In this document: positions 1 to 64,000 of the stretch, piece after piece
How the letters are laid out: the number at the start of each line of letters is the position of its first letter
How positions within the stretch are numbered: position 1 is the stretch's first letter
From: Telluria aromaticivorans
Lineage (GTDB): Bacteria; Pseudomonadota; Gammaproteobacteria; Burkholderiales; Burkholderiaceae_D
NCBI RefSeq assembly: GCF_013003915.1
Contig: NZ_JABAIV010000002.1
Coordinates: 1 to 64,000, forward strand
DNA: 64,000 nucleotides
Reading direction: 5' to 3'
Translations under genes and position numbers: made by a program
Notes under the pieces: generated by a model
Seen by the model: only the letters and a program-made list of their open reading frames with translations
Told to the model about the DNA's origin: nothing
Database searches by the model: none

Positions 1-628
1 GCCAGGAAGCTAGCCCCACTAGCGCATATCGGAAACCTAAAGACGAGCTAGCTCAGCTTCAGCAGGTATAGTTTGTACTTAAATTCGGAAAGCTTATGTA
101 CAAGCCCGCCGATCTCACTCTTGCCAGAGAGTTTTTCAACACAATAGGCCGATTGCGGACAGTCGGGACGAGCAAGTGTATGAGGATGCGGGTGCAGGAG
201 CAAGACCTGGGTTTGTGAACCGTGTTTCGCCTAGCCCACTACCGCTGACCACTCTTGAACGAACGCCGGCCCGGAGTCCCCCTGGAGGCGCTCCTCGCCC
301 TTCAACAGTATCTTGTTTCCGTGCATGGTGATAAGCCGTGCTTCGAACAGCTGGGGAAAAGGGAGCCAGGGTCAGGTCTGACTTTAGACACGGCCTCAAC
401 GGAGTGGCTGTTCGCATCCATAAACGCGCAAGTTGTCGGAATCATCAAAATAGCGATAGAGCGCAGCCGACGCTTGGACATGATCGCTGACCTTGTATTC
501 AGATGTCAGACCCGACCCTATCCCTCAGGAGCGCCCAGATTTGATCTGTCTGAAGCTGGCCGTTGACCCTTGCCAACTTATCTTAACCCAGCAGCCTAAA
601 AATGACCTCCTTACATTGAGGAGGCATC
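1..628. other. Gene-poor stretch with no supported gene
   Basis: No reading frame here has a recognisable product or a convincing ribosome binding site until the GAGGAGG just before position 629. Two imperfect inverted copies of a GTCAGAC-CTGACCC-like word lie near 366-384 and 507-524, about 120 bp apart. That could be the trace of a small palindromic element. On the minus strand around 415-510 a short frame reads ALYRYFDDSDNL, faintly like a GIY-YIG nuclease start, but it is too short to call. I read the stretch as decayed accessory DNA. Confidence 0.4.
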
Positions 629-1054
629 ATGGGATACTTCATCTATCGCGGGGATGTGGAACACTTGGAAGGGCGTGAGCCCTTCCGTGACGGCGAGTGC
701 GTGACTCTGGTACAGGAGACGACGAGGGTTGGACACCAGCCATTGGCGTCCTGGTCCACGCGTTGTCGACTTGAGCTACCTCAATCCGCGCACCGTGATC
801 GCCAACTTCGTTTTCGACCGCAACGGAAGAGCACGATTCCCGAACAAGCATGGCTATCACGCAGCGCTATTCATGGGCTTTGGTGGGCGCAGCGTTTCGA
901 CCGGGAAGGTAATGCGCATTCAGGTATGGATCAACGGGTAGGCCGGAAAGTTGGACAGCGGCCCATATTCGCGCTCGGCAAAAGTCATGCCGAGGGGAGT
1001 GCCTCTAAGGATGCAGATAATGCCGATCAATTCTATGTTGTAGTTCACGAATGA
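629..1054 (+). pseudogene. Frameshifted BPSL0067-family (NlpC/P60-like) amidase
   Basis: The family is a small cysteine amidase resembling peptidoglycan-cleaving NlpC/P60 or CHAP enzymes. The pieces are all visible but lie in different frames. Frame A from 629 gives the start and the cysteine motif GECVTLVQ. From about 725 the match moves to another frame (SHWRPGPRVVD, VIANFVFDRNG, and the histidine motif KHGYHAALFMGF). That frame meets a TAG at 939-941. From about 955 the match returns to frame A with QRPIFALG and the typical end DADNADQFYVVV. A strong GAGGAGG site precedes the ATG. Its last codons overlap the next gene by ATGA. Two frame changes plus a stop codon mean no full-length enzyme can be made, unless these are sequence errors. 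The family assignment is from memory of its motifs. Confidence 0.7.
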
Positions 1055-1383
1055 AGACGGCGATCCTGACGATTGCCTTGGCCGCAAGCACAGCGCATGC
1101 CGACCTTGTCGAGTGCCCAGCAACGCAACAAGGTGCACGCCTGACAAACGCAGGCGTGTATATGCGGGAGGAAAAAGTCGAGCTGATGGGCGCCCCCAGG
1201 AGGGTGCCCGGCGGGATAGACGCAGACTTCGGCTTCACCCGCGACGACGTAAAGTGGCTCGCATGCAAGTATGAGGCTGCGACAGTGCGCTGGTACCGGC
1301 TCAGTGCGAAGGCAACGCGGTGCGATCTTAAAAAGCGCGGGGACGCCGGTGGGAAGGTAACGGCCACGGTGCTATGCAAGTGA
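1051..1383 (+). CDS. Small secreted STY0301-family protein
   Basis: A 110-residue protein with a signal peptide (MKTAILTIALAASTAHA) and a mature part of about 93 residues. The mature part has cysteines near CPATQQG, CKYEA, CDLKK and the C-terminal CK, a pattern I associate with the STY0301 family. Its ATG overlaps the stop of the upstream amidase frame as ATGA, so the two were translationally coupled. Periplasmic location plus coupling to a cell-wall amidase suggests an immunity protein that blocks the enzyme in the periplasm. That role is inference. Unlike its partner, this gene is intact. Confidence 0.6.
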   Translation: MKTAILTIALAASTAHADLVECPATQQGARLTNAGVYMREEKVELMGAPRRVPGGIDADFGFTRDDVKWLACKYEAATVRWYRLSAKATRCDLKKRGDAGGKVTATVLCK

Positions 1384-1496
1384 GCTGGACGCTCACGTAG
1401 CCGGCCAGAACTTATCGAGCTGCCGCTGCAGGAGCGGGCGCCGATATCTCCGTCCGACCACAAGTGGAACTTGAAACGAGCCGGCGCGCTCGTTTC

Positions 1497-1531
1497 GCCA
1501 TCTGACGTCCTGCAATGGGACGTCAGATGGC
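1497..1531. terminator. Perfect 14-bp hairpin, possible terminator
   Basis: The arms GCCATCTGACGTCC and GGACGTCAGATGGC pair perfectly around a 7-base loop. A weak TTTC follows. The hairpin lies about 110 bp past the STY0301 gene and before mutS. It may end the upstream transcript, but the T tract is short. Confidence 0.4.
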
Positions 1532-1646
1532 TTTCACAGCTAAGCCACATATGCTGGCATAGATATCAATCATCTCAGCGACGCGATCGCGGTAAAATGA
1601 CAAGTCCTGGCTTTGCACCCCGCCCTGCCGCACGACCATCGAAGAA

Positions 1647-4313
1647 ATGACCACCGTTCCAGCTGAAATCAACGCCGCCGCCCTCAAGAACAGCACCGCG
1701 GAAAAGCTCACACCGATGATGCAGCAATACATGCGCATCAAAGCCGATTACCCGACCATGCTGGTGTTCTACCGCATGGGGGATTTCTACGAGCTGTTCC
1801 TCGAAGACGCCGAGAAGGCGTCACGCGTCCTAGGCATTACGCTGACCGCGCGCGGTTCCATGAACGGCAGCCCGATCAAGATGGCGGGCGTGCCCTTCCA
1901 CTCGCTCGACGGCTATCTGGCCAAGCTGGTCAAGCTGGGCGAATCCTGTGCGATCTGCGAGCAGATCGGCGACCCGGCGCTCGCCAAGGGCCCGGTCGAG
2001 CGCAAGGTGGTGCGCGTGGTCACCCCGGGCACCCTGACCGACAGCGACCTGCTGCCGGAAAAAGCCGATCGCCCGCTGCTGGCGATGTGCATGCACAGCC
2101 AGCGCAAGACCGTCACGGTCGGCATGGCCTGGCTGTCGCTCGCGAGCGGCAACCTGCGCCTGATGGAATTCTCGGGTGATGCGCGTGTGGTCGAAGCGCG
2201 CCTGGCGCATGAACTCGAACGCATCGCGCCGGCCGAGATCCTGCGCGCAGACTGCGCCGACATGTTCGAATCCGAACCGGTGGCGCACACCCAGCGCATG
2301 CCGGAATGGCATTTCGATGTATTGAAGGGCCACCAGTCGCTGCTCGACCAGCTGGGCGTGGCCACCCTTACCGGCTTCGGCGCGGACGGCCTGGGCGCCG
2401 CCTTTGGCGCGGCCGGCGCGCTGCTGCGCTATGCGCAGTCGACGCAAGGGCGCGGCCTGCAGCACGTGAACAGCCTGGCCTGCGAACTCGAAAACGAATA
2501 CATCGGCCTGGACGCTGCCACGCGCCGCAACCTGGAACTGACCGAGACCATCCGCGGCCAGGAAGCGCCGACCCTGTTCTCGCTGCTGGACGGCTGCCGC
2601 ACCGCGATGGGCTCGCGCCTGCTGCGCCACTGGCTGCACCATGCAAAGCGTAACCAACGGGTGGCGCGCTCGCGCCACGAAGCGATCGAGGCGCTGGCCC
2701 AGCTTGACGCTACCGGCTCGCTCTCAAGCACGCTGGCGAATGTGCCGGACATCGAACGCATCACCACGCGCATCGCCCTGCTGTCGGCGCGTCCGCGCGA
2801 TTTGTCTTGCCTGCGCGACGGCCTGAAGCAACTGCCGGCCCTGCGCCAGCAGGTCGCGCGCTGCTTCATCCCGGGCCCTACCAGCCTGCTGGGCGAGATC
2901 CACGAACTGCTGGCCACGCCGGAGGCCTGCGTGGACCTCCTGACGCGCGCGGTGATGGAAGAACCGAGCACGATGGTACGCGACGGCGGGGTGTTCGCGC
3001 GCGGCTTCGACGCCGAACTCGATGAGCTGCGCGCGCTGTCCGAGAACGCCGGCCAGTTCCTGGTCGACCTGGAAACGCGCGAGCGCGCCCGCACCGGCAT
3101 CAGCAACCTGCGCGTCGAATACAATCGGGTACACGGCTTCTACATCGAAGTCACCAACGGCCAGACCGACAAGGTGCCGGACGACTACCGCCGCCGCCAG
3201 ACGCTCAAGAACGCCGAGCGCTACATCACGCCGGAACTCAAGGCCTTCGAAGACAAGGCGCTGTCGGCGCAGGACCGCGCGCTGGCGCGCGAGAAGATGC
3301 TGTACGACCAGCTCCTGGCCGACCTGGCACCCTTCATCGGCTGCCTGCAGTCGATCGCGAATGGGCTGGCGCAGCTCGATACCCTGGTGGCGCTGACCAG
3401 CCACGCGGTGCGCAACAACTGGTGCGCGCCACAGCTGGTGGACGAGCCGTGCTTGAGCATCGTCGAAGGCCGCCACCCAGTGGTGGAAAACCAGATCGAG
3501 CGCTTCATCGCCAACGATTGCCGCTTGTCGAACGACCGCCGCCTGCTCCTGATCACCGGCCCGAACATGGGCGGTAAATCGACCTTCATGCGCCAGGTTG
3601 CCTTGATCACCCTACTCGCCTATGTCGGCAGCTATGTGCCGGCCACCAGTGCCACGATCGGCCCGATCGACCGCATTTTCACCCGCATCGGCGCCAGCGA
3701 CGACCTGGCCAACGGCCGTTCGACCTTCATGGTCGAGATGACCGAATCGGCCGCGATCCTCAATGGCGCTACCGAGAATTCCCTGGTGCTGATGGACGAA
3801 GTCGGCCGCGGCACATCGACCTTCGACGGCCTGGCGCTGGCGTGGGCGATCGCGCGCCACCTGATCGACACCAGCCGCAGCTTCACGCTGTTCGCGACCC
3901 ACTATTTCGAACTGACCCAGCTGCCGGAGACGCATCCGAGCGCGGTCAACGTGCACCTGTCGGCGGTCGAGCACAAGGACAACATCGTGTTCCTGCACGC
4001 GGTGCAGGACGGCCCGGCTTCGCAAAGCTATGGTTTGCAGGTGGCGCAGCTGGCCGGTGTCCCTCCTGCCGTGATCAAGGCCGCGCGCAAGCACCTGGCG
4101 CGCCTCGAATCGCAGGCGCTGGATGCGACACCGCAGCTCGACCTGTTCGCGATCGGGAGCGAGGCGCCGCATGATGAAGTCGATGAGGCTCCAGCGACCG
4201 GCGCAGCCTTCGACGACGGGCTGCGTGATGCCCTTGCCGCGATCGACCCGGATGCCCTCACGCCGCGCGAAGCGCTCGAACGGCTGTACGAGCTGAAACG
4301 GCTCGCCGCCTGA
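1647..4313 (+). CDS. mutS: DNA mismatch repair protein MutS
   Basis: MutS binds mismatches and small loops and recruits MutL in methyl-directed repair. The 888-residue length is usual. The mismatch-wedge motif F-Y-E is at residues 47-49 in RMGDFYELF. The ATPase has Walker A GPNMGGKS at 638-645 and Walker B followed by [12 protein letters not shown] near 717. The signature [11 protein letters not shown] follows. The start at MTTVPAEIN places the mismatch-binding domain at the usual distance from the N-terminus. The last codon overlaps the next gene by one base (TGATG), so the pair is probably co-translated. Confidence 0.97.
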
Positions 4314-5293
4314 TGCCGGCGCGCCGTCCCCTCCTCCTTGCTGTGCTGCTTGCGGCCGCCCTTGCCGCAGCGCCGGCCATGTCCGCCGGTGGGCGCGACA
4401 AGAAGAAGGAGAAGGAGAAGGAGAAGGACGAGCAGGCCCACCATTTCGCCGTGGTCGGCCACCGCGCCGCGATCGACGGCGAGGCGGCGCTGAAGGAAGT
4501 GCTGGATAATGCGAAGGACGAAGACCTTGCCTTCCTGGTCGTCACCGGCATCAAAGGTCCGCAGGAGCCCTGCGGCGACCGCGTATTCCAGAAACGGCGC
4601 GATTTGTTCGACAAGGCCAGCCGGCCGGTCATCGTCTCACTCACCGGCAGCGACTGGACCGGATGCCGCAACTCGCTGGGGCGCACCAATGCCATCGAGC
4701 GCCTGAACCGCCTGCGCGAACTGTTCTACGGCGAGCCGGAATCGCTCGGCAAGGAAAGGCTGCCGCTAACGCGCCTGTCGAGCAGCCCGCGCTTTCGCAG
4801 CTATGCCGAGAACACGCACTGGCAGGTCGACAAGGTGCTGTATGCCACCATCAACCTGCCGGCGGCGAACAACCACTACTTGCCGGCGGCGGGGCGCAAC
4901 AGCGAATACGAAGACCGGGCGGTGGCCAACCGCTTCTGGCTGAACCGCCTGTTCGCGATCGCGAAGCAGGACAAGGTGCATGCGGTGGTGCTGTTCTCGG
5001 AGGGGAACATGCTGCCGCTGCTGCAGCCGGCCAATGGCCTGCGCGCCCTGCTGCAGCGCGCACCCTCCGGGCATGACGGGTTTGCGGACACGCGCCGCCA
5101 GGTGCAGATGCATGCAGCGAAGTTCAAGGGACAGGTGCTGCTGGTCGACAGCGCCGGGCTGCCAAAGGATGCGAAGCCGGCGATCGAGTGGCGCGGCAAT
5201 GTGGGGCATTTGTCCGTCGGGGCGCACGCAGTGGAAGTGCGGGTGGCGGATGAGGGGAAGAATGTGTTCAGCCTTGGTGAAGGGCTGCGCTGA
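4313..5293 (+). CDS. Secreted protein of unknown function, coupled to mutS
   Basis: A 326-residue protein with a cleavable-looking signal peptide (residues 1-25, ending PAMSAGG), then a highly charged KKKEKEKEKDE stretch. The rest resembles secreted proteins sometimes labelled calcineurin-like phosphoesterases (FAVVGHRAAIDGE, VVTGIKG, VVLFSEGNM). The full set of metallophosphatase metal ligands is not evident, so I do not assign catalysis. It starts inside the mutS stop codon, which makes it the second gene of the mutS transcript. A repair link is not implied. Confidence 0.65.
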   Translation: MPARRPLLLAVLLAAALAAAPAMSAGGRDKKKEKEKEKDEQAHHFAVVGHRAAIDGEAALKEVLDNAKDEDLAFLVVTGIKGPQEPCGDRVFQKRRDLFDKASRPVIVSLTGSDWTGCRNSLGRTNAIERLNRLRELFYGEPESLGKERLPLTRLSSSPRFRSYAENTHWQVDKVLYATINLPAANNHYLPAAGRNSEYEDRAVANRFWLNRLFAIAKQDKVHAVVLFSEGNMLPLLQPANGLRALLQRAPSGHDGFADTRRQVQMHAAKFKGQVLLVDSAGLPKDAKPAIEWRGNVGHLSVGAHAVEVRVADEGKNVFSLGEGLR

Positions 5294-5390
5294 TCAGCGT
5301 TTTCAGCTGCTCAACAAACTTGGGTCCCGGCCTGCGAGGCGATGACGTATCAAGGGCCAGTGGCCCAATGCCAGTCAATTAGTCTGAACC

Positions 5391-5547
5391 GTAGGGTGGG
5401 CGGCTTGTAATCTGGTCCACCGGACCAGATTACCCCACGCGGTGATAGTTGCAATATGAGCCGGCGCACGGGCTGCAGCACCGTAGTTTGAACGCGTGGG
5501 CAAGGTAATTCAGGGCAATGCCCTGAATTACAAATTGCCCACCCTAC
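5391..5547 (+). repeat. Twin-hairpin intergenic element, copy A (L-R)
   Basis: It starts GTAGGGTGGGC and ends GCCCACCCTAC. The left hairpin tip is TAATCTGGTCC-acc-GGACCAGATTA (5408-5432). The right tip is TAATTCAGGGC-aat-GCCCTGAATTA (5506-5530). Between them are the L core CGCGGTGATAG and the R core TTTGAACGCG. At 157 bp it is the longest of the seven copies. It lies between the convergent 4313-5293 gene and slyD. Confidence 0.85.
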
Positions 5548-5600
5548 CAGTAACCGGCGGCTCTTAAGTGATCGGCATTAGGGCCAGTGGCCTCAAAACC

Positions 5601-5625
5601 GTCATCCCCGCGCAGGCGGGGACCC
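5601..5625. repeat. Short palindromic repeat (GTCATCCCCG type)
   Basis: The sequence GTCATCCCCG, a six-base loop region and CGGGGACCC form a short hairpin of a type common between betaproteobacterial genes. A second relative is at 16438-16465. It lies downstream of slyD, whose transcript would run into it. Confidence 0.5.
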
Positions 5626-5673
5626 AATTTACACGCATACCCGCGGCGTCACAAAGCCGCAGGCGCAGACAAA

Positions 5674-6210
5674 TTACTGCAGCGGCTGGCTACGGAAATG
5701 GTCGCCTTCGTCGCTGTCGTCCATCTCTTCATGATGGTGGCCATGCGCGCCATGCACGTGGCCGTGGGCGATTTCTTCGTCCGATGCGGCGCGCACTTCG
5801 ACTACTTCGAGTTCGAAGCGCAGTGCCATGCCGGCCAGCGGGTGGTTGCCGTCGAGGACGACCTTGTCGTCGGCGATGTCGGTCACGGTGAAGATGGTCG
5901 GTTCTTCGTCCTCGCCATCTGCCACGCCTTCGAACTGCATGCCGACTTCGAGCGGCTCAGGCAGGCGCTTGCGGTCTTCGACCTTTACCAGGGCAGGATC
6001 GTAGTCGCCGAATGCGTCGTCCGGCTCGACCTGGATCGTCGACGAATAGCCAGCTTCCTTGCCGTCGAGTTCTTCTTCGATCTTGGGCAGCGTGTTCTCG
6101 TAGCCGCCGTGCAGGTAGACCATTGGCTGGGAACCTTCTTCGATCAGGTTGTTCTGGGCGTCCGACAGCTTGTAGTTCACCGTCACGACCGTATTCTTGG
6201 CAATCTTCAT
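5674..6210 (-). CDS. slyD: FKBP-type peptidyl-prolyl isomerase SlyD
   Basis: SlyD is a cytosolic prolyl isomerase and chaperone that also binds nickel. The 178-residue protein has the FKBP part (MKIAKNTVVTVNYKLSD, PKIEEELDGKEAG), an inserted IF domain around VEPDDAFGDYDPALV, and a metal-binding C-terminal tail HGHVHGAHGHHH. I chose the inner ATG at 6210 because AAGGA lies eight bases upstream. An ATG five codons earlier overlaps that site and would add a non-conserved MKGIA. The gene is monocistronic and divergent from roxA. Confidence 0.93.
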   Translation of the reverse strand: MKIAKNTVVTVNYKLSDAQNNLIEEGSQPMVYLHGGYENTLPKIEEELDGKEAGYSSTIQVEPDDAFGDYDPALVKVEDRKRLPEPLEVGMQFEGVADGEDEEPTIFTVTDIADDKVVLDGNHPLAGMALRFELEVVEVRAASDEEIAHGHVHGAHGHHHEEMDDSDEGDHFRSQPLQ

Positions 6211-6288
6211 CGCGATTCCTTTCATTGTAAGGCTAGGATTATAACCTTTGCCCGGGCGTCGCCTCGGTCTGGCTGGTTATAATGACGC

Positions 6289-7410
6289 ATGAAAAAATTA
6301 CAGCTCCTAGGGAATATCACTCCCGCCCAGTTCCTGCGCGACTACTGGCACAAGAAGCCGCTGCTGATCCGCCAGGCCATCCCCGGCTTCAAGCCGCTGC
6401 TCAAATTCGAGAAACTGGCCGAGCTCGCGCGCGAGAATTACGTCGAGTCGCGCCTGGTCACGCAACGCGACGGCCAGTGGAACATGCAGCACGGTCCCCT
6501 CACCGAACTGCCGGCGCGCACCGAACGCGAATGGACCATGCTGGTCCAGGGCGCCAACCTCTACGACGAACGGGCCGAAGAACTGCTGCGCCAGTTCCGC
6601 TTCATCCCTGACGCCCGCCTCGACGACCTGATGATCAGCTACGCCACCGATGGCGCCGGCGTCGGCCCGCACTTCGATTCCTATGACGTGTTCCTGCTGC
6701 AGGCGCACGGCAAGCGGCGCTGGCGCATCAGCGCCCAGCAAAACCTGGACCTGGTCGAGGGCCTGCCGCTGAAGATCCTCGCCAACTTCGAGGCCGACGA
6801 AGAATACGTGCTGGAGCCAGGCGACATGCTCTACCTGCCGCCGCACTACGCGCACGACGGCATCGCCGAAGGTGAATGCATGACCTATTCGATCGGCTTC
6901 CGTTCGCCGGGCTACCAGGAAATCGGCGAAGCTTTCCTGCAGTTCATGGCCGACTCGATCGACCTGCCGGGCCGCTATGCCGATCCGGACCTGCAGCCGG
7001 CGAAAAATCCGGCCGAGATCCCGCGCGAGATGCTGTCGACCGTCCTCGAGGAACTGAACAAGGTACGCTGGGACGAAGAAGACGTCGCGATCTTCCTGGG
7101 CGAATACCTGTCCGAGCCGAAGCACAACGTGTTCTTCACCGCCCCGGCCAAGCCGCTAGTGGTCGGCCGCTTCATGGAACAGGCCGCGAAGAAGGGCTTG
7201 AAACTGTCGAGCAAGACCCTGATGCTCTACCGCGGCAAGAACGTCTTCATCAATGGCGAGTCGTTCGCCGTGGGCCGTGCCGACAAGGCCGTGCTGGACG
7301 TCCTGGCCAACGAGCGCCGGCTGGCCGGCGCTCAGCTCGAAGGCGCCACCGACGATGTGCTCGAAGCGCTGTACACCTGGTACCAGGACGGCTGGGTCGA
7401 GCTGGGCTAA
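6289..7410 (+). CDS. roxA: Cupin/JmjC-type ribosomal protein oxygenase (RoxA/YcfD family)
   Basis: This 2-oxoglutarate and iron-dependent oxygenase family hydroxylates an arginine of ribosomal protein L16. The 373-residue protein has the iron motif H128-x-D130 in GVGPHFDSYDVF and the distal histidine in LYLPPHYAHDG (H186 or H189). It also has the conserved opening FLRDYWHKKPLLIRQA. The C-terminal 130 residues match the winged-helix part of the family. The next gene follows after 19 bp and is probably co-transcribed. Confidence 0.9.
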   Translation: MKKLQLLGNITPAQFLRDYWHKKPLLIRQAIPGFKPLLKFEKLAELARENYVESRLVTQRDGQWNMQHGPLTELPARTEREWTMLVQGANLYDERAEELLRQFRFIPDARLDDLMISYATDGAGVGPHFDSYDVFLLQAHGKRRWRISAQQNLDLVEGLPLKILANFEADEEYVLEPGDMLYLPPHYAHDGIAEGECMTYSIGFRSPGYQEIGEAFLQFMADSIDLPGRYADPDLQPAKNPAEIPREMLSTVLEELNKVRWDEEDVAIFLGEYLSEPKHNVFFTAPAKPLVVGRFMEQAAKKGLKLSSKTLMLYRGKNVFINGESFAVGRADKAVLDVLANERRLAGAQLEGATDDVLEALYTWYQDGWVELG

Positions 7411-7429
7411 GAAAATCCCCGGAGGAACC

Positions 7430-7918
7430 ATGCAGGAAGCACGTACGCTGCGTTTCGATACCCGCGCCGAGTTCGACGCGCAGTGGCGCGCCTGCCTGGC
7501 GGCTGCGCGCATGCGCCTGGACCTGTTCGATCCGGACTTCGAGGTTTTTTCGTTGGGGTCGAGCGAGGCCGATGCGGCACTGCGCGCCTTCTTCGCGCGT
7601 GGCGGCGTGCTGCGCCTCGCGATGCACTCGCCTGCGCACATCGAGCGCCACTATGCGCGTTTCCTCCGCCTGCTACGCGATTTCAGCCACCGCGCCGAAT
7701 GCCGGGTTACGCCAAGGGCGCTGCACAACCTGACAGATTCGTTCTGCATCGCGGACGACCTGCATGTCGTGCGGCGTTTTCATAGCGACCACATGCGTGG
7801 CGAGGCCGCTTTCGACGCACTCGGGGCAGTCGACCTGCCGCGCCATCGTTTTGATGCAATCTGGGACGAATCTCGTAGCACATTGCAGTCAACCAAAACG
7901 GGTCTCCAGGCGTTATAA
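7430..7918 (+). CDS. Conserved protein of unknown function downstream of roxA
   Basis: A 162-residue soluble protein. GGAGGA ends six bases before the ATG and sets the start. The sequence (RLDLFDPDFEVF, FFARGGVLRLAMHSP, SFCIADDLHVVRRFHSD) resembles a small domain otherwise found fused to GNAT acetyltransferases (possibly DUF7931). It is also reminiscent of half a phospholipase D fold, but the HKD motif is absent. It is probably in one operon with roxA. No function is assigned. Confidence 0.75.
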   Translation: MQEARTLRFDTRAEFDAQWRACLAAARMRLDLFDPDFEVFSLGSSEADAALRAFFARGGVLRLAMHSPAHIERHYARFLRLLRDFSHRAECRVTPRALHNLTDSFCIADDLHVVRRFHSDHMRGEAAFDALGAVDLPRHRFDAIWDESRSTLQSTKTGLQAL

Positions 7919-8016
7919 GGCAGTTATCAGTAGTCGCTGGGCTTGCCGGTTGCAACTTGTAACAATATGAAGCTTATTAAAGCGCAAAATACTTTCGCCA
8001 GAGCATGAGTTCGCTA

Positions 8017-8043
8017 TTGCGATTAAGTAAATTTGGCTATAAT
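8017..8043 (+). promoter_or_regulatory. Likely sigma-70 promoter of the alanine-rich lipoprotein
   Basis: A perfect TATAAT at 8038-8043 has TTGCGA 15 bp upstream (8017-8022). Transcription from here would give a leader of about 130 bases before the lipoprotein ATG. The leader contains the palindrome at 8116-8135. Confidence 0.5.
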
Positions 8044-8115
8044 ATCGGGTCAGGAAGGTTCCGTTGCCTATCTGGCAGTCTTGCTTTCTATGAAAGCACG
8101 AGAATTCCTCTGAGC

Positions 8116-8135
8116 AATAATTACCGGTAATTATT
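8116..8135. promoter_or_regulatory. Perfect 20-bp palindrome in the lipoprotein leader
   Basis: AATAATTACC is followed directly by its reverse complement GGTAATTATT. It is AT-rich and sits 43 bp upstream of the lipoprotein start in GC-rich surroundings. It could be a regulator site or, in RNA, a structured leader. No regulator can be named. Confidence 0.4.
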
Positions 8136-8178
8136 ATTCAAACAAGCAGTACTTACTTTTGAAATATTAAGGAAAATC

Positions 8179-8454
8179 ATGAAAAAATCCCTGCTGATCG
8201 TTTCCCTGATGGCTGTTGCTCTGGCTGCTTGCAGCAAGAAAGAAGAAGCTGCTCCAGTCGCTCCGGCTGCTGTTGAAGCGCCTGCTGCAACCACCGACAC
8301 CACCGTCGTCGCTCCAGCTGCTACCGACGCAACCGTCGCTGCTCCTGCTGCTGACGCTGCTGCTGCTGCTTCGATGGCCGCTTCGAACGCTGCCGACGCT
8401 GCTGCTGCCGCTTCGAACGCTGCTTCGCAAGCTGCTGACGCTGCAACCAAGTAA
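8179..8454 (+). CDS. Small alanine-rich lipoprotein
   Basis: A 91-residue protein with a lipoprotein signal peptide and lipobox LAAC at residues 15-18, then a KKEE stretch. The rest is almost entirely Ala, Thr, Asp, Ser and Asn, with degenerate repeats of the AADAAAAAS/AASNAA kind. It should be an extended or helical surface tether rather than an enzyme. AAGGA lies six bases upstream of the ATG. A strong terminator follows directly. The codons are strikingly uniform (GCT alanines), unlike the GC-ending neighbours, which suggests high expression. Confidence 0.8.
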   Translation: MKKSLLIVSLMAVALAACSKKEEAAPVAPAAVEAPAATTDTTVVAPAATDATVAAPAADAAAAASMAASNAADAAAAASNAASQAADAATK

Positions 8455-8476
8455 TCAGATTTATCTGGTTAAGAAG

Positions 8477-8502
8477 AACCGGCCTTCGGGCCGGTTTTTT
8501 TA
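8477..8502 (+). terminator. Rho-independent terminator of the lipoprotein gene
   Basis: AACCGGCC, the tetraloop TTCG, GGCCGGTT and then a T run, 22 bp past the stop codon. Confidence 0.9.
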
Positions 8503-8590
8503 CGCCTGGGGGTTTTTGTGGATACCTTAACCGGCTGCTCCAGGGCGGACAAGGAGTAAATGCCGATCACCAAAGATCGGTCGCGTACTC

Positions 8591-8722
8591 GTAGGGTGGG
8601 CAGGGTAATTTCGGGCAATGCCCGGAATTACGCCCGCGCGTTCAACCAAGCGGTAGCACGGACGCGGTGCGGTTTTCCCGCGATACCTATCACCGCGTGG
8701 GCGGGAGACCCGCCCACGCTAC
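8591..8722 (-). repeat. Twin-hairpin intergenic element, copy B (L-R, inverted)
   Basis: It starts GTAGGGTGGGC and ends GCCCACGCTAC, so one terminal base differs. On the minus strand it reads L then R. The L hairpin tip is GGGTCTCCC and the R tip is TAATTCCGGGC-att-GCCCGAAATTA. It lies between the convergent lipoprotein and bamC genes. Confidence 0.85.
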
Positions 8723-8779
8723 GTTTCTCACTAATTGACGGGGTTCTGCAGCAGGTCCAGTTTTCTATATCGGGCGCGT

Positions 8780-8807
8780 AAAAAAACCGGCCACCAGGGC
8801 CGGTTTT
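8780..8807 (-). terminator. Terminator downstream of bamC
   Basis: On the minus strand, AAAACCGGCC pairs with GGCCGGTTTT around a five-base loop and is followed by a T run. It lies about 20 bp past the bamC stop. The arms are symmetrical enough to work on both strands. Confidence 0.8.
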
Positions 8808-8827
8808 CCGTTTCAGCGTGAAGCTGA

Positions 8828-10012
8828 TTACTTCAGCTCATCCGCCAGCAGCTTCAGGATCTTCGCGCCGGTCGCGCCGGTATCCGACTTGCCGTCATTG
8901 GCCTGCACGGTGACTTCACTGGTCGAGGCGCCCTGCGCGCCCTTGACCAGCACGCGATAGCGCTGGGCTTCCTTGGCTTTTTCTTCCGCGCTGCCGAAGG
9001 TGAACAGCTTCTTGAAGAAGCCTTCCTTGTTGGCGGCATCCGGATCGACGTAGCGCACGAAGTACACGCCCTGCACGCGGTCGCGGTCTTCGACGGTGAA
9101 GCCGACGCGGTCGAGCGCCAGGCCGACACGGCGCCAGGCGCGGTCGAAGCCTTCGTCCAGTTGCACGGCCGAGCCCACCAGCGTGGCGTGCTGGGTTGCC
9201 ACCGGTGCGTTGGCGACCATGCCTTCGGCAGCCTTGGTTTCCTTGACGCCGGTCAGCTGGGCCACCAGGCGGCCCAGGAACTGCGATTCCAGGCCCGGGT
9301 CGTTCGGACGGGTGGTCCAGACGGTGGTTTCCTTGGACGAGCCGCTCAGCACTTCTTCGGCGCCGCGATGGCTCACATAGATCTCGGTCGAGCCGTCTGG
9401 CAGGCGCTCGAGGCGGGTGCGGAACTTGTCCCGCTCGCCAGTCGAATAGGCGCGGTCAAAGACGCGGCCCAGCGCGTTGCGGATGAAGTCCTGCGGGATC
9501 TTCGAGCGGTTCTCGACCCAGTTGGTTTCCATGGTGCCGGTCGTTGCCGATTCGGTTTCGACGGCAAAGCCCTGGTTTTCCCAGAACTGGCGCAGCTGCG
9601 GCCACAGTTGTTCCGGGGTCTGCTTGACCACTAGCCAGCGCTGGTCGCCGTTACGCTGGATGCTGACGGCGTCGGTCGAGACCGGGCCGATCGTGTCCAT
9701 CGAGCCGGCGACTGGGGTAACGCCCTGGGCGGCGACTGCGCCGCGCTGCTGTTGCTGGAAGCTGGAAGCGGTAGCGACGCCCTTGCCGTCAGGGACGGCG
9801 TAGCGGTTGTCGCGCTGCAGGGCGGTCAGGTCCGGCGGGACTTCCAGCGCGGCTGCCTTCTTGGCGCCGCGGTAGTCGACCTTGTCCGATTCGAAGACGG
9901 TGGTGCAGGCCGCCAGGCTCAGGGCGATCGCGGAAAGCGTCAGCACGCGGACGGCGGCAGGCGCGGAAACCAGTTGCGCCGGGTTCAAGTTCTTATTGGT
10001 GCGAATAGTCAT
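8828..10012 (-). CDS. bamC: Outer membrane assembly lipoprotein BamC
   Basis: BamC is the NlpB/DapX lipoprotein subunit of the beta-barrel assembly machine at the inner face of the outer membrane. The 394-residue protein has a lipobox in ALSLAACTTVFE. It then has the conserved unstructured lasso region (VDYRGAKKAAALEVPPDLT) and two helix-grip domains, with the C-terminal one around FDRAWRRVGLALDRVGF. It lies 42 bp after dapA, the usual dapA-bamC arrangement. It is longer than enterobacterial BamC because of an Ala/Gln-rich linker. Confidence 0.9.
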   Translation of the reverse strand: MTIRTNKNLNPAQLVSAPAAVRVLTLSAIALSLAACTTVFESDKVDYRGAKKAAALEVPPDLTALQRDNRYAVPDGKGVATASSFQQQQRGAVAAQGVTPVAGSMDTIGPVSTDAVSIQRNGDQRWLVVKQTPEQLWPQLRQFWENQGFAVETESATTGTMETNWVENRSKIPQDFIRNALGRVFDRAYSTGERDKFRTRLERLPDGSTEIYVSHRGAEEVLSGSSKETTVWTTRPNDPGLESQFLGRLVAQLTGVKETKAAEGMVANAPVATQHATLVGSAVQLDEGFDRAWRRVGLALDRVGFTVEDRDRVQGVYFVRYVDPDAANKEGFFKKLFTFGSAEEKAKEAQRYRVLVKGAQGASTSEVTVQANDGKSDTGATGAKILKLLADELK

Positions 10013-10054
10013 GTCGTTCGATGTCAGTTGCTGGGAACCGGAACCCTTGCGGGA

Positions 10055-10936
10055 TCAGGACTGGATGAGGCCCGCCTGGGCCAGTGCGGTGCGCACGGTA
10101 TCGTGGAAAGGGCTGGAGAGCGGCGCCAGCGGCAGGCGCAGGCCGGACGGGATCTTGCCCATCTCGGCGAGTGCCCACTTGACCGGGACCGGATTCGGCT
10201 CGACGAACAACCTGGCATGCAGGTCGAGCACGCGGTTGTTGATCTCGACGGCGCGCGCGATGTCGCCTGCCATCGCAGCCGCGCACAGTTCGTGCATGGC
10301 GCGCGGGGCGACGTTGGCGGTGACGGAGATGTTGCCGGCGGCGCCGCAGAACATCAGCGCCATCGCGGTCGGGTCGTCGCCCGAATACACGGCGAACGAC
10401 TTGTCCACCATGCGCAGCAGTTCGATGCCGCGGCCGACGTTGCCGGTCGCGTCCTTGATGCCGATGATGTTGTCGATCGCCGCCAGGCGCGCGACCGTCT
10501 CGTTGCTCATGTCGGCCACGGTGCGGCCCGGCACGTTGTACAGGATGACCGGCAGGTCCACCGCTTCGGCGATGGCCTTGAAGTGGCGGTACATGCCTTC
10601 CTGGGTCGGGCGGTTGTAGTAAGGGACCACCTGCAGGGTCGCATCGGCGCCGACTGCTTTCGCGTGGCGGGTCAATGCGATGGCCTCGACCGTCGAATTG
10701 GCGCCCGCGCCGGCGATGACGGGGATGCGGCCGGCGACGTGTTCCACCGCCAGCTTGATCAGTTCGCCATGCTCTTCGGGGGACACGGTGGCCGACTCGC
10801 CGGTGGTGCCGACGATGACGATGCCATCGGTGCCTTCCGCGATATGCCAGTCGAGCAGCTTGCGCAGGGAATCGCGGTCAAGACTGCCGTCCTCGAACAT
10901 CGGGGTGACGATTGCTACGATACTTCCCTTAATCAT
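10055..10936 (-). CDS. dapA: 4-hydroxy-tetrahydrodipicolinate synthase
   Basis: DapA condenses pyruvate with aspartate semialdehyde in lysine and diaminopimelate synthesis. Starting at the ATG at 10936 gives 293 residues, with the Schiff-base lysine at K161 (GIKDATG) and the catalytic tyrosine at Y133 (YNVPGRT). These are exactly the E. coli positions. A GTG six codons upstream is possible but would add a non-conserved VARSTH. The substrate loop is GTTGESAT. It is followed by bamC on the same strand. Confidence 0.96.
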
Positions 10937-11000
10937 ATGCGTTGACCGTGCCACTGAGTAAATAAAAGTCTGATTGTAGCGGATCGCCCGCCAATATGGT

Positions 11001-11585
11001 TCATTTCACGGCCACATTATGGTCGAGCCTGGCTTCGGTTTTGGCGAAGGCCGGGCCCGCCGCGCACAGGCGCTGGACCTGGGCCGGATGCGGGCGCTCG
11101 ACGTGGCCGTCTTCATAGGCCAGCACCTGCAGCCCGCCATTCGCCGCCAGCGCCAGCAGTTCGCCGGGCGCGAGCAGGAAATCCGGGTTCGACGGCTTGC
11201 CGAATACCTGGTTCCCCTGCGCGAAGGTTTCATAGATCAGGATGCCGTCCGGCCGCAGGCTGCGCGCCAGGTCGGCGAACAAGGGGCGGTGCAGGTAGTT
11301 GGTGACGACGATCGCGGCGAAGCGGCCGGCTGCGAAGGGCCACACGGCGTCTTCAAGCTCGAGGTCGTGCAGCAGCGTGGTGACGTTCGGGCCTGCGAGC
11401 GACGCAAGGTGCTCGCCATTGCGGTCCAGCGCCAGCACGGGCAGGCCGCGCGCGGCGAACAGGCGGGTATGGCGCCCGGCGCCGCAGGCCAGGTCGAGCA
11501 CTTCGCCCTCTCGCACCAGGGGCGCGAAGCGCGCCACCCAGGGCGAGACCGGCAGCGAATCGGGCAACTTCATCATCGGGTTCAC
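11001..11585 (-). CDS. Class I SAM-dependent methyltransferase
   Basis: A 194-residue Rossmann methyltransferase. Motif I is [12 protein letters not shown] (about residues 30-41). Motif II is the acidic VLALDRNG. The post-motif [26 protein letters not shown] resembles TehB-like and thiopurine-type enzymes. The substrate cannot be read from the sequence. It overlaps the upstream M50 protease by ATGA and precedes dapA by 64 bp, so it sits within a minus-strand cluster. Confidence 0.85.
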
Positions 11586-12235
11586 GTCAGCAGCAGCGTC
11601 AGTGGCGAAGCGATCAGCTGCAGCAGCATACGGCCCAGCATCATGACCGGGCCGACCCAGAAGGACAGCAGGTTGAAGAACAGCAGCCCCAGCACGATGA
11701 AGAAGCCATAGGGCTCGATCCGCGCGAACTTGTAGGCCAGCGCGTTGGGCAGCATGCTGGTCAGGACGCGGCCGCCGTCGAGGGGCGGGATCGGGAGCAG
11801 GTTAAAGGCGAACATCAGGAGGTTGGCGATCAGGCCGGCCTGCGCCACCTTGTGCAGGAATTCCTCGCTCACGTTGAAGGCCACCAGCAGCACCGCGAAG
11901 ATCAGCCACATCAGCGCCATGATGAAGTTCGCAGCCGGTCCGGCCAGCGCCACCCAGGCCATGTCGCGCTTCGGATTGCGCAGATTGCCGAATTCGACCG
12001 GCACCGGCTTGGCATAGCCGAACACGAAACCGGTGGTCAGGTAGAGCGCGATCGGAATCACGATGGTGCCAAAGAGATCGACGTGCACCAGCGGATTCAG
12101 GGTCATGCGCCCGGCGGCATAGGCAGTGTTGTCGCCGAAATAGCGGGCGACATAGGCGTGGGCGGCTTCGTGCAGGGTAATCGCAAAAAGAACGGGCAGC
12201 GCGTAGACGGCAATGTTACGAATCAGTTCATCCAT
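11582..12235 (-). CDS. Site-2-protease family (M50) membrane protein
   Basis: A 217-residue integral membrane zinc protease of the short M50B type. The metal motif H22-E-A-A-H26 lies in the first transmembrane helix (ITLHEAAHAYVA). The third ligand motif is LLPIPPLDGGR in a later helix. There is no PDZ domain, unlike RseP. Four to six hydrophobic segments are visible. Its natural substrate is unknown. It is translationally coupled to the downstream methyltransferase. Confidence 0.9.
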   Translation of the reverse strand: MDELIRNIAVYALPVLFAITLHEAAHAYVARYFGDNTAYAAGRMTLNPLVHVDLFGTIVIPIALYLTTGFVFGYAKPVPVEFGNLRNPKRDMAWVALAGPAANFIMALMWLIFAVLLVAFNVSEEFLHKVAQAGLIANLLMFAFNLLPIPPLDGGRVLTSMLPNALAYKFARIEPYGFFIVLGLLFFNLLSFWVGPVMMLGRMLLQLIASPLTLLLT

Positions 12236-12328
12236 GGGGGGATTCTATCAGAGGCGGGAGGGCCGGCAGTTAGGGCAGGCTGAAGGAGGCAATCGCGCAG
12301 GCGGGCCGGTTGTGGCCCGCGCATCGAA

Positions 12329-12952
12329 CTACAAGCCAAACGCGGCCGGGTCGCCCCTGCCCTCGCGCACCAGCACCGGCGCGTCGCCGGTCAGGTCGAT
12401 CACGGTGGTCGCCTCCAGCGTGCCGGCGCCGCCGTCGATCACCAGCTCGATCAGCTTGTCGAGGCGCTCGCGCACTTCGTCGGGATCGGACAGCATGTGG
12501 TCGTCGCCCGGCAGCTGCAGGGTGGTGCCGATCAGCGGCTCGCCCAGCTCTTCGAGCAGCGCCAGCATGATCGGGTTCTCGGGCACGCGCAGGCCGATGG
12601 TCTTGCGCGACGGGTGCGACAGGCGGCGCGGCACTTCGCGCGTCGCCTCGAGGATCACGGTGTAGGGCCCCGGCATGGTGGCTTTCAGCAGCCGGTACTG
12701 CGTGTTGTCGACGCGCGCGAAGTGGGCCAGCGCGGACAGGTCGTGCACCAGCAGCGTGAGGTGGTGCTTGTCGTCGACCCCGCGGATGCGGCGCAGCTTG
12801 TCGACCGCGCTCTTGTCGTCGAGGCGGCACACCAGCGCATACGCCGAGTCGGTGGGTACGGCGACGATGCCGCCACTGCCGATGATCTGCGCGGCCTGCT
12901 TGATCAGCCGTACCTGCGGGTTCTCGGGGTGGATCTGGAAGTATTGGGCCAT
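12329..12952 (-). CDS. Sua5/YciO/YrdC family protein (YciO-like)
   Basis: A 207-residue YrdC-fold protein, the family that makes threonylcarbamoyl-AMP for the tRNA t6A modification. Its motifs are IVAVPTDSAYALVC, KHHLTLLV, MPGPYTVIL and TIGLRVPENP. Its length, the KHHLTLL variant and the nearby PHP phosphatase (yciV) match the YciO branch rather than the essential TsaC, so its role in t6A synthesis is uncertain. It lies 15 bp after htpX on the same strand. Confidence 0.85.
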   Translation of the reverse strand: MAQYFQIHPENPQVRLIKQAAQIIGSGGIVAVPTDSAYALVCRLDDKSAVDKLRRIRGVDDKHHLTLLVHDLSALAHFARVDNTQYRLLKATMPGPYTVILEATREVPRRLSHPSRKTIGLRVPENPIMLALLEELGEPLIGTTLQLPGDDHMLSDPDEVRERLDKLIELVIDGGAGTLEATTVIDLTGDAPVLVREGRGDPAAFGL

Positions 12953-12967
12953 TCGGGAGCCTTCTTG

Positions 12968-13855
12968 TTAAGTTTGCGCCTGGCGCAGGGCCTGGAGCGC
13001 GGCGATGCGCTGCTCCATGGGCGGGTGGGTCGAGAACAGCGCGCCCCAGCCGCCACCGCTGCCGGAAATGCCGGAAGCGGCCATCGACGAGGGCAGCGCG
13101 CCCGGTTCGAGGCCGCCGAGGCGGGCCAGCGCGTGCTGCATCGGCACCGGGGTGCCCATCAGCTTCGCAGCGCCGGCGTCGGCGCGGAATTCGCGCTTGC
13201 GCGAGAACCAGGCCACGATGATCGAGGCGACGATGCCGAACAGGATCTCGCACACGAACACGGTGACCATATAGCCGATGCCCGGGCCGCGGCCTTCGTT
13301 GCGCAGCAAGACCTTGTCGACGAAGAAGCCGACCACGCGCGCCAGGAACACCACGAAGGTATTCACCACGCCCTGGATCAGGGTCAGCGTGATCATGTCG
13401 CCATTGGCGATGTGGGCGACTTCGTGGCCCAGCACGGCCTCGACTTCGTCCTGGTTCATGCTGGCCAGCAGGCCGGTGGACACCGCCACCAGCGCGGAAT
13501 TCTTGAAGGCGCCGGTAGCAAAGGCATTCGGCTCGCCGTCGTACACTGCGACTTCCGGCATCCGGATGCCGGCCCGCCCGGACAGCTTGCCCACCGTCGT
13601 GAGCAGCCACTGCTCGGTGCTGTTGGCAGGCGTTTCGATGACGCGCGCGCCGGTGGACCATTTGGCCATCGGTTTGCTCAGCAGGAGCGAGATGAAAGAG
13701 CCGGTGAAGCCAACCACCAGCGAGAAGACGGCCAGGGAACCCACATCGATCCCCTGCCCCGTGACGGCGCGCCCCACCCCGAGCAGGTTCAGGACGAGCG
13801 ACACCACCAGCACGACGGCCAGGTTGGTGGCGAGGAACAGCACAATGCGTTTCAT
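12968..13855 (-). CDS. htpX: Membrane protease HtpX
   Basis: HtpX is an M48 zinc protease of the inner membrane that degrades misfolded membrane proteins. The 295-residue protein has two N-terminal transmembrane segments (residues 4-25 and 38-60). The catalytic motif is H144-E-V-A-H148 in [13 protein letters not shown]. Two more hydrophobic segments follow. A downstream glutamate ligand lies in [12 protein letters not shown]. The C-terminal [10 protein letters not shown] is typical. Repeat copy C lies upstream of its start. Confidence 0.95.
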
Positions 13856-13948
13856 GGACGAGCCTCTTGCAGCAGAAAGATATCAGGCTGCCAAGATTGG
13901 GCTATGGGGTGGGAAATTCAAGGGCTCGGCCATACGGTTTGGATTGTT

Positions 13949-14077
13949 GTAGGGTGGGCGGGTCTCCCGCCCGCGCGTTCAGCCAGCATCAGATCATTCG
14001 CTGCGTCTGCCCACACGTGATGTGAACGCGCGGGGTGATCTGGTCCAGTGGACCAGATCACGAGCCGCCCACCCTAC
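13949..14077. repeat. Twin-hairpin intergenic element, copy C (R-R)
   Basis: Both internal cores are of R type: GCGCGTTCA on the left and TGAACGCGC on the right. The element is therefore a symmetric R-R dimer. The left tip is GGGTCTCCC and the right tip is TGATCTGGTCC-agt-GGACCAGATCA. The terminal CTAC at its right end contains, on the minus strand, the TAG stop of the adjacent PHP phosphatase gene. Confidence 0.85.
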
Positions 14078-14907
14078 GAAAACCAATCGTGCCACACCGG
14101 CGTCACCCCCGCCGGCAGCGGCGGCAATTCCGCGAACTCCACCCGCGCTTCGCCCGGCGCATGGAAATCGGTGCCGCGCGAGGCCAGGAAGCCATAACGC
14201 CGCGCCACTTCCGCATAGGTGCCGTACTGGTCCGGCGTGTGGCTGCCCGTCACCACCTCGATGGCGGCGCCGCCGAGCTGGCGGAATTCGTCGAACAGCG
14301 CGCCCTCCGCCGTATCGCTGAACTTGTAGCGGCCCGGGTGGGCGATCACCGGGATGCCGCCGGCGCCGCGGATCCAGCCGACCGCCTGCCCCAGGGTAGC
14401 CCAGCGGTGCGGCACGTAGCCGGGCTTGCCTTCGGTGAGGTATTTGCGGAAAACTTCCGAGGTCGCGCCGCACACGCCGATCTCGACCAGGTAACGCGCG
14501 AAGTGGGTGCGCGACATCAGGTCCGGGTTGGCGACATAGTTGAGCGCGCCCTCATAGGCGCCGGGGATGCCGGCCGTTGCTAACTGGGCCGCGATCTCGC
14601 GGGCGCGCGCCTGGCGCCCGTTGCGGGTGTCGGCCAGGCCTGCGAGCAGCCCTGCGTTGTCTTCGTCGACCTGCAGGCCGACGATGTGCACCGTCTCATT
14701 CGCCCAGGTGACCGAAATCTCGACCCCGGCCACAAAGCGCATCCCGAGCTCGCGCGCGGCGGCGCGGGCCGGCTTGATGCCGCCCACTTCGTCATGGTCG
14801 GTCAGCGCCCAGACGTCGACGCCGCTCTTGCGGGCGTAGGCGGCCACCGCGGCAGGTGCGAGCACGCCGTCGGAGACATTGGAATGGCAGTGGAGATCGA
14901 CTTTCAT
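14074..14907 (-). CDS. rnm: PHP-domain 3',5'-nucleoside bisphosphate phosphatase (YciV/RNase AM type)
   Basis: Members of this PHP family remove a phosphate from 3',5'-bisphosphonucleotides and trim 5' ends of rRNA precursors. The 277-residue protein begins MKVDLHCHSNVSDG with metal ligands H6 and H8. Other ligand motifs are LTDHDEVGG, VEISVTW, IAHPGRYKF and SRGTDFHAPGE. The frame stays open 39 codons further upstream, but those codons are Arg-rich and not conserved. Its stop codon lies inside the terminal repeat of element C, so the element lies flush against the gene end. In E. coli the homologue neighbours yciO; here htpX lies between them. Confidence 0.88.
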   Translation of the reverse strand: MKVDLHCHSNVSDGVLAPAAVAAYARKSGVDVWALTDHDEVGGIKPARAAARELGMRFVAGVEISVTWANETVHIVGLQVDEDNAGLLAGLADTRNGRQARAREIAAQLATAGIPGAYEGALNYVANPDLMSRTHFARYLVEIGVCGATSEVFRKYLTEGKPGYVPHRWATLGQAVGWIRGAGGIPVIAHPGRYKFSDTAEGALFDEFRQLGGAAIEVVTGSHTPDQYGTYAEVARRYGFLASRGTDFHAPGEARVEFAELPPLPAGVTPVWHDWFS

Positions 14908-14968
14908 GGCACGGCGGACGCGATGGCGGTGAAGGCGATGATTGTACGCGCCAACGGCCGGCCGTGCT

Positions 14969-15517
14969 TTAGTAAGACTGCAACATCGACCGGATCGTGC
15001 CCTCTTTCGCCAGCACGTAGTCATGCCCCGCCAGCACCAGGTTGGTCGACGGCTGGATCACCTTGACGTTGATGAAGATGGCGTCGCGGGTCTCCGCGTA
15101 CGAGCCAACCACCACCGCCTGCGCGTTGTGGGTGTGGGCCACGTCGCCGATCTCGCGCGTGAGCATCAGTTCGCCCTGGCCGCGCTTGAGGTAGACGCTG
15201 TTACGCAGCTTCATTTCCAGCATCTTCATCCCGCCCTGCGCCAGGCGCGTGGACAGCTGTTCGGACACCAGGCGGCCCAGCATCGAGGTTTGCTCGAGCG
15301 AGTCGATGTTGACGACGGTTGCCATGATCAGCGGCTTGTCGTCGAGCAGCTTGCCGCGCAATTGCAGCGCCAGCGCGTCGGCGGCGCGGTAGTTGGCCGC
15401 GACAAACGCGTTGGCCGAGACCGAAGTGTAGTTGGTGTCTTCTTTCGACTGGCTGGCGCAGCCGGCCAGCAGCAGGGCCGAGGCCAGCGCCGCGGCGCGC
15501 AAGATCGTGGTTCGCAT
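14969..15517 (-). CDS. FlgO-family outer membrane lipoprotein
   Basis: A 182-residue lipoprotein (lipobox LLAGCAS) whose core matches the FlgO family: ALALQLRGKLLDDKPLIMAT, SLEQTSMLGRLVSEQLST and a glycine-rich end. FlgO supports flagella in vibrios. No flagellar genes are near, so a general envelope role is as likely. It is preceded by another lipoprotein gene nine bases away, so the two are probably co-expressed. Confidence 0.8.
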   Translation of the reverse strand: MRTTILRAAALASALLLAGCASQSKEDTNYTSVSANAFVAANYRAADALALQLRGKLLDDKPLIMATVVNIDSLEQTSMLGRLVSEQLSTRLAQGGMKMLEMKLRNSVYLKRGQGELMLTREIGDVAHTHNAQAVVVGSYAETRDAIFINVKVIQPSTNLVLAGHDYVLAKEGTIRSMLQSY

Positions 15518-15526
15518 GGCGGGCCT

Positions 15527-16198
15527 TTAGTGGTTGCGGACCAAGAAGGTCTTCGATGGCTGGTGGGCGGCGTCATAGAGGGCGCGGTCGCTGTCCGTGG
15601 TGTAGTACACCGAGGTGGTGCGCGCGTAGTAGCGGTGGTCGTCGGCCAGCGACAGGTTGACGATGATCTCGGTCTTCGGGGTGGCGCCGGTGGCGAACTG
15701 GGAGCGGAACCAGGAATAGGCGTCCTGGCCGGCGATGGCGGCCGTGGCCAGCCATTCGACGCTATGCTCGATCCCGGTCAGCACCCACATGCTCGCCACC
15801 AGCGCGGTACGCTCGCCGGCGAACTTGTACTGCGGGCGGTTGGGCGAGAACGCCACCACCTGGGTATCGAGCTCGATCCGCAGCGTGTTCGCATCCGCGA
15901 CCTTGACCACCGTGTAGCCGTCATTGACCAGGGCCGTGACCAGGTGGGCGCTGACGCCCTGCGCGAACGCCGACGACTGCTGGGACGACACGTAGAGCGG
16001 ACGGCGCACGTTCACCTTGAGCGAGGGCGCAAGCTGGGTCGTCATGTGGCGTGCGATCACGCCCCAATGGGCGGCCGCCTGCAGCTTGGCCTGCTGGGTG
16101 CCCGGGAAATTGGTGGCTACCGGAGCCGGGCTGTGGCGCATGGCGCAGCCGGCCAGTAGCAGGGCGCCGGTGAGCGCGATGACGGCGCGAACTTGCAT
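15527..16198 (-). CDS. Lipoprotein of unknown function paired with the FlgO-like gene
   Basis: A 223-residue lipoprotein (lipobox LLLAGCAM). The mature part has FVNVNVRRPLYV-like and FAQGVSAHLVTALVNDGYTV segments. These recall the same alpha-beta fold that binds outer-membrane partners in FlgO and CsgG-like proteins, but the match is weak. It precedes the FlgO-like gene on the same strand with a nine-base gap. I do not recognise the family. Confidence 0.65.
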   Translation of the reverse strand: MQVRAVIALTGALLLAGCAMRHSPAPVATNFPGTQQAKLQAAAHWGVIARHMTTQLAPSLKVNVRRPLYVSSQQSSAFAQGVSAHLVTALVNDGYTVVKVADANTLRIELDTQVVAFSPNRPQYKFAGERTALVASMWVLTGIEHSVEWLATAAIAGQDAYSWFRSQFATGATPKTEIIVNLSLADDHRYYARTTSVYYTTDSDRALYDAAHQPSKTFLVRNH

Positions 16199-16330
16199 GG
16201 GAATCCTGTGGGTCGGTGACGGCCGCGGGTGGCCGCTAAAGCAGCGACTCTAGCATAGTCATTTCCACAGGGCAATTTTGTCAACGGTTCGTGAGGGGTG
16301 CTTACAACGTTCGTGGCAGGCGACGAACCT

Positions 16331-16363
16331 GGAGCACGCGATGCCAGTGGCATCGCGTGCTCC
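16331..16363. repeat. Perfect 15-bp hairpin with 3-base loop
   Basis: GGAGCACGCGATGCC, loop AGT, then the exact complement GGCATCGCGTGCTCC. A T run (GACGGTTTTTTGG) follows about 15 bp later on the plus strand. It lies between the upstream end of the lipoprotein gene and the 3' end of the hydrolase. Confidence 0.6.
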
Positions 16364-16437
16364 TTCGCCGGGATGACGGTTTTTTGGCTTATGGTGCGAA
16401 CTGACGCCGCATCTCATTTAGATGAAGACATATGCAC

Positions 16438-16465
16438 GTCGCCCCGGCGAAGGCCGGGGCCCAAG
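16438..16465. repeat. Short palindromic repeat (GTCGCCCCGGC type)
   Basis: The hairpin CCCCGGC-gaag-GCCGGGG (16442-16459) with the flank GTCG and GCCCAAG resembles the repeat at 5601-5625. It lies just past the hydrolase stop codon and may help end that transcript. Confidence 0.5.
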
Positions 16466-16475
16466 TTTGGCACGA

Positions 16476-17369
16476 TCAACCCGGAACCTCCGCCCCAGTC
16501 AGAAACGCCTCGATCATGGCGGCCAGCATCTCGGGCTGGTCATGGTGCAGCATATGCCCCGCCCCCGGCACCATGCGTGCCGTGACCTGCCTGATGTGGT
16601 CGCGGCGCCGGTCGACCTCCGCGCGCGCCTGCTCCTTCGGGCCCATCCAGCGCCACATGTCGGTATCTTCCGCCTCGACCCACAGCACCGGCGCGGTGAT
16701 CCCGGTCCAGCAGGCCAGCACTTCGTCCGCGTGGTAGAGCAGCGGGCCGGTCATCTTGTGCGCCGGGTCACCCAGGATGCGCCACTGGCCATCCAGATCC
16801 AGCGCCGACCAGTGCCCGGCCAGGAAGGCCGCGCGCTCGCCCGGCAGGCGCGGGTTGGTCTTCTGCAGCCGCGCCGCGACTTCTTCCAGGCTGGCATAGC
16901 CGCGCATTTCGGGCTTTACGCGCAGCTCATCGAGCCATCGGGCGAAGCGCTTCGGCGCCTGCGAGGGACTTGATGCGGGCAGGCCGAAGCCCTCCAGGTT
17001 GACCAGCTTCGCGATGCGCTGCGGGCGCACGCCGGCATACAGGCTGGCGATGTTCCCGCCCATGCTGTGGCCCACCAGGTTGACCGGCTCATCCGGTGCG
17101 TAGTGGTCGAGCACCGATTCGAGGTCAGCCAGGTAGTCCGGGAACCAGTAGGTGTCTGAGTGCGAGCGCTCGCTCAGGCCGAAACCGCGCCAGTCGAAGG
17201 CGATCACGTGCCAGTCGCCCTGCAGGCAATCGACCACGAACTGGAACGAGGCCGCGACGTCCATCCAGCCGTGCTGCATGAAGATCTTGGGCGCACCTTC
17301 GCGGCCCCAGTGGCGGACGTGGGTGCGCAGGCCGCGCACGGTGAGGAATTCGGAACGGGAGGGTTGCAT
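16476..17369 (-). CDS. Alpha/beta hydrolase
   Basis: A 297-residue cytosolic alpha/beta hydrolase. The nucleophile is S102 in LVGHSMGGN. The oxyanion HGW motif is in [10 protein letters not shown]. Acid and base candidates are the late ED-TDMW region and H in [12 protein letters not shown] chose the ATG at 17369 ([13 protein letters not shown]) because the family starts there. The open frame runs 61 codons further upstream into sequence with no conservation. The substrate is unknown. Confidence 0.88.
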
Positions 17370-17550
17370 GCGGCCTCGGACTAGAGAGAAGGAAGAAAAA
17401 AGTACGGTCGTTCGCATTATACCGCCGCGTTTATCCCCTTGCATGCAGGCGTGCTTGATTTCGCGTTGCCCGGCCCCATTTGCCCTCGACCGGACGATGG
17501 CGGGCGCAAGGTTTACAATAGCGGCAATTCCAGCTTCCGCGAGCACATCC

Positions 17551-18075
17551 ATGGCGATTTACCAACTGGGCGAGGTTGCGCCCGAGATCGACGCATCGGC
17601 CTTCGTGGCGGATTCGGCAACCCTGATCGGCAAGGTCACGCTCGAGGCGAACGCCTCGGTGTGGTACGGCGCGAGCCTGCGCGGCGACAACGAACGCATC
17701 ACCATCGGCGAAAACAGCAACGTGCAGGAAGGCACGGTGATGCATACCGACATGGGCTTCCCGCTTACGCTGGGCAAGAACGTGACGGTCGGCCACCAGG
17801 CGATGCTGCATGGCTGCACGGTCGGCGACGGCTCGCTGGTCGGCATCCAGGCCGTGATCCTGAACGGCGCAAAAATCGGCAAGGGCTGCCTGGTAGGCGC
17901 CGGCGCCCTGGTCACCGAGGGGAAGGAATTCCCCGACCACTCGCTGATCATTGGCTCGCCTGCCAAGGTGGTGCGCACCCTGACGGAAGAAGACCTGCTG
18001 CGCCTGCAGGCCAGCGCCGCGAGCTATGTGGCGCGCGGCCAGCTGTTCAAGGCGCAGCTCAAGAAAATTGGATAA
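17551..18075 (+). CDS. Gamma-carbonic anhydrase family protein
   Basis: A 174-residue left-handed beta-helix trimer-forming protein of the YrdA/PaaY/CaiE type. The hexapeptide repeats run from [25 protein letters not shown] to the [24 protein letters not shown] end. The three zinc histidines are in [15 protein letters not shown]. Many members lack measured carbonic anhydrase activity. The hslO gene starts three bases after its stop, so the two are one transcription unit. Confidence 0.9.
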
Positions 18076-18078
18076 AGA

Positions 18079-19056
18079 ATGACGACCGACGCTATGACCG
18101 ATGCTATGACTGACACGCGCGACACCCTGCAAAAATTCATCTTCGATAACGCTGCCGTGCGCGGCGAGCTGATCGAGATTTCCGACACCTGGCGCGAGGT
18201 GCAGGCCCGCCATGCCTACCCGAAGGCCGTGCGCTCCGCGCTGGGCGAGATGGTGGCGGCCAGCGCCCTGCTCTCGGCCAACCTCAAGTTCAATGGCGCA
18301 ATCGTGATGCAGATCCACGGCGACGGGCCGGTGCGCCTGCTGGTGGTCGAATGCGACGCCGACCTGCGCATCCGCGCTACTGCAAAACTGGCGCCGGACG
18401 CCGAGATCGCGGACGACGCCAGCCTCACCTCGATGTTCAACGCGCACGGCAAGGGCCGCTTCGTCATCACGCTCGACCCGGCCGACAAGATGCCGGGCCA
18501 GCAGCCTTACCAGGGCATCGTGCCGCTCGACGGCGAAGACATGGCGACCGTCATCGAAAACTACATGCTGCGTTCCGAGCAGATGGACACGCGCCTGTGG
18601 CTGGCGGCCGACGACAAGGTCTCGCGCGGCATGCTGCTGCAAAAGCTGCCGCGCCACAGCGGCAAGGACGACCAGCAGAAGCAGGCGACCGAAGAGGAAG
18701 ACCTGGAAACCTGGCACCGCGCCGTCATGCTGGGCCAGACCCTGAAGCGCGAGGAGCTGCTCAGCACCGGCATCGAGACCCTGCTCAAGCGCCTGTTCTG
18801 GGAGGAAACCATCCGCGTGTTCGATCCGCAGCACCCGCAGTTCCACTGCAGCTGCACGCGCGAGAAGGTCGGCAACATGCTCAAGATGCTGGGCAAGCCC
18901 GAAGTGGATTCGGCGCTTGCCGACTTGGGCGAACTGGGCATCAACTGCGACTTCTGCGGCAAGCACTATTCGTTCGACAAGGTGGATTGCGCGCAACTGT
19001 TCGCCAGCGACATCCCGGTGGAAACGATGTTGCCGCCGAGCGGCAGCATCAATTAA
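18079..19056 (+). CDS. hslO: Redox-regulated chaperone Hsp33
   Basis: Hsp33 is a cytosolic holdase activated when its zinc-binding cysteines are oxidised. The 325-residue protein has the core domain (FIFDNAAVRGELIEISDTW) and the C-terminal redox switch with the C-x-C (HCSCTREKV) and C-x2-C (NCDFCGKHY) pairs. The start is not certain: ATGs at codons 1, 6 and 10 form a repeated M-T-D sequence, and the family starts near DTLQKFIF. It follows the gamma-carbonic anhydrase gene by three bases. Confidence 0.95.
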   Translation: MTTDAMTDAMTDTRDTLQKFIFDNAAVRGELIEISDTWREVQARHAYPKAVRSALGEMVAASALLSANLKFNGAIVMQIHGDGPVRLLVVECDADLRIRATAKLAPDAEIADDASLTSMFNAHGKGRFVITLDPADKMPGQQPYQGIVPLDGEDMATVIENYMLRSEQMDTRLWLAADDKVSRGMLLQKLPRHSGKDDQQKQATEEEDLETWHRAVMLGQTLKREELLSTGIETLLKRLFWEETIRVFDPQHPQFHCSCTREKVGNMLKMLGKPEVDSALADLGELGINCDFCGKHYSFDKVDCAQLFASDIPVETMLPPSGSIN

Positions 19057-19265
19057 TTCCAGCCTGCCGGGATCGAACACGCCCCGTAGCGAATCGTGCC
19101 AATTATGCGTGCTTTCAACACGCTTTGTGGACAATGACCGCTACGGGCATCTCCGTCGGCTCACCTTCAACCTGACCGCAGGGACCGAAGTGTCCTTCGA
19201 TTCGTTGGTGTGCGAATGACCGGCGTCGACCTCAATGGCGATGGCCTGATCATACTTTCCTCCCC

Positions 19266-20924
19266 TCACTCCCCGCGCCCCAGCGCTTCCATGATCTTGC
19301 CGATGTCCGCCGCATACATGCGCGCAGTCATCTGGTAGGGCCTAGCACAAGCCAGCTCCAGCGATGCACCGGTTCTCAGGCCCAGCGTGACGGCCTGCCG
19401 GCTGGCACAGGCCGCGACCATGGCCGGCAAGGCCAGGTCCCCGCCGAACACGGGCTTTCCTTCGACCTGCACCACCTCGGCATCGGCACGCAGGCGCCGG
19501 CATCCGGGCAAGCTCTCAAACAGCACGCTGTCCGGCGTCGGCGTCATGCTGCGCCGGCCGCCGCAGTCTTCCTTCACCAGCGCGGTGAGCGCTTCCAGCA
19601 TCATGGCATCGACCTGCGACCGGGTCGGCAGCGTGGGCGTCGCCAGCCCCGTGGTGTCCAGTAGCGCCGCCCAGCTTTCCCGCATCGGGGCCTGTCCGTC
19701 CAGGAGGGCCGGCAGCACCCGCGGGGTGCAGGGCTGCGCGCCGCATTCGAGCGCCTGCGCGAAATCCGGTGTGGCGCCGGTACCCAGCAGGCTGTAGAAG
19801 GCGTCCAGCCGCGCGTAGGGCGATCCCCTGCCCTGGCGCGCCGCCAGCGCATACACATAGGCGGGCAGGCCGCAACTGTATTCGAAGCGGTTGGTCGCGA
19901 TCTCCTGCTGCGGCACGGCGCGCCAGCGGCGATTGGCTGTCCCCAGCATGCAGGCGGCCAGCGCATCGTCGAGTTCTTCCGCAGCCTGCTGCGGCGTGAG
20001 CCAGCCCTGGCGCAGCGATACCGACCAGCGCAGGAACTCGGCGCCGCCTTCGTGGATCAGGCGCGCATCGGGATAGCCGTCGACCGCGTCGCGCAGCTGG
20101 AACCGGTGGCTCATCTCGTGCGCCACCAGCTTGTTCATCTGGCGCTGGTAGTGCGGCGCCGGCGCGTCCGGCCAATTGAACAGCGACAGCAGCAAGACCT
20201 CGCCGGCACTGCCGCCGATATTCGGGCCGCCCGGCTCGCGCGCCAGGGTGGCGGCGACGATCGGGCGCCGGAACGCGGCCTTCGGCATGGCCGCCTGCAG
20301 GTAAGCGGCGGTGCCGGCGGCCACGCTGCGGATCTGGCTGACTGCGGCCGCGTCCAATGCCGGATCGAAGTAGTCGGCATCCCTGCCGTCGAATGCCTGG
20401 CGGGTCGGGAACAACAGGGCCGGTGCATCGGCATCGGCCGGCGCCTCGCCATCGAACTGGGTCCTGGCGGTCCTGATGCTGCCGGTCGAGGCGAAGCGGT
20501 AGGCTACCTGGCCGCAATCGGAGCCCACCGCATAGTTGGACATGTGGGCATAGATCGCCCGGCCGACCGGGAAGGAACCCGGATAGCCGCTGACCTTGTC
20601 GCTGGTGGCCGGCACCCGGAAACGCAGCGCCGGGCAGCTGGCACTGCTGCGCTGCAGGGTATCGCCACCGGCCGTGCCGCAATCGCCTTGCGCTTCCCAG
20701 CGCGACCGGATTTTCGCCGCATCCGGTCCGTCCTTCACGAACGGCAGGCGCTTGCATGCGGCGGGCAGCGCGTAGCTCACTTCGAGCGCGCCGGCCGCGG
20801 CCTGCCGCACCGTCACCACGACCTCACCGGCACGCGCGGCCTGCGCGGACAGGACGATGATCGCGGCCGGCAGGATGCGGCGCAGGGCGCCCCCCCTTTC
20901 GATGGATGCAAGCCGCCCGCTCAC
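19266..20924 (-). CDS. Secreted HExxH metalloprotease-like protein
   Basis: A 552-residue exported protein with a signal peptide ending AQAARAG (about residue 32). The middle contains H269-E-M-S-H273 in LVAHEMSHRFQ. A second acidic motif, LIHEGGAEFLRW, has E292 or E296, a spacing of about 20 residues. That is the gluzincin layout and recalls M61 aminopeptidases such as the one at 45455, yet the rest of the sequence is unlike M61 and has no PDZ domain. Several cysteines suggest disulfides and a periplasmic or extracellular site. It overlaps the upstream gene by ATGA. The substrate is unknown. Confidence 0.7.
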   Translation of the reverse strand: MSGRLASIERGGALRRILPAAIIVLSAQAARAGEVVVTVRQAAAGALEVSYALPAACKRLPFVKDGPDAAKIRSRWEAQGDCGTAGGDTLQRSSASCPALRFRVPATSDKVSGYPGSFPVGRAIYAHMSNYAVGSDCGQVAYRFASTGSIRTARTQFDGEAPADADAPALLFPTRQAFDGRDADYFDPALDAAAVSQIRSVAAGTAAYLQAAMPKAAFRRPIVAATLAREPGGPNIGGSAGEVLLLSLFNWPDAPAPHYQRQMNKLVAHEMSHRFQLRDAVDGYPDARLIHEGGAEFLRWSVSLRQGWLTPQQAAEELDDALAACMLGTANRRWRAVPQQEIATNRFEYSCGLPAYVYALAARQGRGSPYARLDAFYSLLGTGATPDFAQALECGAQPCTPRVLPALLDGQAPMRESWAALLDTTGLATPTLPTRSQVDAMMLEALTALVKEDCGGRRSMTPTPDSVLFESLPGCRRLRADAEVVQVEGKPVFGGDLALPAMVAACASRQAVTLGLRTGASLELACARPYQMTARMYAADIGKIMEALGRGE

Positions 20925-21664
20925 GGCGTACCTGCCGGCTTCGCTTCGGCATATTCGTACACGACCAGCGCGTCGTTGTCCCAGCTCTTGTCGCGCATCG
21001 GCACCATGTATCCCGCCCCGCCTTCATGCAGTGCCAGCCCGGCCTTGCGCCCGCCCGACACCACGGTGGCCGAGGCCAGGCGCTTCGGCGCGCGGAAAAT
21101 ATAGCCCACCATCGGCAACTGGCAAATGCCTCCGGCCGCTACCGCACCGGCGCGGTACAGCAGCGGGATCTCTTCCTTGCGGATTGCGTGGGTAATTTCA
21201 CATTCCAGCCGCAGGTCGCCAAGCCGGCGCGCATGTTCGGGCACGCCGGGCGTGCGCACCTGGGGTCGCCAGCGGAACTGGTCTTTCTTGCGATTCAGGA
21301 GCAGGTCCGCTTCGTCGTCATAGGCTTCCTGGCTGCGCGGCAGCACGAAGGTCGCATCGGCATCGATCGGCAGCGGGATATCGACCTTGTCCCCGGCAAT
21401 GCGCAGCGCCAACCCTTCGGGCTGGGCCGGCTTTCCATCCTGCGTCAACAGCTCGAAACGCAGGCGCGCGGCCGGCGCCAGCCCGCGCTTTTCATCCCAG
21501 GCATCGAGCCCACGCAGCATGCGCCGGTAGGGCCGCAGCGCCGGGTCCTTGATGGTGCTGACCGTCACGGTCTCGACCGGCTCGGCCGCTGCCGGCGCGG
21601 CGTCTTGTCCGAAGGCGGGCATGCCCGCCGCCAGCCCGGCAGCTATCACGATGAGTCGTTTCAT
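20921..21664 (-). CDS. Secreted protein of unknown function
   Basis: A 247-residue protein with a signal peptide (MKRLIVIAAGLAAGMPAFGQ). The mature part is beta-rich in appearance (LRFELLTQDGKPAQPEGLALRI, TFVLPRSQEAYDDEADLLLN), with two cysteines. I do not recognise a family. It is translationally coupled (ATGA) to the downstream metalloprotease-like gene, so it may be its chaperone, inhibitor or substrate-binding partner. That is inference. Confidence 0.7.
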   Translation of the reverse strand: MKRLIVIAAGLAAGMPAFGQDAAPAAAEPVETVTVSTIKDPALRPYRRMLRGLDAWDEKRGLAPAARLRFELLTQDGKPAQPEGLALRIAGDKVDIPLPIDADATFVLPRSQEAYDDEADLLLNRKKDQFRWRPQVRTPGVPEHARRLGDLRLECEITHAIRKEEIPLLYRAGAVAAGGICQLPMVGYIFRAPKRLASATVVSGGRKAGLALHEGGAGYMVPMRDKSWDNDALVVYEYAEAKPAGTP

Positions 21665-21857
21665 GCGGATCCTTTAGGAAATGATCACATGATTGTAATG
21701 ACAAGCCAGCTGTAAAGATGCGCATATTTCCACGCCCCGGGGTTGAACCGGAGCAGCGTGCCGCATGAAATTCGAGCGAGTGCTAAGCTGATGCATCTTT
21801 GACAGCGTTGCGAAATGATTACGACGCTGCCGCCTTTGACCACCAGGAGAATTTGCT

Positions 21858-22364
21858 ATGCATATGGATACAGGCATCAATACCGAAGACCGCGCCAAGA
21901 TCGTCGAGTCGCTGTCGACCGTCCTCGCGGACGCCTACATGCTTTACCTGAAGACGCACAATTTCCACTGGAACGTGACCGGCCCGATGTTCTCGTCCCT
22001 GCACGTGATGTTCGAGGAACAGTACACCGAACAGTGGACCGCGCTGGACGACATCGCCGAGCGTATCCGTTCGCTGGGCCATTTCGCGCCCGCCACCTAC
22101 AAGCGTTATGCCGAGCTGTCGAACATCACCGAAGAGCCTGAAGTACTTTCGGCCAAGGAAATGATCCGCCAACTGGTAGAGGGCAACGAAATCCTGACCC
22201 GCACGCTGCGCGCGGGCGTGAAGGTCGCCGACGAGATCGACGACTTCCCGACCGCCGACATGCTGACCACCCGCATGGAAGTGCACGAGAAAAACGCGTG
22301 GATGCTGCGTTCCTTCCTCGAGCAGGGTGCGGGCGCGAAGCAGGGTGACGCGTCGTCGGATTAA
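21858..22364 (+). CDS. dps: DNA starvation/stationary-phase protection protein Dps
   Basis: Dps forms 12-subunit ferritin-like shells that oxidise iron with hydrogen peroxide and coat DNA. The 168-residue protein has the ferroxidase ligands H37, D64 and E68 in THNFHWNVTGPMF and ALDDIAERIR. AGGAG lies eight bases before the first ATG. A second ATG two codons later is also possible. It appears monocistronic; a TTGACA near 21799 may be its -35 box, but I see no good -10. Confidence 0.95.
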   Translation: MHMDTGINTEDRAKIVESLSTVLADAYMLYLKTHNFHWNVTGPMFSSLHVMFEEQYTEQWTALDDIAERIRSLGHFAPATYKRYAELSNITEEPEVLSAKEMIRQLVEGNEILTRTLRAGVKVADEIDDFPTADMLTTRMEVHEKNAWMLRSFLEQGAGAKQGDASSD

Positions 22365-22468
22365 GCAGGAAGAAGGAGCAATCAGCTGACATGAAGCTGA
22401 AGATCAGCTGAACTGCGCCCCCTGGGAGACCGGGGGGAAACCATGCGCCGGGCGGCGCAGGCGTCAAA

Positions 22469-22747
22469 TCAGGCGCGGCCGCCCGACATATGCAAATCGA
22501 CCACCTTCATGATCTCGAGGGTCAGGTCGAGATTGAACTCCTCGGCGCCCAAGGCCGCATGCAGCGCATCGCGCGACATGCCCACTGCGGCAGCCAGCTC
22601 GCCCAGGCCGGGCGCCTGCGCCACGGCCGCCATGGCGGCGGCGATCACGGCGCCCTCGCCGTCCTCGAAGGCTTCGGCCAGGCAGTCGGCGATCGCATCG
22701 AGCGAGTCGAGCTCCGCCGGATTCGGTGGGGTGATGGGTTCGGTCAT
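22469..22747 (-). CDS. HigA-like addiction-module antidote protein, orphan
   Basis: A 92-residue DNA-binding protein of the type called putative addiction module antidote. The helix-turn-helix core is GLGELAAAVGMSRDALHAALG. The tail FNLDLTLEIMKVVDLHM matches the family. The ATG at 22747 has GGAGTG just upstream; a longer start would add MLQEECC. No HigB-like toxin frame is next to it: the upstream neighbour is ftsB and the downstream region to 22400 is empty. It is therefore either a solitary regulator or the survivor of a pair. Confidence 0.75.
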   Translation of the reverse strand: MTEPITPPNPAELDSLDAIADCLAEAFEDGEGAVIAAAMAAVAQAPGLGELAAAVGMSRDALHAALGAEEFNLDLTLEIMKVVDLHMSGGRA

Positions 22748-22770
22748 GCAACACTCCTCTTGAAGCACGT

Positions 22771-23112
22771 TCAGCGCTTCGTCTTGTCTTTTGGCGCAGG
22801 CGGTGGCGGCGGCACGGTCATCGAGACCGCCGGCTGCTCGTCCTTGCGCAGCACCTGCACGAAGATTTCATTCTGCTTGATCATGCCCAGGTCGTAGCGG
22901 GCACGCTCTTCGACCGCGCCCGTGCCTTCGCGCAGGTCGCGTACTTCCGATTCGAGCTTGGCGTTGCGCGCCTTGAGCCCGTCGGTCTTGAGCCGGGTCG
23001 CTTCGACCTGGCCGCGCATGTCGGCAACCGACAGCCAGCCGCCCTTCCCCAGCCACAAGGGGTACTGGATCAGCAGCAGCAGGACGGCAAGCGCAATGGT
23101 GATGAGTCGCAT
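22771..23112 (-). CDS. ftsB: Cell division protein FtsB
   Basis: FtsB is a single-pass inner membrane protein of the FtsQLB divisome complex. The 113-residue protein has one N-terminal transmembrane segment (residues 3-20) and a periplasmic coiled coil ([20 protein letters not shown]). It also has the conserved [19 protein letters not shown] motif. The Pro-rich end [13 protein letters not shown] is characteristic of betaproteobacteria. It is the last of pyrG-kdsA-eno-ftsB on the minus strand, 71 bp after eno. Confidence 0.92.
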
Positions 23113-23183
23113 GGGCGCGGGGTGAAGGCGATAATATGGCCGGACAGCCTGTAAGCAGCCCGGCCGTTTGCCTTACCTGAGGC

Positions 23184-24470
<1,287 letters not shown>

Positions 24471-24553
24471 TTACAGTCTCCGGAAGGGTAAGAATTCGGT
24501 AGGCAGCTCACACTGCGGCGCGCGCTATGCCGCAGGACGCGTGATTGAATCGG

Positions 24554-27198
<2,645 letters not shown>

Positions 27199-27229
27199 TC
27201 AGCCCGAGAAGTTTGCGCAGAGCAACACC

Positions 27230-27362
27230 GTAGGGTGGGCAAGTCCCTTGCCCACGCGGTGATAGTTTGCAGCCAGATCATCCGGCACGACCACGGAGCC
27301 CGCATCTATCACCGCGTGGGCGTGGTTCAGTCCACTGGACTGAACCACGCTGCCCACCCTAC
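27230..27362. repeat. Twin-hairpin intergenic element, copy D (L-L)
   Basis: Both internal cores are of L type: CGCGGTGATAG on the left and CTATCACCGCG on the right. The left tip is GGCAAGTCCCTTGCC. The right tip is GTGGTTCAGTCCACTGGACTG and its complement. It is the only L-L copy in the window. It lies upstream of pyrG and of the chemoreceptor gene, between divergent genes. Confidence 0.85.
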
Positions 27363-27460
27363 GGGTTTCGACAGTTCTACATCTTTCTCAAAGAATATGC
27401 CTGAGCAATTGACCTGTTGGCATGGGGCAATCCTATTCTGCATCTTTTTGCGGCGCTGCC

Positions 27461-27585
27461 ATGCATACACTCTCCGACCAACCCGTCACCCCCGGCATCG
27501 CCCCGCAAGAGGCCGCGCCGCGCACCCTCGCGGCCAGCGCCTGCGCGAAGCGGAGCTGGCCGCGCAGGAGAAAGACGAAAACTGA
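27461..27585 (+). pseudogene. Possible small frameshifted gene
   Basis: From the ATG at 27461 one frame reads MHTLSDQPVTPGIAPQEAAPR. In another frame the same stretch ends QRLREAELAAQEKDEN followed by TGA at 27583-27585. Joining them needs a one-base change near 27535. The result would be a polar protein of about 41 residues. No family is known to me, and the interpretation is tentative. Confidence 0.25.
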
Positions 27586-27722
27586 GCATCCGCGTTGTAA
27601 ATTGTCTATACAAGGGCGGATGAACCGTGCATTCGAGTTTCGTTTGGGCAATAATAGTTACTTCGTGAACCAACCACTGTAACGCCTGGCGCCTCTATGG
27701 GGCGCTGGCCACACCGATACTC

Positions 27723-29447
27723 ATGCGCACCTTGAACAACTTCCCGATCGGCATCCGCCTGGCTGCCGGATTCGCGCTGACCCTCCTCATGGCGGTCATG
27801 ATCGCCGCCACCGGCATGTGGCGCCTCGACCAGGTCGCCACCTCCGCCCGTGACACCCTGGCCACGCCGCTGGCCAAGGAGCGCATGATCGCCGAGTGGT
27901 ACACCCAGATCTTCGGCGCCGTGCGCCGCACCGCCGCCATCGTCAAGAGCAGCGACCCTGGCCTCACCGCCTACTTCAAGGAAGACGCCGCCGTCACGGC
28001 CAAGGCCGCGGCCGACCTGGTCAAGCAGATCGAACCGCTGATCGCCGGCGACAAGGAAACCGCCCTGTTCAAGCGCATCCAGGACCAGCGCAAGGCCTAC
28101 GGCGCCGCGCGCGACAACGCGGTCAAGGCCAAGGCCGAGGGCAACCAGGAACTGGCGGACAAGATCCTCGACGAGGCCTTCACCCCGACCGCGAAGGTGT
28201 ACCAGGAATCGATCCACGAACTGGTGGCGCTGCAGCGCGAGAACATCGCCGCCACGGCCGCAGACATCGACGCCACCGCGCGCCGCGGCAACTTCATCAT
28301 CGGCGGGCTCACCACCGCCGCCGTCGTGCTGGGCGCCCTGTTCTCGTGGATGCTCACGCTCGGCATCACGCGCCCGATCCGCGAAGCCGTGCAGGCAGCG
28401 GAAACCGTGGCCGCGGGCGACCTGACCGTGCGCATCGGCGCCGGCCTGGACGCGACCCGCCGCGACGAAACCGGCGCCCTGCTGCGCGCGCTGGGCAATA
28501 TGAACGATAGCCTGGCCAAGATCGTCAGCGAAGTGCGCAGCGGCACCGACACCATCGGCACCGCCTCGGGCGAGATCGCCGCGGGCAGCCTCGATTTGTC
28601 GAGCCGCACCGAACAGCAGGCCGCCTCGCTCGAAGAGACCGCGGCATCGATGGAAGAACTGACCGGCACCGTGCGCCAGAATGCCGACAATGCGCGCCAG
28701 GCCAACCAGCTGGCGGTCACCGCATCGAGCGTGGCGACCCAGGCCGGCGACGTGGTCGGCCAGGTGATTGCGACCATGGGCTCGATCAACGAGTCCTCGC
28801 GCAAGATCGTCGACATCATCGGCGTCATCGACGGCATCGCCTTCCAGACCAATATCCTGGCGCTGAACGCGGCAGTGGAAGCGGCGCGCGCCGGCGAACA
28901 GGGCCGCGGCTTCGCAGTCGTGGCCTCGGAAGTGCGCACGCTGGCCCAGCGCTCGGCTGCGGCGGCCAAGGAAATCAAGACCCTGATCGGCGATTCGGTC
29001 GCCAAGGTCGATGCCGGCACCAAGCTGGTCGACCAGACCGGCGAGACCATGGACCAGGTGGTCGCGTCGATCCGCCGCGTCACCGACATCGTGGCCGAGA
29101 TCTCGTCGGCGAGCCAGGAGCAGATCCATGGCATCGACCAGGTCAACCAGGCGATCGGCCTGATGGACGAATCGACCCAGCAGAACGCCGCGCTGGTCGA
29201 GGAATCGGCGGCGGCGGCCGGCTCGCTGCAGGACCAGGCATCGCGCCTGGCGCAGCTGGTGAACGTGTTCAAGCTCGACGCACGCATGGCCGCGCCGGTC
29301 ACGCCTGCCGCACCTGCGCTGTCGCGTTCCCTCGTGGCGCCGGCCAGGCCGGCGGCGCGCAAGCCGGCGAGCAAGAAACCAGCGCCGGCAGCGGGCAAGC
29401 CTGCGGCACCGGTTGCGGCCGGTGCGGACGAATGGGAAACCTTCTGA
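27723..29447 (+). CDS. Methyl-accepting chemotaxis protein with CheR/CheB-binding pentapeptide
   Basis: A 574-residue class I chemoreceptor. A transmembrane helix at 10-32 is followed by a helical-bundle periplasmic sensor (about 33-190, 4HB type), then a second transmembrane helix ([17 protein letters not shown]) and a HAMP domain beginning [10 protein letters not shown]. The cytoplasmic signalling hairpin tip is [34 protein letters not shown] Pro/Ala-rich linker ends in EWETF, the pentapeptide that tethers the CheR methyltransferase and CheB. The ligand is unknown. No other chemotaxis gene is nearby. Confidence 0.95.
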
Positions 29448-29470
29448 TCGCGCAGCAGCGAATCCAGCAA

Positions 29471-29501
29471 AAAACGCCCGGTTTCATCCGGGCGTTTTTT
29501 C
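29471..29501 (+). terminator. Terminator of the chemoreceptor gene
   Basis: AAAACGCCCGG and CCGGGCGTTTT pair around a six-base loop, followed by TT. It lies 23 bp past the stop codon. Confidence 0.88.
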
Positions 29502-29529
29502 GTCCGCGTTCGCCGCGGGTGCTGCTTTT

Positions 29530-29638
29530 GTAGGTTGGGCGGGTCCTCCCGCCCGCGCGTTCAACGAACGCCAGGAAGCCACCGTGCGTCCACATCAACG
29601 TGATTTGAACGCGCGGCCGGCAAAGCCGGCCACCCTAC
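29530..29638. repeat. Twin-hairpin intergenic element, copy E (R-R)
   Basis: It starts GTAGGTTGGGC (one base off the consensus) and ends GGCCACCCTAC. Both cores are of R type (GCGCGTTCA left, TTTGAACGCGC right). The tips are GGGTCCTCCC-like on the left and GGCCGGCAAAGCCGGCC on the right. It lies just beyond the chemoreceptor terminator. Confidence 0.8.
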
Positions 29639-29793
29639 GACAATCACTTCGCGCCACAGTACCGTCACCCGATCCCGATCAAGGCAGTTGGCGCTACCTT
29701 TCCTGTTCCGAATGCGTGTAGCTTGAGACGGCAGTACTATTCGCACCGCGTCGCGACTACAAACGCACTCCCGATTGACTCGACCGTACCGAC

Positions 29794-32070
29794 ATGACCA
29801 CATCCAGCCGCCCCCGCCTTCTTCACCGCCTCGCCCTGTTCGCCGTGCTGCTCCCTGGCGCCGGCGCACCCGTCACTGCCGGCATCCTGGACGAGGTACC
29901 GGACATCGGCGCCGTGACCGACTACCGCCCGAAGATCCCGCTCCGCGTCTATTCGGCCGACAGGGTCCTGATCGGCGAATTCGGCACCGAGCGGCGCGAC
30001 TTCGTCCCGATCGCGAAGATCCCTTCCCAGATGAAGGCGGCCGTGCTGTCCATCGAGGATGCGCGCTTCTACGAGCATGGCGGCATCGACTGGATCCGCG
30101 CGCTCGGCGCCGCCAAGGCCAACCTGGCCAGCCTGGGCGGCGGCTACCGCCAGGGCGGCTCGACCATCACCATGCAGGTCGCGCGCAACTTCTTCCTGTC
30201 GCGCGACAAGACCCTGCCGCGCAAACTGACCGAAGCGGCCCTCGCCTACAAGATCGAACAGGCGCTCACCAAGGACCAGATCCTCGAGGTCTACATGAAC
30301 CAGATCTACCTGGGCCAACGCTCGTATGGTTTTTCCAGCGCGGCGCGCACCTATTTCGGCAAGCCGCTCGAGGCCTTGACGCTGGCCGAGACGGCGATGC
30401 TGGCGGGGCTGCCGCAGAACCCGTCGCGCCACAACCCGGTCGCCAATCCTGAACGCGCGCAGCAGCGCCAGCACACCGTGCTGCGGCGCATGTTCGAGTT
30501 GAAGCACATCACCGAGGCGCAGTACCGGCGCGCCCTGGCCGAACCCCTGAAGGTACGGCAGGACGGTGGCGGGCCGGGTGCGGGGGCGGAGTACGTCGCG
30601 GAACTGGCGCGCCAGGCTGCCTTCACCCGCTTCGGTCAGGCGGCCTACGAGCGCGGCTACAGCGTCATCACGACCATCAATGCAGCGGAACAAAGCGCAG
30701 CCTACGAGGCGGTGCGGCGCAATGCCATCGCCTACGACAAACGCCACGGGTACCGCGGCCCCGAAGCCCGCATCAAGCTGCCGGCGCAAACCGCAGGCCG
30801 CGAGGAAGCCATCGCCACAGCCCTGCAAGGGCGTCCCGCGATCGCGGGCTTCGCGCCGGCCGTCGTGCTGGCCGCTTCGCCGAAGCGGGTGCGCGTGGCG
30901 ACCCGCGACGGCGACACCATCGAGATCACCGGCGCCGGACTCGGTTTCGCTGCTCCCGCCCTGTCGGCCACGGCAAAGGCAGGCCTGCGCCTGGCGCCGG
31001 GAGCCGTGGTGCGCATCAGCAGCGCCGGCAAGGGAACGTGGTCCATCAGCCAGGTGCCGCAGGTCGCTTCGGCCTTCGTCGCGCTCGATGCACAGACCGG
31101 CGCCTACCGCGCGCTGGTCGGCGGCTTCGACTACCAGCTGCAAAAGCTCAACCACGTCACGCAGGCATGGCGCCAGCCGGGGTCCAGCATCAAGCCTTTC
31201 GTGTATTCGGCCGGGCTGGAACAGGGCTTCTTCCCTGGCACGGCCATCCTCGACGAACCATTAGACTTTTCAGATGACAAGGCCTACGCTAACTGGGCAC
31301 CGCGCAACGACGATGGCCTGTACCAGGGCGTCGTGACGGTGCGCCATGCGCTAACGCATTCGCGCAACGTGGCGACAGTGCGCATGCTGCGTTCGCTCGA
31401 CATGAGCGATACGCGCAGCCACCTGGCGCGCTTCGGCTTCGACATGGCGCGCCATCCGTCCAACCTGACCCTGGCCCTCGGCACGGGCGCGGTGACACCG
31501 CTGCAGCTAGCCGGCGCCTATGCGGTGATCGCCAACGGCGGTTATCGCGTTGAACCGCTCCTGATCACCACGATCCAGGACCGCGACGGCAAGGTCCTGT
31601 TCGAGGCGCCACGGCCACGGCCACGCCAGGACAGTGCGCGCTTGCTGGATGCCCGCAACGCCTTCCTGGCCGACAGCATGCTGCGCGACGTTGCCCGCGT
31701 CGGCACCGGCGCGCAGGCCTCGCGCCAGCTGCAGCGCAGCGACCTCGCCGGCAAGACCGGCACCACCAGCAACGCGATCGACGGCTGGTTTGCCGGCTAC
31801 GGCGGCAACGTCGTCGCCGTCGCCTGGATGGGCTACGACGAGCCGCGTTCGCTGGGCAGCCGCGAGTTCGGCTCCACGCTGGCGCTGCCGGTCTGGATCG
31901 ACTACATGCGCGTCGCGCTGGCCAAGGTGCCGGAGCGCGCGCCGGTAGCGCCCGAAGGCGTGGTGCGCGCGGGGGATGACTGGATTTATGCGGAGTTTGC
32001 CGGGCAGGAGCCGCAGCCGTTGGCGGATCCGGCTGCGGGCGTAGCGCCGGTGGCGGATCCCTCGATGTGA
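29794..32070 (+). CDS. Class A penicillin-binding protein (PBP1A family)
   Basis: A bifunctional peptidoglycan synthase of 758 residues. The GT51 transglycosylase domain has the catalytic E88 in LSIEDARFYEHGGID and the later RKLTEAALAYKIEQ and NQIYLGQRSYG motifs. The transpeptidase domain has S464-x-x-K467 (GSSIKPF), the SxN motif SRN, and K654-T-G (AGKTGTT). The N-terminal hydrophobic segment (about residues 10-30, LALFAVLLPGAGAPVTAG) is short and ends like a signal-peptide cleavage site, so the membrane anchor may be weak or absent. Its stop directly abuts the stop of the convergent cytochrome gene. Confidence 0.93.
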   Translation: MTTSSRPRLLHRLALFAVLLPGAGAPVTAGILDEVPDIGAVTDYRPKIPLRVYSADRVLIGEFGTERRDFVPIAKIPSQMKAAVLSIEDARFYEHGGIDWIRALGAAKANLASLGGGYRQGGSTITMQVARNFFLSRDKTLPRKLTEAALAYKIEQALTKDQILEVYMNQIYLGQRSYGFSSAARTYFGKPLEALTLAETAMLAGLPQNPSRHNPVANPERAQQRQHTVLRRMFELKHITEAQYRRALAEPLKVRQDGGGPGAGAEYVAELARQAAFTRFGQAAYERGYSVITTINAAEQSAAYEAVRRNAIAYDKRHGYRGPEARIKLPAQTAGREEAIATALQGRPAIAGFAPAVVLAASPKRVRVATRDGDTIEITGAGLGFAAPALSATAKAGLRLAPGAVVRISSAGKGTWSISQVPQVASAFVALDAQTGAYRALVGGFDYQLQKLNHVTQAWRQPGSSIKPFVYSAGLEQGFFPGTAILDEPLDFSDDKAYANWAPRNDDGLYQGVVTVRHALTHSRNVATVRMLRSLDMSDTRSHLARFGFDMARHPSNLTLALGTGAVTPLQLAGAYAVIANGGYRVEPLLITTIQDRDGKVLFEAPRPRPRQDSARLLDARNAFLADSMLRDVARVGTGAQASRQLQRSDLAGKTGTTSNAIDGWFAGYGGNVVAVAWMGYDEPRSLGSREFGSTLALPVWIDYMRVALAKVPERAPVAPEGVVRAGDDWIYAEFAGQEPQPLADPAAGVAPVADPSM

Positions 32071-32616
32071 TTACCTCGGCGGCATCGGGAACTGGATGGC
32101 AGGCCCCTCGGCAACGCGGTCCGGCGGGACAAAGGCCGGCGCCGGTTTTCCGGCCGGCCCCAGGTGGCGTATGAAGCGGTAAATCGCACGCAGGTCGTCC
32201 TTGTGCATGTCGCGCAAGGTAAACCACGGCATCGGCGGGCGCGTCTTCATCGTGCGCGCCAGCTTGATCCAGTCGTTTTCGCCCATGGCGTTCATGGTCA
32301 GGCGCAGGTTGGATGGATAGGTCGTACCCCAGGGGCCGCGCCAGCCCAGCTGGTCACCGGTAAGCCATTCTTTTTCGGGGACTTGTCCGGCGCTCATGGC
32401 ATAGCCGGCTGTATGGCAATCGTTGCAGCCGCCGATGCGGACGAGATAGCGGCCGCGTTCGATGTCCTTGCCCGGCGCGGCCGTTCCTGCCGCCAGCGCC
32501 GCCTTGGGATGGACGGCATCCTGCGCCGCGCTCGCCGCGTGCGGTAGAGCGAGGGCCGACAGCAGGGCTAGCTGGGTGGCCTTAGCGGCGCACGCCTTCT
32601 GGAGTGAATTGACCAT
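32071..32616 (-). CDS. Periplasmic c-type cytochrome
   Basis: A 181-residue exported monohaem cytochrome c. The signal peptide ends around PHAASAAQ. The haem motif C-x-x-C-H is in IGGCNDCHTAG. Candidate axial methionines are in NAMGEND and RPPMPW. The C-terminal half (DDLRAIYRFIRHLGPAGKPAP) is typical of small diheme-like partners of dehydrogenases, but only one CxxCH is present. I chose the ATG at 32616 because it begins the signal peptide. No partner enzyme is adjacent. Confidence 0.88.
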   Translation of the reverse strand: MVNSLQKACAAKATQLALLSALALPHAASAAQDAVHPKAALAAGTAAPGKDIERGRYLVRIGGCNDCHTAGYAMSAGQVPEKEWLTGDQLGWRGPWGTTYPSNLRLTMNAMGENDWIKLARTMKTRPPMPWFTLRDMHKDDLRAIYRFIRHLGPAGKPAPAFVPPDRVAEGPAIQFPMPPR

Positions 32617-32987
32617 GGCTGCTTTCCTCTCTGGAGACGGTTGTAACCGGTGCCCAATACCGCTGCCCGGCAGCGTAGTCCCCGGAGACCCGCCGCCGAC
32701 GCAGGAAAAAGATAGCGTAAATGCGGCCTTGCGGACCTCTCGCATTGGGGATATGGGCTGGGCTTCGCGCAGCCTCGGCCAGGCCGGCTCACGGCAACTT
32801 CGGGGCCGGTGCCGGCCCATGCGTTCCCTGGCAGCGCCCATCCAATGCGCGATCAGCCTGCCGCAGAAAAAGCACCCGCTTTCGGGCGAACGGAGGCAGA
32901 CAGCCCATCGCCGGCGAATGCTACTATTCCCAGTGTCAGGGAGCCCGCGTATCGGTGCTTTTTCATCGTGTACGCTGGTGTCGTGCC
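32617..32987. other. Intergenic region upstream of the cytochrome gene
   Basis: No supported gene. It holds the 5' flanks of the cytochrome gene (minus strand) and of the GFA-like gene (plus strand). In the GFA frame the stretch from about 32905 reads GECYYSQCQGARVSV, which could be a damaged copy of the missing GFA N-terminus. No terminator-like hairpin stands out. Confidence 0.35.
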
Positions 32988-33350
32988 ATGGCAGCCAGGC
33001 TAGCGCATTGGCCATGCGCAACATGCGCATCGTCACCACTGCCTGGCCCCAAGGAGAACAGTCATGGGGCACTGTTCTACGCCGCCGCCGTCTTCCCGTC
33101 CGATGCGGTGACGGTTGAAGGCGTGCCTCGCGAGTATGCGGGGCGGTTCTTCTGTCCCCGCTGCGGCTCGTCCCTGTTCGCAAGGAGCGAGGACGAAGTC
33201 GAAGTCCACCTGGGAGCACTGGATGAACCCAGCCAGCTGGCGCCCACTTACGAATGCTGGGTGATCCGGCGCGAAGCCTGGTTGCCGCCGTTTCCGCTCG
33301 CCAGGCAATACGAGCGCAATCGCGCGTCCACAAACCGCAGCGAGGAGTGA
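32988..33350 (+). pseudogene. GFA-family protein with damaged N-terminus
   Basis: The glutathione-dependent formaldehyde-activating (GFA) fold binds zinc through cysteines. From about residue 30 the match is good: HGALFYAAAVFPSDAVTVEG, then REYAGRFFCPRCGS and the tail CWVIRREAWLPPFP. The expected first zinc motif (G-x-C-x-C-G) is absent, and the sequence before HGALF (CATCASSPLPGPKENS) does not fit the family. ATG 32988 is the only ATG that gives a compact protein. The gene has either lost its front or diverged there. The next gene starts right after its stop. Confidence 0.5.
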
Positions 33351-33767
33351 ATGATGCGAACCCTGCCCGTCCGGCTGCACCCGCGACAAGACCTGCGCGG
33401 CGCGCTGGCATCGATTCTGGCCGACACCGGGGGCGGCGCTGCCTTTGTCTTGCAGGGAATCGGCAGCCTGAGCGTGGCGCGGATCCGGTTTGCCGGCAAG
33501 CCCGAGGCTACCGAACTGCGAGGCGACCTCGAAATCCTCACCCTGGCGGGGTCCTTGTCGTCCGACGGCTGGCATTTGCATATCACCGTGGCCGATGCAC
33601 AGGGACGCGTCACGGGCGGCCATGTGGCGCCGGGGTGCATCGTTCGCACCACGGCCGAGATCCTGCTGGCGCTGCTGCCGGAAAATGCGTTCAGCCGCGA
33701 ACCGGATGCGGAATCGGGCTGCAATGAGCTGGTGATCCGGCCGGTCGCGCCGCCGGGCGGCGCCTGA
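33351..33767 (+). CDS. PPC/DUF296-domain protein
   Basis: A 138-residue protein of the PCC (DUF296) fold, a trimeric domain seen alone in bacteria and fused to AT-hooks in plants. Markers are LRGALASILADTGGGAAFVLQGIGSLSVARIRF, the His motif WHLHITVAD and GGHVAPGCIV. Its bacterial role is unknown. ATG ATG follows the stop of the GFA-like frame with no gap. Its own stop is three bases from the convergent neighbour. Confidence 0.85.
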   Translation: MMRTLPVRLHPRQDLRGALASILADTGGGAAFVLQGIGSLSVARIRFAGKPEATELRGDLEILTLAGSLSSDGWHLHITVADAQGRVTGGHVAPGCIVRTTAEILLALLPENAFSREPDAESGCNELVIRPVAPPGGA

Positions 33768-33770
33768 ACT

Positions 33771-34145
33771 TCAGTCGGCCACCACGTGCCAGACGCCCTT
33801 CATCTTGTCGCCCTTGCGCTCGCCCGGCTTGGCATCGTTGGCGAACAGGTACAGCGGCTTGCCCTTGTAGGCCAGCTGTTTGCTGCCGTCGTCGCGCGTG
33901 ACGATCGAGTACGGTGATTCGATCCGCTCGACGGTGAGCGGAACCGGTGGCCACATCTTCGCGCACTGGGCATTGCAGCTGCTCTTGCCGGAGCCGGCGA
34001 TATCCTTGTCATAGGTATAGATCGTCATGCCCGCGCCGTTGACCAGGATGCCGTCGGCCACGTTGACGGGTTGTGCAATGGCGTCACCGGCGGCCAGCAG
34101 GAGCGCAGCGCCGAGGGCCGCAAGCAGGGGGTGAATCGCTTTCAT
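33771..34145 (-). CDS. Secreted COG4315-type repeat protein
   Basis: A 124-residue exported protein of the family of predicted lipoproteins with Y-x-[FWY]-x-x-D repeats. The signal peptide runs to about AAGDAIAQ. One repeat reads MTIYTYDKDIAGSGKSSCNAQC, with cysteines spaced as in the family (SSCNAQCAKMWPP). A second reads PLYLFANDAKPGE. GGGAG seven bases upstream supports the ATG at 34145 over one two codons earlier. Function unknown; the family is often near electron-transfer genes. Confidence 0.85.
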   Translation of the reverse strand: MKAIHPLLAALGAALLLAAGDAIAQPVNVADGILVNGAGMTIYTYDKDIAGSGKSSCNAQCAKMWPPVPLTVERIESPYSIVTRDDGSKQLAYKGKPLYLFANDAKPGERKGDKMKGVWHVVAD

Positions 34146-34277
34146 GGCCATCTCCCGGAAAATGGACTGCATGTGTCCAGTATAGGCCGGGGATCGGGCG
34201 TTTGCGGCGAAGATGCATCGCATGCAGCGGCAAGCTTTCCGCGCGTGAAAGGAAGCAAGCCCGGCGGTTTCAGGCGC

Positions 34278-34571
34278 TCAGCTTGCGACCATACGGTGAT
34301 CCCGCGCCCATTCACGCAATGCGTCGTTGAGACGGGTTTGCCAGCCCTCGCCCGTTCCCTTGAATGCCTCGACAAGGTCACGATCCAGGCGAATGTTGGT
34401 CGCCACTTTGGTTCCACTTCCGGCAGGCCGCCCGCGGCCACGAGTGGGCGTGACTGCTGCCCATTGCGCATCGGTGTAGGGGATCGCGTCGGGGTCCTGC
34501 ATGGCCGCTTTGGTGATGGCAGCGTCCTCTGCTTGAGTAGGGAGAACCGTTCCCGGTTTAAGTTTCGGCAT
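34278..34571 (-). CDS. brnA: BrnA-type antitoxin
   Basis: A 97-residue antitoxin that binds and neutralises BrnT and represses the operon. The C-terminal ribbon-helix-helix is recognisable (VATNIRLDRDLVEAFKGTGEGWQTRLNDALREW). The N-terminal half (TPTRGRGRPAGSG) would hold the toxin. It starts inside brnT with a 14-base overlap, so it is translated from the same messenger. The last residues, REWARDHRM, are typical of the family. Confidence 0.9.
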   Translation of the reverse strand: MPKLKPGTVLPTQAEDAAITKAAMQDPDAIPYTDAQWAAVTPTRGRGRPAGSGTKVATNIRLDRDLVEAFKGTGEGWQTRLNDALREWARDHRMVAS

Positions 34572-34824
34572 ATCGTTGCACCTCTCTCAAATTTGCTTTA
34601 CGCAGGCTGATAATGCGGCGTACTTCTTCACGGTCCACATACACCACGTAATAAAGACGGTCGCTGATATAGGCGATCGCGCACATGCGTGTTTCGCCGT
34701 AGTCGTAGCGCTCATCCTTCCACGTCAGTGCGTCCTCCCATTCGATCGCTGCGGCCGCCGCCAACGAAATACCGTGTTTCCCGGTATTGGCCTTGTCCTT
34801 CGTGGTATCGAATGCGATCTCCAT
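34558..34824 (-). CDS. brnT: BrnT-type ribonuclease toxin
   Basis: An 88-residue RelE-fold toxin that cleaves RNA. Family motifs: the opening MEIAFDTTKDKANTGKHGIS, WEDALTW, then RMCAIAYISDRLYYVVYV and RRIISLRKANLREVQRY with the catalytic Arg/Lys set. The ATG at 34824 matches the family start. It lies seven bases past a near-perfect -10 box, so the messenger is probably leaderless or nearly so. Confidence 0.9.
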   Translation of the reverse strand: MEIAFDTTKDKANTGKHGISLAAAAAIEWEDALTWKDERYDYGETRMCAIAYISDRLYYVVYVDREEVRRIISLRKANLREVQRYAET

Positions 34825-34830
34825 AACATA

Positions 34831-34875
34831 ATTGTAGATACATTAAATGGAGATGTCAAAATATTTGTATCTACA
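34831..34875 (-). promoter_or_regulatory. brnTA promoter and operator
   Basis: On the minus strand, TTGACA (34854-34859) and TACAAT (34831-34836) are separated by exactly 17 bp, a near-consensus sigma-70 promoter. The inverted pair TGTAGATAC (34833-34841) and GTATCTACA (34867-34875) overlaps the -10 and flanks the -35. It fits the site where BrnA would bind and shut the promoter. The distal arm overlaps the end of the gluconokinase gene. Confidence 0.8.
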
Positions 34876-35404
34876 AATATTCATTCTTCAGACTGGCTAC
34901 TACGTGCTCTACCAGCATGGACGGCGACTGGCGCAGGTCAAGCGTCATGCCGCCCTCGTCTCGCTGCAGTGGCTCGAGATCGCGCAATTGGCTGTCGAGC
35001 AGCGACTGCGGCATGAAGTGGCCCGCTCGCGCAGCCATCCGCTGCGCGATCAGCCCGCGCTCGCCGTGCAGATGGACGAAGCGGACAGCACCACTGTCGC
35101 CGCGTAAGATGTCGCGGTAAGCGCGCTTCAGGGCGGAGCATGCCAGCACTACCTGCTCGCCCGCGTCCCATGCGTGCTCGATCTCTGCACGCAGCGCCTG
35201 CAGCCATCCCTGCCGGTCCGCATCGCTCAGCGGCACACCGGCTGACATCTTCGCCACGTTTTCCATAGGATGAAAGCGGTCGCCCTCAATGAAACGAGCG
35301 CCCAGAGTTTGCGCCAGGCGCATGCCGACTTCGCTCTTGCCGCATCCGCTCACACCCATGACAACCCAAGCAATCGGCGCTTTCCTACGTGCATTCGTTT
35401 TCAT
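34871..35404 (-). CDS. gntK: Gluconokinase
   Basis: Phosphorylates gluconate to 6-phosphogluconate for the Entner-Doudoroff and pentose phosphate routes. The 177-residue protein has the P-loop GVSGCGKS, FIEGDRFHP, the lid region and the conserved CSALKRAYRDILR and HFMPQSLLDSQL motifs. I start at the ATG at 35404. An ATG six codons further up (35422) is possible, and neither has a strong ribosome site. The gene is on the same strand as brnTA, whose promoter is nested at its 3' end. Confidence 0.93.
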   Translation of the reverse strand: MKTNARRKAPIAWVVMGVSGCGKSEVGMRLAQTLGARFIEGDRFHPMENVAKMSAGVPLSDADRQGWLQALRAEIEHAWDAGEQVVLACSALKRAYRDILRGDSGAVRFVHLHGERGLIAQRMAARAGHFMPQSLLDSQLRDLEPLQRDEGGMTLDLRQSPSMLVEHVVASLKNEYL

Positions 35405-35440
35405 CAACGTATTCTCGCGCATCCTAGGCAGGCTTAGGGC

Positions 35441-35469
35441 GCATCAGCAGAAATCCCGGCTCTGCGAGC
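35441..35469. repeat. 29-bp direct repeat, left copy
   Basis: It begins GCATCAGCAGAAATCC and ends GGCTCTGCGAGC. It is identical to 38841-38869, where the same bases encode the last codons and stop of dnaE2. Here it has no gene attached. The two copies bound a 3.4-kb segment. Confidence 0.85.
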
Positions 35470-35538
35470 TTAAGAATGCCTAACAAAACCACTTACTTGC
35501 CCTGATAGAAACGACCTCGTACACTGCGGCAATCCGAC

Positions 35539-36714
35539 TGTCCGCTTTCGGCCCAGCCTGTGTAAAAATGTAAGGCCGCGTAAACGAAACCGCATCGGTA
35601 AACGTTGAGCCAGTATCTCATCACTACGGGTGCCACATGAAGCGCTTTATCGAAGGCGAAGATCGCGGACAGGGCACGCTGTTTCCGGAGCACCTGGACG
35701 ACTATGTGACCGAGAATTATCCGGTTCGTGTTGTCGATGTATTTGTCGAAGAGCTTGATCTTGCCAGCCTCGGATTCGAGCGCGTACATCCGGCAAAGAC
35801 GGGGCGACCGGCCTACCATCCCGCCGTGCTGCTCAAGCTCTACATTTACGGCTATCTCAACCGTATTCAATCGAGCCGGCGGCTGGAACGGGAAGCCCAG
35901 CGAAACGTCGAACTGATGTGGCTGACGGGTTGCCTGGCGCCGGACTTCAAGACGATAGCGAACTTCCGAAAAGATAAGGGCAAGGCGATCGGCAAGGTCT
36001 GCCGGCAGTTCGTCGTTCTGTTCCAGCAGCTGGATCTTTTCTCCGATGCAGTCGTCGCGATCGACGGAAGCAAATTCAAGGCCGTCAACAGCAGTGACCG
36101 CAACTTCACCGATGCGAAACTCAAGCGCCGGATGGCAGAGATCGAAGCGAATATCGGTCGCTACCTGGCGGAACTTGACACGGCTGACCGTCAGGAGCCA
36201 GCCACTTGGCGCTCAAGTTGCAAAGCCTGCCCACTCAAGGATAAGTGCACGCCGAGCTCGCAGCGGCGCGTGACCCGTTGGGAACATCAGGACGTGCTCG
36301 ACGACATGCAGGCGCGTCTTGAACAGGCGCCAGACGCCATGCGAATCCGGCGTTCGACTGTCGAGCATCCGTACGCGACGATCAAGGCGTGGATGGGAGC
36401 AACGCACTTCCTGACAAAAGGCCTGGAGCGTGTGAAAGCCGAGATGAGCCTGCACGTGCTCGCCTATAACTTCAGGCGCTTGATGGCGATTCTGGGCATT
36501 GAAAAGATGCTGGCAGCAATCCGGGCGTATGCCCGTTTTCTGACGCTGCATGCCCTGCTTGAAGCGTTCTCTGTGCTGACATTGATGAAACTGCCCAATT
36601 GGGACTACGCGGCCTGGAACGCTTCGTTGTTTTCCAGGATGAGCGTTGGCGCGTACAAATCGGCCGCCAGTCCTTCAATTTGAGTTTTTACACAGGCTGG
36701 GCCAAGAGCGGACG
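35539..36714 (+). mobile_element. IS1182-type element with internal deletion
   Basis: About 1.18 kb bounded by 30-bp inverted ends (35539-35568 and 36685-36714) that match at 27 of 30 positions; the inner part TTTTTACACAGGCTGGGCC is exact. Inside is one transposase gene that lacks its middle. No clear target duplication is visible at the ends. The ends remain good, so the element could still be moved by a full-length relative. Confidence 0.8.
35637..36683 (+). pseudogene. IS1182-family transposase missing its central catalytic part
   Basis: A 348-residue open frame; intact IS1182 transposases are about 450-500 residues. The DUF772 N-terminal part is complete (GRPAYHPAVLLKLYIYGYLN, LAPDFKTIANFRKD), with the first catalytic aspartate in VAIDGSKFKAVN. 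The C-terminal part is also complete, with the glutamate in STVEHPYATIKAWMG and LHVLAYNFRRLM. Between residue 187 (near RQEPAT) and CKACPLKDKC about 110 residues are missing, including the second catalytic aspartate (the DRGYF region). The deletion is in frame, so a protein may still be made, but it cannot carry out transposition. Confidence 0.85.
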
Positions 36715-36882
36715 TCCGCAGTTGTAGCGAGCTGCAGACGATGCAGCCAGCCACCGAAGTTTCTTTACGTGGCCGGTCGGCTAAGTCCCCAATCCCAAAG
36801 TATGATTGCCGACAGAGCACCTTGTAGCATGACACCTTGGATATGAGACCCGATTTATCCTGAAACTGGATCGCGAGGTGAT

Positions 36883-38478
36883 ATGGAAAAACGTCTTGTG
36901 TTCGCTGTTGCGGTTGTAGGTGTCGTCCTCGCGATCATCGTACCCCCATGGCTGGCCTGGAACGAAGCGCAGCGTCAGGCCTATCAGACCGAGAGCACAC
37001 TCGCGCTCGGGTATGCGAAAGACGTCCTTCGCCGACTTGATGAAACTGGAGGTCAGTCCCTCCAAGGCATTGAACGGCTGGAGCGCATCGGTTCGGGGCC
37101 TTGCTCGCCTGAGGCGCAGGCACTGATGCGGCAGATCGATCTGACGTCGACCTATATTCAGGCGATTGGACACATCAGTAACGGCACGCTGATTTGTTCG
37201 TCGATGGGCTATGCGCCTGTATCACTCGGGGCGCAAGCATTCCGATCGTCCACCGGAGTTATCCTTTATACAGCCATACCAATCGGCGACAGCATAATGA
37301 GTCGGCTCGTTGGTTTTCAGCGCGGTAAATTCGTAGCGTTGTTTCACCGCGACCTGCCGCTCGACACCTGGACCGCCGTGCCAGGCGTATCGCTAGGCGT
37401 TGTGCATCTGGATTTACCGGTTACGGGGGATCCAATTATCCACCGCGGACATGTAGACGGTCGTTGGCGGCTGCGGTTGGAGAGGCGGTTTGACACGACG
37501 TTTGTCGCCGACGGTTACCTTGTTGCCGTCGTGCGGTCACGGCGATTTCCAATTGTCGGCATTGCCGCGGTGCCGGAAATTCATTTAAGCCACCAGACAA
37601 TGAACCTGGCGAAGCGTCTGGTACCAGCGAGCATGTTGGCCGGACTGGCGTTGGCGGTTGCAATCGTATTGCTCGCAAGACGCCAGGTCTCGCTTGCGAA
37701 TTCGTTGAGGCAAGGCTTGCGCCACCACGAATTTTTTCTGGCTTACCAGCCGGTCGTTGAGCTGACGAGCGGTCGCTGGGTAGGCGTGGAGGCGCTGTTG
37801 CGCTGGCGCCGTCCTACTGGCGAACTGATCGGCCCCGACGTGTTCATTGCCGTTGCCGAACAAACCGGTACTATCAACAGGCTGACTGAGCGAGTGCTAG
37901 AACTTTTGCAACACGATCTGGGCGACTTTCTAGTGCATCACCCGGAATTCCATATTGCACTGAACCTCTCGGCGCACGATCTGACCTGCGATAACATTGT
38001 CAGAATGCTCGAAAGGCTGCTCATGGAGACGGGCGCAAAGCCCGCGAACTTGATCGTTGAAGTAACCGAGCGGGCGTTACTCGACTTAGCGTCCGCCGGG
38101 CCGGTGCTCGCAGCCTTGCGAGCACGGGGAATCGAAGTAGCAATCGACGATTTCGGCACTGGCTACTCGAGTTTGTCGTACCTTGAGTCGCTTGAACTGG
38201 ATTTCCTGAAGATCGACCGCTGCTTTATCGAGACAATTGGCACGCGGGCCCCGACCAGCCAAGTGGTACAACATATCATCGCGATAGCCCGTACCATGGG
38301 ATTGCGGATGGTCGCCGAGGGCGTAGAAACCGAAGCGCAGGCACGTTACCTTGCCGAGCATGGGGTGCAATATGCCCAAGGATGGCTTTTTGCGAAAGCC
38401 ATGTCCTTCAAGGAGCTTGTAAGCGCTTTAAACGAGCACGGGTCGACGGTGAACGTGACCGCAACCAATGACCGCTAG
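36883..38478 (+). CDS. CSS-motif EAL-domain cyclic-di-GMP phosphodiesterase
   Basis: A 531-residue membrane phosphodiesterase of the PdeC/YjcC type. A transmembrane helix (7-25) and a second (about 245-265) bracket a periplasmic CSS domain with C74 and the CSS triplet at 105-107. DsbA/DsbB-made disulfides control such proteins. The EAL domain shows EALLRWRR, LNLSAHDL, EVTERALL, the DDFGTGYSS loop, LKIDRCFI and AEGVETEAQ, so all usual metal and catalytic residues are present. GAGGTG precedes the ATG. The gene is visibly less GC-rich than its neighbours and lies in the segment bounded by the 29-bp repeats, both signs of acquisition. Confidence 0.92.
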   Translation: MEKRLVFAVAVVGVVLAIIVPPWLAWNEAQRQAYQTESTLALGYAKDVLRRLDETGGQSLQGIERLERIGSGPCSPEAQALMRQIDLTSTYIQAIGHISNGTLICSSMGYAPVSLGAQAFRSSTGVILYTAIPIGDSIMSRLVGFQRGKFVALFHRDLPLDTWTAVPGVSLGVVHLDLPVTGDPIIHRGHVDGRWRLRLERRFDTTFVADGYLVAVVRSRRFPIVGIAAVPEIHLSHQTMNLAKRLVPASMLAGLALAVAIVLLARRQVSLANSLRQGLRHHEFFLAYQPVVELTSGRWVGVEALLRWRRPTGELIGPDVFIAVAEQTGTINRLTERVLELLQHDLGDFLVHHPEFHIALNLSAHDLTCDNIVRMLERLLMETGAKPANLIVEVTERALLDLASAGPVLAALRARGIEVAIDDFGTGYSSLSYLESLELDFLKIDRCFIETIGTRAPTSQVVQHIIAIARTMGLRMVAEGVETEAQARYLAEHGVQYAQGWLFAKAMSFKELVSALNEHGSTVNVTATNDR

Positions 38479-38840
38479 CGGCAGTTTGGTGTCGATGCAA
38501 ACGGCGGATTCACAAACTCCAGATGGTGAGAAGGTAGGTCAGGTCAAACGTTCAGCGACGACCTCTACCAGCGATCAACAAGTAAGAGATAACCCGGCGT
38601 TAGGAGAAGGTCTGCAATGGGGTCGAGAGCTGTCGTGCACTGGACGGCAGCAACCGGCCCATCAGTGGACGTACACAGTCTTAGTCCACGCCTGAAGATT
38701 GGCGGCCGCGTTCGCAGACAGACTGATGCCATGGCGCGAGCACTTCTCCCAGAATACCTTTGGGCGCTTATAGCAATTTATCTCGCGACGCGCTGGCGAC
38801 TATTGAAATCGGTATGCCCGGTGAGTATTACCGCGCCGAA
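38479..38840. other. Right end of the inserted segment, no gene
   Basis: I see no supported gene between the EAL gene and the right 29-bp repeat. The stretch is less GC-rich than the flanking chromosome and contains several short open frames without ribosome sites or recognisable products. The tail of dnaE2 begins at its right border. Confidence 0.4.
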
Positions 38841-38869
38841 GCATCAGCAGAAATCCCGGCTCTGCGAGC
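38841..38869. repeat. 29-bp direct repeat, right copy (3' end of dnaE2)
   Basis: Identical to 35441-35469 and in the same orientation. On the minus strand it encodes the C-terminal RSQSRDFC of DnaE2 and its TGA stop. The flanking bases on each side differ between the two copies, so the match is exactly 29 bp. Confidence 0.85.
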
Positions 38870-41800
38870 GCAACTTCCCCAGCAGATGCGACATGTCCAC
38901 CAGCCGCTTGGCCACCAGGTGGCGCACCTCGCCCTGCTTCTGCCAGATCCCGTAGACGCCCAACAAGGGCGCGTTGAGCACCTCGCGCCGCTGCTGCTCG
39001 ACCAGGGTCGGCCAGATGATGACGTTGATGTTCCCGGTTTCGTCTTCCAAGGTCATGAACAGCACGCCTTTCGCCGTGCCGGGGCGCTGGCGCACCGTGA
39101 CCAGGCCGCAGGCGCGCGCCAGCTGGCCGTCCTGGAAATCCATCAACGTGGAAGCCGGCAGGAAGCGTTTCGCCAGCAGCTGCTCGCGCAGCAGCGCCAG
39201 TGGGTGGCGGCCCAGGGTCAGCCCTTGCGCGCGGTAGTCGCCGACGATCTCGTCGGCTTCGGACGGTGCGGCCAGCACCGGTACTTCTTCCAGCAGCGTA
39301 GTCGGGCGCAGCAAGTCCTTGTCCGGCACCGCGCCCACCGCCTGCCACAAGGCTTCGCGCCGGTGCCCGGCCAGCGACTGCAGCGCATTGGCGCCGGCCA
39401 GCACCTGCAGGTCGCCCCGGTCGAGGTTGGCGCGGCGCGCCAGGTCGGCCACGCTCTCGAAAGGCCGGATCGCGCGCGCATCCTCGATGCGGTTGGCCAC
39501 CTCGTGTTTCAGGCCGCGCTGAAGCGAGAGCCCGAGGCGCACCGCCGGCTGGCGCGAACGGTCGAGCGGATCGAATTCTTCCAGTACCGAATCCCAGCCG
39601 CTGATGGCGACATCCGCCGGGCGCACCTCGATGCCGTGGCGGCGCGCGTCCTGTACCAGCTGCGAGGGGCTGTAGAAACCCATCGGCTGGCTGTTGAGCA
39701 GCGCGCACAGGAAGGCCGCCGGCTCGTGGCATTTGAGCCAGGAGCTTGCATAGGCCAGCAGTGCGAAGCTGGCCGCGTGCGATTCGGGAAAGCCGTATTC
39801 GCCGAAGCCCTGGATCTGGCTGAAGATCGCCTCGGCGAATTCGAGCGTGTAGCCGCGCTCGAGCATGCCGTGCACGATGCGTTCGTAATACTGTTCCAGC
39901 CCGCCCTTGCGCTTCCAGGCCGCCATCGCACGGCGCAGCTGGTCGGCCTCGCCCGGCGTGAAGCCGGCGCCTAAAATCGCCACCTGCATCACCTGCTCCT
40001 GGAAAATCGGCACGCCCAGCGTGCGCTCGAGCGCCACTTTCATCTCGGAGCTGGGGTAGACCACCTTTTCGAAGCCCTGGCGCCGCCGCAAATAGGGATG
40101 GACCATGCCGCCCTGGATCGGGCCGGGGCGCACCACCGCCACTTCGATCACGAGGTCGTAGAAGCGGCGCGGGCGCATGCGCGGCAGCATGCTCATTTGC
40201 GCGCGCGACTCGATCTGGAATACGCCCACGGTGTCGGCCGCGCAGATCATGTCGTAGGTCGCGACGTCGTCGGGCGGGATGTCCTGCATCTCGAACAAAT
40301 TGCCGTGACGCTGTCCGACCAGCTCCAGCCCGCGCCGCAGCATCGACAGCATGCCCAGCGCCAGCACGTCGACCTTCATCAGGCCGAGTTCTTCGAGGTC
40401 GTTCTTGTCCCACTGGATCACACTGCGGTCCGCCATGGTGGCGTTCTCGATCGGCACCAGGCGCGAGAGCTTGCCGCGCGCGATGACGAAACCGCCCGGG
40501 TGCTGCGACAGGTGGCGCGGGAAGTTCAGCAGCTTGTCGGCAAGCGTGGCCCACTGCTGCGCCAGCCGCGACTCCGGATCGAGTCCCGCTTCCGCCAGGC
40601 GCGCCAGCAAATCGGCACGGCTGTCGAACCAGTGATGGGTCTTGGCCACCTTCTCGACGATGGCCAGGTCGATGCCGAGCGCGCGGCCGCTGTCGCGCAG
40701 CGCGCTCTTGGGACGGTAGCTGATCACGACCGCCGCCAGCGCGGCCCGGTCGCGCCCATATTTGTTGTAGATGTACTGGATGACTTCTTCGCGGCGCTGG
40801 TGCTCGAAGTCGACGTCGATGTCGGGCGGCTCGTTGCGCTCCTTGGAGATGAAGCGCTCGAACAGCAGGCTGGCGCGGGCCGGGTCGACTTCGGTGATGC
40901 CGAGGCAGTAGCACACCGCCGAGTTGGCGGCCGAGCCGCGTCCCTGGCACAGGATGTGCTGCGAGCGCGCGAAGCGCACGATGTCGTAGACGGTCAGGAA
41001 GTAGTGCTCGTAGCGCATCTCGGCAATCAAGGTGAGCTCATGCTCGATCTGGGCCTGCACCTTGGCCGGGATGCCGTCGCGGAAGCGCCGGTGCGCGCCG
41101 ATATAGGTTTCCTCGCGCAGGAAGCTGCTGGCGTTGTGGCCGGGCGGGACCACTTCGTCCGGGTATTCGTAGCGCAGCTCGTCCAACGAGAAGGTGCACA
41201 GGCGCGCGATGCGCACCGTCTCGTCCAGCGCCTCGCGCGAATAGATGTTGGACAGGCGCAGGCGTGAACGCAGGTGCTGCTCGGCGTTCTGCGCCAGGCC
41301 GTAGCCGCATTCGGCCACCGGCTTTTTCAGGCGGGTGGCGGTGAGCGTGTCCTGCAGGGGCTTGCGCGAACGGACGTGCATCACCACGTGGCCGAGCGCC
41401 GTGATCGGCAAGCCGTGCTGCCAGCCCACCTCCTCCACCGTCATGCGGTGCGCCTCGTCGAAAGCGCGGTGCAGCAGCGTGAGACCCAGCCAGGCGCGTC
41501 CCGGGAAGGTGGTCGCCATCCAGGCGGCCTGCGCGTGCAGGCGGTCGACGTCTTCCGCTTCGTGCCCCGGATACTGCGGCAGCAGGATCGCCAGGCAGTC
41601 GGGCAGGTGCTTCAGGTGCTTGTACGCGGGCGCGGGATCGGCCAGGTCGCCCGGCGTGAGGAAGTAAGTCCCCTTCTCGCTGCGCGTGCGGCCCAGCGTA
41701 ATGAATTCCGCCAGGTTGCCATAGCCGTTGCGGTTCTTGGCCAGCACCACCAGCGACAGCGCCGGGCTGCCGTCCGCGTTCGTGAGGTGGAAGTGGGCGC

Positions 41801-42032
41801 CGATCACCAAGGGAAGGCCGGCCTTCTTCGCCTCGGCATGGGCCCGTACCACGCCGGCCAGCGAGCATTCGTCGGTCAGCGCCAGTGCAAAATAATCGAG
41901 CTTCACCGCCCGCGCCACCAGTTCTTCCGCATGCGAGGCCCCCTCCAGGAAGGAGAAGTTCGACAGGCAGAACAGCTCTGCATAGGTTGGCAAAGCCTGG
42001 GGTGGCGGTGAAAATAAATCAGTCATCGGCAT
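38844..42032 (-). CDS. dnaE2: Error-prone DNA polymerase DnaE2 (ImuC)
   Basis: DnaE2 is the SOS-induced C-family polymerase that works with ImuA/ImuB in damage tolerance and mutagenesis. The 1062-residue protein starts MPMTDLFSPP (a second ATG is two codons in). PHP domain: AELFCLSNFSFLEGASHAEEL. Polymerase core: GRGSAANSAVCYCLGIT, the catalytic aspartates in PPDIDVDFEHQRREE, and MKVDVLALGML. The end is GKLRSQSRDFC. A LexA box lies 43 bp upstream. Unlike the usual imuA-imuB-dnaE2 cluster it stands alone, with phzF divergent and the inserted segment at its 3' end. Confidence 0.95.
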   Translation of the reverse strand: MPMTDLFSPPPQALPTYAELFCLSNFSFLEGASHAEELVARAVKLDYFALALTDECSLAGVVRAHAEAKKAGLPLVIGAHFHLTNADGSPALSLVVLAKNRNGYGNLAEFITLGRTRSEKGTYFLTPGDLADPAPAYKHLKHLPDCLAILLPQYPGHEAEDVDRLHAQAAWMATTFPGRAWLGLTLLHRAFDEAHRMTVEEVGWQHGLPITALGHVVMHVRSRKPLQDTLTATRLKKPVAECGYGLAQNAEQHLRSRLRLSNIYSREALDETVRIARLCTFSLDELRYEYPDEVVPPGHNASSFLREETYIGAHRRFRDGIPAKVQAQIEHELTLIAEMRYEHYFLTVYDIVRFARSQHILCQGRGSAANSAVCYCLGITEVDPARASLLFERFISKERNEPPDIDVDFEHQRREEVIQYIYNKYGRDRAALAAVVISYRPKSALRDSGRALGIDLAIVEKVAKTHHWFDSRADLLARLAEAGLDPESRLAQQWATLADKLLNFPRHLSQHPGGFVIARGKLSRLVPIENATMADRSVIQWDKNDLEELGLMKVDVLALGMLSMLRRGLELVGQRHGNLFEMQDIPPDDVATYDMICAADTVGVFQIESRAQMSMLPRMRPRRFYDLVIEVAVVRPGPIQGGMVHPYLRRRQGFEKVVYPSSEMKVALERTLGVPIFQEQVMQVAILGAGFTPGEADQLRRAMAAWKRKGGLEQYYERIVHGMLERGYTLEFAEAIFSQIQGFGEYGFPESHAASFALLAYASSWLKCHEPAAFLCALLNSQPMGFYSPSQLVQDARRHGIEVRPADVAISGWDSVLEEFDPLDRSRQPAVRLGLSLQRGLKHEVANRIEDARAIRPFESVADLARRANLDRGDLQVLAGANALQSLAGHRREALWQAVGAVPDKDLLRPTTLLEEVPVLAAPSEADEIVGDYRAQGLTLGRHPLALLREQLLAKRFLPASTLMDFQDGQLARACGLVTVRQRPGTAKGVLFMTLEDETGNINVIIWPTLVEQQRREVLNAPLLGVYGIWQKQGEVRHLVAKRLVDMSHLLGKLRSQSRDFC

Positions 42033-42074
42033 GCGGTCATCGAGCAGGCTACAATGCTGGATAAACCGATAGTA

Positions 42075-42090
42075 CTGTATAAAAACACAG
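42075..42090. promoter_or_regulatory. LexA (SOS) box between dnaE2 and phzF
   Basis: CTGT-ATAAAAAC-ACAG matches the CTGT-N8-ACAG consensus exactly and is extended to TACTGT...ACAGTA. It overlaps a likely -10 (TACTAT on the minus strand) of dnaE2 and sits 35 bp from the phzF start, so it could control both directions. Confidence 0.85.
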
Positions 42091-42125
42091 TATAACCGAG
42101 CCGGTCCCTGCTGCAAGGAAAACCC

Positions 42126-42908
42126 ATGCAAGTTCGTGCGTTGAAATGTTTTGGTGAAGCGCCAGGGGGCGGCAACCCGGCCCTCGTGATCGAGGGCGAC
42201 AGCTTGGATGAAGCGGCGCGCCGCGCCTTTGCGCAGGCACGCAATACCACCTGCGTCTTCCTCGATGGCGAGGTCGTCGATTTCTACTACCCGCACATGC
42301 GCAGCCCGCTCTGCCTGCACGCGACCCTGGCCGTAGCGCATGCCCTGTTCGCGCGCCACCCGGAGGCCCCGGTGCTGGCAGTGACGACCGCGATGCGCGG
42401 CCAGCGGCTGGAACTCAGGCGTGACGGTGCGGATTATTTCGTGCGCCTGCAGCCGCAGGAAGTCCCGCAGCCGCCGCTGGCGTCCGGCCTGCTGGAGCGC
42501 CTGTTGGCGGCGCCCTGCTTCGTGCCTGTGTCGCCGCCGCACGTGGCCTCGGTCGGCAGCCCCAAGCTGCTGGTCGAGCTGCCCGATGCAGCCGTACTGC
42601 ATGGCCTGCGCCCTGGCCTGGACGCCATCACCGCCTGGGGCAAGGAACTTGGTGTGAATGGCATCTATGCCTGGTGCCGCCTGCCAGACGGCAGCTACGA
42701 GGGACGCAACTTCAACCACCTCGATCCGAAGCTGGAAGACAGCGCCACCGGCGTGGCGGCCGGCGCGCTCACCGCACTGCTCGGCCACGGCCTCACGCTG
42801 CGGCAGGGCCACGCCGCCAGCCAGCCATGCCTGATCAGGACAAGGATGGAGGACGGCGCGATCCTGGTCGGCGGCCGGGCAGAAGCTGCGGCCATCGTCG
42901 TCGCGTAG
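42126..42908 (+). CDS. PhzF-family isomerase-like protein
   Basis: A 260-residue PhzF-fold protein (two diaminopimelate epimerase-like halves). The substrate glutamate region appears as GGGNPALVIEGD, then FYYPHMRSPLCLHATLAVAH and the late FNHLDPKLEDSATGVAAGALTALL. No phenazine cluster is present, so it is probably one of the many solitary PhzF-like enzymes of unknown substrate. AAGGAAAA precedes the ATG. It shares an SOS-box intergenic region with dnaE2. Confidence 0.85.
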   Translation: MQVRALKCFGEAPGGGNPALVIEGDSLDEAARRAFAQARNTTCVFLDGEVVDFYYPHMRSPLCLHATLAVAHALFARHPEAPVLAVTTAMRGQRLELRRDGADYFVRLQPQEVPQPPLASGLLERLLAAPCFVPVSPPHVASVGSPKLLVELPDAAVLHGLRPGLDAITAWGKELGVNGIYAWCRLPDGSYEGRNFNHLDPKLEDSATGVAAGALTALLGHGLTLRQGHAASQPCLIRTRMEDGAILVGGRAEAAAIVVA

Positions 42909-42957
42909 AACGTGGGTCCAGGCCTGATGCCGGCCACTCGAGAGCCGCCGCTGACTC

Positions 42958-43065
42958 GTAGGGTGGGCGGATTCCGCCCACGCGGTGATAGTTAGCGTAG
43001 AAAAGCCGCACCACGTCCGTGCAACCGCTGGTTGAACGCGCGGGCGGCGAAGCCGCCCACCCTAC
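42958..43065 (+). repeat. Twin-hairpin intergenic element, copy F (L-R)
   Basis: GTAGGGTGGGC to GCCCACCCTAC, 108 bp. The short tips are GGCGGATTCCGCC on the left and GGCGGCGAAGCCGCC on the right, with the L core CGCGGTGATAG and the R core GTTGAACGCGC. Its spacer word GCACCACGTCCGTGC is shared with copy B. It lies between the convergent phzF and cupin genes. Confidence 0.87.
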
Positions 43066-43073
43066 GGTTTTCC

Positions 43074-43451
43074 CTAGGCCGGCCGGTGCTCAGTGCCCGC
43101 ACCGCGCGTCACATGCAGCATGCGGCTCGGCGCCCGCACTTTCGCGGTATGCCACACCCCACGCGGCACCACTGCCGCACCGCTGCCATCGAGCGCAATC
43201 GTCTCCACTACGCCGCCGCACTCCAGTTGCAGGTCGACGGCGCCTGCCAGCAGGTACACGAACTCGTCGCCGTGCGGATGCATTTCCCAGTTCGGCCAGT
43301 CTTCGGTGAAGGCGAATTCGCTAATGACCCAGTCCTGGCCGAGCTGCGCCATCACGGCCTCGGGCAGCTGCCAGAAACGGTCGCCAGGGATTTCCTGTGC
43401 CTTGCCGTCGGGCGCAAGATGAACGTAGGTGTGCTGGGGATTGAGGGACAT
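43074..43451 (-). CDS. Small cupin-domain protein
   Basis: A 125-residue single-cupin protein. The metal-binding cupin motif 1 is present as EMHPHGDEFVYLLAG, and motif 2 as PRGVWHTAKV. GGAG seven bases upstream supports the ATG at 43451; the frame continues 11 codons further without conservation. Function unknown; similar proteins bind small ligands or act as simple oxygenases. Confidence 0.85.
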   Translation of the reverse strand: MSLNPQHTYVHLAPDGKAQEIPGDRFWQLPEAVMAQLGQDWVISEFAFTEDWPNWEMHPHGDEFVYLLAGAVDLQLECGGVVETIALDGSGAAVVPRGVWHTAKVRAPSRMLHVTRGAGTEHRPA

Positions 43452-43670
43452 CGCCGCTCCAGAGATGCTTCGGATACCAGCCATCCTAGCAGCCGGCGCT
43501 CCAAATTGTTATTACTACCATCAACAAATTAGCATACAAAATTCGGCAAATGCCAGATTTTTCGCTGAAACGTTTTGTAGCATTCCTTACCGGACTGGAC
43601 CACCTGTGTGCGCCGATGTGCGGTGTAATGGGTCATCGACATTCCACCGTGCCACCAGGGAGAACCAAGC

Positions 43671-44147
43671 ATGAAAACCAAATTGATCGCATCGGCACTT
43701 CTTGCCTTGAGCGTGGCCGCCAGCGGCAGCGCATTCGCCCAACGCGGTGACCATGGCAACGACAACCGCGACGGTTACGCGCAGCGCCAGGATAACGACC
43801 GCTACGATCGTGGACACAATGAGCGCGACCGCTATGATCGCGACCGTCATGATGCCCCACGCAGCAATGGCCGTGACTATCGCGGGAGCGATGCCCGCAA
43901 CTACGATCGTCGCGACGCCCGTAACTACTATCGCGACGACCGCCGCGGCGGCGGCCCCCGTCACGACCTGCGCCGCGGCCAACGCCTGGGCAACGAGTAC
44001 CGCGGCAACCGCTACGTCGTCAACGACTGGCGCGCCCGCCGCCTGAGCGCGCCGCCGCGGGGGCATCACTGGGTCCACGCCGGCAATGACTATGTGCTGG
44101 CCGCCATCGCCACCGGCCTGATTGCCCAGGTTTTGCTGAGCAATTAA
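43671..44147 (+). CDS. RcnB-family periplasmic protein
   Basis: A 158-residue secreted protein. The signal peptide (MKTKLIASALLALSVAASGSAFA) is followed by a very polar Arg/Asp/Tyr-rich region (RYDRDRHDAPRSNGRDYRG). The conserved RcnB end reads YVVNDWRARRLSAPPRGHHWVHAGNDYVLAAIATGLI. RcnB takes part in nickel/cobalt homeostasis in E. coli; most homologues are uncharacterised. AGGGAGA precedes the ATG and a terminator follows. Confidence 0.88.
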   Translation: MKTKLIASALLALSVAASGSAFAQRGDHGNDNRDGYAQRQDNDRYDRGHNERDRYDRDRHDAPRSNGRDYRGSDARNYDRRDARNYYRDDRRGGGPRHDLRRGQRLGNEYRGNRYVVNDWRARRLSAPPRGHHWVHAGNDYVLAAIATGLIAQVLLSN

Positions 44148-44166
44148 GTCCTGCACTAAAACACAG

Positions 44167-44198
44167 GCCGCACCCCGCAACAGGGTGCGGCTTTTTTT
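44167..44198 (+). terminator. Terminator of the RcnB-like gene
   Basis: GCCGCACCC and GGGTGCGGC pair around a seven-base loop and run directly into seven Ts, 20 bp past the stop codon. Confidence 0.92.
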
Positions 44199-44204
44199 CG
44201 TGCC

Positions 44205-44720
44205 TTACACGAGCTGCTTGTAGAACACCAGGGTGTCGACCAGGCCGCCGTCCGGCCATAAGGCGTAGTCGGGAATGCGCCCGCACAGCTGCCATCCCAG
44301 GCGCAGGTACAGCCGCTCGGCATCCGGGCTGGCGGTGTCGAGCACCAGCAGGGTCTTGCCGGCATCGCGGCCGGCCTCTTCGGCGGCACGCATCAGCGCC
44401 TCCCCGGCGCCGCTCCTGCGTGCCGCGCGGTGCACCAGCAGCTTGCTGATCTCGGCGCGGTGCGGCTGGTTGTCGGGCTGGGCCAGCACGAGCTGCACCG
44501 TGCCGACCACCGCTCCGCCGGTTTCGGCGACAAACAGCAGGCGTTCCCGCGCCGCCACGCCACGCGCAACGCCATGCCAGAAGTCCTGCACCCGCTCCGG
44601 CGTGAGCGGATTCATGAAGCCGACCGACGCGCCACCGTCCACGCAGTCTGCCAGCACGGCAGCCAGGGCGGCCAGCAGGGCCTCGTCGGGTTCATCGATG
44701 CGGCGTATCGTCAGGGACAC
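44205..44720 (-). CDS. GNAT-family N-acetyltransferase
   Basis: A 171-residue GNAT enzyme. The acetyl-CoA binding region is AEISKLLVHRAARRSGAGEALM, the variant of the R/Q-x-x-G-x-G/A loop, followed by TLLVLDTASPDAERLYLRLGW. The substrate is unknown. It follows the Xre-cupin regulator by ten bases and is likely its regulated partner. Confidence 0.88.
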   Translation of the reverse strand: MSLTIRRIDEPDEALLAALAAVLADCVDGGASVGFMNPLTPERVQDFWHGVARGVAARERLLFVAETGGAVVGTVQLVLAQPDNQPHRAEISKLLVHRAARRSGAGEALMRAAEEAGRDAGKTLLVLDTASPDAERLYLRLGWQLCGRIPDYALWPDGGLVDTLVFYKQLV

Positions 44721-44730
44721 GGCGACTCCT

Positions 44731-45294
44731 TCAGGCTGGGGTGGACAGGATCACGACGGCATAGCGGGCAGCCGTGGCGTGTGCATTGGTGTAGGCGACG
44801 GGCCGGTCGAGGTCGAACGCCAGGCAGTCGCCCTGTGCCAGGGCCCAGGATTGCTCCCCGACCACGAGCTCGATCGCGCCGTCCAGGACCCAAACCTGCT
44901 GGCGGATGGCGCGGGAATGCTGGGAGGTGTCATACGCCACGTGGGCGCCCGGCGGCAACTCGACCTCGACGATGCGCAGTGGCGTGACCGAGGGAGATGG
45001 CGAGACGTTACGCCGGACATACCCGGTTGCAGGATCGCGCCAGACCACCTGCTCGGCGCGGCGCGACAGCGGCGACGCGCGTGGTCCGGTATCGTCGAAT
45101 AATGCGGCCAACGGCAGGCCCAGGCCCGTGGCGAGCTTTTCCAGCACGACTGCGGTCGCATTGCCTTCACCCCGCTCGATCAGGGAAATCGTCGAACGGC
45201 TGACGCCGCTGCGTGCAGCCAGGTCGTCCAGCGAGAACTGCTGCTCCTTGCGCAGCGCCTTCACGCGCGCTGCAATACGGGCACTAATATCCAT
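44731..45294 (-). CDS. Xre-cupin transcriptional regulator
   Basis: A 187-residue regulator. The helix-turn-helix is at about 12-66 (FSLDDLAARSGVSRSTISLIERGEGN) and the small-molecule-sensing cupin is in the C-terminal half (VELPPGAHVAYDTSQHSRAIRQQVWVLDG). GGAGGTAGCG upstream sets the ATG at 45294. It leads a two-gene unit with the GNAT gene. The paired repeats in its promoter suggest self-regulation. Confidence 0.9.
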   Translation of the reverse strand: MDISARIAARVKALRKEQQFSLDDLAARSGVSRSTISLIERGEGNATAVVLEKLATGLGLPLAALFDDTGPRASPLSRRAEQVVWRDPATGYVRRNVSPSPSVTPLRIVEVELPPGAHVAYDTSQHSRAIRQQVWVLDGAIELVVGEQSWALAQGDCLAFDLDRPVAYTNAHATAARYAVVILSTPA

Positions 45295-45311
45295 CGCTAC
45301 CTCCAATACAA

Positions 45312-45347
45312 TGGACAAATATTCCAATATACTGGACAAATTGTCAA
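45312..45347 (-). promoter_or_regulatory. Promoter and candidate operator of the Xre-cupin gene
   Basis: On the minus strand TTGACA (45342-45347) is followed at about 17 bp by AT-rich GAATAT. The direct repeats TGGACAAAT (plus strand 45312-45320 and 45333-45341) lie 21 bp apart, two helical turns, and frame the spacer. That is a suitable pair of sites for a regulator dimer. Confidence 0.6.
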
Positions 45348-45454
45348 GCAGGGGGGCCGAAAAGCCGGAAAAGCGCGCCAAGCGCGGCTGGATTCCAGCC
45401 GGCAAAGCTGGTATACACTCCGGCACGCTATTCCAGCCTATCCATACTGTGCAA

Positions 45455-47290
45455 ATGAAACCACAACTCCTTGCCTACGCCCTCCCCCTGATCCTGTTCG
45501 GCGCTGCTGCCACCGCGCGCGCCGACGTCGACTACCAGCTGCGCATCACCGACGCGGCCCAGCACCTGGCGGAAGTGCGCGCTACCTTCCCGGCCACCAA
45601 CGGCACCACGCTGGACGTGCAGATGCCGAACTGGCGCACCGGCCGCTACAACATCCTGAACCTGGCCAACGGCGTGCGCATGTTCAAGGCCTTCGACGCC
45701 AAGGGCGCGCCGCTGGCAGTGGCCAAGACCGACAAGGGCACCTGGCAGGTCCGCACCAAACCGGGCGACGCGGTGACCGTGCAGTACGAGTTGTATGCCA
45801 ATACCCTGGGCGAACGCACCCGCCACATCGACGACACCCACGCCTACCTCGATGCCAGCGGCGTCTTCGTCTATGCCGCGCCGTTCCGCAAGGAGCCGGT
45901 CAAGGTCAAGCTGGACGTGCCGCAGGGCTGGCAGTCGCGCTCGGGCATGGACGCGGGCAGCTGCGGCCACTGCTTCGTCGCGCCGAACTACGACGTGCTG
46001 GTCGACGCACCGATCGAGACCGGCATCCACGAGTTCTATACCGAGAAGGTCGACGGACGCACCATCGAGCTGGCGCTCTGGGGCCAGGGTAACCACGACG
46101 GCAAGCAGATGATGGTCGACCTGAAGAAGATCGTCGCCGAGACCGCGAAGCTCTACGGCGGCAAGTACCCGTTCCAGCGCTACCTGTTCATCGTCCACGC
46201 CACCGACGGCGTCGGCGGCGCCACCGAACATGCCAATTCCACCGTGATCCAGAAACCGCGCTGGACCTTCGCGCCGCGCAAGCAATACCTCGACTTCGTG
46301 CGCGTCGCCGCCCACGAGTTCTATCACACCTGGAACGTCAAGGCTTACCGTCCGAAAGAGATGGTGCCCTACGATTACCAGAACGAGAACTACAACCGCC
46401 TGCTGTGGATCGCCGAAGGCCATACCTCGTATTTCGAAGAGCTGATCGTGCTGCGCGCCGGCCTGGAAAAGCGCGACGAGTTCATGGAGGAATACGCGAA
46501 GCTGGTCGACGACTACCAGCACCAGCCCGGCCGCTTCCAGCAAAGCGCCGCCGATGCCAGCTTCGACGAGTGGATCGCGGTCGGCGGCGAGCGCGCGCGC
46601 AACGCCTCGGTGAACATCTATTCGAAGGGCCAGCTGCTGGCGCTGATGATGGACATCGAACTGCGCAAGCAAACCCGCGGCGCCAAAGGCCTGGAAGACG
46701 TGCACCGCATCCTGTTCGAGAAGCACTCGACCGCCCAGGGCGGCTACGACATCGGCAACGTACAGGCCGCGCTGCGCGCCGTGAGCGGCCAGGACTGGAC
46801 CGGCTGGTGGAACCAGTACGTGGACGGCACTGCCGAGATCCCGCTCGATTCGCTGCTGGCCCAGGTCGGGATGCACAAGTTCATCGACGTGCCGAAGGAC
46901 CAGGAACAGAAAACCGAATGGTGGTCCGGCTGGACCCTGCGCGAAGGCAGCGACCCGGCGGTGGTCACCGTCGTCGAGCGCGACGGCCCGGCGTGGAAAG
47001 CCGGCGTGGTCGCCGGGGACACCCTGCTGGCGGTGAACGGCCTGCGCGTGTCCGCCAAGGACATCGGCGACAAGATGTCGCTGTCCAAAGCCGGCCCGTT
47101 CAAGCTGCACCTGTTCCGCCGCGACGCGCTGGTGGAAATGCAGGTCTCGCCCGTGCTGCAGCCGAAAGGCAAGGCCAAGATCAAAGCGCTGGACAAGGCG
47201 AATGCCGCGCAGAAGACGATGAACGCGGCATGGCTCGGCGTGGCATGGCCGAAGGAAGACGCTGCAAAGGCCGACGCGCCGAAGAAGTAA
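45455..47290 (+). CDS. M61-family glycyl aminopeptidase-like metalloprotease
   Basis: A 611-residue secreted gluzincin. The signal peptide runs to about ARADV (residue 23). The M61 N-terminal beta domain has the GGATEH motif (254-259). The zinc site is H287-E-F-Y-H291 with third ligand E321 in WIAEGHTSYFEEL. A C-terminal PDZ domain follows (VVERDGPAWKAGVVAGDTLLAVNG). M61 enzymes prefer glycine or alanine at the N-terminus of the substrate. The ATG at 45455 begins the signal peptide; the frame extends far upstream without conservation. A strong terminator follows. Confidence 0.93.
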   Translation: MKPQLLAYALPLILFGAAATARADVDYQLRITDAAQHLAEVRATFPATNGTTLDVQMPNWRTGRYNILNLANGVRMFKAFDAKGAPLAVAKTDKGTWQVRTKPGDAVTVQYELYANTLGERTRHIDDTHAYLDASGVFVYAAPFRKEPVKVKLDVPQGWQSRSGMDAGSCGHCFVAPNYDVLVDAPIETGIHEFYTEKVDGRTIELALWGQGNHDGKQMMVDLKKIVAETAKLYGGKYPFQRYLFIVHATDGVGGATEHANSTVIQKPRWTFAPRKQYLDFVRVAAHEFYHTWNVKAYRPKEMVPYDYQNENYNRLLWIAEGHTSYFEELIVLRAGLEKRDEFMEEYAKLVDDYQHQPGRFQQSAADASFDEWIAVGGERARNASVNIYSKGQLLALMMDIELRKQTRGAKGLEDVHRILFEKHSTAQGGYDIGNVQAALRAVSGQDWTGWWNQYVDGTAEIPLDSLLAQVGMHKFIDVPKDQEQKTEWWSGWTLREGSDPAVVTVVERDGPAWKAGVVAGDTLLAVNGLRVSAKDIGDKMSLSKAGPFKLHLFRRDALVEMQVSPVLQPKGKAKIKALDKANAAQKTMNAAWLGVAWPKEDAAKADAPKK

Positions 47291-47321
47291 TTCCCTCCTC
47301 CGCCTGATGCTTGGGGCAAAG

Positions 47322-47358
47322 CCGCGGCCTTGGTCCAGTACCAAGGCCGCGGTTTTTT
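47322..47358 (+). terminator. Strong terminator after the M61 gene
   Basis: CCGCGGCCTTGG and CCAAGGCCGCGG form a perfect 12-bp stem with a seven-base loop and six Ts. Confidence 0.93.
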
Positions 47359-47375
47359 GGCGCTGCGCCCGGCCT

Positions 47376-48140
47376 TCAGGCGCGATTGATCGACAGGCCG
47401 CCATCGACCAGGCTGGCCGTGCCGGTGACGAAACTCGCGTCGTCCGATGCAAGGTAGAGCACCGAGCGCGCCAGTTCTTCCGGGGTCGCCACGCGCTTGA
47501 GCGCATGCAACTGGGTGACGAAGGACGTCTTGTCGGGCGTGTCGTTCATCTCGCGGTACATGGCGGTGTCCACGGCACCGGGCAGGATCGCATTGACGCG
47601 GATATTGTTCGGTCCGAACTCCGTGGCCAGGGCCTGGGTCAGTCCAATCAGGCCCGACTTGCTGGCCGCATAGGCGGCAAGGCCGGGAAAGGCCGCGGTA
47701 TAGCCCACGAAGGTCGAGGTGAAGATGACCGAGCCACCGCCGTGCTTGAGCATCTCGGCGATCTGGTGCTTGGCCCCCAGGAAGGATCCAGTCAGGTTGA
47801 TGGCAATGGCATCGTTCCAGCCGGCCTCCGAGATACCGGTGGAGGGACCGGCCTCGCCCATCACGCCGGCATTATTGAACGCGATATCGAGCCGGCCATA
47901 GGTCGCTACGGCCAGTTCGACCAGGGATTTCGCATAGTCTTCCGAGCGGACGTCGCCTGCCAGGCTGACCGCCTGTCCGCCGGCTTCGACGATCTCCGCC
48001 ACCAGCCCGGCCAGTTCGTCGGCACGGCGGGCCCCGACCACCAGCAGCGCGCCTTCGGCGGCAAACAGCAGGGCGGACGCGCGGCCGATGCCTGCGCTGG
48101 CGCCGGTGATGATGGCGACTTTATTGTGTAAACGTTTCAT
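47376..48140 (-). CDS. SDR-family oxidoreductase
   Basis: A 254-residue classical short-chain dehydrogenase. The cofactor loop is ITGASAGIG, then NNAG, the catalytic S-Y-K (SVIFTSTF, YAASKSG), and the late PGAVDTAMY. An Arg after the first beta strand (ARRADEL) suggests NADPH. The substrate is unknown. It follows the exported hydrolase by 33 bp on the same strand and probably belongs to the LysR-controlled unit at 49219. Confidence 0.9.
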   Translation of the reverse strand: MKRLHNKVAIITGASAGIGRASALLFAAEGALLVVGARRADELAGLVAEIVEAGGQAVSLAGDVRSEDYAKSLVELAVATYGRLDIAFNNAGVMGEAGPSTGISEAGWNDAIAINLTGSFLGAKHQIAEMLKHGGGSVIFTSTFVGYTAAFPGLAAYAASKSGLIGLTQALATEFGPNNIRVNAILPGAVDTAMYREMNDTPDKTSFVTQLHALKRVATPEELARSVLYLASDDASFVTGTASLVDGGLSINRA

Positions 48141-48173
48141 GGCTATTTCCTATTAAATGAATGGGTGTATGGA

Positions 48174-49082
48174 TCAATCGATAAAGGCGCGGATTGCGGC
48201 GATGGTGGCGGCGGGCGCCTCCTCCATCAGCCAGTGGCCGGCGTCGGGGATGACCACCTCGGTCACATCGGTAGCGGCGTGGCGCATGACCATCGCTTCG
48301 TTCGCGCCAAATGACTTGGCGCCACCGATCGCCAGGACCGGCATGCGGAGCTTTTTGCCGGCGAGGGCTTTGCGGTTGTCTTCGGCGTCCTGGGGAAAGC
48401 TGCGGAACTGTGCAAAGGCAGAGCGCATGGCGCCGGGACGGGCGTAGAGCCTGGCGTAGTAGACGCGGGTAGCCTCGTCGACTTTCGCGGGATTGCCGGC
48501 GAACTCGTTCCAGAAACGGTCGAGGTAGATGCGCTCACGGCCGGCAACCAGGCGTTCGGCATCCGGGCCGCCAAAGGAGAAATGCCACAGCAAGGGATTG
48601 CGCACGATCTCGTCCCATGGACCGATACCTGGCACCGGCGCATCCATGACGACCAGGCGCTCGGTTTTTTCTGGATAGCGGGCCGCATACGCGAACGCCA
48701 CCATAGTGCCGATGTCATGGCCGACCACCGCTGCGCGGTCGATGCCCAGGCGCGACAGGACGGCGCGTACGTCGCCGGCCTGCGTCCATTTGTCGTAGCC
48801 CCCCTCGGGATGGGACGACAGGCCCATCCCGCGCAGGTCGGGAACCACGACCGTATGCCTGGCGGCCAGCTCGGCGGCCAGCGGCGACCACATGGCGCCG
48901 GTGTCGCCGAAGCCGTGCAGCAACACCACCGCAGGCCCTTTGCCTCCCACCATCACGTGCAGGGTGGCGCCCTCGGACTGGACCTGCTGCGCCCGGAAGG
49001 ACGAAGGAAAAGGCTGGACTTCCGCAGAGGCCGGCATGGCCAGTGCCAGGGCGATCGCGGCGCTTGCAATAAACTTGAACAT
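48174..49082 (-). CDS. Exported alpha/beta hydrolase, epoxide hydrolase or dehalogenase type
   Basis: A 302-residue protein with a signal peptide (MFKFIASAAIALALAMPASA). The nucleophile is D123 in VVGHDIGTMVAFAYA, an aspartate instead of serine as in epoxide hydrolases and haloalkane dehalogenases. HGFGDTGAMW forms the oxyanion region and DAGHWLMEEAP supplies the histidine. GGAGGTCACC precedes the ATG at 49082. It is divergent from the LysR gene, which probably controls it. Confidence 0.88.
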   Translation of the reverse strand: MFKFIASAAIALALAMPASAEVQPFPSSFRAQQVQSEGATLHVMVGGKGPAVVLLHGFGDTGAMWSPLAAELAARHTVVVPDLRGMGLSSHPEGGYDKWTQAGDVRAVLSRLGIDRAAVVGHDIGTMVAFAYAARYPEKTERLVVMDAPVPGIGPWDEIVRNPLLWHFSFGGPDAERLVAGRERIYLDRFWNEFAGNPAKVDEATRVYYARLYARPGAMRSAFAQFRSFPQDAEDNRKALAGKKLRMPVLAIGGAKSFGANEAMVMRHAATDVTEVVIPDAGHWLMEEAPAATIAAIRAFID

Positions 49083-49218
49083 GGTGACCTCCTTTCCCTG
49101 GCATGGGTGGCCGGCTGGCCCTCGCACTGCCCTTGGGAATGGATCGAGTATGGTTTAGGATGCTTGCAGCGGGTAGCCACCACATGCCGCACCAGCTTTC
49201 CGGAAAAAGCGAACAATC

Positions 49219-50145
49219 ATGAAACTCGAGGGCATCGCCACCTTTGTTAGCGTCGCCGAATGCGGCTCGCTGACCGAAGCCGCGCGCCGCATGCGCGTGT
49301 CGCGCTCGGTCGTCAGCGACCGCCTGGTGGAGTTGGAACGTTCGCTCGGCACCCGCCTGCTGCAGCGCTCCACGCGCAAGGTCAGCGTGACCGAGGATGG
49401 CGCCGCATTCCTCGAGCGCGCCGTGCGCATCGTGCGCGAGGTGCAGGACGCTGCCGCCGAGTTGACCGAGCGCCGCGGCTCCCTCAGCGGGCCGCTGCGC
49501 ATCTCGGCCCCGGTCACCTTCGGGCGCATGCACCTCGGCCCTGCCCTGTATGCCTTCCTTGCCCTGCATCCTGACATCCGACTGACGCTGGACCTGAACG
49601 ACCGCCGGGTCGACCCGACCTCGGACGGTTTCGACGCAATCGTCCGCCACGGCCCGATGTCCGACAGCTACCTTGTCGCCTGGCCGCTGGCCACCAGCCG
49701 CCGGGTGATGGTCGCGGCGCCGGACTATCTGGCCCGGCACGGCACGCCGGCCTCCCCGACCGAACTGGAAGGCCATCGCGGCATCTTCTACAGCAACCGC
49801 GGCAGCGACGACTGGCGCTTCCTGCACCAGGGCCAGACTCTTGTGGTCCAGGGCCGACAGGGCGTGGTACTGAACAACGGCGACATGATGCGCGATGCGG
49901 CAGTTGCCGGACTGGGCATCGCGCTGCTGCCCTCCTTCATCGTCAGCGAGGCCCTGCAGGCGGGCACGCTGCGCATCGTCGATATCGGCATCGAGGCCGA
50001 CCAGGAACACATCTATATCGCCCATCCGGACGGCCGCAACCCGTCCGCCAAACTGCGGGAACTGGCGGCCTGGCTCAAGGAGTCATTCGGCAGTCCACCC
50101 TATTGGGATAAAGCGGCAGCGGCCGGAAACGGCGATAGGACTTAG
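49219..50145 (+). CDS. LysR-type transcriptional regulator
   Basis: A 308-residue LysR regulator. The winged helix-turn-helix is at 1-60 (FVSVAECGSLTEAARRMRVSRSVVSDRLVELERSLG, RLLQRSTRKVSVTEDG). The periplasmic-binding-protein-like effector domain follows (SGPLRISAPVTFGRMHLGPAL, DAIVRHGPMSDSYLV). It is divergent from the hydrolase-SDR pair, the normal place for its target promoter. Confidence 0.92.
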   Translation: MKLEGIATFVSVAECGSLTEAARRMRVSRSVVSDRLVELERSLGTRLLQRSTRKVSVTEDGAAFLERAVRIVREVQDAAAELTERRGSLSGPLRISAPVTFGRMHLGPALYAFLALHPDIRLTLDLNDRRVDPTSDGFDAIVRHGPMSDSYLVAWPLATSRRVMVAAPDYLARHGTPASPTELEGHRGIFYSNRGSDDWRFLHQGQTLVVQGRQGVVLNNGDMMRDAAVAGLGIALLPSFIVSEALQAGTLRIVDIGIEADQEHIYIAHPDGRNPSAKLRELAAWLKESFGSPPYWDKAAAAGNGDRT

Positions 50146-50234
50146 TTAGACCTTTACAACGTTGTGTTAATACCACATCGCCTTGGTACTCCGGCAGGGA
50201 TTGTTTAGTATTCAATTTTCCCCCGGAGAAATCT

Positions 50235-52649
50235 GTGCTTACACTCAAACGCCTTCCCCAGTCGGTCCTGCTCGCCCTGTACGGCGGCGCCGCATTCGCC
50301 GCCCTGATCCCAGCCGCCCACGCCCAGGACACCGCATCGACCACGCCGACGGCGCCGGTCGCCGCGCAAGCCGAAGCCGTGCAGAGCGTGAGCATCGTCG
50401 GCTCGCGCCGCGTCGGTAACGCTTCCTCCACCGACACCGCGGTGCCGGTCGACTTCATCCCGATGACCAAGGCCACCGAGCAAGGCGGCCAGTTCGACCT
50501 GGCCCAGGTGCTGAACAACGTCTCCCCTTCGTTCAACTCGACGCGCCAGACCGGCGCCGACGGCGCCGACCTGGTCGATTCCGCCGCGCTGCGCGGCCTG
50601 GGCTCGGACCAGACCCTGGTGCTGGTGAACGGCAAGCGCCGCCACACGACCGCGCTGGTCAACCTGTTCGGTGCGCGCAACCGCGGCAACACCGGCACCG
50701 ACATGAACGCGCTCCCGCTGATGGCCATCCGTAACGTGCAGGTGCTGCGCGACGGCGCCGCCGCGCAATACGGCTCGGACGCGATCGCCGGCGTGATCAA
50801 CATCGAATTGAAGAAATCCCTTGGCTGCGAATCGGTGCTGGGCTATGGCCAGTACAGCGAAGGCGACGGCGAAAACTGGCTGGCCTCGGCCTATTGCGGC
50901 GTGGCCGTGGCCGGCGGCGTGCTGGGCATCACCGGCGAATATTACGACCGCGGCCGCTCCAACCGTGCCGAAGAAGGCAACCCGCGCATCATCGGCGACA
51001 CCAAGGCGCAAAATAAGACCCTGTACGTGAACGGCGAATTCCCTGCCGGTCCGGGCAAGCTGTACCTGGCCGCGGGCGTGCAGACGCGCGACGCCTCGTC
51101 GGCGGCATTCGCCCGCGGCGGCCTGGGTTCGGACGACATCCCGTCGCGCAATTCGGCAGCCATGTACCCGGACGGCTTCGTCCCCTTCATCAACGGCGAC
51201 GTCGATGACCGCTGGGGCACGGTCGGCTACCGCTGGCGCGTGGGCGAATGGAATGCCGACCTGTCGCAGACCTATGGCTACAACCGCCTCATGTACAACA
51301 TCGCGAACACGCTCAACGCGTCGATCGCGAACCTCGACCTGACGGGTGGCGGCCGTGGCGTGAGCGCCTCCGCCTTCGATGCGGGCGGCTTCTCGTTCCG
51401 CCAGGCGACCACCAATGTCGACGTCAGCCGCTTCTACGGCGGCGTGATGAACGGCATGAACGTCGCCTTCGGCCTCGAGCACCGCCGCGAGAACTACAAG
51501 ATCTTCGCGGGCGAAACCGGCTCCTGGATCGACGCCGACGGCGTCGGCGAAGGCGGGAATGCCGGCAGCCAGGGCTTCCCGGGCTTCCAGCCGGGCGACG
51601 AGACCGATGCCGACCGCCACAGCAGCGCCGGCTACGTCGACATCGAAACCGACGTCACCGACCGCTTCAAGCTGCAGGCCGCGCTGCGCCACGAGCGCTA
51701 TTCGGACTTCGGCTCGACCACCACCGGCAAGCTGGCCGGCGCCTACCGGATCAACCCGCAGGTACTGCTGCGCGGTTCGGTCAGCACCGGCTTCCGTGCG
51801 CCGTCGCTGCAGCAGGCTTACTTCTCGTCGACCTTCACCGACTTCGTCAGCGGCCAGCCGCTGGACGTGGTGCTGGCGCCGAACGGCGGCCCGGTGGCCA
51901 ATGCCGCCGGCATCCCGCAGCTCAAGGACGAACAGTCGAAGAGCTATACGCTGGGCCTGACCTGGTCGCCAACCCAGGCCACCTCGGTCACGGCCGACCT
52001 GTACCGCATCAACATCGACGACCGCATCGTGCTGTCGGGGCGCTTCGACGCCGACAACTACCCTGCCCTCGGCGCCACCCTGCAGCAGCTGGGCGTGGGC
52101 CAGGCGCAGTTCTTCGTCAACTCGGTGGACACCAAGACCCAGGGCCTGGACGTGACGGTGTCGAACCGCATGGACCTCGGCCCCGGCAAGCTGAACACCT
52201 TCCTGGCCCTGAACTTCAGCAAGACCGAAGTCACCGGCGTGCATGCACCGAGCGCCCTGATCGGCTTCGAGGACGTGCTGCTGTCCGAGCGCGAACGCCT
52301 GTTCATCGAAGAAGGCGCACCGCGCCGCAAGGCCACGCTGGGATTCGAGTACGCACTCGGCAAGCTGGAAACCTCGCTGCGCGTCGTCCACTTCGGCCCG
52401 CAGACCCTGGGCACCTTCTCGGGCCCGCCGGTGGCGAACCAGTATTACGAGGCCAAGACCTCGGCCGACCTGTCCTTCACCTGGGCCTTCACCAACAAGA
52501 CCAAGTTCACGGTCGGCGGCACCAACATTTTCAACGTCAAGCCGACGGTGCAGGATGCGAACGAGACCGACAACGGCTTCAAGTACGAGAGTGTGCAGTT
52601 CGGTCTGAATGGCGCGGCCCTGTTCGCGCGCCTGTCGCACCGGTTCTGA
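50235..52649 (+). CDS. TonB-dependent outer membrane receptor
   Basis: An 804-residue receptor. The signal peptide ends near AAHAQD. The plug domain has FDLAQVLNNVSPSFNSTRQTG, DSAALRGLGSDQTLVLVNGKRRH and VQVLRDGAAAQYGSDAIAGVIN. The beta barrel ends in the typical aromatic GAALFARLSHRF. GTG is the start (MLTLKRLP), with CCGGAG nine bases upstream. The substrate is not evident; no siderophore or sugar genes are adjacent, but the LysR-hydrolase-SDR group is. Confidence 0.93.
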   Translation: MLTLKRLPQSVLLALYGGAAFAALIPAAHAQDTASTTPTAPVAAQAEAVQSVSIVGSRRVGNASSTDTAVPVDFIPMTKATEQGGQFDLAQVLNNVSPSFNSTRQTGADGADLVDSAALRGLGSDQTLVLVNGKRRHTTALVNLFGARNRGNTGTDMNALPLMAIRNVQVLRDGAAAQYGSDAIAGVINIELKKSLGCESVLGYGQYSEGDGENWLASAYCGVAVAGGVLGITGEYYDRGRSNRAEEGNPRIIGDTKAQNKTLYVNGEFPAGPGKLYLAAGVQTRDASSAAFARGGLGSDDIPSRNSAAMYPDGFVPFINGDVDDRWGTVGYRWRVGEWNADLSQTYGYNRLMYNIANTLNASIANLDLTGGGRGVSASAFDAGGFSFRQATTNVDVSRFYGGVMNGMNVAFGLEHRRENYKIFAGETGSWIDADGVGEGGNAGSQGFPGFQPGDETDADRHSSAGYVDIETDVTDRFKLQAALRHERYSDFGSTTTGKLAGAYRINPQVLLRGSVSTGFRAPSLQQAYFSSTFTDFVSGQPLDVVLAPNGGPVANAAGIPQLKDEQSKSYTLGLTWSPTQATSVTADLYRINIDDRIVLSGRFDADNYPALGATLQQLGVGQAQFFVNSVDTKTQGLDVTVSNRMDLGPGKLNTFLALNFSKTEVTGVHAPSALIGFEDVLLSERERLFIEEGAPRRKATLGFEYALGKLETSLRVVHFGPQTLGTFSGPPVANQYYEAKTSADLSFTWAFTNKTKFTVGGTNIFNVKPTVQDANETDNGFKYESVQFGLNGAALFARLSHRF

Positions 52650-52677
52650 TACCAGTCCTGGCCGGGCAGCAGCATGG

Positions 52678-52703
52678 AGGGTCCCGATGGGACCCTTTTT
52701 TTT
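52678..52703 (+). terminator. Terminator of the TonB-dependent receptor gene
   Basis: AGGGTCCC and GGGACCCT pair around a three-base loop and are followed by seven Ts. Confidence 0.92.
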
Positions 52704-52855
52704 GTCCCGGCCCCATGCATGGAATGAGTAGTGTTCGCTTGGGAACAGAGCGCGCGCACGCGGATGCGTATAATTCGCTGAACAATCCTCGTTGGGTCTC
52801 AAGCAACGATTTTGACCAAAGTCCCGCGCCTCGGCGAGGCACCGATAGGCTTTCC

Positions 52856-54332
52856 ATGAACACTACTGTCACACCCCGCATCTCCACCGGCATCACCGGG
52901 CTCGATGACATCCTCGGAGGCGGCCTGACGCCCCAGCGTGTCTACCTGGTCGAGGGTTCGCCCGGCGCCGGCAAGACCACGCTTGGCCTCCAGTTCCTGC
53001 TCGACGGCGTGGCCAAGGGAGAGTCGGGCCTCTACATCACCCTGTCCGAGACGTCCGACGAGCTCAGGGCGGTCGCCGCCAGCCATGGCTGGACCATCGA
53101 GGCGCTGTCGCTGTTCGAGCTGGCCGACGACTCCGAGCTCGACCTGGATGCGCAGCAGTCGGTGTTTCATCCGTCCGAAGTCGAACTGGGCGAGACCACC
53201 CGCAAGGTCATGAACCAGGTCGACGAAGTCAAGCCGGTGCGCGTGGTATTCGACAGCCTGTCCGAGATGCGCCTGCTGGCGCAGAATCCGCTGCGCTACC
53301 GCCGCCAGATCCTGGCGCTCAAGCAGTTCTTCTCCGCGCGCGCCTGCACCGTGCTCCTGCTCGACGATAAAACCAGCCAGGCCGACCAGCACCTGCACAG
53401 CATCGCACACGGCGTCATCAGCCTGGAGCAGATCGCCAAGGACTTCGGCAAGGAACGCCGGCGCGTGAACATCATCAAAATGCGCGGCCTGCGCTTCCGC
53501 GGCGGTTACCACGACTATACGCTCGACACCGGCGGCATTACGATGTACCCGCGCCTGGTGGCGGCCGAGCACACCAGTGAGTTCACGCCCTCCATTCGCT
53601 CTACCGGATCTGCCGGTTTCGACGAACTGCTCGGCGGCGGCCTGGTGCGCGGTACCAACACCCTGATGGTCGGGCCTTCCGGGATCGGCAAGACCACCCT
53701 GTCGACCCGCTGCCTGATGTCGGCCCTGGAGCGCGGCGAGAAAGCCTCGCTCTACCTGTTCGACGAAGGGCTCGGCACCTTCTTCGTTCGCAGCGCCGCG
53801 CTTGGCATGGACATGAGGCCATATGTGGACAGTGGCCAGCTGCTAATCCACCACATCGATCCGGCCGAACTGTCGCCGGGCGAATTCGCGCAGATGCTGC
53901 GCGACGCGGTCGAGCTGAGGGGCGTCAGTTTCCTCATCATCGACAGCCTGAACGCCTACCTGCAGGCCATGCCGGGCGAGCAATTCCTGATCCTGCAGAT
54001 GCACGAACTGCTGTCCTACCTGAACCAGCAGGGCGTCACCACGGTGCTGGTGCTTGGACAGCACGGCATGATCGGCGAAGTAAAATCGGACGTCGACCTG
54101 AGCTACCTGAGCGACAGCACCGTGCTGCTGCGCTTCTTCGAATCGAACGGGCGCCTGCGCCGCGCCATTACCGTCATCAAGTGCCGCGCGGCGGAACACG
54201 CGCAGACCATCCATGAACTGCAGCTCAACCGCGATGGCATCGGCATCGGTGCGCCGATGGAAGGCTTCGAAGGCGTCCTGACCGGCCTGCCGAGCTACCG
54301 TGGCACGACTCCGATGATGGCCGCGCTGCCGC

Positions 54333-54346
<14 letters not shown>
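52856..54346 (+). CDS. KaiC-like double RecA-type ATPase
   Basis: A 496-residue protein with two KaiC/RecA-like domains. CI has Walker A at 34-42 (GSPGAGKTT) and ISTGITGLDDILGGGL. CII has Walker A at 273-281 (GPSGIGKTT) and STGSAGFDELLGGGL. Acidic residues follow each P-loop (ITLSETSDE in CI, LFDEGLG in CII). No kaiA or kaiB is present, so it is not a classical clock. Heterotrophic bacteria carry such KaiC proteins with histidine kinases. Its stop overlaps the kinase start by 14 bases, so the pair is translated together. Confidence 0.9.
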
Positions 54347-56039
<1,693 letters not shown>

Positions 56040-56068
56040 GCGCTGCCGCGCTGGGCGGCACCGGCCCT

Positions 56069-56866
56069 TTACCGCTCCAGCGGATTGCTGCGCACATAGG
56101 CGATACAGCGGCGCAGCTTGTCCACCTCCGCCAGCGCCCGCTCGCTCCACAGTGCCTTGACGCTGGTGCGTTCCAGCAGTTCGGTGCACAGGGCTTCGAG
56201 CTGCGGGTCGCGCGCATAGTAGGCGGCCAGCACGTTGCGGGTGCAGCCGGGGTAACCCGTGAAATAGAAGGAGCTCGATACCGGCCTCGGATTGAGCACG
56301 ACATTCAATCCCCTGGCCGTCTTGAACAGCGCCAGGATTGGCAACAGGCGCCGCTTCATCTGCAGCGCCATGTCGGCTACCGTGCGCCCTGCGTCGCCCG
56401 CCGTCCTCACGACATAGGTCTTGCCGCGGCCGAGTTCCACGCCCGGCGGCGGATCCATCAGCCAGGCCTGTTGCTCCAGCACGAAGGCTTCGTCGCCGGC
56501 AGCATGGTCCGGCGCAGTCGACCCGTATTCGAAATAGGCCGCGACCCTGCCTATCTTGTCGAACCAGCTGGCGACATCGAGCTTCCACACCAGGTGGTCC
56601 CCTTGCGCGGCGACCGACAGCCGCAATTCATGCGCGCCGTTCGGGAACGCGTGGCGGTACTGCCTGCAGGCGTCGTCCTGCGGATGCGGTGACGGCATGG
56701 CGGGTTCGAAACCCTGCTCCTCCAGCAGCGGCCCAAGCTGCGCGGCAATCATGGCCAGCAAGGGCTCCGGTTCGGAAAACAGGAAAGCGTGGCCGGGCAA
56801 GCCGCCCGCGCCAGCCGGCAAGGGAGGTGCATCCGGCTGCTGCCTGGCCTGCATTACATGACTCAT
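56069..56866 (-). CDS. Conserved protein of unknown function
   Basis: A 265-residue soluble protein without recognised domain motifs. It has a well-conserved look in HELRLSVAAQGDHLVWKLDV, VAAYFEYGST and FYFTGYPGCTRNVLAAYYA. I start at the ATG at 56866 (MSHVMQARQQ); the frame runs 27 codons further upstream into unlike sequence. It is convergent with the kinase gene. Confidence 0.6.
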   Translation of the reverse strand: MSHVMQARQQPDAPPLPAGAGGLPGHAFLFSEPEPLLAMIAAQLGPLLEEQGFEPAMPSPHPQDDACRQYRHAFPNGAHELRLSVAAQGDHLVWKLDVASWFDKIGRVAAYFEYGSTAPDHAAGDEAFVLEQQAWLMDPPPGVELGRGKTYVVRTAGDAGRTVADMALQMKRRLLPILALFKTARGLNVVLNPRPVSSSFYFTGYPGCTRNVLAAYYARDPQLEALCTELLERTSVKALWSERALAEVDKLRRCIAYVRSNPLER

Positions 56867-57064
56867 CTGACGTGATTCCGGCCCCGGTGTGTTGACAAGG
56901 GCGGAGCATAGCACCGGCATGTACGGGCTAAAGTCATCAATTCTCACATCCGCCCGATGCCGGTGCCTTTCATTTCCCTTGCATTGGCAAGGCGACCTGG
57001 ACGCCGTCGAAAACGAGTCGGTGCCACACTTGGCTCACCCAACGACATGCACCGAGGAGCAACC

Positions 57065-57250
57065 ATGAGTATCGATCCGCACACGCAGGACCACGACGAC
57101 GACGTGCACGCCGACGCAGAACAGGCGCACGAAAGCAAGGCCGGGCCGAACGAGGTCGACGGCCTGAAAGACAAGAAACCGGAAGACCTGACGCCGGAGG
57201 AGCTCAGGCTGATGGCCGATACGATGCCGGGCGAAGGACCGGGCAACTGA
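57065..57250 (+). CDS. Small acidic protein
   Basis: A 61-residue very acidic protein with many Asp, Glu and His (HTQDHDDDVHADAEQAHESK) and the end LMADTMPGEGPGN. GAGGAG lies six bases before the ATG. It is probably soluble. The next, membrane, peptide starts two bases after its stop. Confidence 0.75.
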   Translation: MSIDPHTQDHDDDVHADAEQAHESKAGPNEVDGLKDKKPEDLTPEELRLMADTMPGEGPGN

Positions 57251-57251
57251 C

Positions 57252-57350
57252 ATGTTCCTCTTCTTCTCGAACAAGCTCGGTTGCCTCGGTTCCATCGCGG
57301 TCTCGGTCGTGCTGACGCTGCTGGTGCTGCTGTTGATCGGCGTGTTTTAG
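57252..57350 (+). CDS. 32-residue single-span membrane peptide
   Basis: A 32-codon frame from ATG 57252: a short basic-aromatic start (MFLFFSNKLGCLG), then one hydrophobic helix (about residues 14-32) ending at TAG. Its predicted layout is one transmembrane segment with the N-terminus in the cytoplasm. Similar FFSNRLGCLGS peptides occur in other proteobacteria. It starts two bases after the stop of the acidic protein gene, so it is likely expressed by re-initiation. It is too short for most gene finders. Confidence 0.8.
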   Translation: MFLFFSNKLGCLGSIAVSVVLTLLVLLLIGVF

Positions 57351-57396
57351 GTTCTTCTGTATCCAGAACCTTCAAACTCCGGTTAACCACCGGACC

Positions 57397-57503
57397 GTAG
57401 GGTGGGCGGATTCCGCCCACGCGGTGATAGTTGGAAAATGAACAGCCGAGCGGGCTGCAGCACCGTGATTTGAACGCGTGGGCGGACGAGCCGCCCACCC
57501 TAC
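57397..57503 (+). repeat. Twin-hairpin intergenic element, copy G (L-R)
   Basis: 107 bp. The tips are GGCGGATTCCGCC and GGCGGACGAGCCGCC. The L core is CGCGGTGATAG and the R core TTTGAACGCGT. The spacer GGGCTGCAGCACCGT is shared with copy A. It lies between convergent genes. Confidence 0.87.
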
Positions 57504-57513
57504 GGTGCAGCGA

Positions 57514-57768
57514 TTACCGGCTTTTCAGCGTCCGCACATGCGCCAGCACTTCTTCCTCGCGGCCCGCGGCCACCGCCTGCGCCGCGGACTGCCCGCCCAG
57601 CGCAGCTTGCGGCTGGTCCATCCAGGCACTGGCCGCATCATCGCTTCCCAGCACGCCGCGTACTTCGTGCATCACCGTGTAATAGGCCTGCGCCTTGCGC
57701 GACTGCTGCCCGAAGCGTTCGCGCAGCGCGGCAAATGCATCGGGGTTCAGTTGCTTGTCATCCGCCAT
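57514..57768 (-). CDS. MbcA/ParS/Xre-type antitoxin toxin-binding domain protein, orphan
   Basis: An 84-residue protein matching the C-terminal toxin-binding part of MbcA/ParS/Xre antitoxins (DUF2384): VLGSDDAASAWMDQPQAALGGQSAAQAVAAGREEEVLAHVRTL. The N-terminal DNA-binding helices of full antitoxins are not obvious, and no RES-domain toxin is adjacent. Its stop is ten bases from repeat G. It may be a solitary regulator. Confidence 0.75.
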   Translation of the reverse strand: MADDKQLNPDAFAALRERFGQQSRKAQAYYTVMHEVRGVLGSDDAASAWMDQPQAALGGQSAAQAVAAGREEEVLAHVRTLKSR

Positions 57769-57780
57769 GGCGAGGTGTCC

Positions 57781-58917
57781 TTATTTGGTGACGGCCAGCA
57801 GCGAACGCTTGCCGCCCTTGAAGGTGTACAGCGTGATGGTGCCGTCGCGGATGTCGCCGCGTGCATCGAACGCGATCGGCCCGGTCACGCCCTTGTACTG
57901 GATCCTGGCTAGCACCGGCAGGTAGCTGGCCGGCGCCGAGGAACCGGCTTTCACCATGGCCTCGGCCATCGTCATTACCGAGTCAAAGGCATAGGGCGCG
58001 TTGATCTGCACGTCGATGCCGAAGCGCTTTTTATAATCGGCGCGGAACTTGTCCATGCCGGCCCTGGCCTCGCCCTGCACGCCGCCCGCTTCCGCGCACA
58101 CGACCTGGCCATCCGCCATGGTGCCGCCTGAGAGCTTGTGGGTTTCGTCCGAGCAGATGCCGTCGCCCCCCATCATGCGCACGTTCATGCCGAGCTGCTT
58201 CATCTGGCGCAGCATCGGGCCGGCGGTCGCGCTCATGCCGCCAAAGAACACCAGGTCCGGTTTGGTCGCGCGGATGCGCGTGATGATGGCGCTGAACTCA
58301 AGCGCGTGGTCGTTCGTGAACTCGCGCGCCACCACCGTGCCGCCCTGCTTCTGCAAGCTACGCGAGAATTCAGTGACCAGGCCCTGGCCGTAGGCGGTGC
58401 GGTCGTCGACCACCGCGACACGCTTGGCCTTCATGCTGCCAACGGCGTAGCGGCCCAGCGCCTGGCCCAGCTGCACGTCATTGGCCACCACGCGGAAAGC
58501 CGTGTTGAAGCCCTGCTGCGTGTACTTCGGGCTGGTGCTCGACGGCGACACCTGCGGGATGCCGGCCGCGTGGTAGATCTTCGAGGCGGGAATCGTGGTG
58601 CCCGAGGTCTCGTGGCCAACCATGCCGTGGATCTTCGCATCCACCAGTTTCTGCGCCACGCTGGTGGCCTGCTTCGGGTCGCCCGCGTCGTCTTCGGCAC
58701 GCAGTTCGAAACGCACTTTTTTCCCGCCGATGCTCGTGCCCCTGGCGTTGAGCGCCTCGATCGCCATGCGGGCGCCGTTCTCGGTGTCTTTGCCGAAATA
58801 GGCCACTGGGCCGGTCACCGCGGCCGCGTGGCCGATCCTGACCACTTCCTGGGCCGAAGCCGGAAGGCTCACGGCAAGGGCCGACAGCACGGCCAACAGG
58901 ACTGCTTGCTTCTTCAT
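57781..58917 (-). CDS. Branched-chain amino acid ABC transporter substrate-binding protein
   Basis: A 378-residue periplasmic binding protein of the LivJ/LivK type. The signal peptide is MKKQAVLLAVLSALAVSLPASAQ. Conserved IGHAAAVTGPVAYFGKDTENGARMAIE, GHETSGTTIPASKIYHAAGIPQVSPSST and RVAVVDDRTAYGQGLV follow. The ligand is likely a branched-chain or other hydrophobic amino acid. No permease or ATPase genes are in the window, so the transporter is elsewhere. The next gene follows after 12 bp on the same strand. Confidence 0.92.
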   Translation of the reverse strand: MKKQAVLLAVLSALAVSLPASAQEVVRIGHAAAVTGPVAYFGKDTENGARMAIEALNARGTSIGGKKVRFELRAEDDAGDPKQATSVAQKLVDAKIHGMVGHETSGTTIPASKIYHAAGIPQVSPSSTSPKYTQQGFNTAFRVVANDVQLGQALGRYAVGSMKAKRVAVVDDRTAYGQGLVTEFSRSLQKQGGTVVAREFTNDHALEFSAIITRIRATKPDLVFFGGMSATAGPMLRQMKQLGMNVRMMGGDGICSDETHKLSGGTMADGQVVCAEAGGVQGEARAGMDKFRADYKKRFGIDVQINAPYAFDSVMTMAEAMVKAGSSAPASYLPVLARIQYKGVTGPIAFDARGDIRDGTITLYTFKGGKRSLLAVTK

Positions 58918-59063
58918 CGATTCCTCGTCAATTTATCCGCCAGGACCGGCAACATTGGCCGGCCCAAAAGAACATTTTAACGTCAGCGCGCCAGCCCTGC
59001 CGGCGAGCCCATGTACGCTTGGAAAATCGCGTGACAATTGGATAGAATTCAGCCGGGAAACTC

Positions 59064-59492
59064 TTGTATTCTGCCCAACTTGCATACAGAGAGGGCCGGC
59101 CCGGCCAGGACCCCTCCAAGCCCGCGGAGACCACCATCCTTACCCCATCCTTGCGACGTATTGCCCGTTTTGCGGCAAGCGTGCTGCCATTCCTTGCCCT
59201 TGTGCCGGCCCACGCCGGCCAGCTGTCCGCCGACCACCCGCCCTACCGCTGCGACGACGGAGGCCGGACGGTGGTATCGGCAACGCCCTGCCCCGGCGGT
59301 AAAAAGCCGGATGAGCCAGTGCGGCGGCAGCGGCTTGGCGCCGAGGCCAAGCGCGAATGCGGCCTCCTGCAGACGGCCATCCAGGAATCGGAAACTGCCG
59401 AACGGGGACCGCGTTCGCCGATGATGGAATCGGTGCAGCAGGACCTGTTCATCCTGCGCAAGCGTTATAAAAAGCTGGGCTGCCAGATTTAG
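59064..59492 (+). CDS. Small secreted protein of DUF4124-like type
   Basis: A 142-residue frame. A hydrophobic segment near residues 35-52 (FAASVLPFLALVPAHAG) ends like a signal peptide, followed by YRCDDGGRTVVSATPCPGG, which resembles DUF4124. The end holds RECGLLQTAI and KKLGCQI. The 30 residues before the hydrophobic segment are unlikely for a signal peptide, so the real start may be a non-ATG codon nearer to it. Function unknown. Confidence 0.6.
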   Translation: MYSAQLAYREGRPGQDPSKPAETTILTPSLRRIARFAASVLPFLALVPAHAGQLSADHPPYRCDDGGRTVVSATPCPGGKKPDEPVRRQRLGAEAKRECGLLQTAIQESETAERGPRSPMMESVQQDLFILRKRYKKLGCQI

Positions 59493-59631
59493 TCAGGTAG
59501 GATTGCAGTCGTTTGCGCATGCATGCGGTCAAACCAGGTCTACCATTCCAGCGAGCAGGTTTGTCGAGTACGAGCTGATTCCGGATTACAAACAGGTCAT
59601 CAATTAAGCGCCGGGTTCTTCAGGAGGGAAA

Positions 59632-60027
59632 GTGATTACTCGCATCGCGTCTTGTAGTTGCGGCCAGCTGACGGCCCAGGTTAGCGGCGAACCGGTCCGC
59701 AACTCGATCTGCCATTGCCTGGCTTGCCAGCGCCGTACGGGCAGCCCCTTCGCGCAGCAAGCCAGGTTCCCGCGCGAGAACGTGCGCTTCGCCGGCACCT
59801 CGACCGAGTACGTGCGCACCGGGGACGAAGGCACGCGCGCCCGCTTTCACTTCTGCCCGCAATGCGGCGCGACGGTCTGGTATGAACCAGAAGCCTTCGA
59901 CGGATTCGTGGGCATTCCGGTCGGCGCCTTTGCGGACCCCGCCTTTCCCGCCCCGACGGTGTCGGTCTACGAGGAGCGCATGCATGCCTGGGTCGTCCCT
60001 CCCCGCGATGCAGAGCATTTTTCCTGA
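59632..60027 (+). CDS. GFA-family zinc-binding protein
   Basis: A 131-residue protein of the glutathione-dependent formaldehyde-activating fold. The zinc cysteines are complete: ASCSCGQLTA, CHCLACQRRTG and HFCPQCGATVW. Most members have no proven activity. It starts with GTG at 59632 after a strong AGGAGG. Compare the relative at 32988, which has lost the first zinc motif. Confidence 0.9.
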   Translation: MITRIASCSCGQLTAQVSGEPVRNSICHCLACQRRTGSPFAQQARFPRENVRFAGTSTEYVRTGDEGTRARFHFCPQCGATVWYEPEAFDGFVGIPVGAFADPAFPAPTVSVYEERMHAWVVPPRDAEHFS

Positions 60028-60145
60028 GTTCGCCCATGCGGCAACAGGCCGGCGCGAAAAACTGCAGCGGCATGTCGAAACCGGGACTGCTGCTTCGTCA
60101 TAGCACCAGAGGGTCGTCCTCTACTTCCAGTCAAGGGAACCGATC

Positions 60146-60592
60146 ATGTCCACCAATACCGTAGAACTGCACCGCGTCCTCAAATCCACGGCCGACCGCG
60201 TGTACCGCGCCTTCACCACGCGCGACGCCTTTGCAAAATGGCTGCCCCCGAATGGCTTCATCGGCACCGTGCACGAAATGGACAGCCGGGTCGGCGGCCG
60301 TTACCGGATGTCGTTCACCAATTTCACGACGCAGCACAGCCATGCCTTCGGCGGCGAATACCTGGAGCTCGAGCCGGGCAAGCGCCTGCGCTATACCTCT
60401 GCGTTCGAGGATCCGAACCTGCCGGGCCAGATGCAGACCACAGTCACGCTGCGCGAGGTATTTTGCGGTGTAGAAGTGAAGATCAAACAGGAAGGGATCC
60501 CCGCGATGATCCCGGCGGAAGCCTGCTATCTCGGCTGGCAGGAATCGCTCGAGCTGCTGGCGAAGCTGGTCGAAGCCGAGATCAGGGACTAG
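60146..60592 (+). CDS. SRPBCC/AHSA1-family protein
   Basis: A 148-residue START-like (SRPBCC) protein: LHRVLKSTADRVYRAFTTRDAFAKWLPPNGF, GGRYRMSFTNF and the closing CYLGWQESLELLAKLVEAEI. Such proteins bind hydrophobic ligands in a helix-grip pocket. Its specific role is unknown. It follows the GFA gene on the same strand by 118 bp. Confidence 0.88.
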   Translation: MSTNTVELHRVLKSTADRVYRAFTTRDAFAKWLPPNGFIGTVHEMDSRVGGRYRMSFTNFTTQHSHAFGGEYLELEPGKRLRYTSAFEDPNLPGQMQTTVTLREVFCGVEVKIKQEGIPAMIPAEACYLGWQESLELLAKLVEAEIRD

Positions 60593-60607
60593 CCGAAGGG
60601 TGAGTAC

Positions 60608-61942
60608 TCAAGCCTTGAAGGCCACAGTGGCCGACAGGCCGCCCAGGCGTTCCGACTGCCCCAGCACCAGGCTGGCCCCATGCCGCTCGGCGATGGCCTT
60701 GATGATCGCCAGCCCCAGCCCGCTGCCGGCGGCCTCGCTGCCGGCGACGCGGTAGAAGCGGTCGAACACGCGCTCGCGTTCGTCAAGCGGGATGCCGGGG
60801 CCGCTGTCCTCGACCGTGACCACGATTTTATTCGGCTCGTTGCGCACCGAGATATCGGCCGTGCCGCCACCCGGCGTGTACTTGATCGCATTGTCCACCA
60901 GGTTGCGCAGCAGGATCTGCAGCGCGTCCGGCTGCCCTTCCACGCTGGCCGGGTCGGCTTGCTGCACGCCGACGTCGACGCCCTTGGCCGCAGCCACGCC
61001 GGCCAGGTCGGCCACGGTGCGGCGCGCGAGGTCGGCCAGGTCGACCTGGCGGCACACCGCGCCGGTGGCGGCGCTGGCTTCCTGGCGCGCCAGCACCAGG
61101 AGCTGCTCGACCAGGCGGGTGGCGCGGTCGATGCCGGCGGTCAGGCGCGACACCGCGACTTTGCGCGCTTCTGGCGACTCGGCGCGGTCCAGGCTTTGCG
61201 CCTGCAGCCGCAAGGCGGCCAGCGGCGTGCGCAGTTCGTGCGCGGCGTCGGCCACGAAATTCTGCTGGGCGTCGAAGGCGGTCTGCACGCGCCCGAACAG
61301 CAAATTCAGTTCCTGCACCAGCGGGCGCACTTCGTCCGGCAGGCCGTTGTCGGAGACCGGCGACAAATCGTCGGCCTGGCGCGAAGCCACCTGCTTGCGC
61401 ACGCGCGCCACCGGTTCGAGCGAGCCGCTCACCACCCACCAGACGACCAGCATCAGGATCGGCATCATCACCGCGATCGGCCCCAGCGTGCGCAAGGCCA
61501 GGTTACCGGCCATGTTGCGGCGCACGGCCAGGTCTTGCGCCACCTGCACGGTCTGGTTCTCGGTCTGGATCGAGAACACGCGGTAGACGGTGTTGTTGGC
61601 CTTGACGTTGGAGAAGCCCAGTACCGCGCGCTGCGGCAGCTGGGCGCGCGAGACGCTGTGGAACATCTGCACCCCGTCGGGGGACCACATCTGCACCACC
61701 ATGTCATTGCTGCCGCCTTCGGCCTGGACCCGCGCCTTGGCCTCGGTGTTCGACAGCGGCGTGCCGGAACGCAGCGACAGCGCCATCTGCTGCATGTGGT
61801 AGTCGAAGATCTGGTCGGCGTCGTGCAGCGCGGTGCGGTAGGCGATGGAAGCCTGCGCCAGCGCGGCGATGGTGATCGCCGCCAGCAGGTACCACAACAG
61901 GCGCCCACGCAACGAGTGGGTAACCTTGGATTTGAACTTCAT
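60608..61942 (-). CDS. QseC-like sensor histidine kinase
   Basis: A 444-residue membrane kinase. The first transmembrane segment is at about 14-34, a periplasmic sensor follows (35-150), and the second transmembrane segment is near 152-172 (LGPIAVMMPILMLVVWWVV). Then come a HAMP-like linker, the H-box with H235 (AAHELRTPLAAL) and the ATPase (LLRNLVDNAIKYTPGGG, DSGPGIPLDERERVF, GSGLGLAIIKAI). I chose the ATG at 61942, which overlaps the regulator gene's stop (ATGA). Its signal is unknown. Confidence 0.92.
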   Translation of the reverse strand: MKFKSKVTHSLRGRLLWYLLAAITIAALAQASIAYRTALHDADQIFDYHMQQMALSLRSGTPLSNTEAKARVQAEGGSNDMVVQMWSPDGVQMFHSVSRAQLPQRAVLGFSNVKANNTVYRVFSIQTENQTVQVAQDLAVRRNMAGNLALRTLGPIAVMMPILMLVVWWVVSGSLEPVARVRKQVASRQADDLSPVSDNGLPDEVRPLVQELNLLFGRVQTAFDAQQNFVADAAHELRTPLAALRLQAQSLDRAESPEARKVAVSRLTAGIDRATRLVEQLLVLARQEASAATGAVCRQVDLADLARRTVADLAGVAAAKGVDVGVQQADPASVEGQPDALQILLRNLVDNAIKYTPGGGTADISVRNEPNKIVVTVEDSGPGIPLDERERVFDRFYRVAGSEAAGSGLGLAIIKAIAERHGASLVLGQSERLGGLSATVAFKA

Positions 61943-62601
61943 GCCTTCGGCACCATGTAGCCGACGCCGCGCACGTTCTGGATCACGTCGCTGCCCAGCT
62001 TCTTGCGCAGGCCGTGGATATACACTTCGACCGCGTTGCTCGAGACCTCGTCGCGCCAGCTGTACAGCTTTTCTTCGAGCTGGGCACGCGACAGCACGGC
62101 GCCGGGCCGGGCCACCAGCGATTCGAGCACAGCCCATTCGCGCGCCGACAGCGAAACCGGGACGCCGTCGACCAGCACTTCGCGGGTGGCGGGATTGACC
62201 GTGAGGTTCTTGTATTCGAAGATGGGTTCGGCGCGTCCGGCAGCGCGGCGCAGCAGTGCGCGGATGCGCGCCAGCATCTCATCTAAATCGTAGGGTTTGA
62301 GGACGTAGTCGTCCGCACCGGCGTCCAGCCCGGCAATGCGCTGGGCCACCGAGTCGCGCGCGGTGGCGACCAGTACCGGCGTGCGGTCCTTGCGGGCGCG
62401 CATGGTACGCAGCACCTCGAGGCCGTCCTTGCGCGGCAGTCCTAAATCGAGCAGCACCAGGTCATAGTTCTGGTTCTGCAGGAGGGCCGTGTCGGCCATT
62501 TCGCCGTCCTTGACCCAGTCGACGGCGTAGTGCTCGGCCCTTAACAGGTCGAGCACTACTTCGCCGATCATCGTATCGTCTTCTACCAACAGTAGCCGCA
62601 T
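61939..62601 (-). CDS. OmpR-family response regulator (QseB-like)
   Basis: A 220-residue regulator. The receiver has D52 (LVLLDLGLP), the acidic pocket EDD near residue 8 and the later K in LKPYDLDEM. A winged-helix DNA-binding domain follows (LSAREWAVLESLVARPGAVLSRAQLEEKLY, VEVYIHGLRKKLG). It is the middle gene between the Do-type protease (48 bp upstream) and the kinase (overlapping). Confidence 0.94.
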   Translation of the reverse strand: MRLLLVEDDTMIGEVVLDLLRAEHYAVDWVKDGEMADTALLQNQNYDLVLLDLGLPRKDGLEVLRTMRARKDRTPVLVATARDSVAQRIAGLDAGADDYVLKPYDLDEMLARIRALLRRAAGRAEPIFEYKNLTVNPATREVLVDGVPVSLSAREWAVLESLVARPGAVLSRAQLEEKLYSWRDEVSSNAVEVYIHGLRKKLGSDVIQNVRGVGYMVPKA

Positions 62602-62649
62602 GAATTCCCCGTTCTTGAAACACCTGCGGGCAAAGGACGCTACGCTTCC

Positions 62650-64000
62650 TTAACCAATCCGCACAGGAATGAAGATTCTGTCACTCCCGCGCTGGATCAG
62701 CAAGGCCACTGACTTGGAGGCCTTCGCCACCACGTCGCGGACCTGGTCGAGCGAATTGACCGCCCGGCCGTTAACTGAAATAAGTACATCGCCCGGCTCG
62801 ACGCCGGCAATCGCCGCCGCACCCGAGGTTTCCTCGATCACGAGGCCGGACGCGATACCGCTCTGGCGGCGCTCGATCGGCTCCAGCGGACGCAGGGCCA
62901 GGCCCAGGCGCGCGCTGTTGTCGGGCGCTGCCGCCAGTTCTTCTTGCGGGCGCCTGGTCTTCTCGGCCGCATCGCCCAGGGTCGCATCGACCCGTACCAG
63001 TTTGCCGTCGCGCCAGACATCCAGCGCCACGCGTTCGCCCGGACGGGCCAGCGCAATGATACTCGGCAGGTCGCCCGAGGAGACGATCATCGTGCCGTTG
63101 ACGCGGCGGATCACGTCGCCCGACTTCAGGCCGGCGCGTTCGGCCGGGCCGCCGCGCTCGACGCTGGAGATGAGCGCGCCTTCCGGCGACTCGAGGCGGA
63201 AGGAATCGGCAAAGGCCTGGCCGACTTCCTGCACGCTGACACCGAGCTTGGCATGTTGCACCTTGCCGGTAGCGACGATCTGGTCCTTGATCTTGACCGC
63301 GACGTCGATCGGGATCGCGAACGACAGGCCCTGGTAGCCGCCGGTCTGGCTATAGATCTGCGAGTTGATGCCCACTACTTCGCCGCGGGTGTTGAACAGC
63401 GGGCCGCCCGAGTTGCCAGGGTTGACCGCGACGTCGGTCTGGATGAAGGGCACCACGCCATCCTGCAGCGAACGGCCGGTGGCGCTCACCACGCCGGCGG
63501 TGACGGTGCTTTCCAGGCCATAAGGCGAGCCGATGGCCAGCACCCATTCGCCGGCAAGCAGGGAGCGCGATTTGCCGACCGGGGCCACCGGCAGGTTCTT
63601 CGCATCGATCTTCAATACGGCCACGTCGGTGCGCGGGTCGGTGCCCAGGACCTTGGCGCGGAATTCGCGGCGGTCCTGCAGCTTGACGGTGACTTCGTCG
63701 GCGCCTTGCACCACGTGGGCGTTGGTCAGGATGACGCCGTCCGGGCTTACGATGAAGCCCGATCCGGCGCCGAAAGTGGGAGCTCCGCGGCCGCCGCCGA
63801 AGCGCGGATCCTGGAACTGTCGGAAAAAATCGTAGAGCGGATGGCCCGGCTCGACCTGCGGCGCGTTGCCGCGGTTCGCGGTCTTGGTGCCGCCCCTGAC
63901 CTGGATGTTCACCACCGCCTTGCCATGGTTGGCGGCGATGCGGGTGAAATCAGGAAGGGTGACCGTGGCGGCAGGCGTGCCCGCAGCAGGGGCGGGTGCC
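62650..64000 (-). CDS. Do-type periplasmic serine protease (DegP/DegQ/MucD), 5' end beyond window
   Basis: The visible 449 codons lack the signal peptide, which lies past base 64000; the frame is open to the edge (LPDFTRIAANHGKAVVNI). Catalytic triad: H in LTNAHVVQGADEV, D in RTDVAVLKID, S in NPGNSGGPLFN. Two PDZ domains follow (ERAGLKSGDVIRRVNGTMI and AAIAGVEPGDVLISVNGRAV). Do proteases degrade or refold damaged envelope proteins. The gene leads a unit with the QseB-like regulator, implying that the two-component system or the protease responds to envelope stress. Confidence 0.94.
   Translation of the reverse strand, partial: APAPAAGTPAATVTLPDFTRIAANHGKAVVNIQVRGGTKTANRGNAPQVEPGHPLYDFFRQFQDPRFGGGRGAPTFGAGSGFIVSPDGVILTNAHVVQGADEVTVKLQDRREFRAKVLGTDPRTDVAVLKIDAKNLPVAPVGKSRSLLAGEWVLAIGSPYGLESTVTAGVVSATGRSLQDGVVPFIQTDVAVNPGNSGGPLFNTRGEVVGINSQIYSQTGGYQGLSFAIPIDVAVKIKDQIVATGKVQHAKLGVSVQEVGQAFADSFRLESPEGALISSVERGGPAERAGLKSGDVIRRVNGTMIVSSGDLPSIIALARPGERVALDVWRDGKLVRVDATLGDAAEKTRRPQEELAAAPDNSARLGLALRPLEPIERRQSGIASGLVIEETSGAAAIAGVEPGDVLISVNGRAVNSLDQVRDVVAKASKSVALLIQRGSDRIFIPVRIG

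Follow-up and report, generated by a model that had tools for sequence, protein, structure and literature searches.

The 3.4-kb segment lying between the gluconokinase gene and the 3' end of dnaE2 in Telluria aromaticivorans is best explained as a broken IS5-family insertion sequence that carried a gene—a transporter IS—with a proposed subsequent rebuilding of the gene end, a reading to which we assign a probability of about 0.75. Within the 64,000-nucleotide stretch of DNA analyzed here (the window), the sequence of the segment makes it highly probable that it is a broken gene-carrying IS5-family transposon whose cargo encodes a CSS-motif EAL cyclic-di-GMP phosphodiesterase. This identity is supported by a left end and a transposase start that were detected independently in the window and that belong to a single element in relatives; as the window lacks the right end and the greater part of the transposase, membership is judged from one end and about 20 codons. 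The features of the segment and its borders are as follows:

34871..35422, minus strand: gluconokinase, above the NCBIfam cut-off for GntK/IdnK-type gluconokinase
35441..35469, plus strand: left copy of the 29-bp repeat, read as the old dnaE2 tail in its native place beside gluconokinase (alignment to relative G007)
35471..35472, plus strand: TA beside the transposon left end, the target, of which only the left side remains (comparison with relatives)
35473..35553, plus strand: IS5-family transposon left end, comprising its terminal repeat and a conserved subterminal stretch (alignment of 16 ends, profile match), cut by the IS1182-type element
35554..36699, plus strand: deleted IS1182-family element (inverted repeats, NCBIfam IS1182, GGCC on both sides), transposase frame at 35637-36683
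36883..38478, plus strand: CSS-motif EAL protein, the cargo, an open frame of 531 aa with Pfam PF12792 and PF00563
38664..38789, plus strand: IS5-family transposase leader and first codons (from 38731), where homology stops
38790..38840, plus strand: 51 bases that link the broken transposase to the right repeat, with no match outside the own genome among the loci compared
38841..38869, plus strand: right copy of the 29-bp repeat, the end of the present dnaE2
38844..42026, minus strand: dnaE2, encoding a protein above the NCBIfam cut-off for error-prone DNA polymerase

The left edge of the segment (35462-35545) matches 25 of 62 genomes, the own genome included, in a DNA search, and the stretch 38664-38789 recurs in many genomes of the genus among the matches listed. 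A left-end profile matches the window at 35471-35552 with an E value of 7.5e-20; the 16 sequences of the profile include that of the window, where the match was first found without the profile, by DNA search. On the other side, what is left of the transposase is its leader and about 20 codons. Continuation of the transposase to 38840 is ruled out by comparison with 15 copies, which show 40-49 identical positions of the first 60, then 14-19 of 50. No transposon right end is present in the window at E values up to 0.01, which makes the window copy a relic rather than a working member, and the unit is now immobile. The EAL gene occupies the usual cargo position of the relatives, after the left end and ahead of the first transposase codons. 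The left-end core GCCTAAC may resemble an integron attC box. A TTGCCC-17-TACACT arrangement in the left end appears conserved by eye and was considered as a promoter, and a consensus scan returned no promoter-like site.

The IS1182-family element is inserted in a palindrome of the transposon left end, with GGCC on both flanks, and it landed there later than the transposon; the EAL gene is now cut off from the left end by it. It is about 540 bases shorter than a plasmid copy (904 bases of the query correspond to 1442 of the plasmid record). The EAL protein retains an intact open frame and the expected motifs, and is probably a cyclic-di-GMP phosphodiesterase. Relatives of this protein at E values up to 1e-60 occur in 29 of the 62 genomes, including the own genome, and those elsewhere in the genus never adjoin a left end among the loci compared, which counts against the transposon reading. 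The preliminary description had named a deleted IS and a cyclic-di-GMP phosphodiesterase gene of lower GC as the contents of the segment, and both are borne out: the former is the IS1182-family element with its internal deletion, the latter the CSS-EAL gene, and the GC content of 35470-38840 is 56.5%, compared to 64.6% in the window and 67.0% in dnaE2.

Related bacteria from soil carry transposons of similar build. Complete relatives in the genus are ordered as left end, cargo, leader (about 67 bases), 267-aa DDE transposase and right end GGTTTTGTTAGGCGTTC. The left end combines the terminal repeat GARCGCCTAACAAAACC with about 60 more conserved bases, and the transposase matches Pfam PF13340/PF01609 and NCBIfam IS5. 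At E values up to 1e-60 the transposase is found in 20 of the 62 genomes (29 matches), and the own genome has no match at this threshold. Both ends stand in order for 12 of these 29 matches in the stretch examined. The other 17 show no ordered left end there, a point against the reading, although some of them lie at contig ends, and the left-end model places another left end about 1.5 kb upstream of the second G059 transposase copy, beyond that stretch. The left-end model matches 60 of 62 genus genomes at E values up to 0.001, with seven matches in the own genome, but many of the listed matches start at model position 15 or later and lack the terminal repeat; some of the matches are not element ends. 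Phages and plasmids gave no match to the left end, the IS5-type transposase region is present on a Massilia putida plasmid, and no transposase relatives were found in viral contigs.

Fifteen units were listed, with lengths including cargo of about 1.3 to 6.2 kb, and 12 of them can be read at both ends; the excluded units are G013far, whose right end is also that of G013near, G045long, in which the left end is cut, and G015na, which has no TA at its right end. TA flanks both sides in all 12 readable units. An equal TWA triplet is present on both sides in 10 of them, the exceptions being G026 and G060, which is weak evidence because TWA has two forms only. The 3.7-kb unit of G059 provides stronger evidence of mobility than these triplets: its joined flanks give a single uninterrupted match in each of five sister genomes (G060, G019, G042, G010, G039) and a match in two parts in G059 itself. 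In G060 and G019 the junction of this empty site can be placed to a few bases; it is less clear in the remaining three genomes.

The dnaE2 gene is present in all 62 genus genomes searched. Its downstream regions were collected from 40 of the 61 genus relatives and from 80 named loci, 120 regions whose species overlap between the two sets; eight of these hold less than 5 kb past dnaE2, one of them 45 bases. None of the 120 repeats the dnaE2 end downstream, allowing up to six mismatches. The gluconokinase gene gntK falls within the fetched stretch in 22 of the 40 genus regions. In the relative G007 the dnaE2 end is single and gntK starts 19 bp past the dnaE2 stop; the left copy and the gntK leader of the window align to this junction with no large gap. 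The left copy thus occupies its native place, and 3,400 bp have been added in the window. Matches to the repeat cover 28 of 29 bases in G047 and 27 of 29 in G007, with one copy in each. In five other relatives inspected closely, the interval between dnaE2 and gntK contains varied frames. A BrnT/BrnA toxin-antitoxin pair lies on the other side of gluconokinase, at 34278-34824, where a patch of low GC separates gluconokinase from the gene at 33771-34223. In G007 only about 29 bp lie between the counterparts of these two genes, and the 40 genus regions contain no match to BrnT or BrnA; the patch thus appears to be a second insertion adjoining the 3.4-kb segment.

The 29 bases at 35441-35469 are identical to those at 38841-38869 and share their orientation. 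The right copy, read on the minus strand, encodes the C-terminal residues of the dnaE2 product (...LRSQSRDFC) with the stop codon, and extends for three further bases. Only these two copies are present in the window at up to three mismatches, with none in 100 shuffles, and they are the only ones in the own genome (5,232,923 bases, 24 contigs), exact or at up to three mismatches. The repeat stops 1 bp from the TA that flanks the transposon left end. This proximity is poorly explained by chance, suggesting that the repeat and the transposon end are probably linked. A long target duplication made by the IS5-type transposase is rejected, as the relatives show TA. In addition, no direct repeat of at least 12 bases lies beside the left end in 15 of the 18 left ends tested (the window and 17 others); besides the window, the exceptions are L218, where the 22 repeated bases belong to the end of an adjacent element, and L222, with a 12-base match at a distance of 47 bases. 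Much of the preliminary description holds at this junction. It had reported the exact repeat with its dnaE2 codons and stop and had placed the segment as an insertion between gluconokinase and dnaE2, which the G007 junction supports; the empty site that it proposed to look for, with one copy of the repeat joining the two genes, is found in that relative (27 of 29 bases, single copy). Neither of the outcomes that it set against itself, relatives lacking the segment but having two copies or segment genes at this site in every relative, was seen in the regions read.

A tentative order of events, somewhat short of an even chance by our estimate, begins with the transposon jumping into the tail of dnaE2 in the way normal for such elements. 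Subsequently, dnaE2 DNA from a very close relative would have recombined with the site and restored the gene end, joining it to the broken transposase via the 51 bases with loss of the transposon right end, and the old dnaE2 tail would have been left behind as the left 29-bp copy. The nearest relative does not shift along dnaE2 in a comparison with 13 relatives, so the donor would have to be nearly the same strain, and a dnaE2 end acquired from another species is not supported. This constancy goes against the proposed order, as does the old tail, which would read TA-A where dnaE2 has TG-C, as no compared dnaE2 end does. Alternatively, a staggered break at the end of dnaE2 could have taken up a piece of the transposon, or such a piece could have been joined illegitimately during uptake of foreign DNA. 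Fill-in of the break would have doubled 29 bp of the target without the need of a recombinase. Capture agrees with a segment that is broken inside the transposase on one side and lacks a right end, with the 51 junction bases that have no match outside the own genome among the loci compared, and with the identity of the repeat copies, given a divergence of 10.0 to 13.7% along dnaE2 between the window and the 13 relatives; but it requires that the other break fall by chance a few bases from the transposon end. Taken singly we consider capture unlikely, although it accounts for the data nearly as well as transposition followed by recombination.

The earlier interpretation took the segment for a non-autonomous island at the 3' end of dnaE2, with a tyrosine integrase acting in trans or since lost, the 29-bp copies as attL and attR, and the transposon pieces as passengers. 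Genomic islands at gene 3' ends, for example at trmE and dusA, do show, in the available parts of the sources, a direct repeat, a rebuilt gene end and a relative with an empty site, as the exact direct repeat, the rebuilt dnaE2 end and G007 do here. They differ from the segment in what it lacks or adds: no integrase, no second island at the site in the relatives read, and a left edge that is a transposon terminus. In favor of an island, the own genome contains eight tyrosine-recombinase matches (PF00589) elsewhere. None of them lies in the segment, where Pfam analysis of the frames also detects no integrase, as the preliminary description had stated. Integrase-like frames occur in two of the 120 downstream regions, at 0.2 kb (L067) and 7.7 kb (L080) from dnaE2; the search used eight queries and, repeated with the matched stretches, returned the same two regions. 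The former, from Cupriavidus basilensis, is a 232-aa tyrosine recombinase-like frame 187 bp past the dnaE2 stop, a small recombinase in a position that favors an island, but the dnaE2 end there is single-copy in its own genome. No region among the 120 repeats the dnaE2 end, viral contigs contain no exact copy of the repeat's 22-base core, and an integrase does not predict a repeat that stops 1 bp from a transposon target. In the available part of PMC7466150 the mention of dnaE2 concerns the cargo of an ICE rather than an insertion site. The positive evidence for an integrase consists solely of the repeat and the empty site; its involvement is possible, but we regard the island interpretation as quite improbable. 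Of the earlier claims, integrase-mediated integration at the gene end is the one not borne out, whereas the description of the segment as a non-autonomous element or relic, unable to move by itself, stands. A direct repeat at a gene end together with an empty site is insufficient for calling an integrase island.

The broken transposon favored here has recognizable kin among known systems. Insertion sequences with passenger genes are termed transporter IS (tIS) in the available parts of PMC7986276 and PMC9330008, and the units in the genus share with them, as described there, a single transposase, terminal inverted repeats and passenger genes inside the ends. They differ in that the window copy is broken, and the genus family is of IS5 type; its conserved left end measures about 82 bp, its cargo is highly varied, and some of its units have no transposase. 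The IS427 group of the IS5 family is similar in its IS5-type transposase, short terminal repeats and, in most listed members, 2-bp target (PMC3281130, available part); judged on these features alone, the likeness ends at size, the listed members being 832 to 865 bp (PMC3281130) and the genus units about 1.3 to 6.2 kb with cargo. In the literature searched on cargo-carrying IS5-family elements, on islands at dnaE2 and on illegitimate recombination, with most subscription journals and ISfinder outside its scope, no description of these Massilia elements was found. We lean slightly towards the view that Massilia-like genomes harbor a large family of IS5-type cargo transposons by which single genes or short operons with unrelated functions may travel as cassettes, in many cases in trans, with the segment as a decayed member. 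If so, one IS5-type end sequence that frames many different cargo genes, in some units with no transposase, would offer a straightforward way to mobilize ordinary genes, and the family would be a good model of IS becoming transposons. Passenger-carrying IS are already known, and the genus-wide family is of more interest than the relic in the window.

Forty-four frames are listed between the ends of the relatives' units, 35 of them of at least 80 aa, and not all are genes. A Pfam scan of 16 of these frames and one further frame identified a SpoIIAA-like protein (G012), diaminopimelate epimerase (G024), a methyltransferase (G046), Amj (G047), a PF00144 serine hydrolase with an 8xMP protein (G013), and a sulfate permease with a Na+/H+ antiporter (G060). 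The cargo of G038 comprises nitronate monooxygenase, on the opposite strand, with LysR, MFS and tautomerase proteins. Three scanned frames, from G040, G047 and G026, have no Pfam family. The G045long and G059 units seem, by eye, to contain other IS genes as well. Two units have both ends and no transposase: L216 of G045 (3142-4437), with a DUF2806 protein, and L222 of G015 (2840-4305), with an S41 peptidase; these are possibly cassettes moved in trans.

Several units depart from the simple arrangement. An identical 105-aa frame occurs twice in one unit of G047 (L265, 6467-10544), flanking the cargo at both ends. Two left ends stand in a row before one transposase in L261 (G013) and back to back in L218 (G038), and two transposases meet end to end in L275 (G023). 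Outside these units, protein P0136 from Janthinobacterium aestuarii is an 81% relative of the transposase and represents a cluster of 117 sequences, for which a single contig (6.36 Mb) is listed; its element is perhaps present in high copy.
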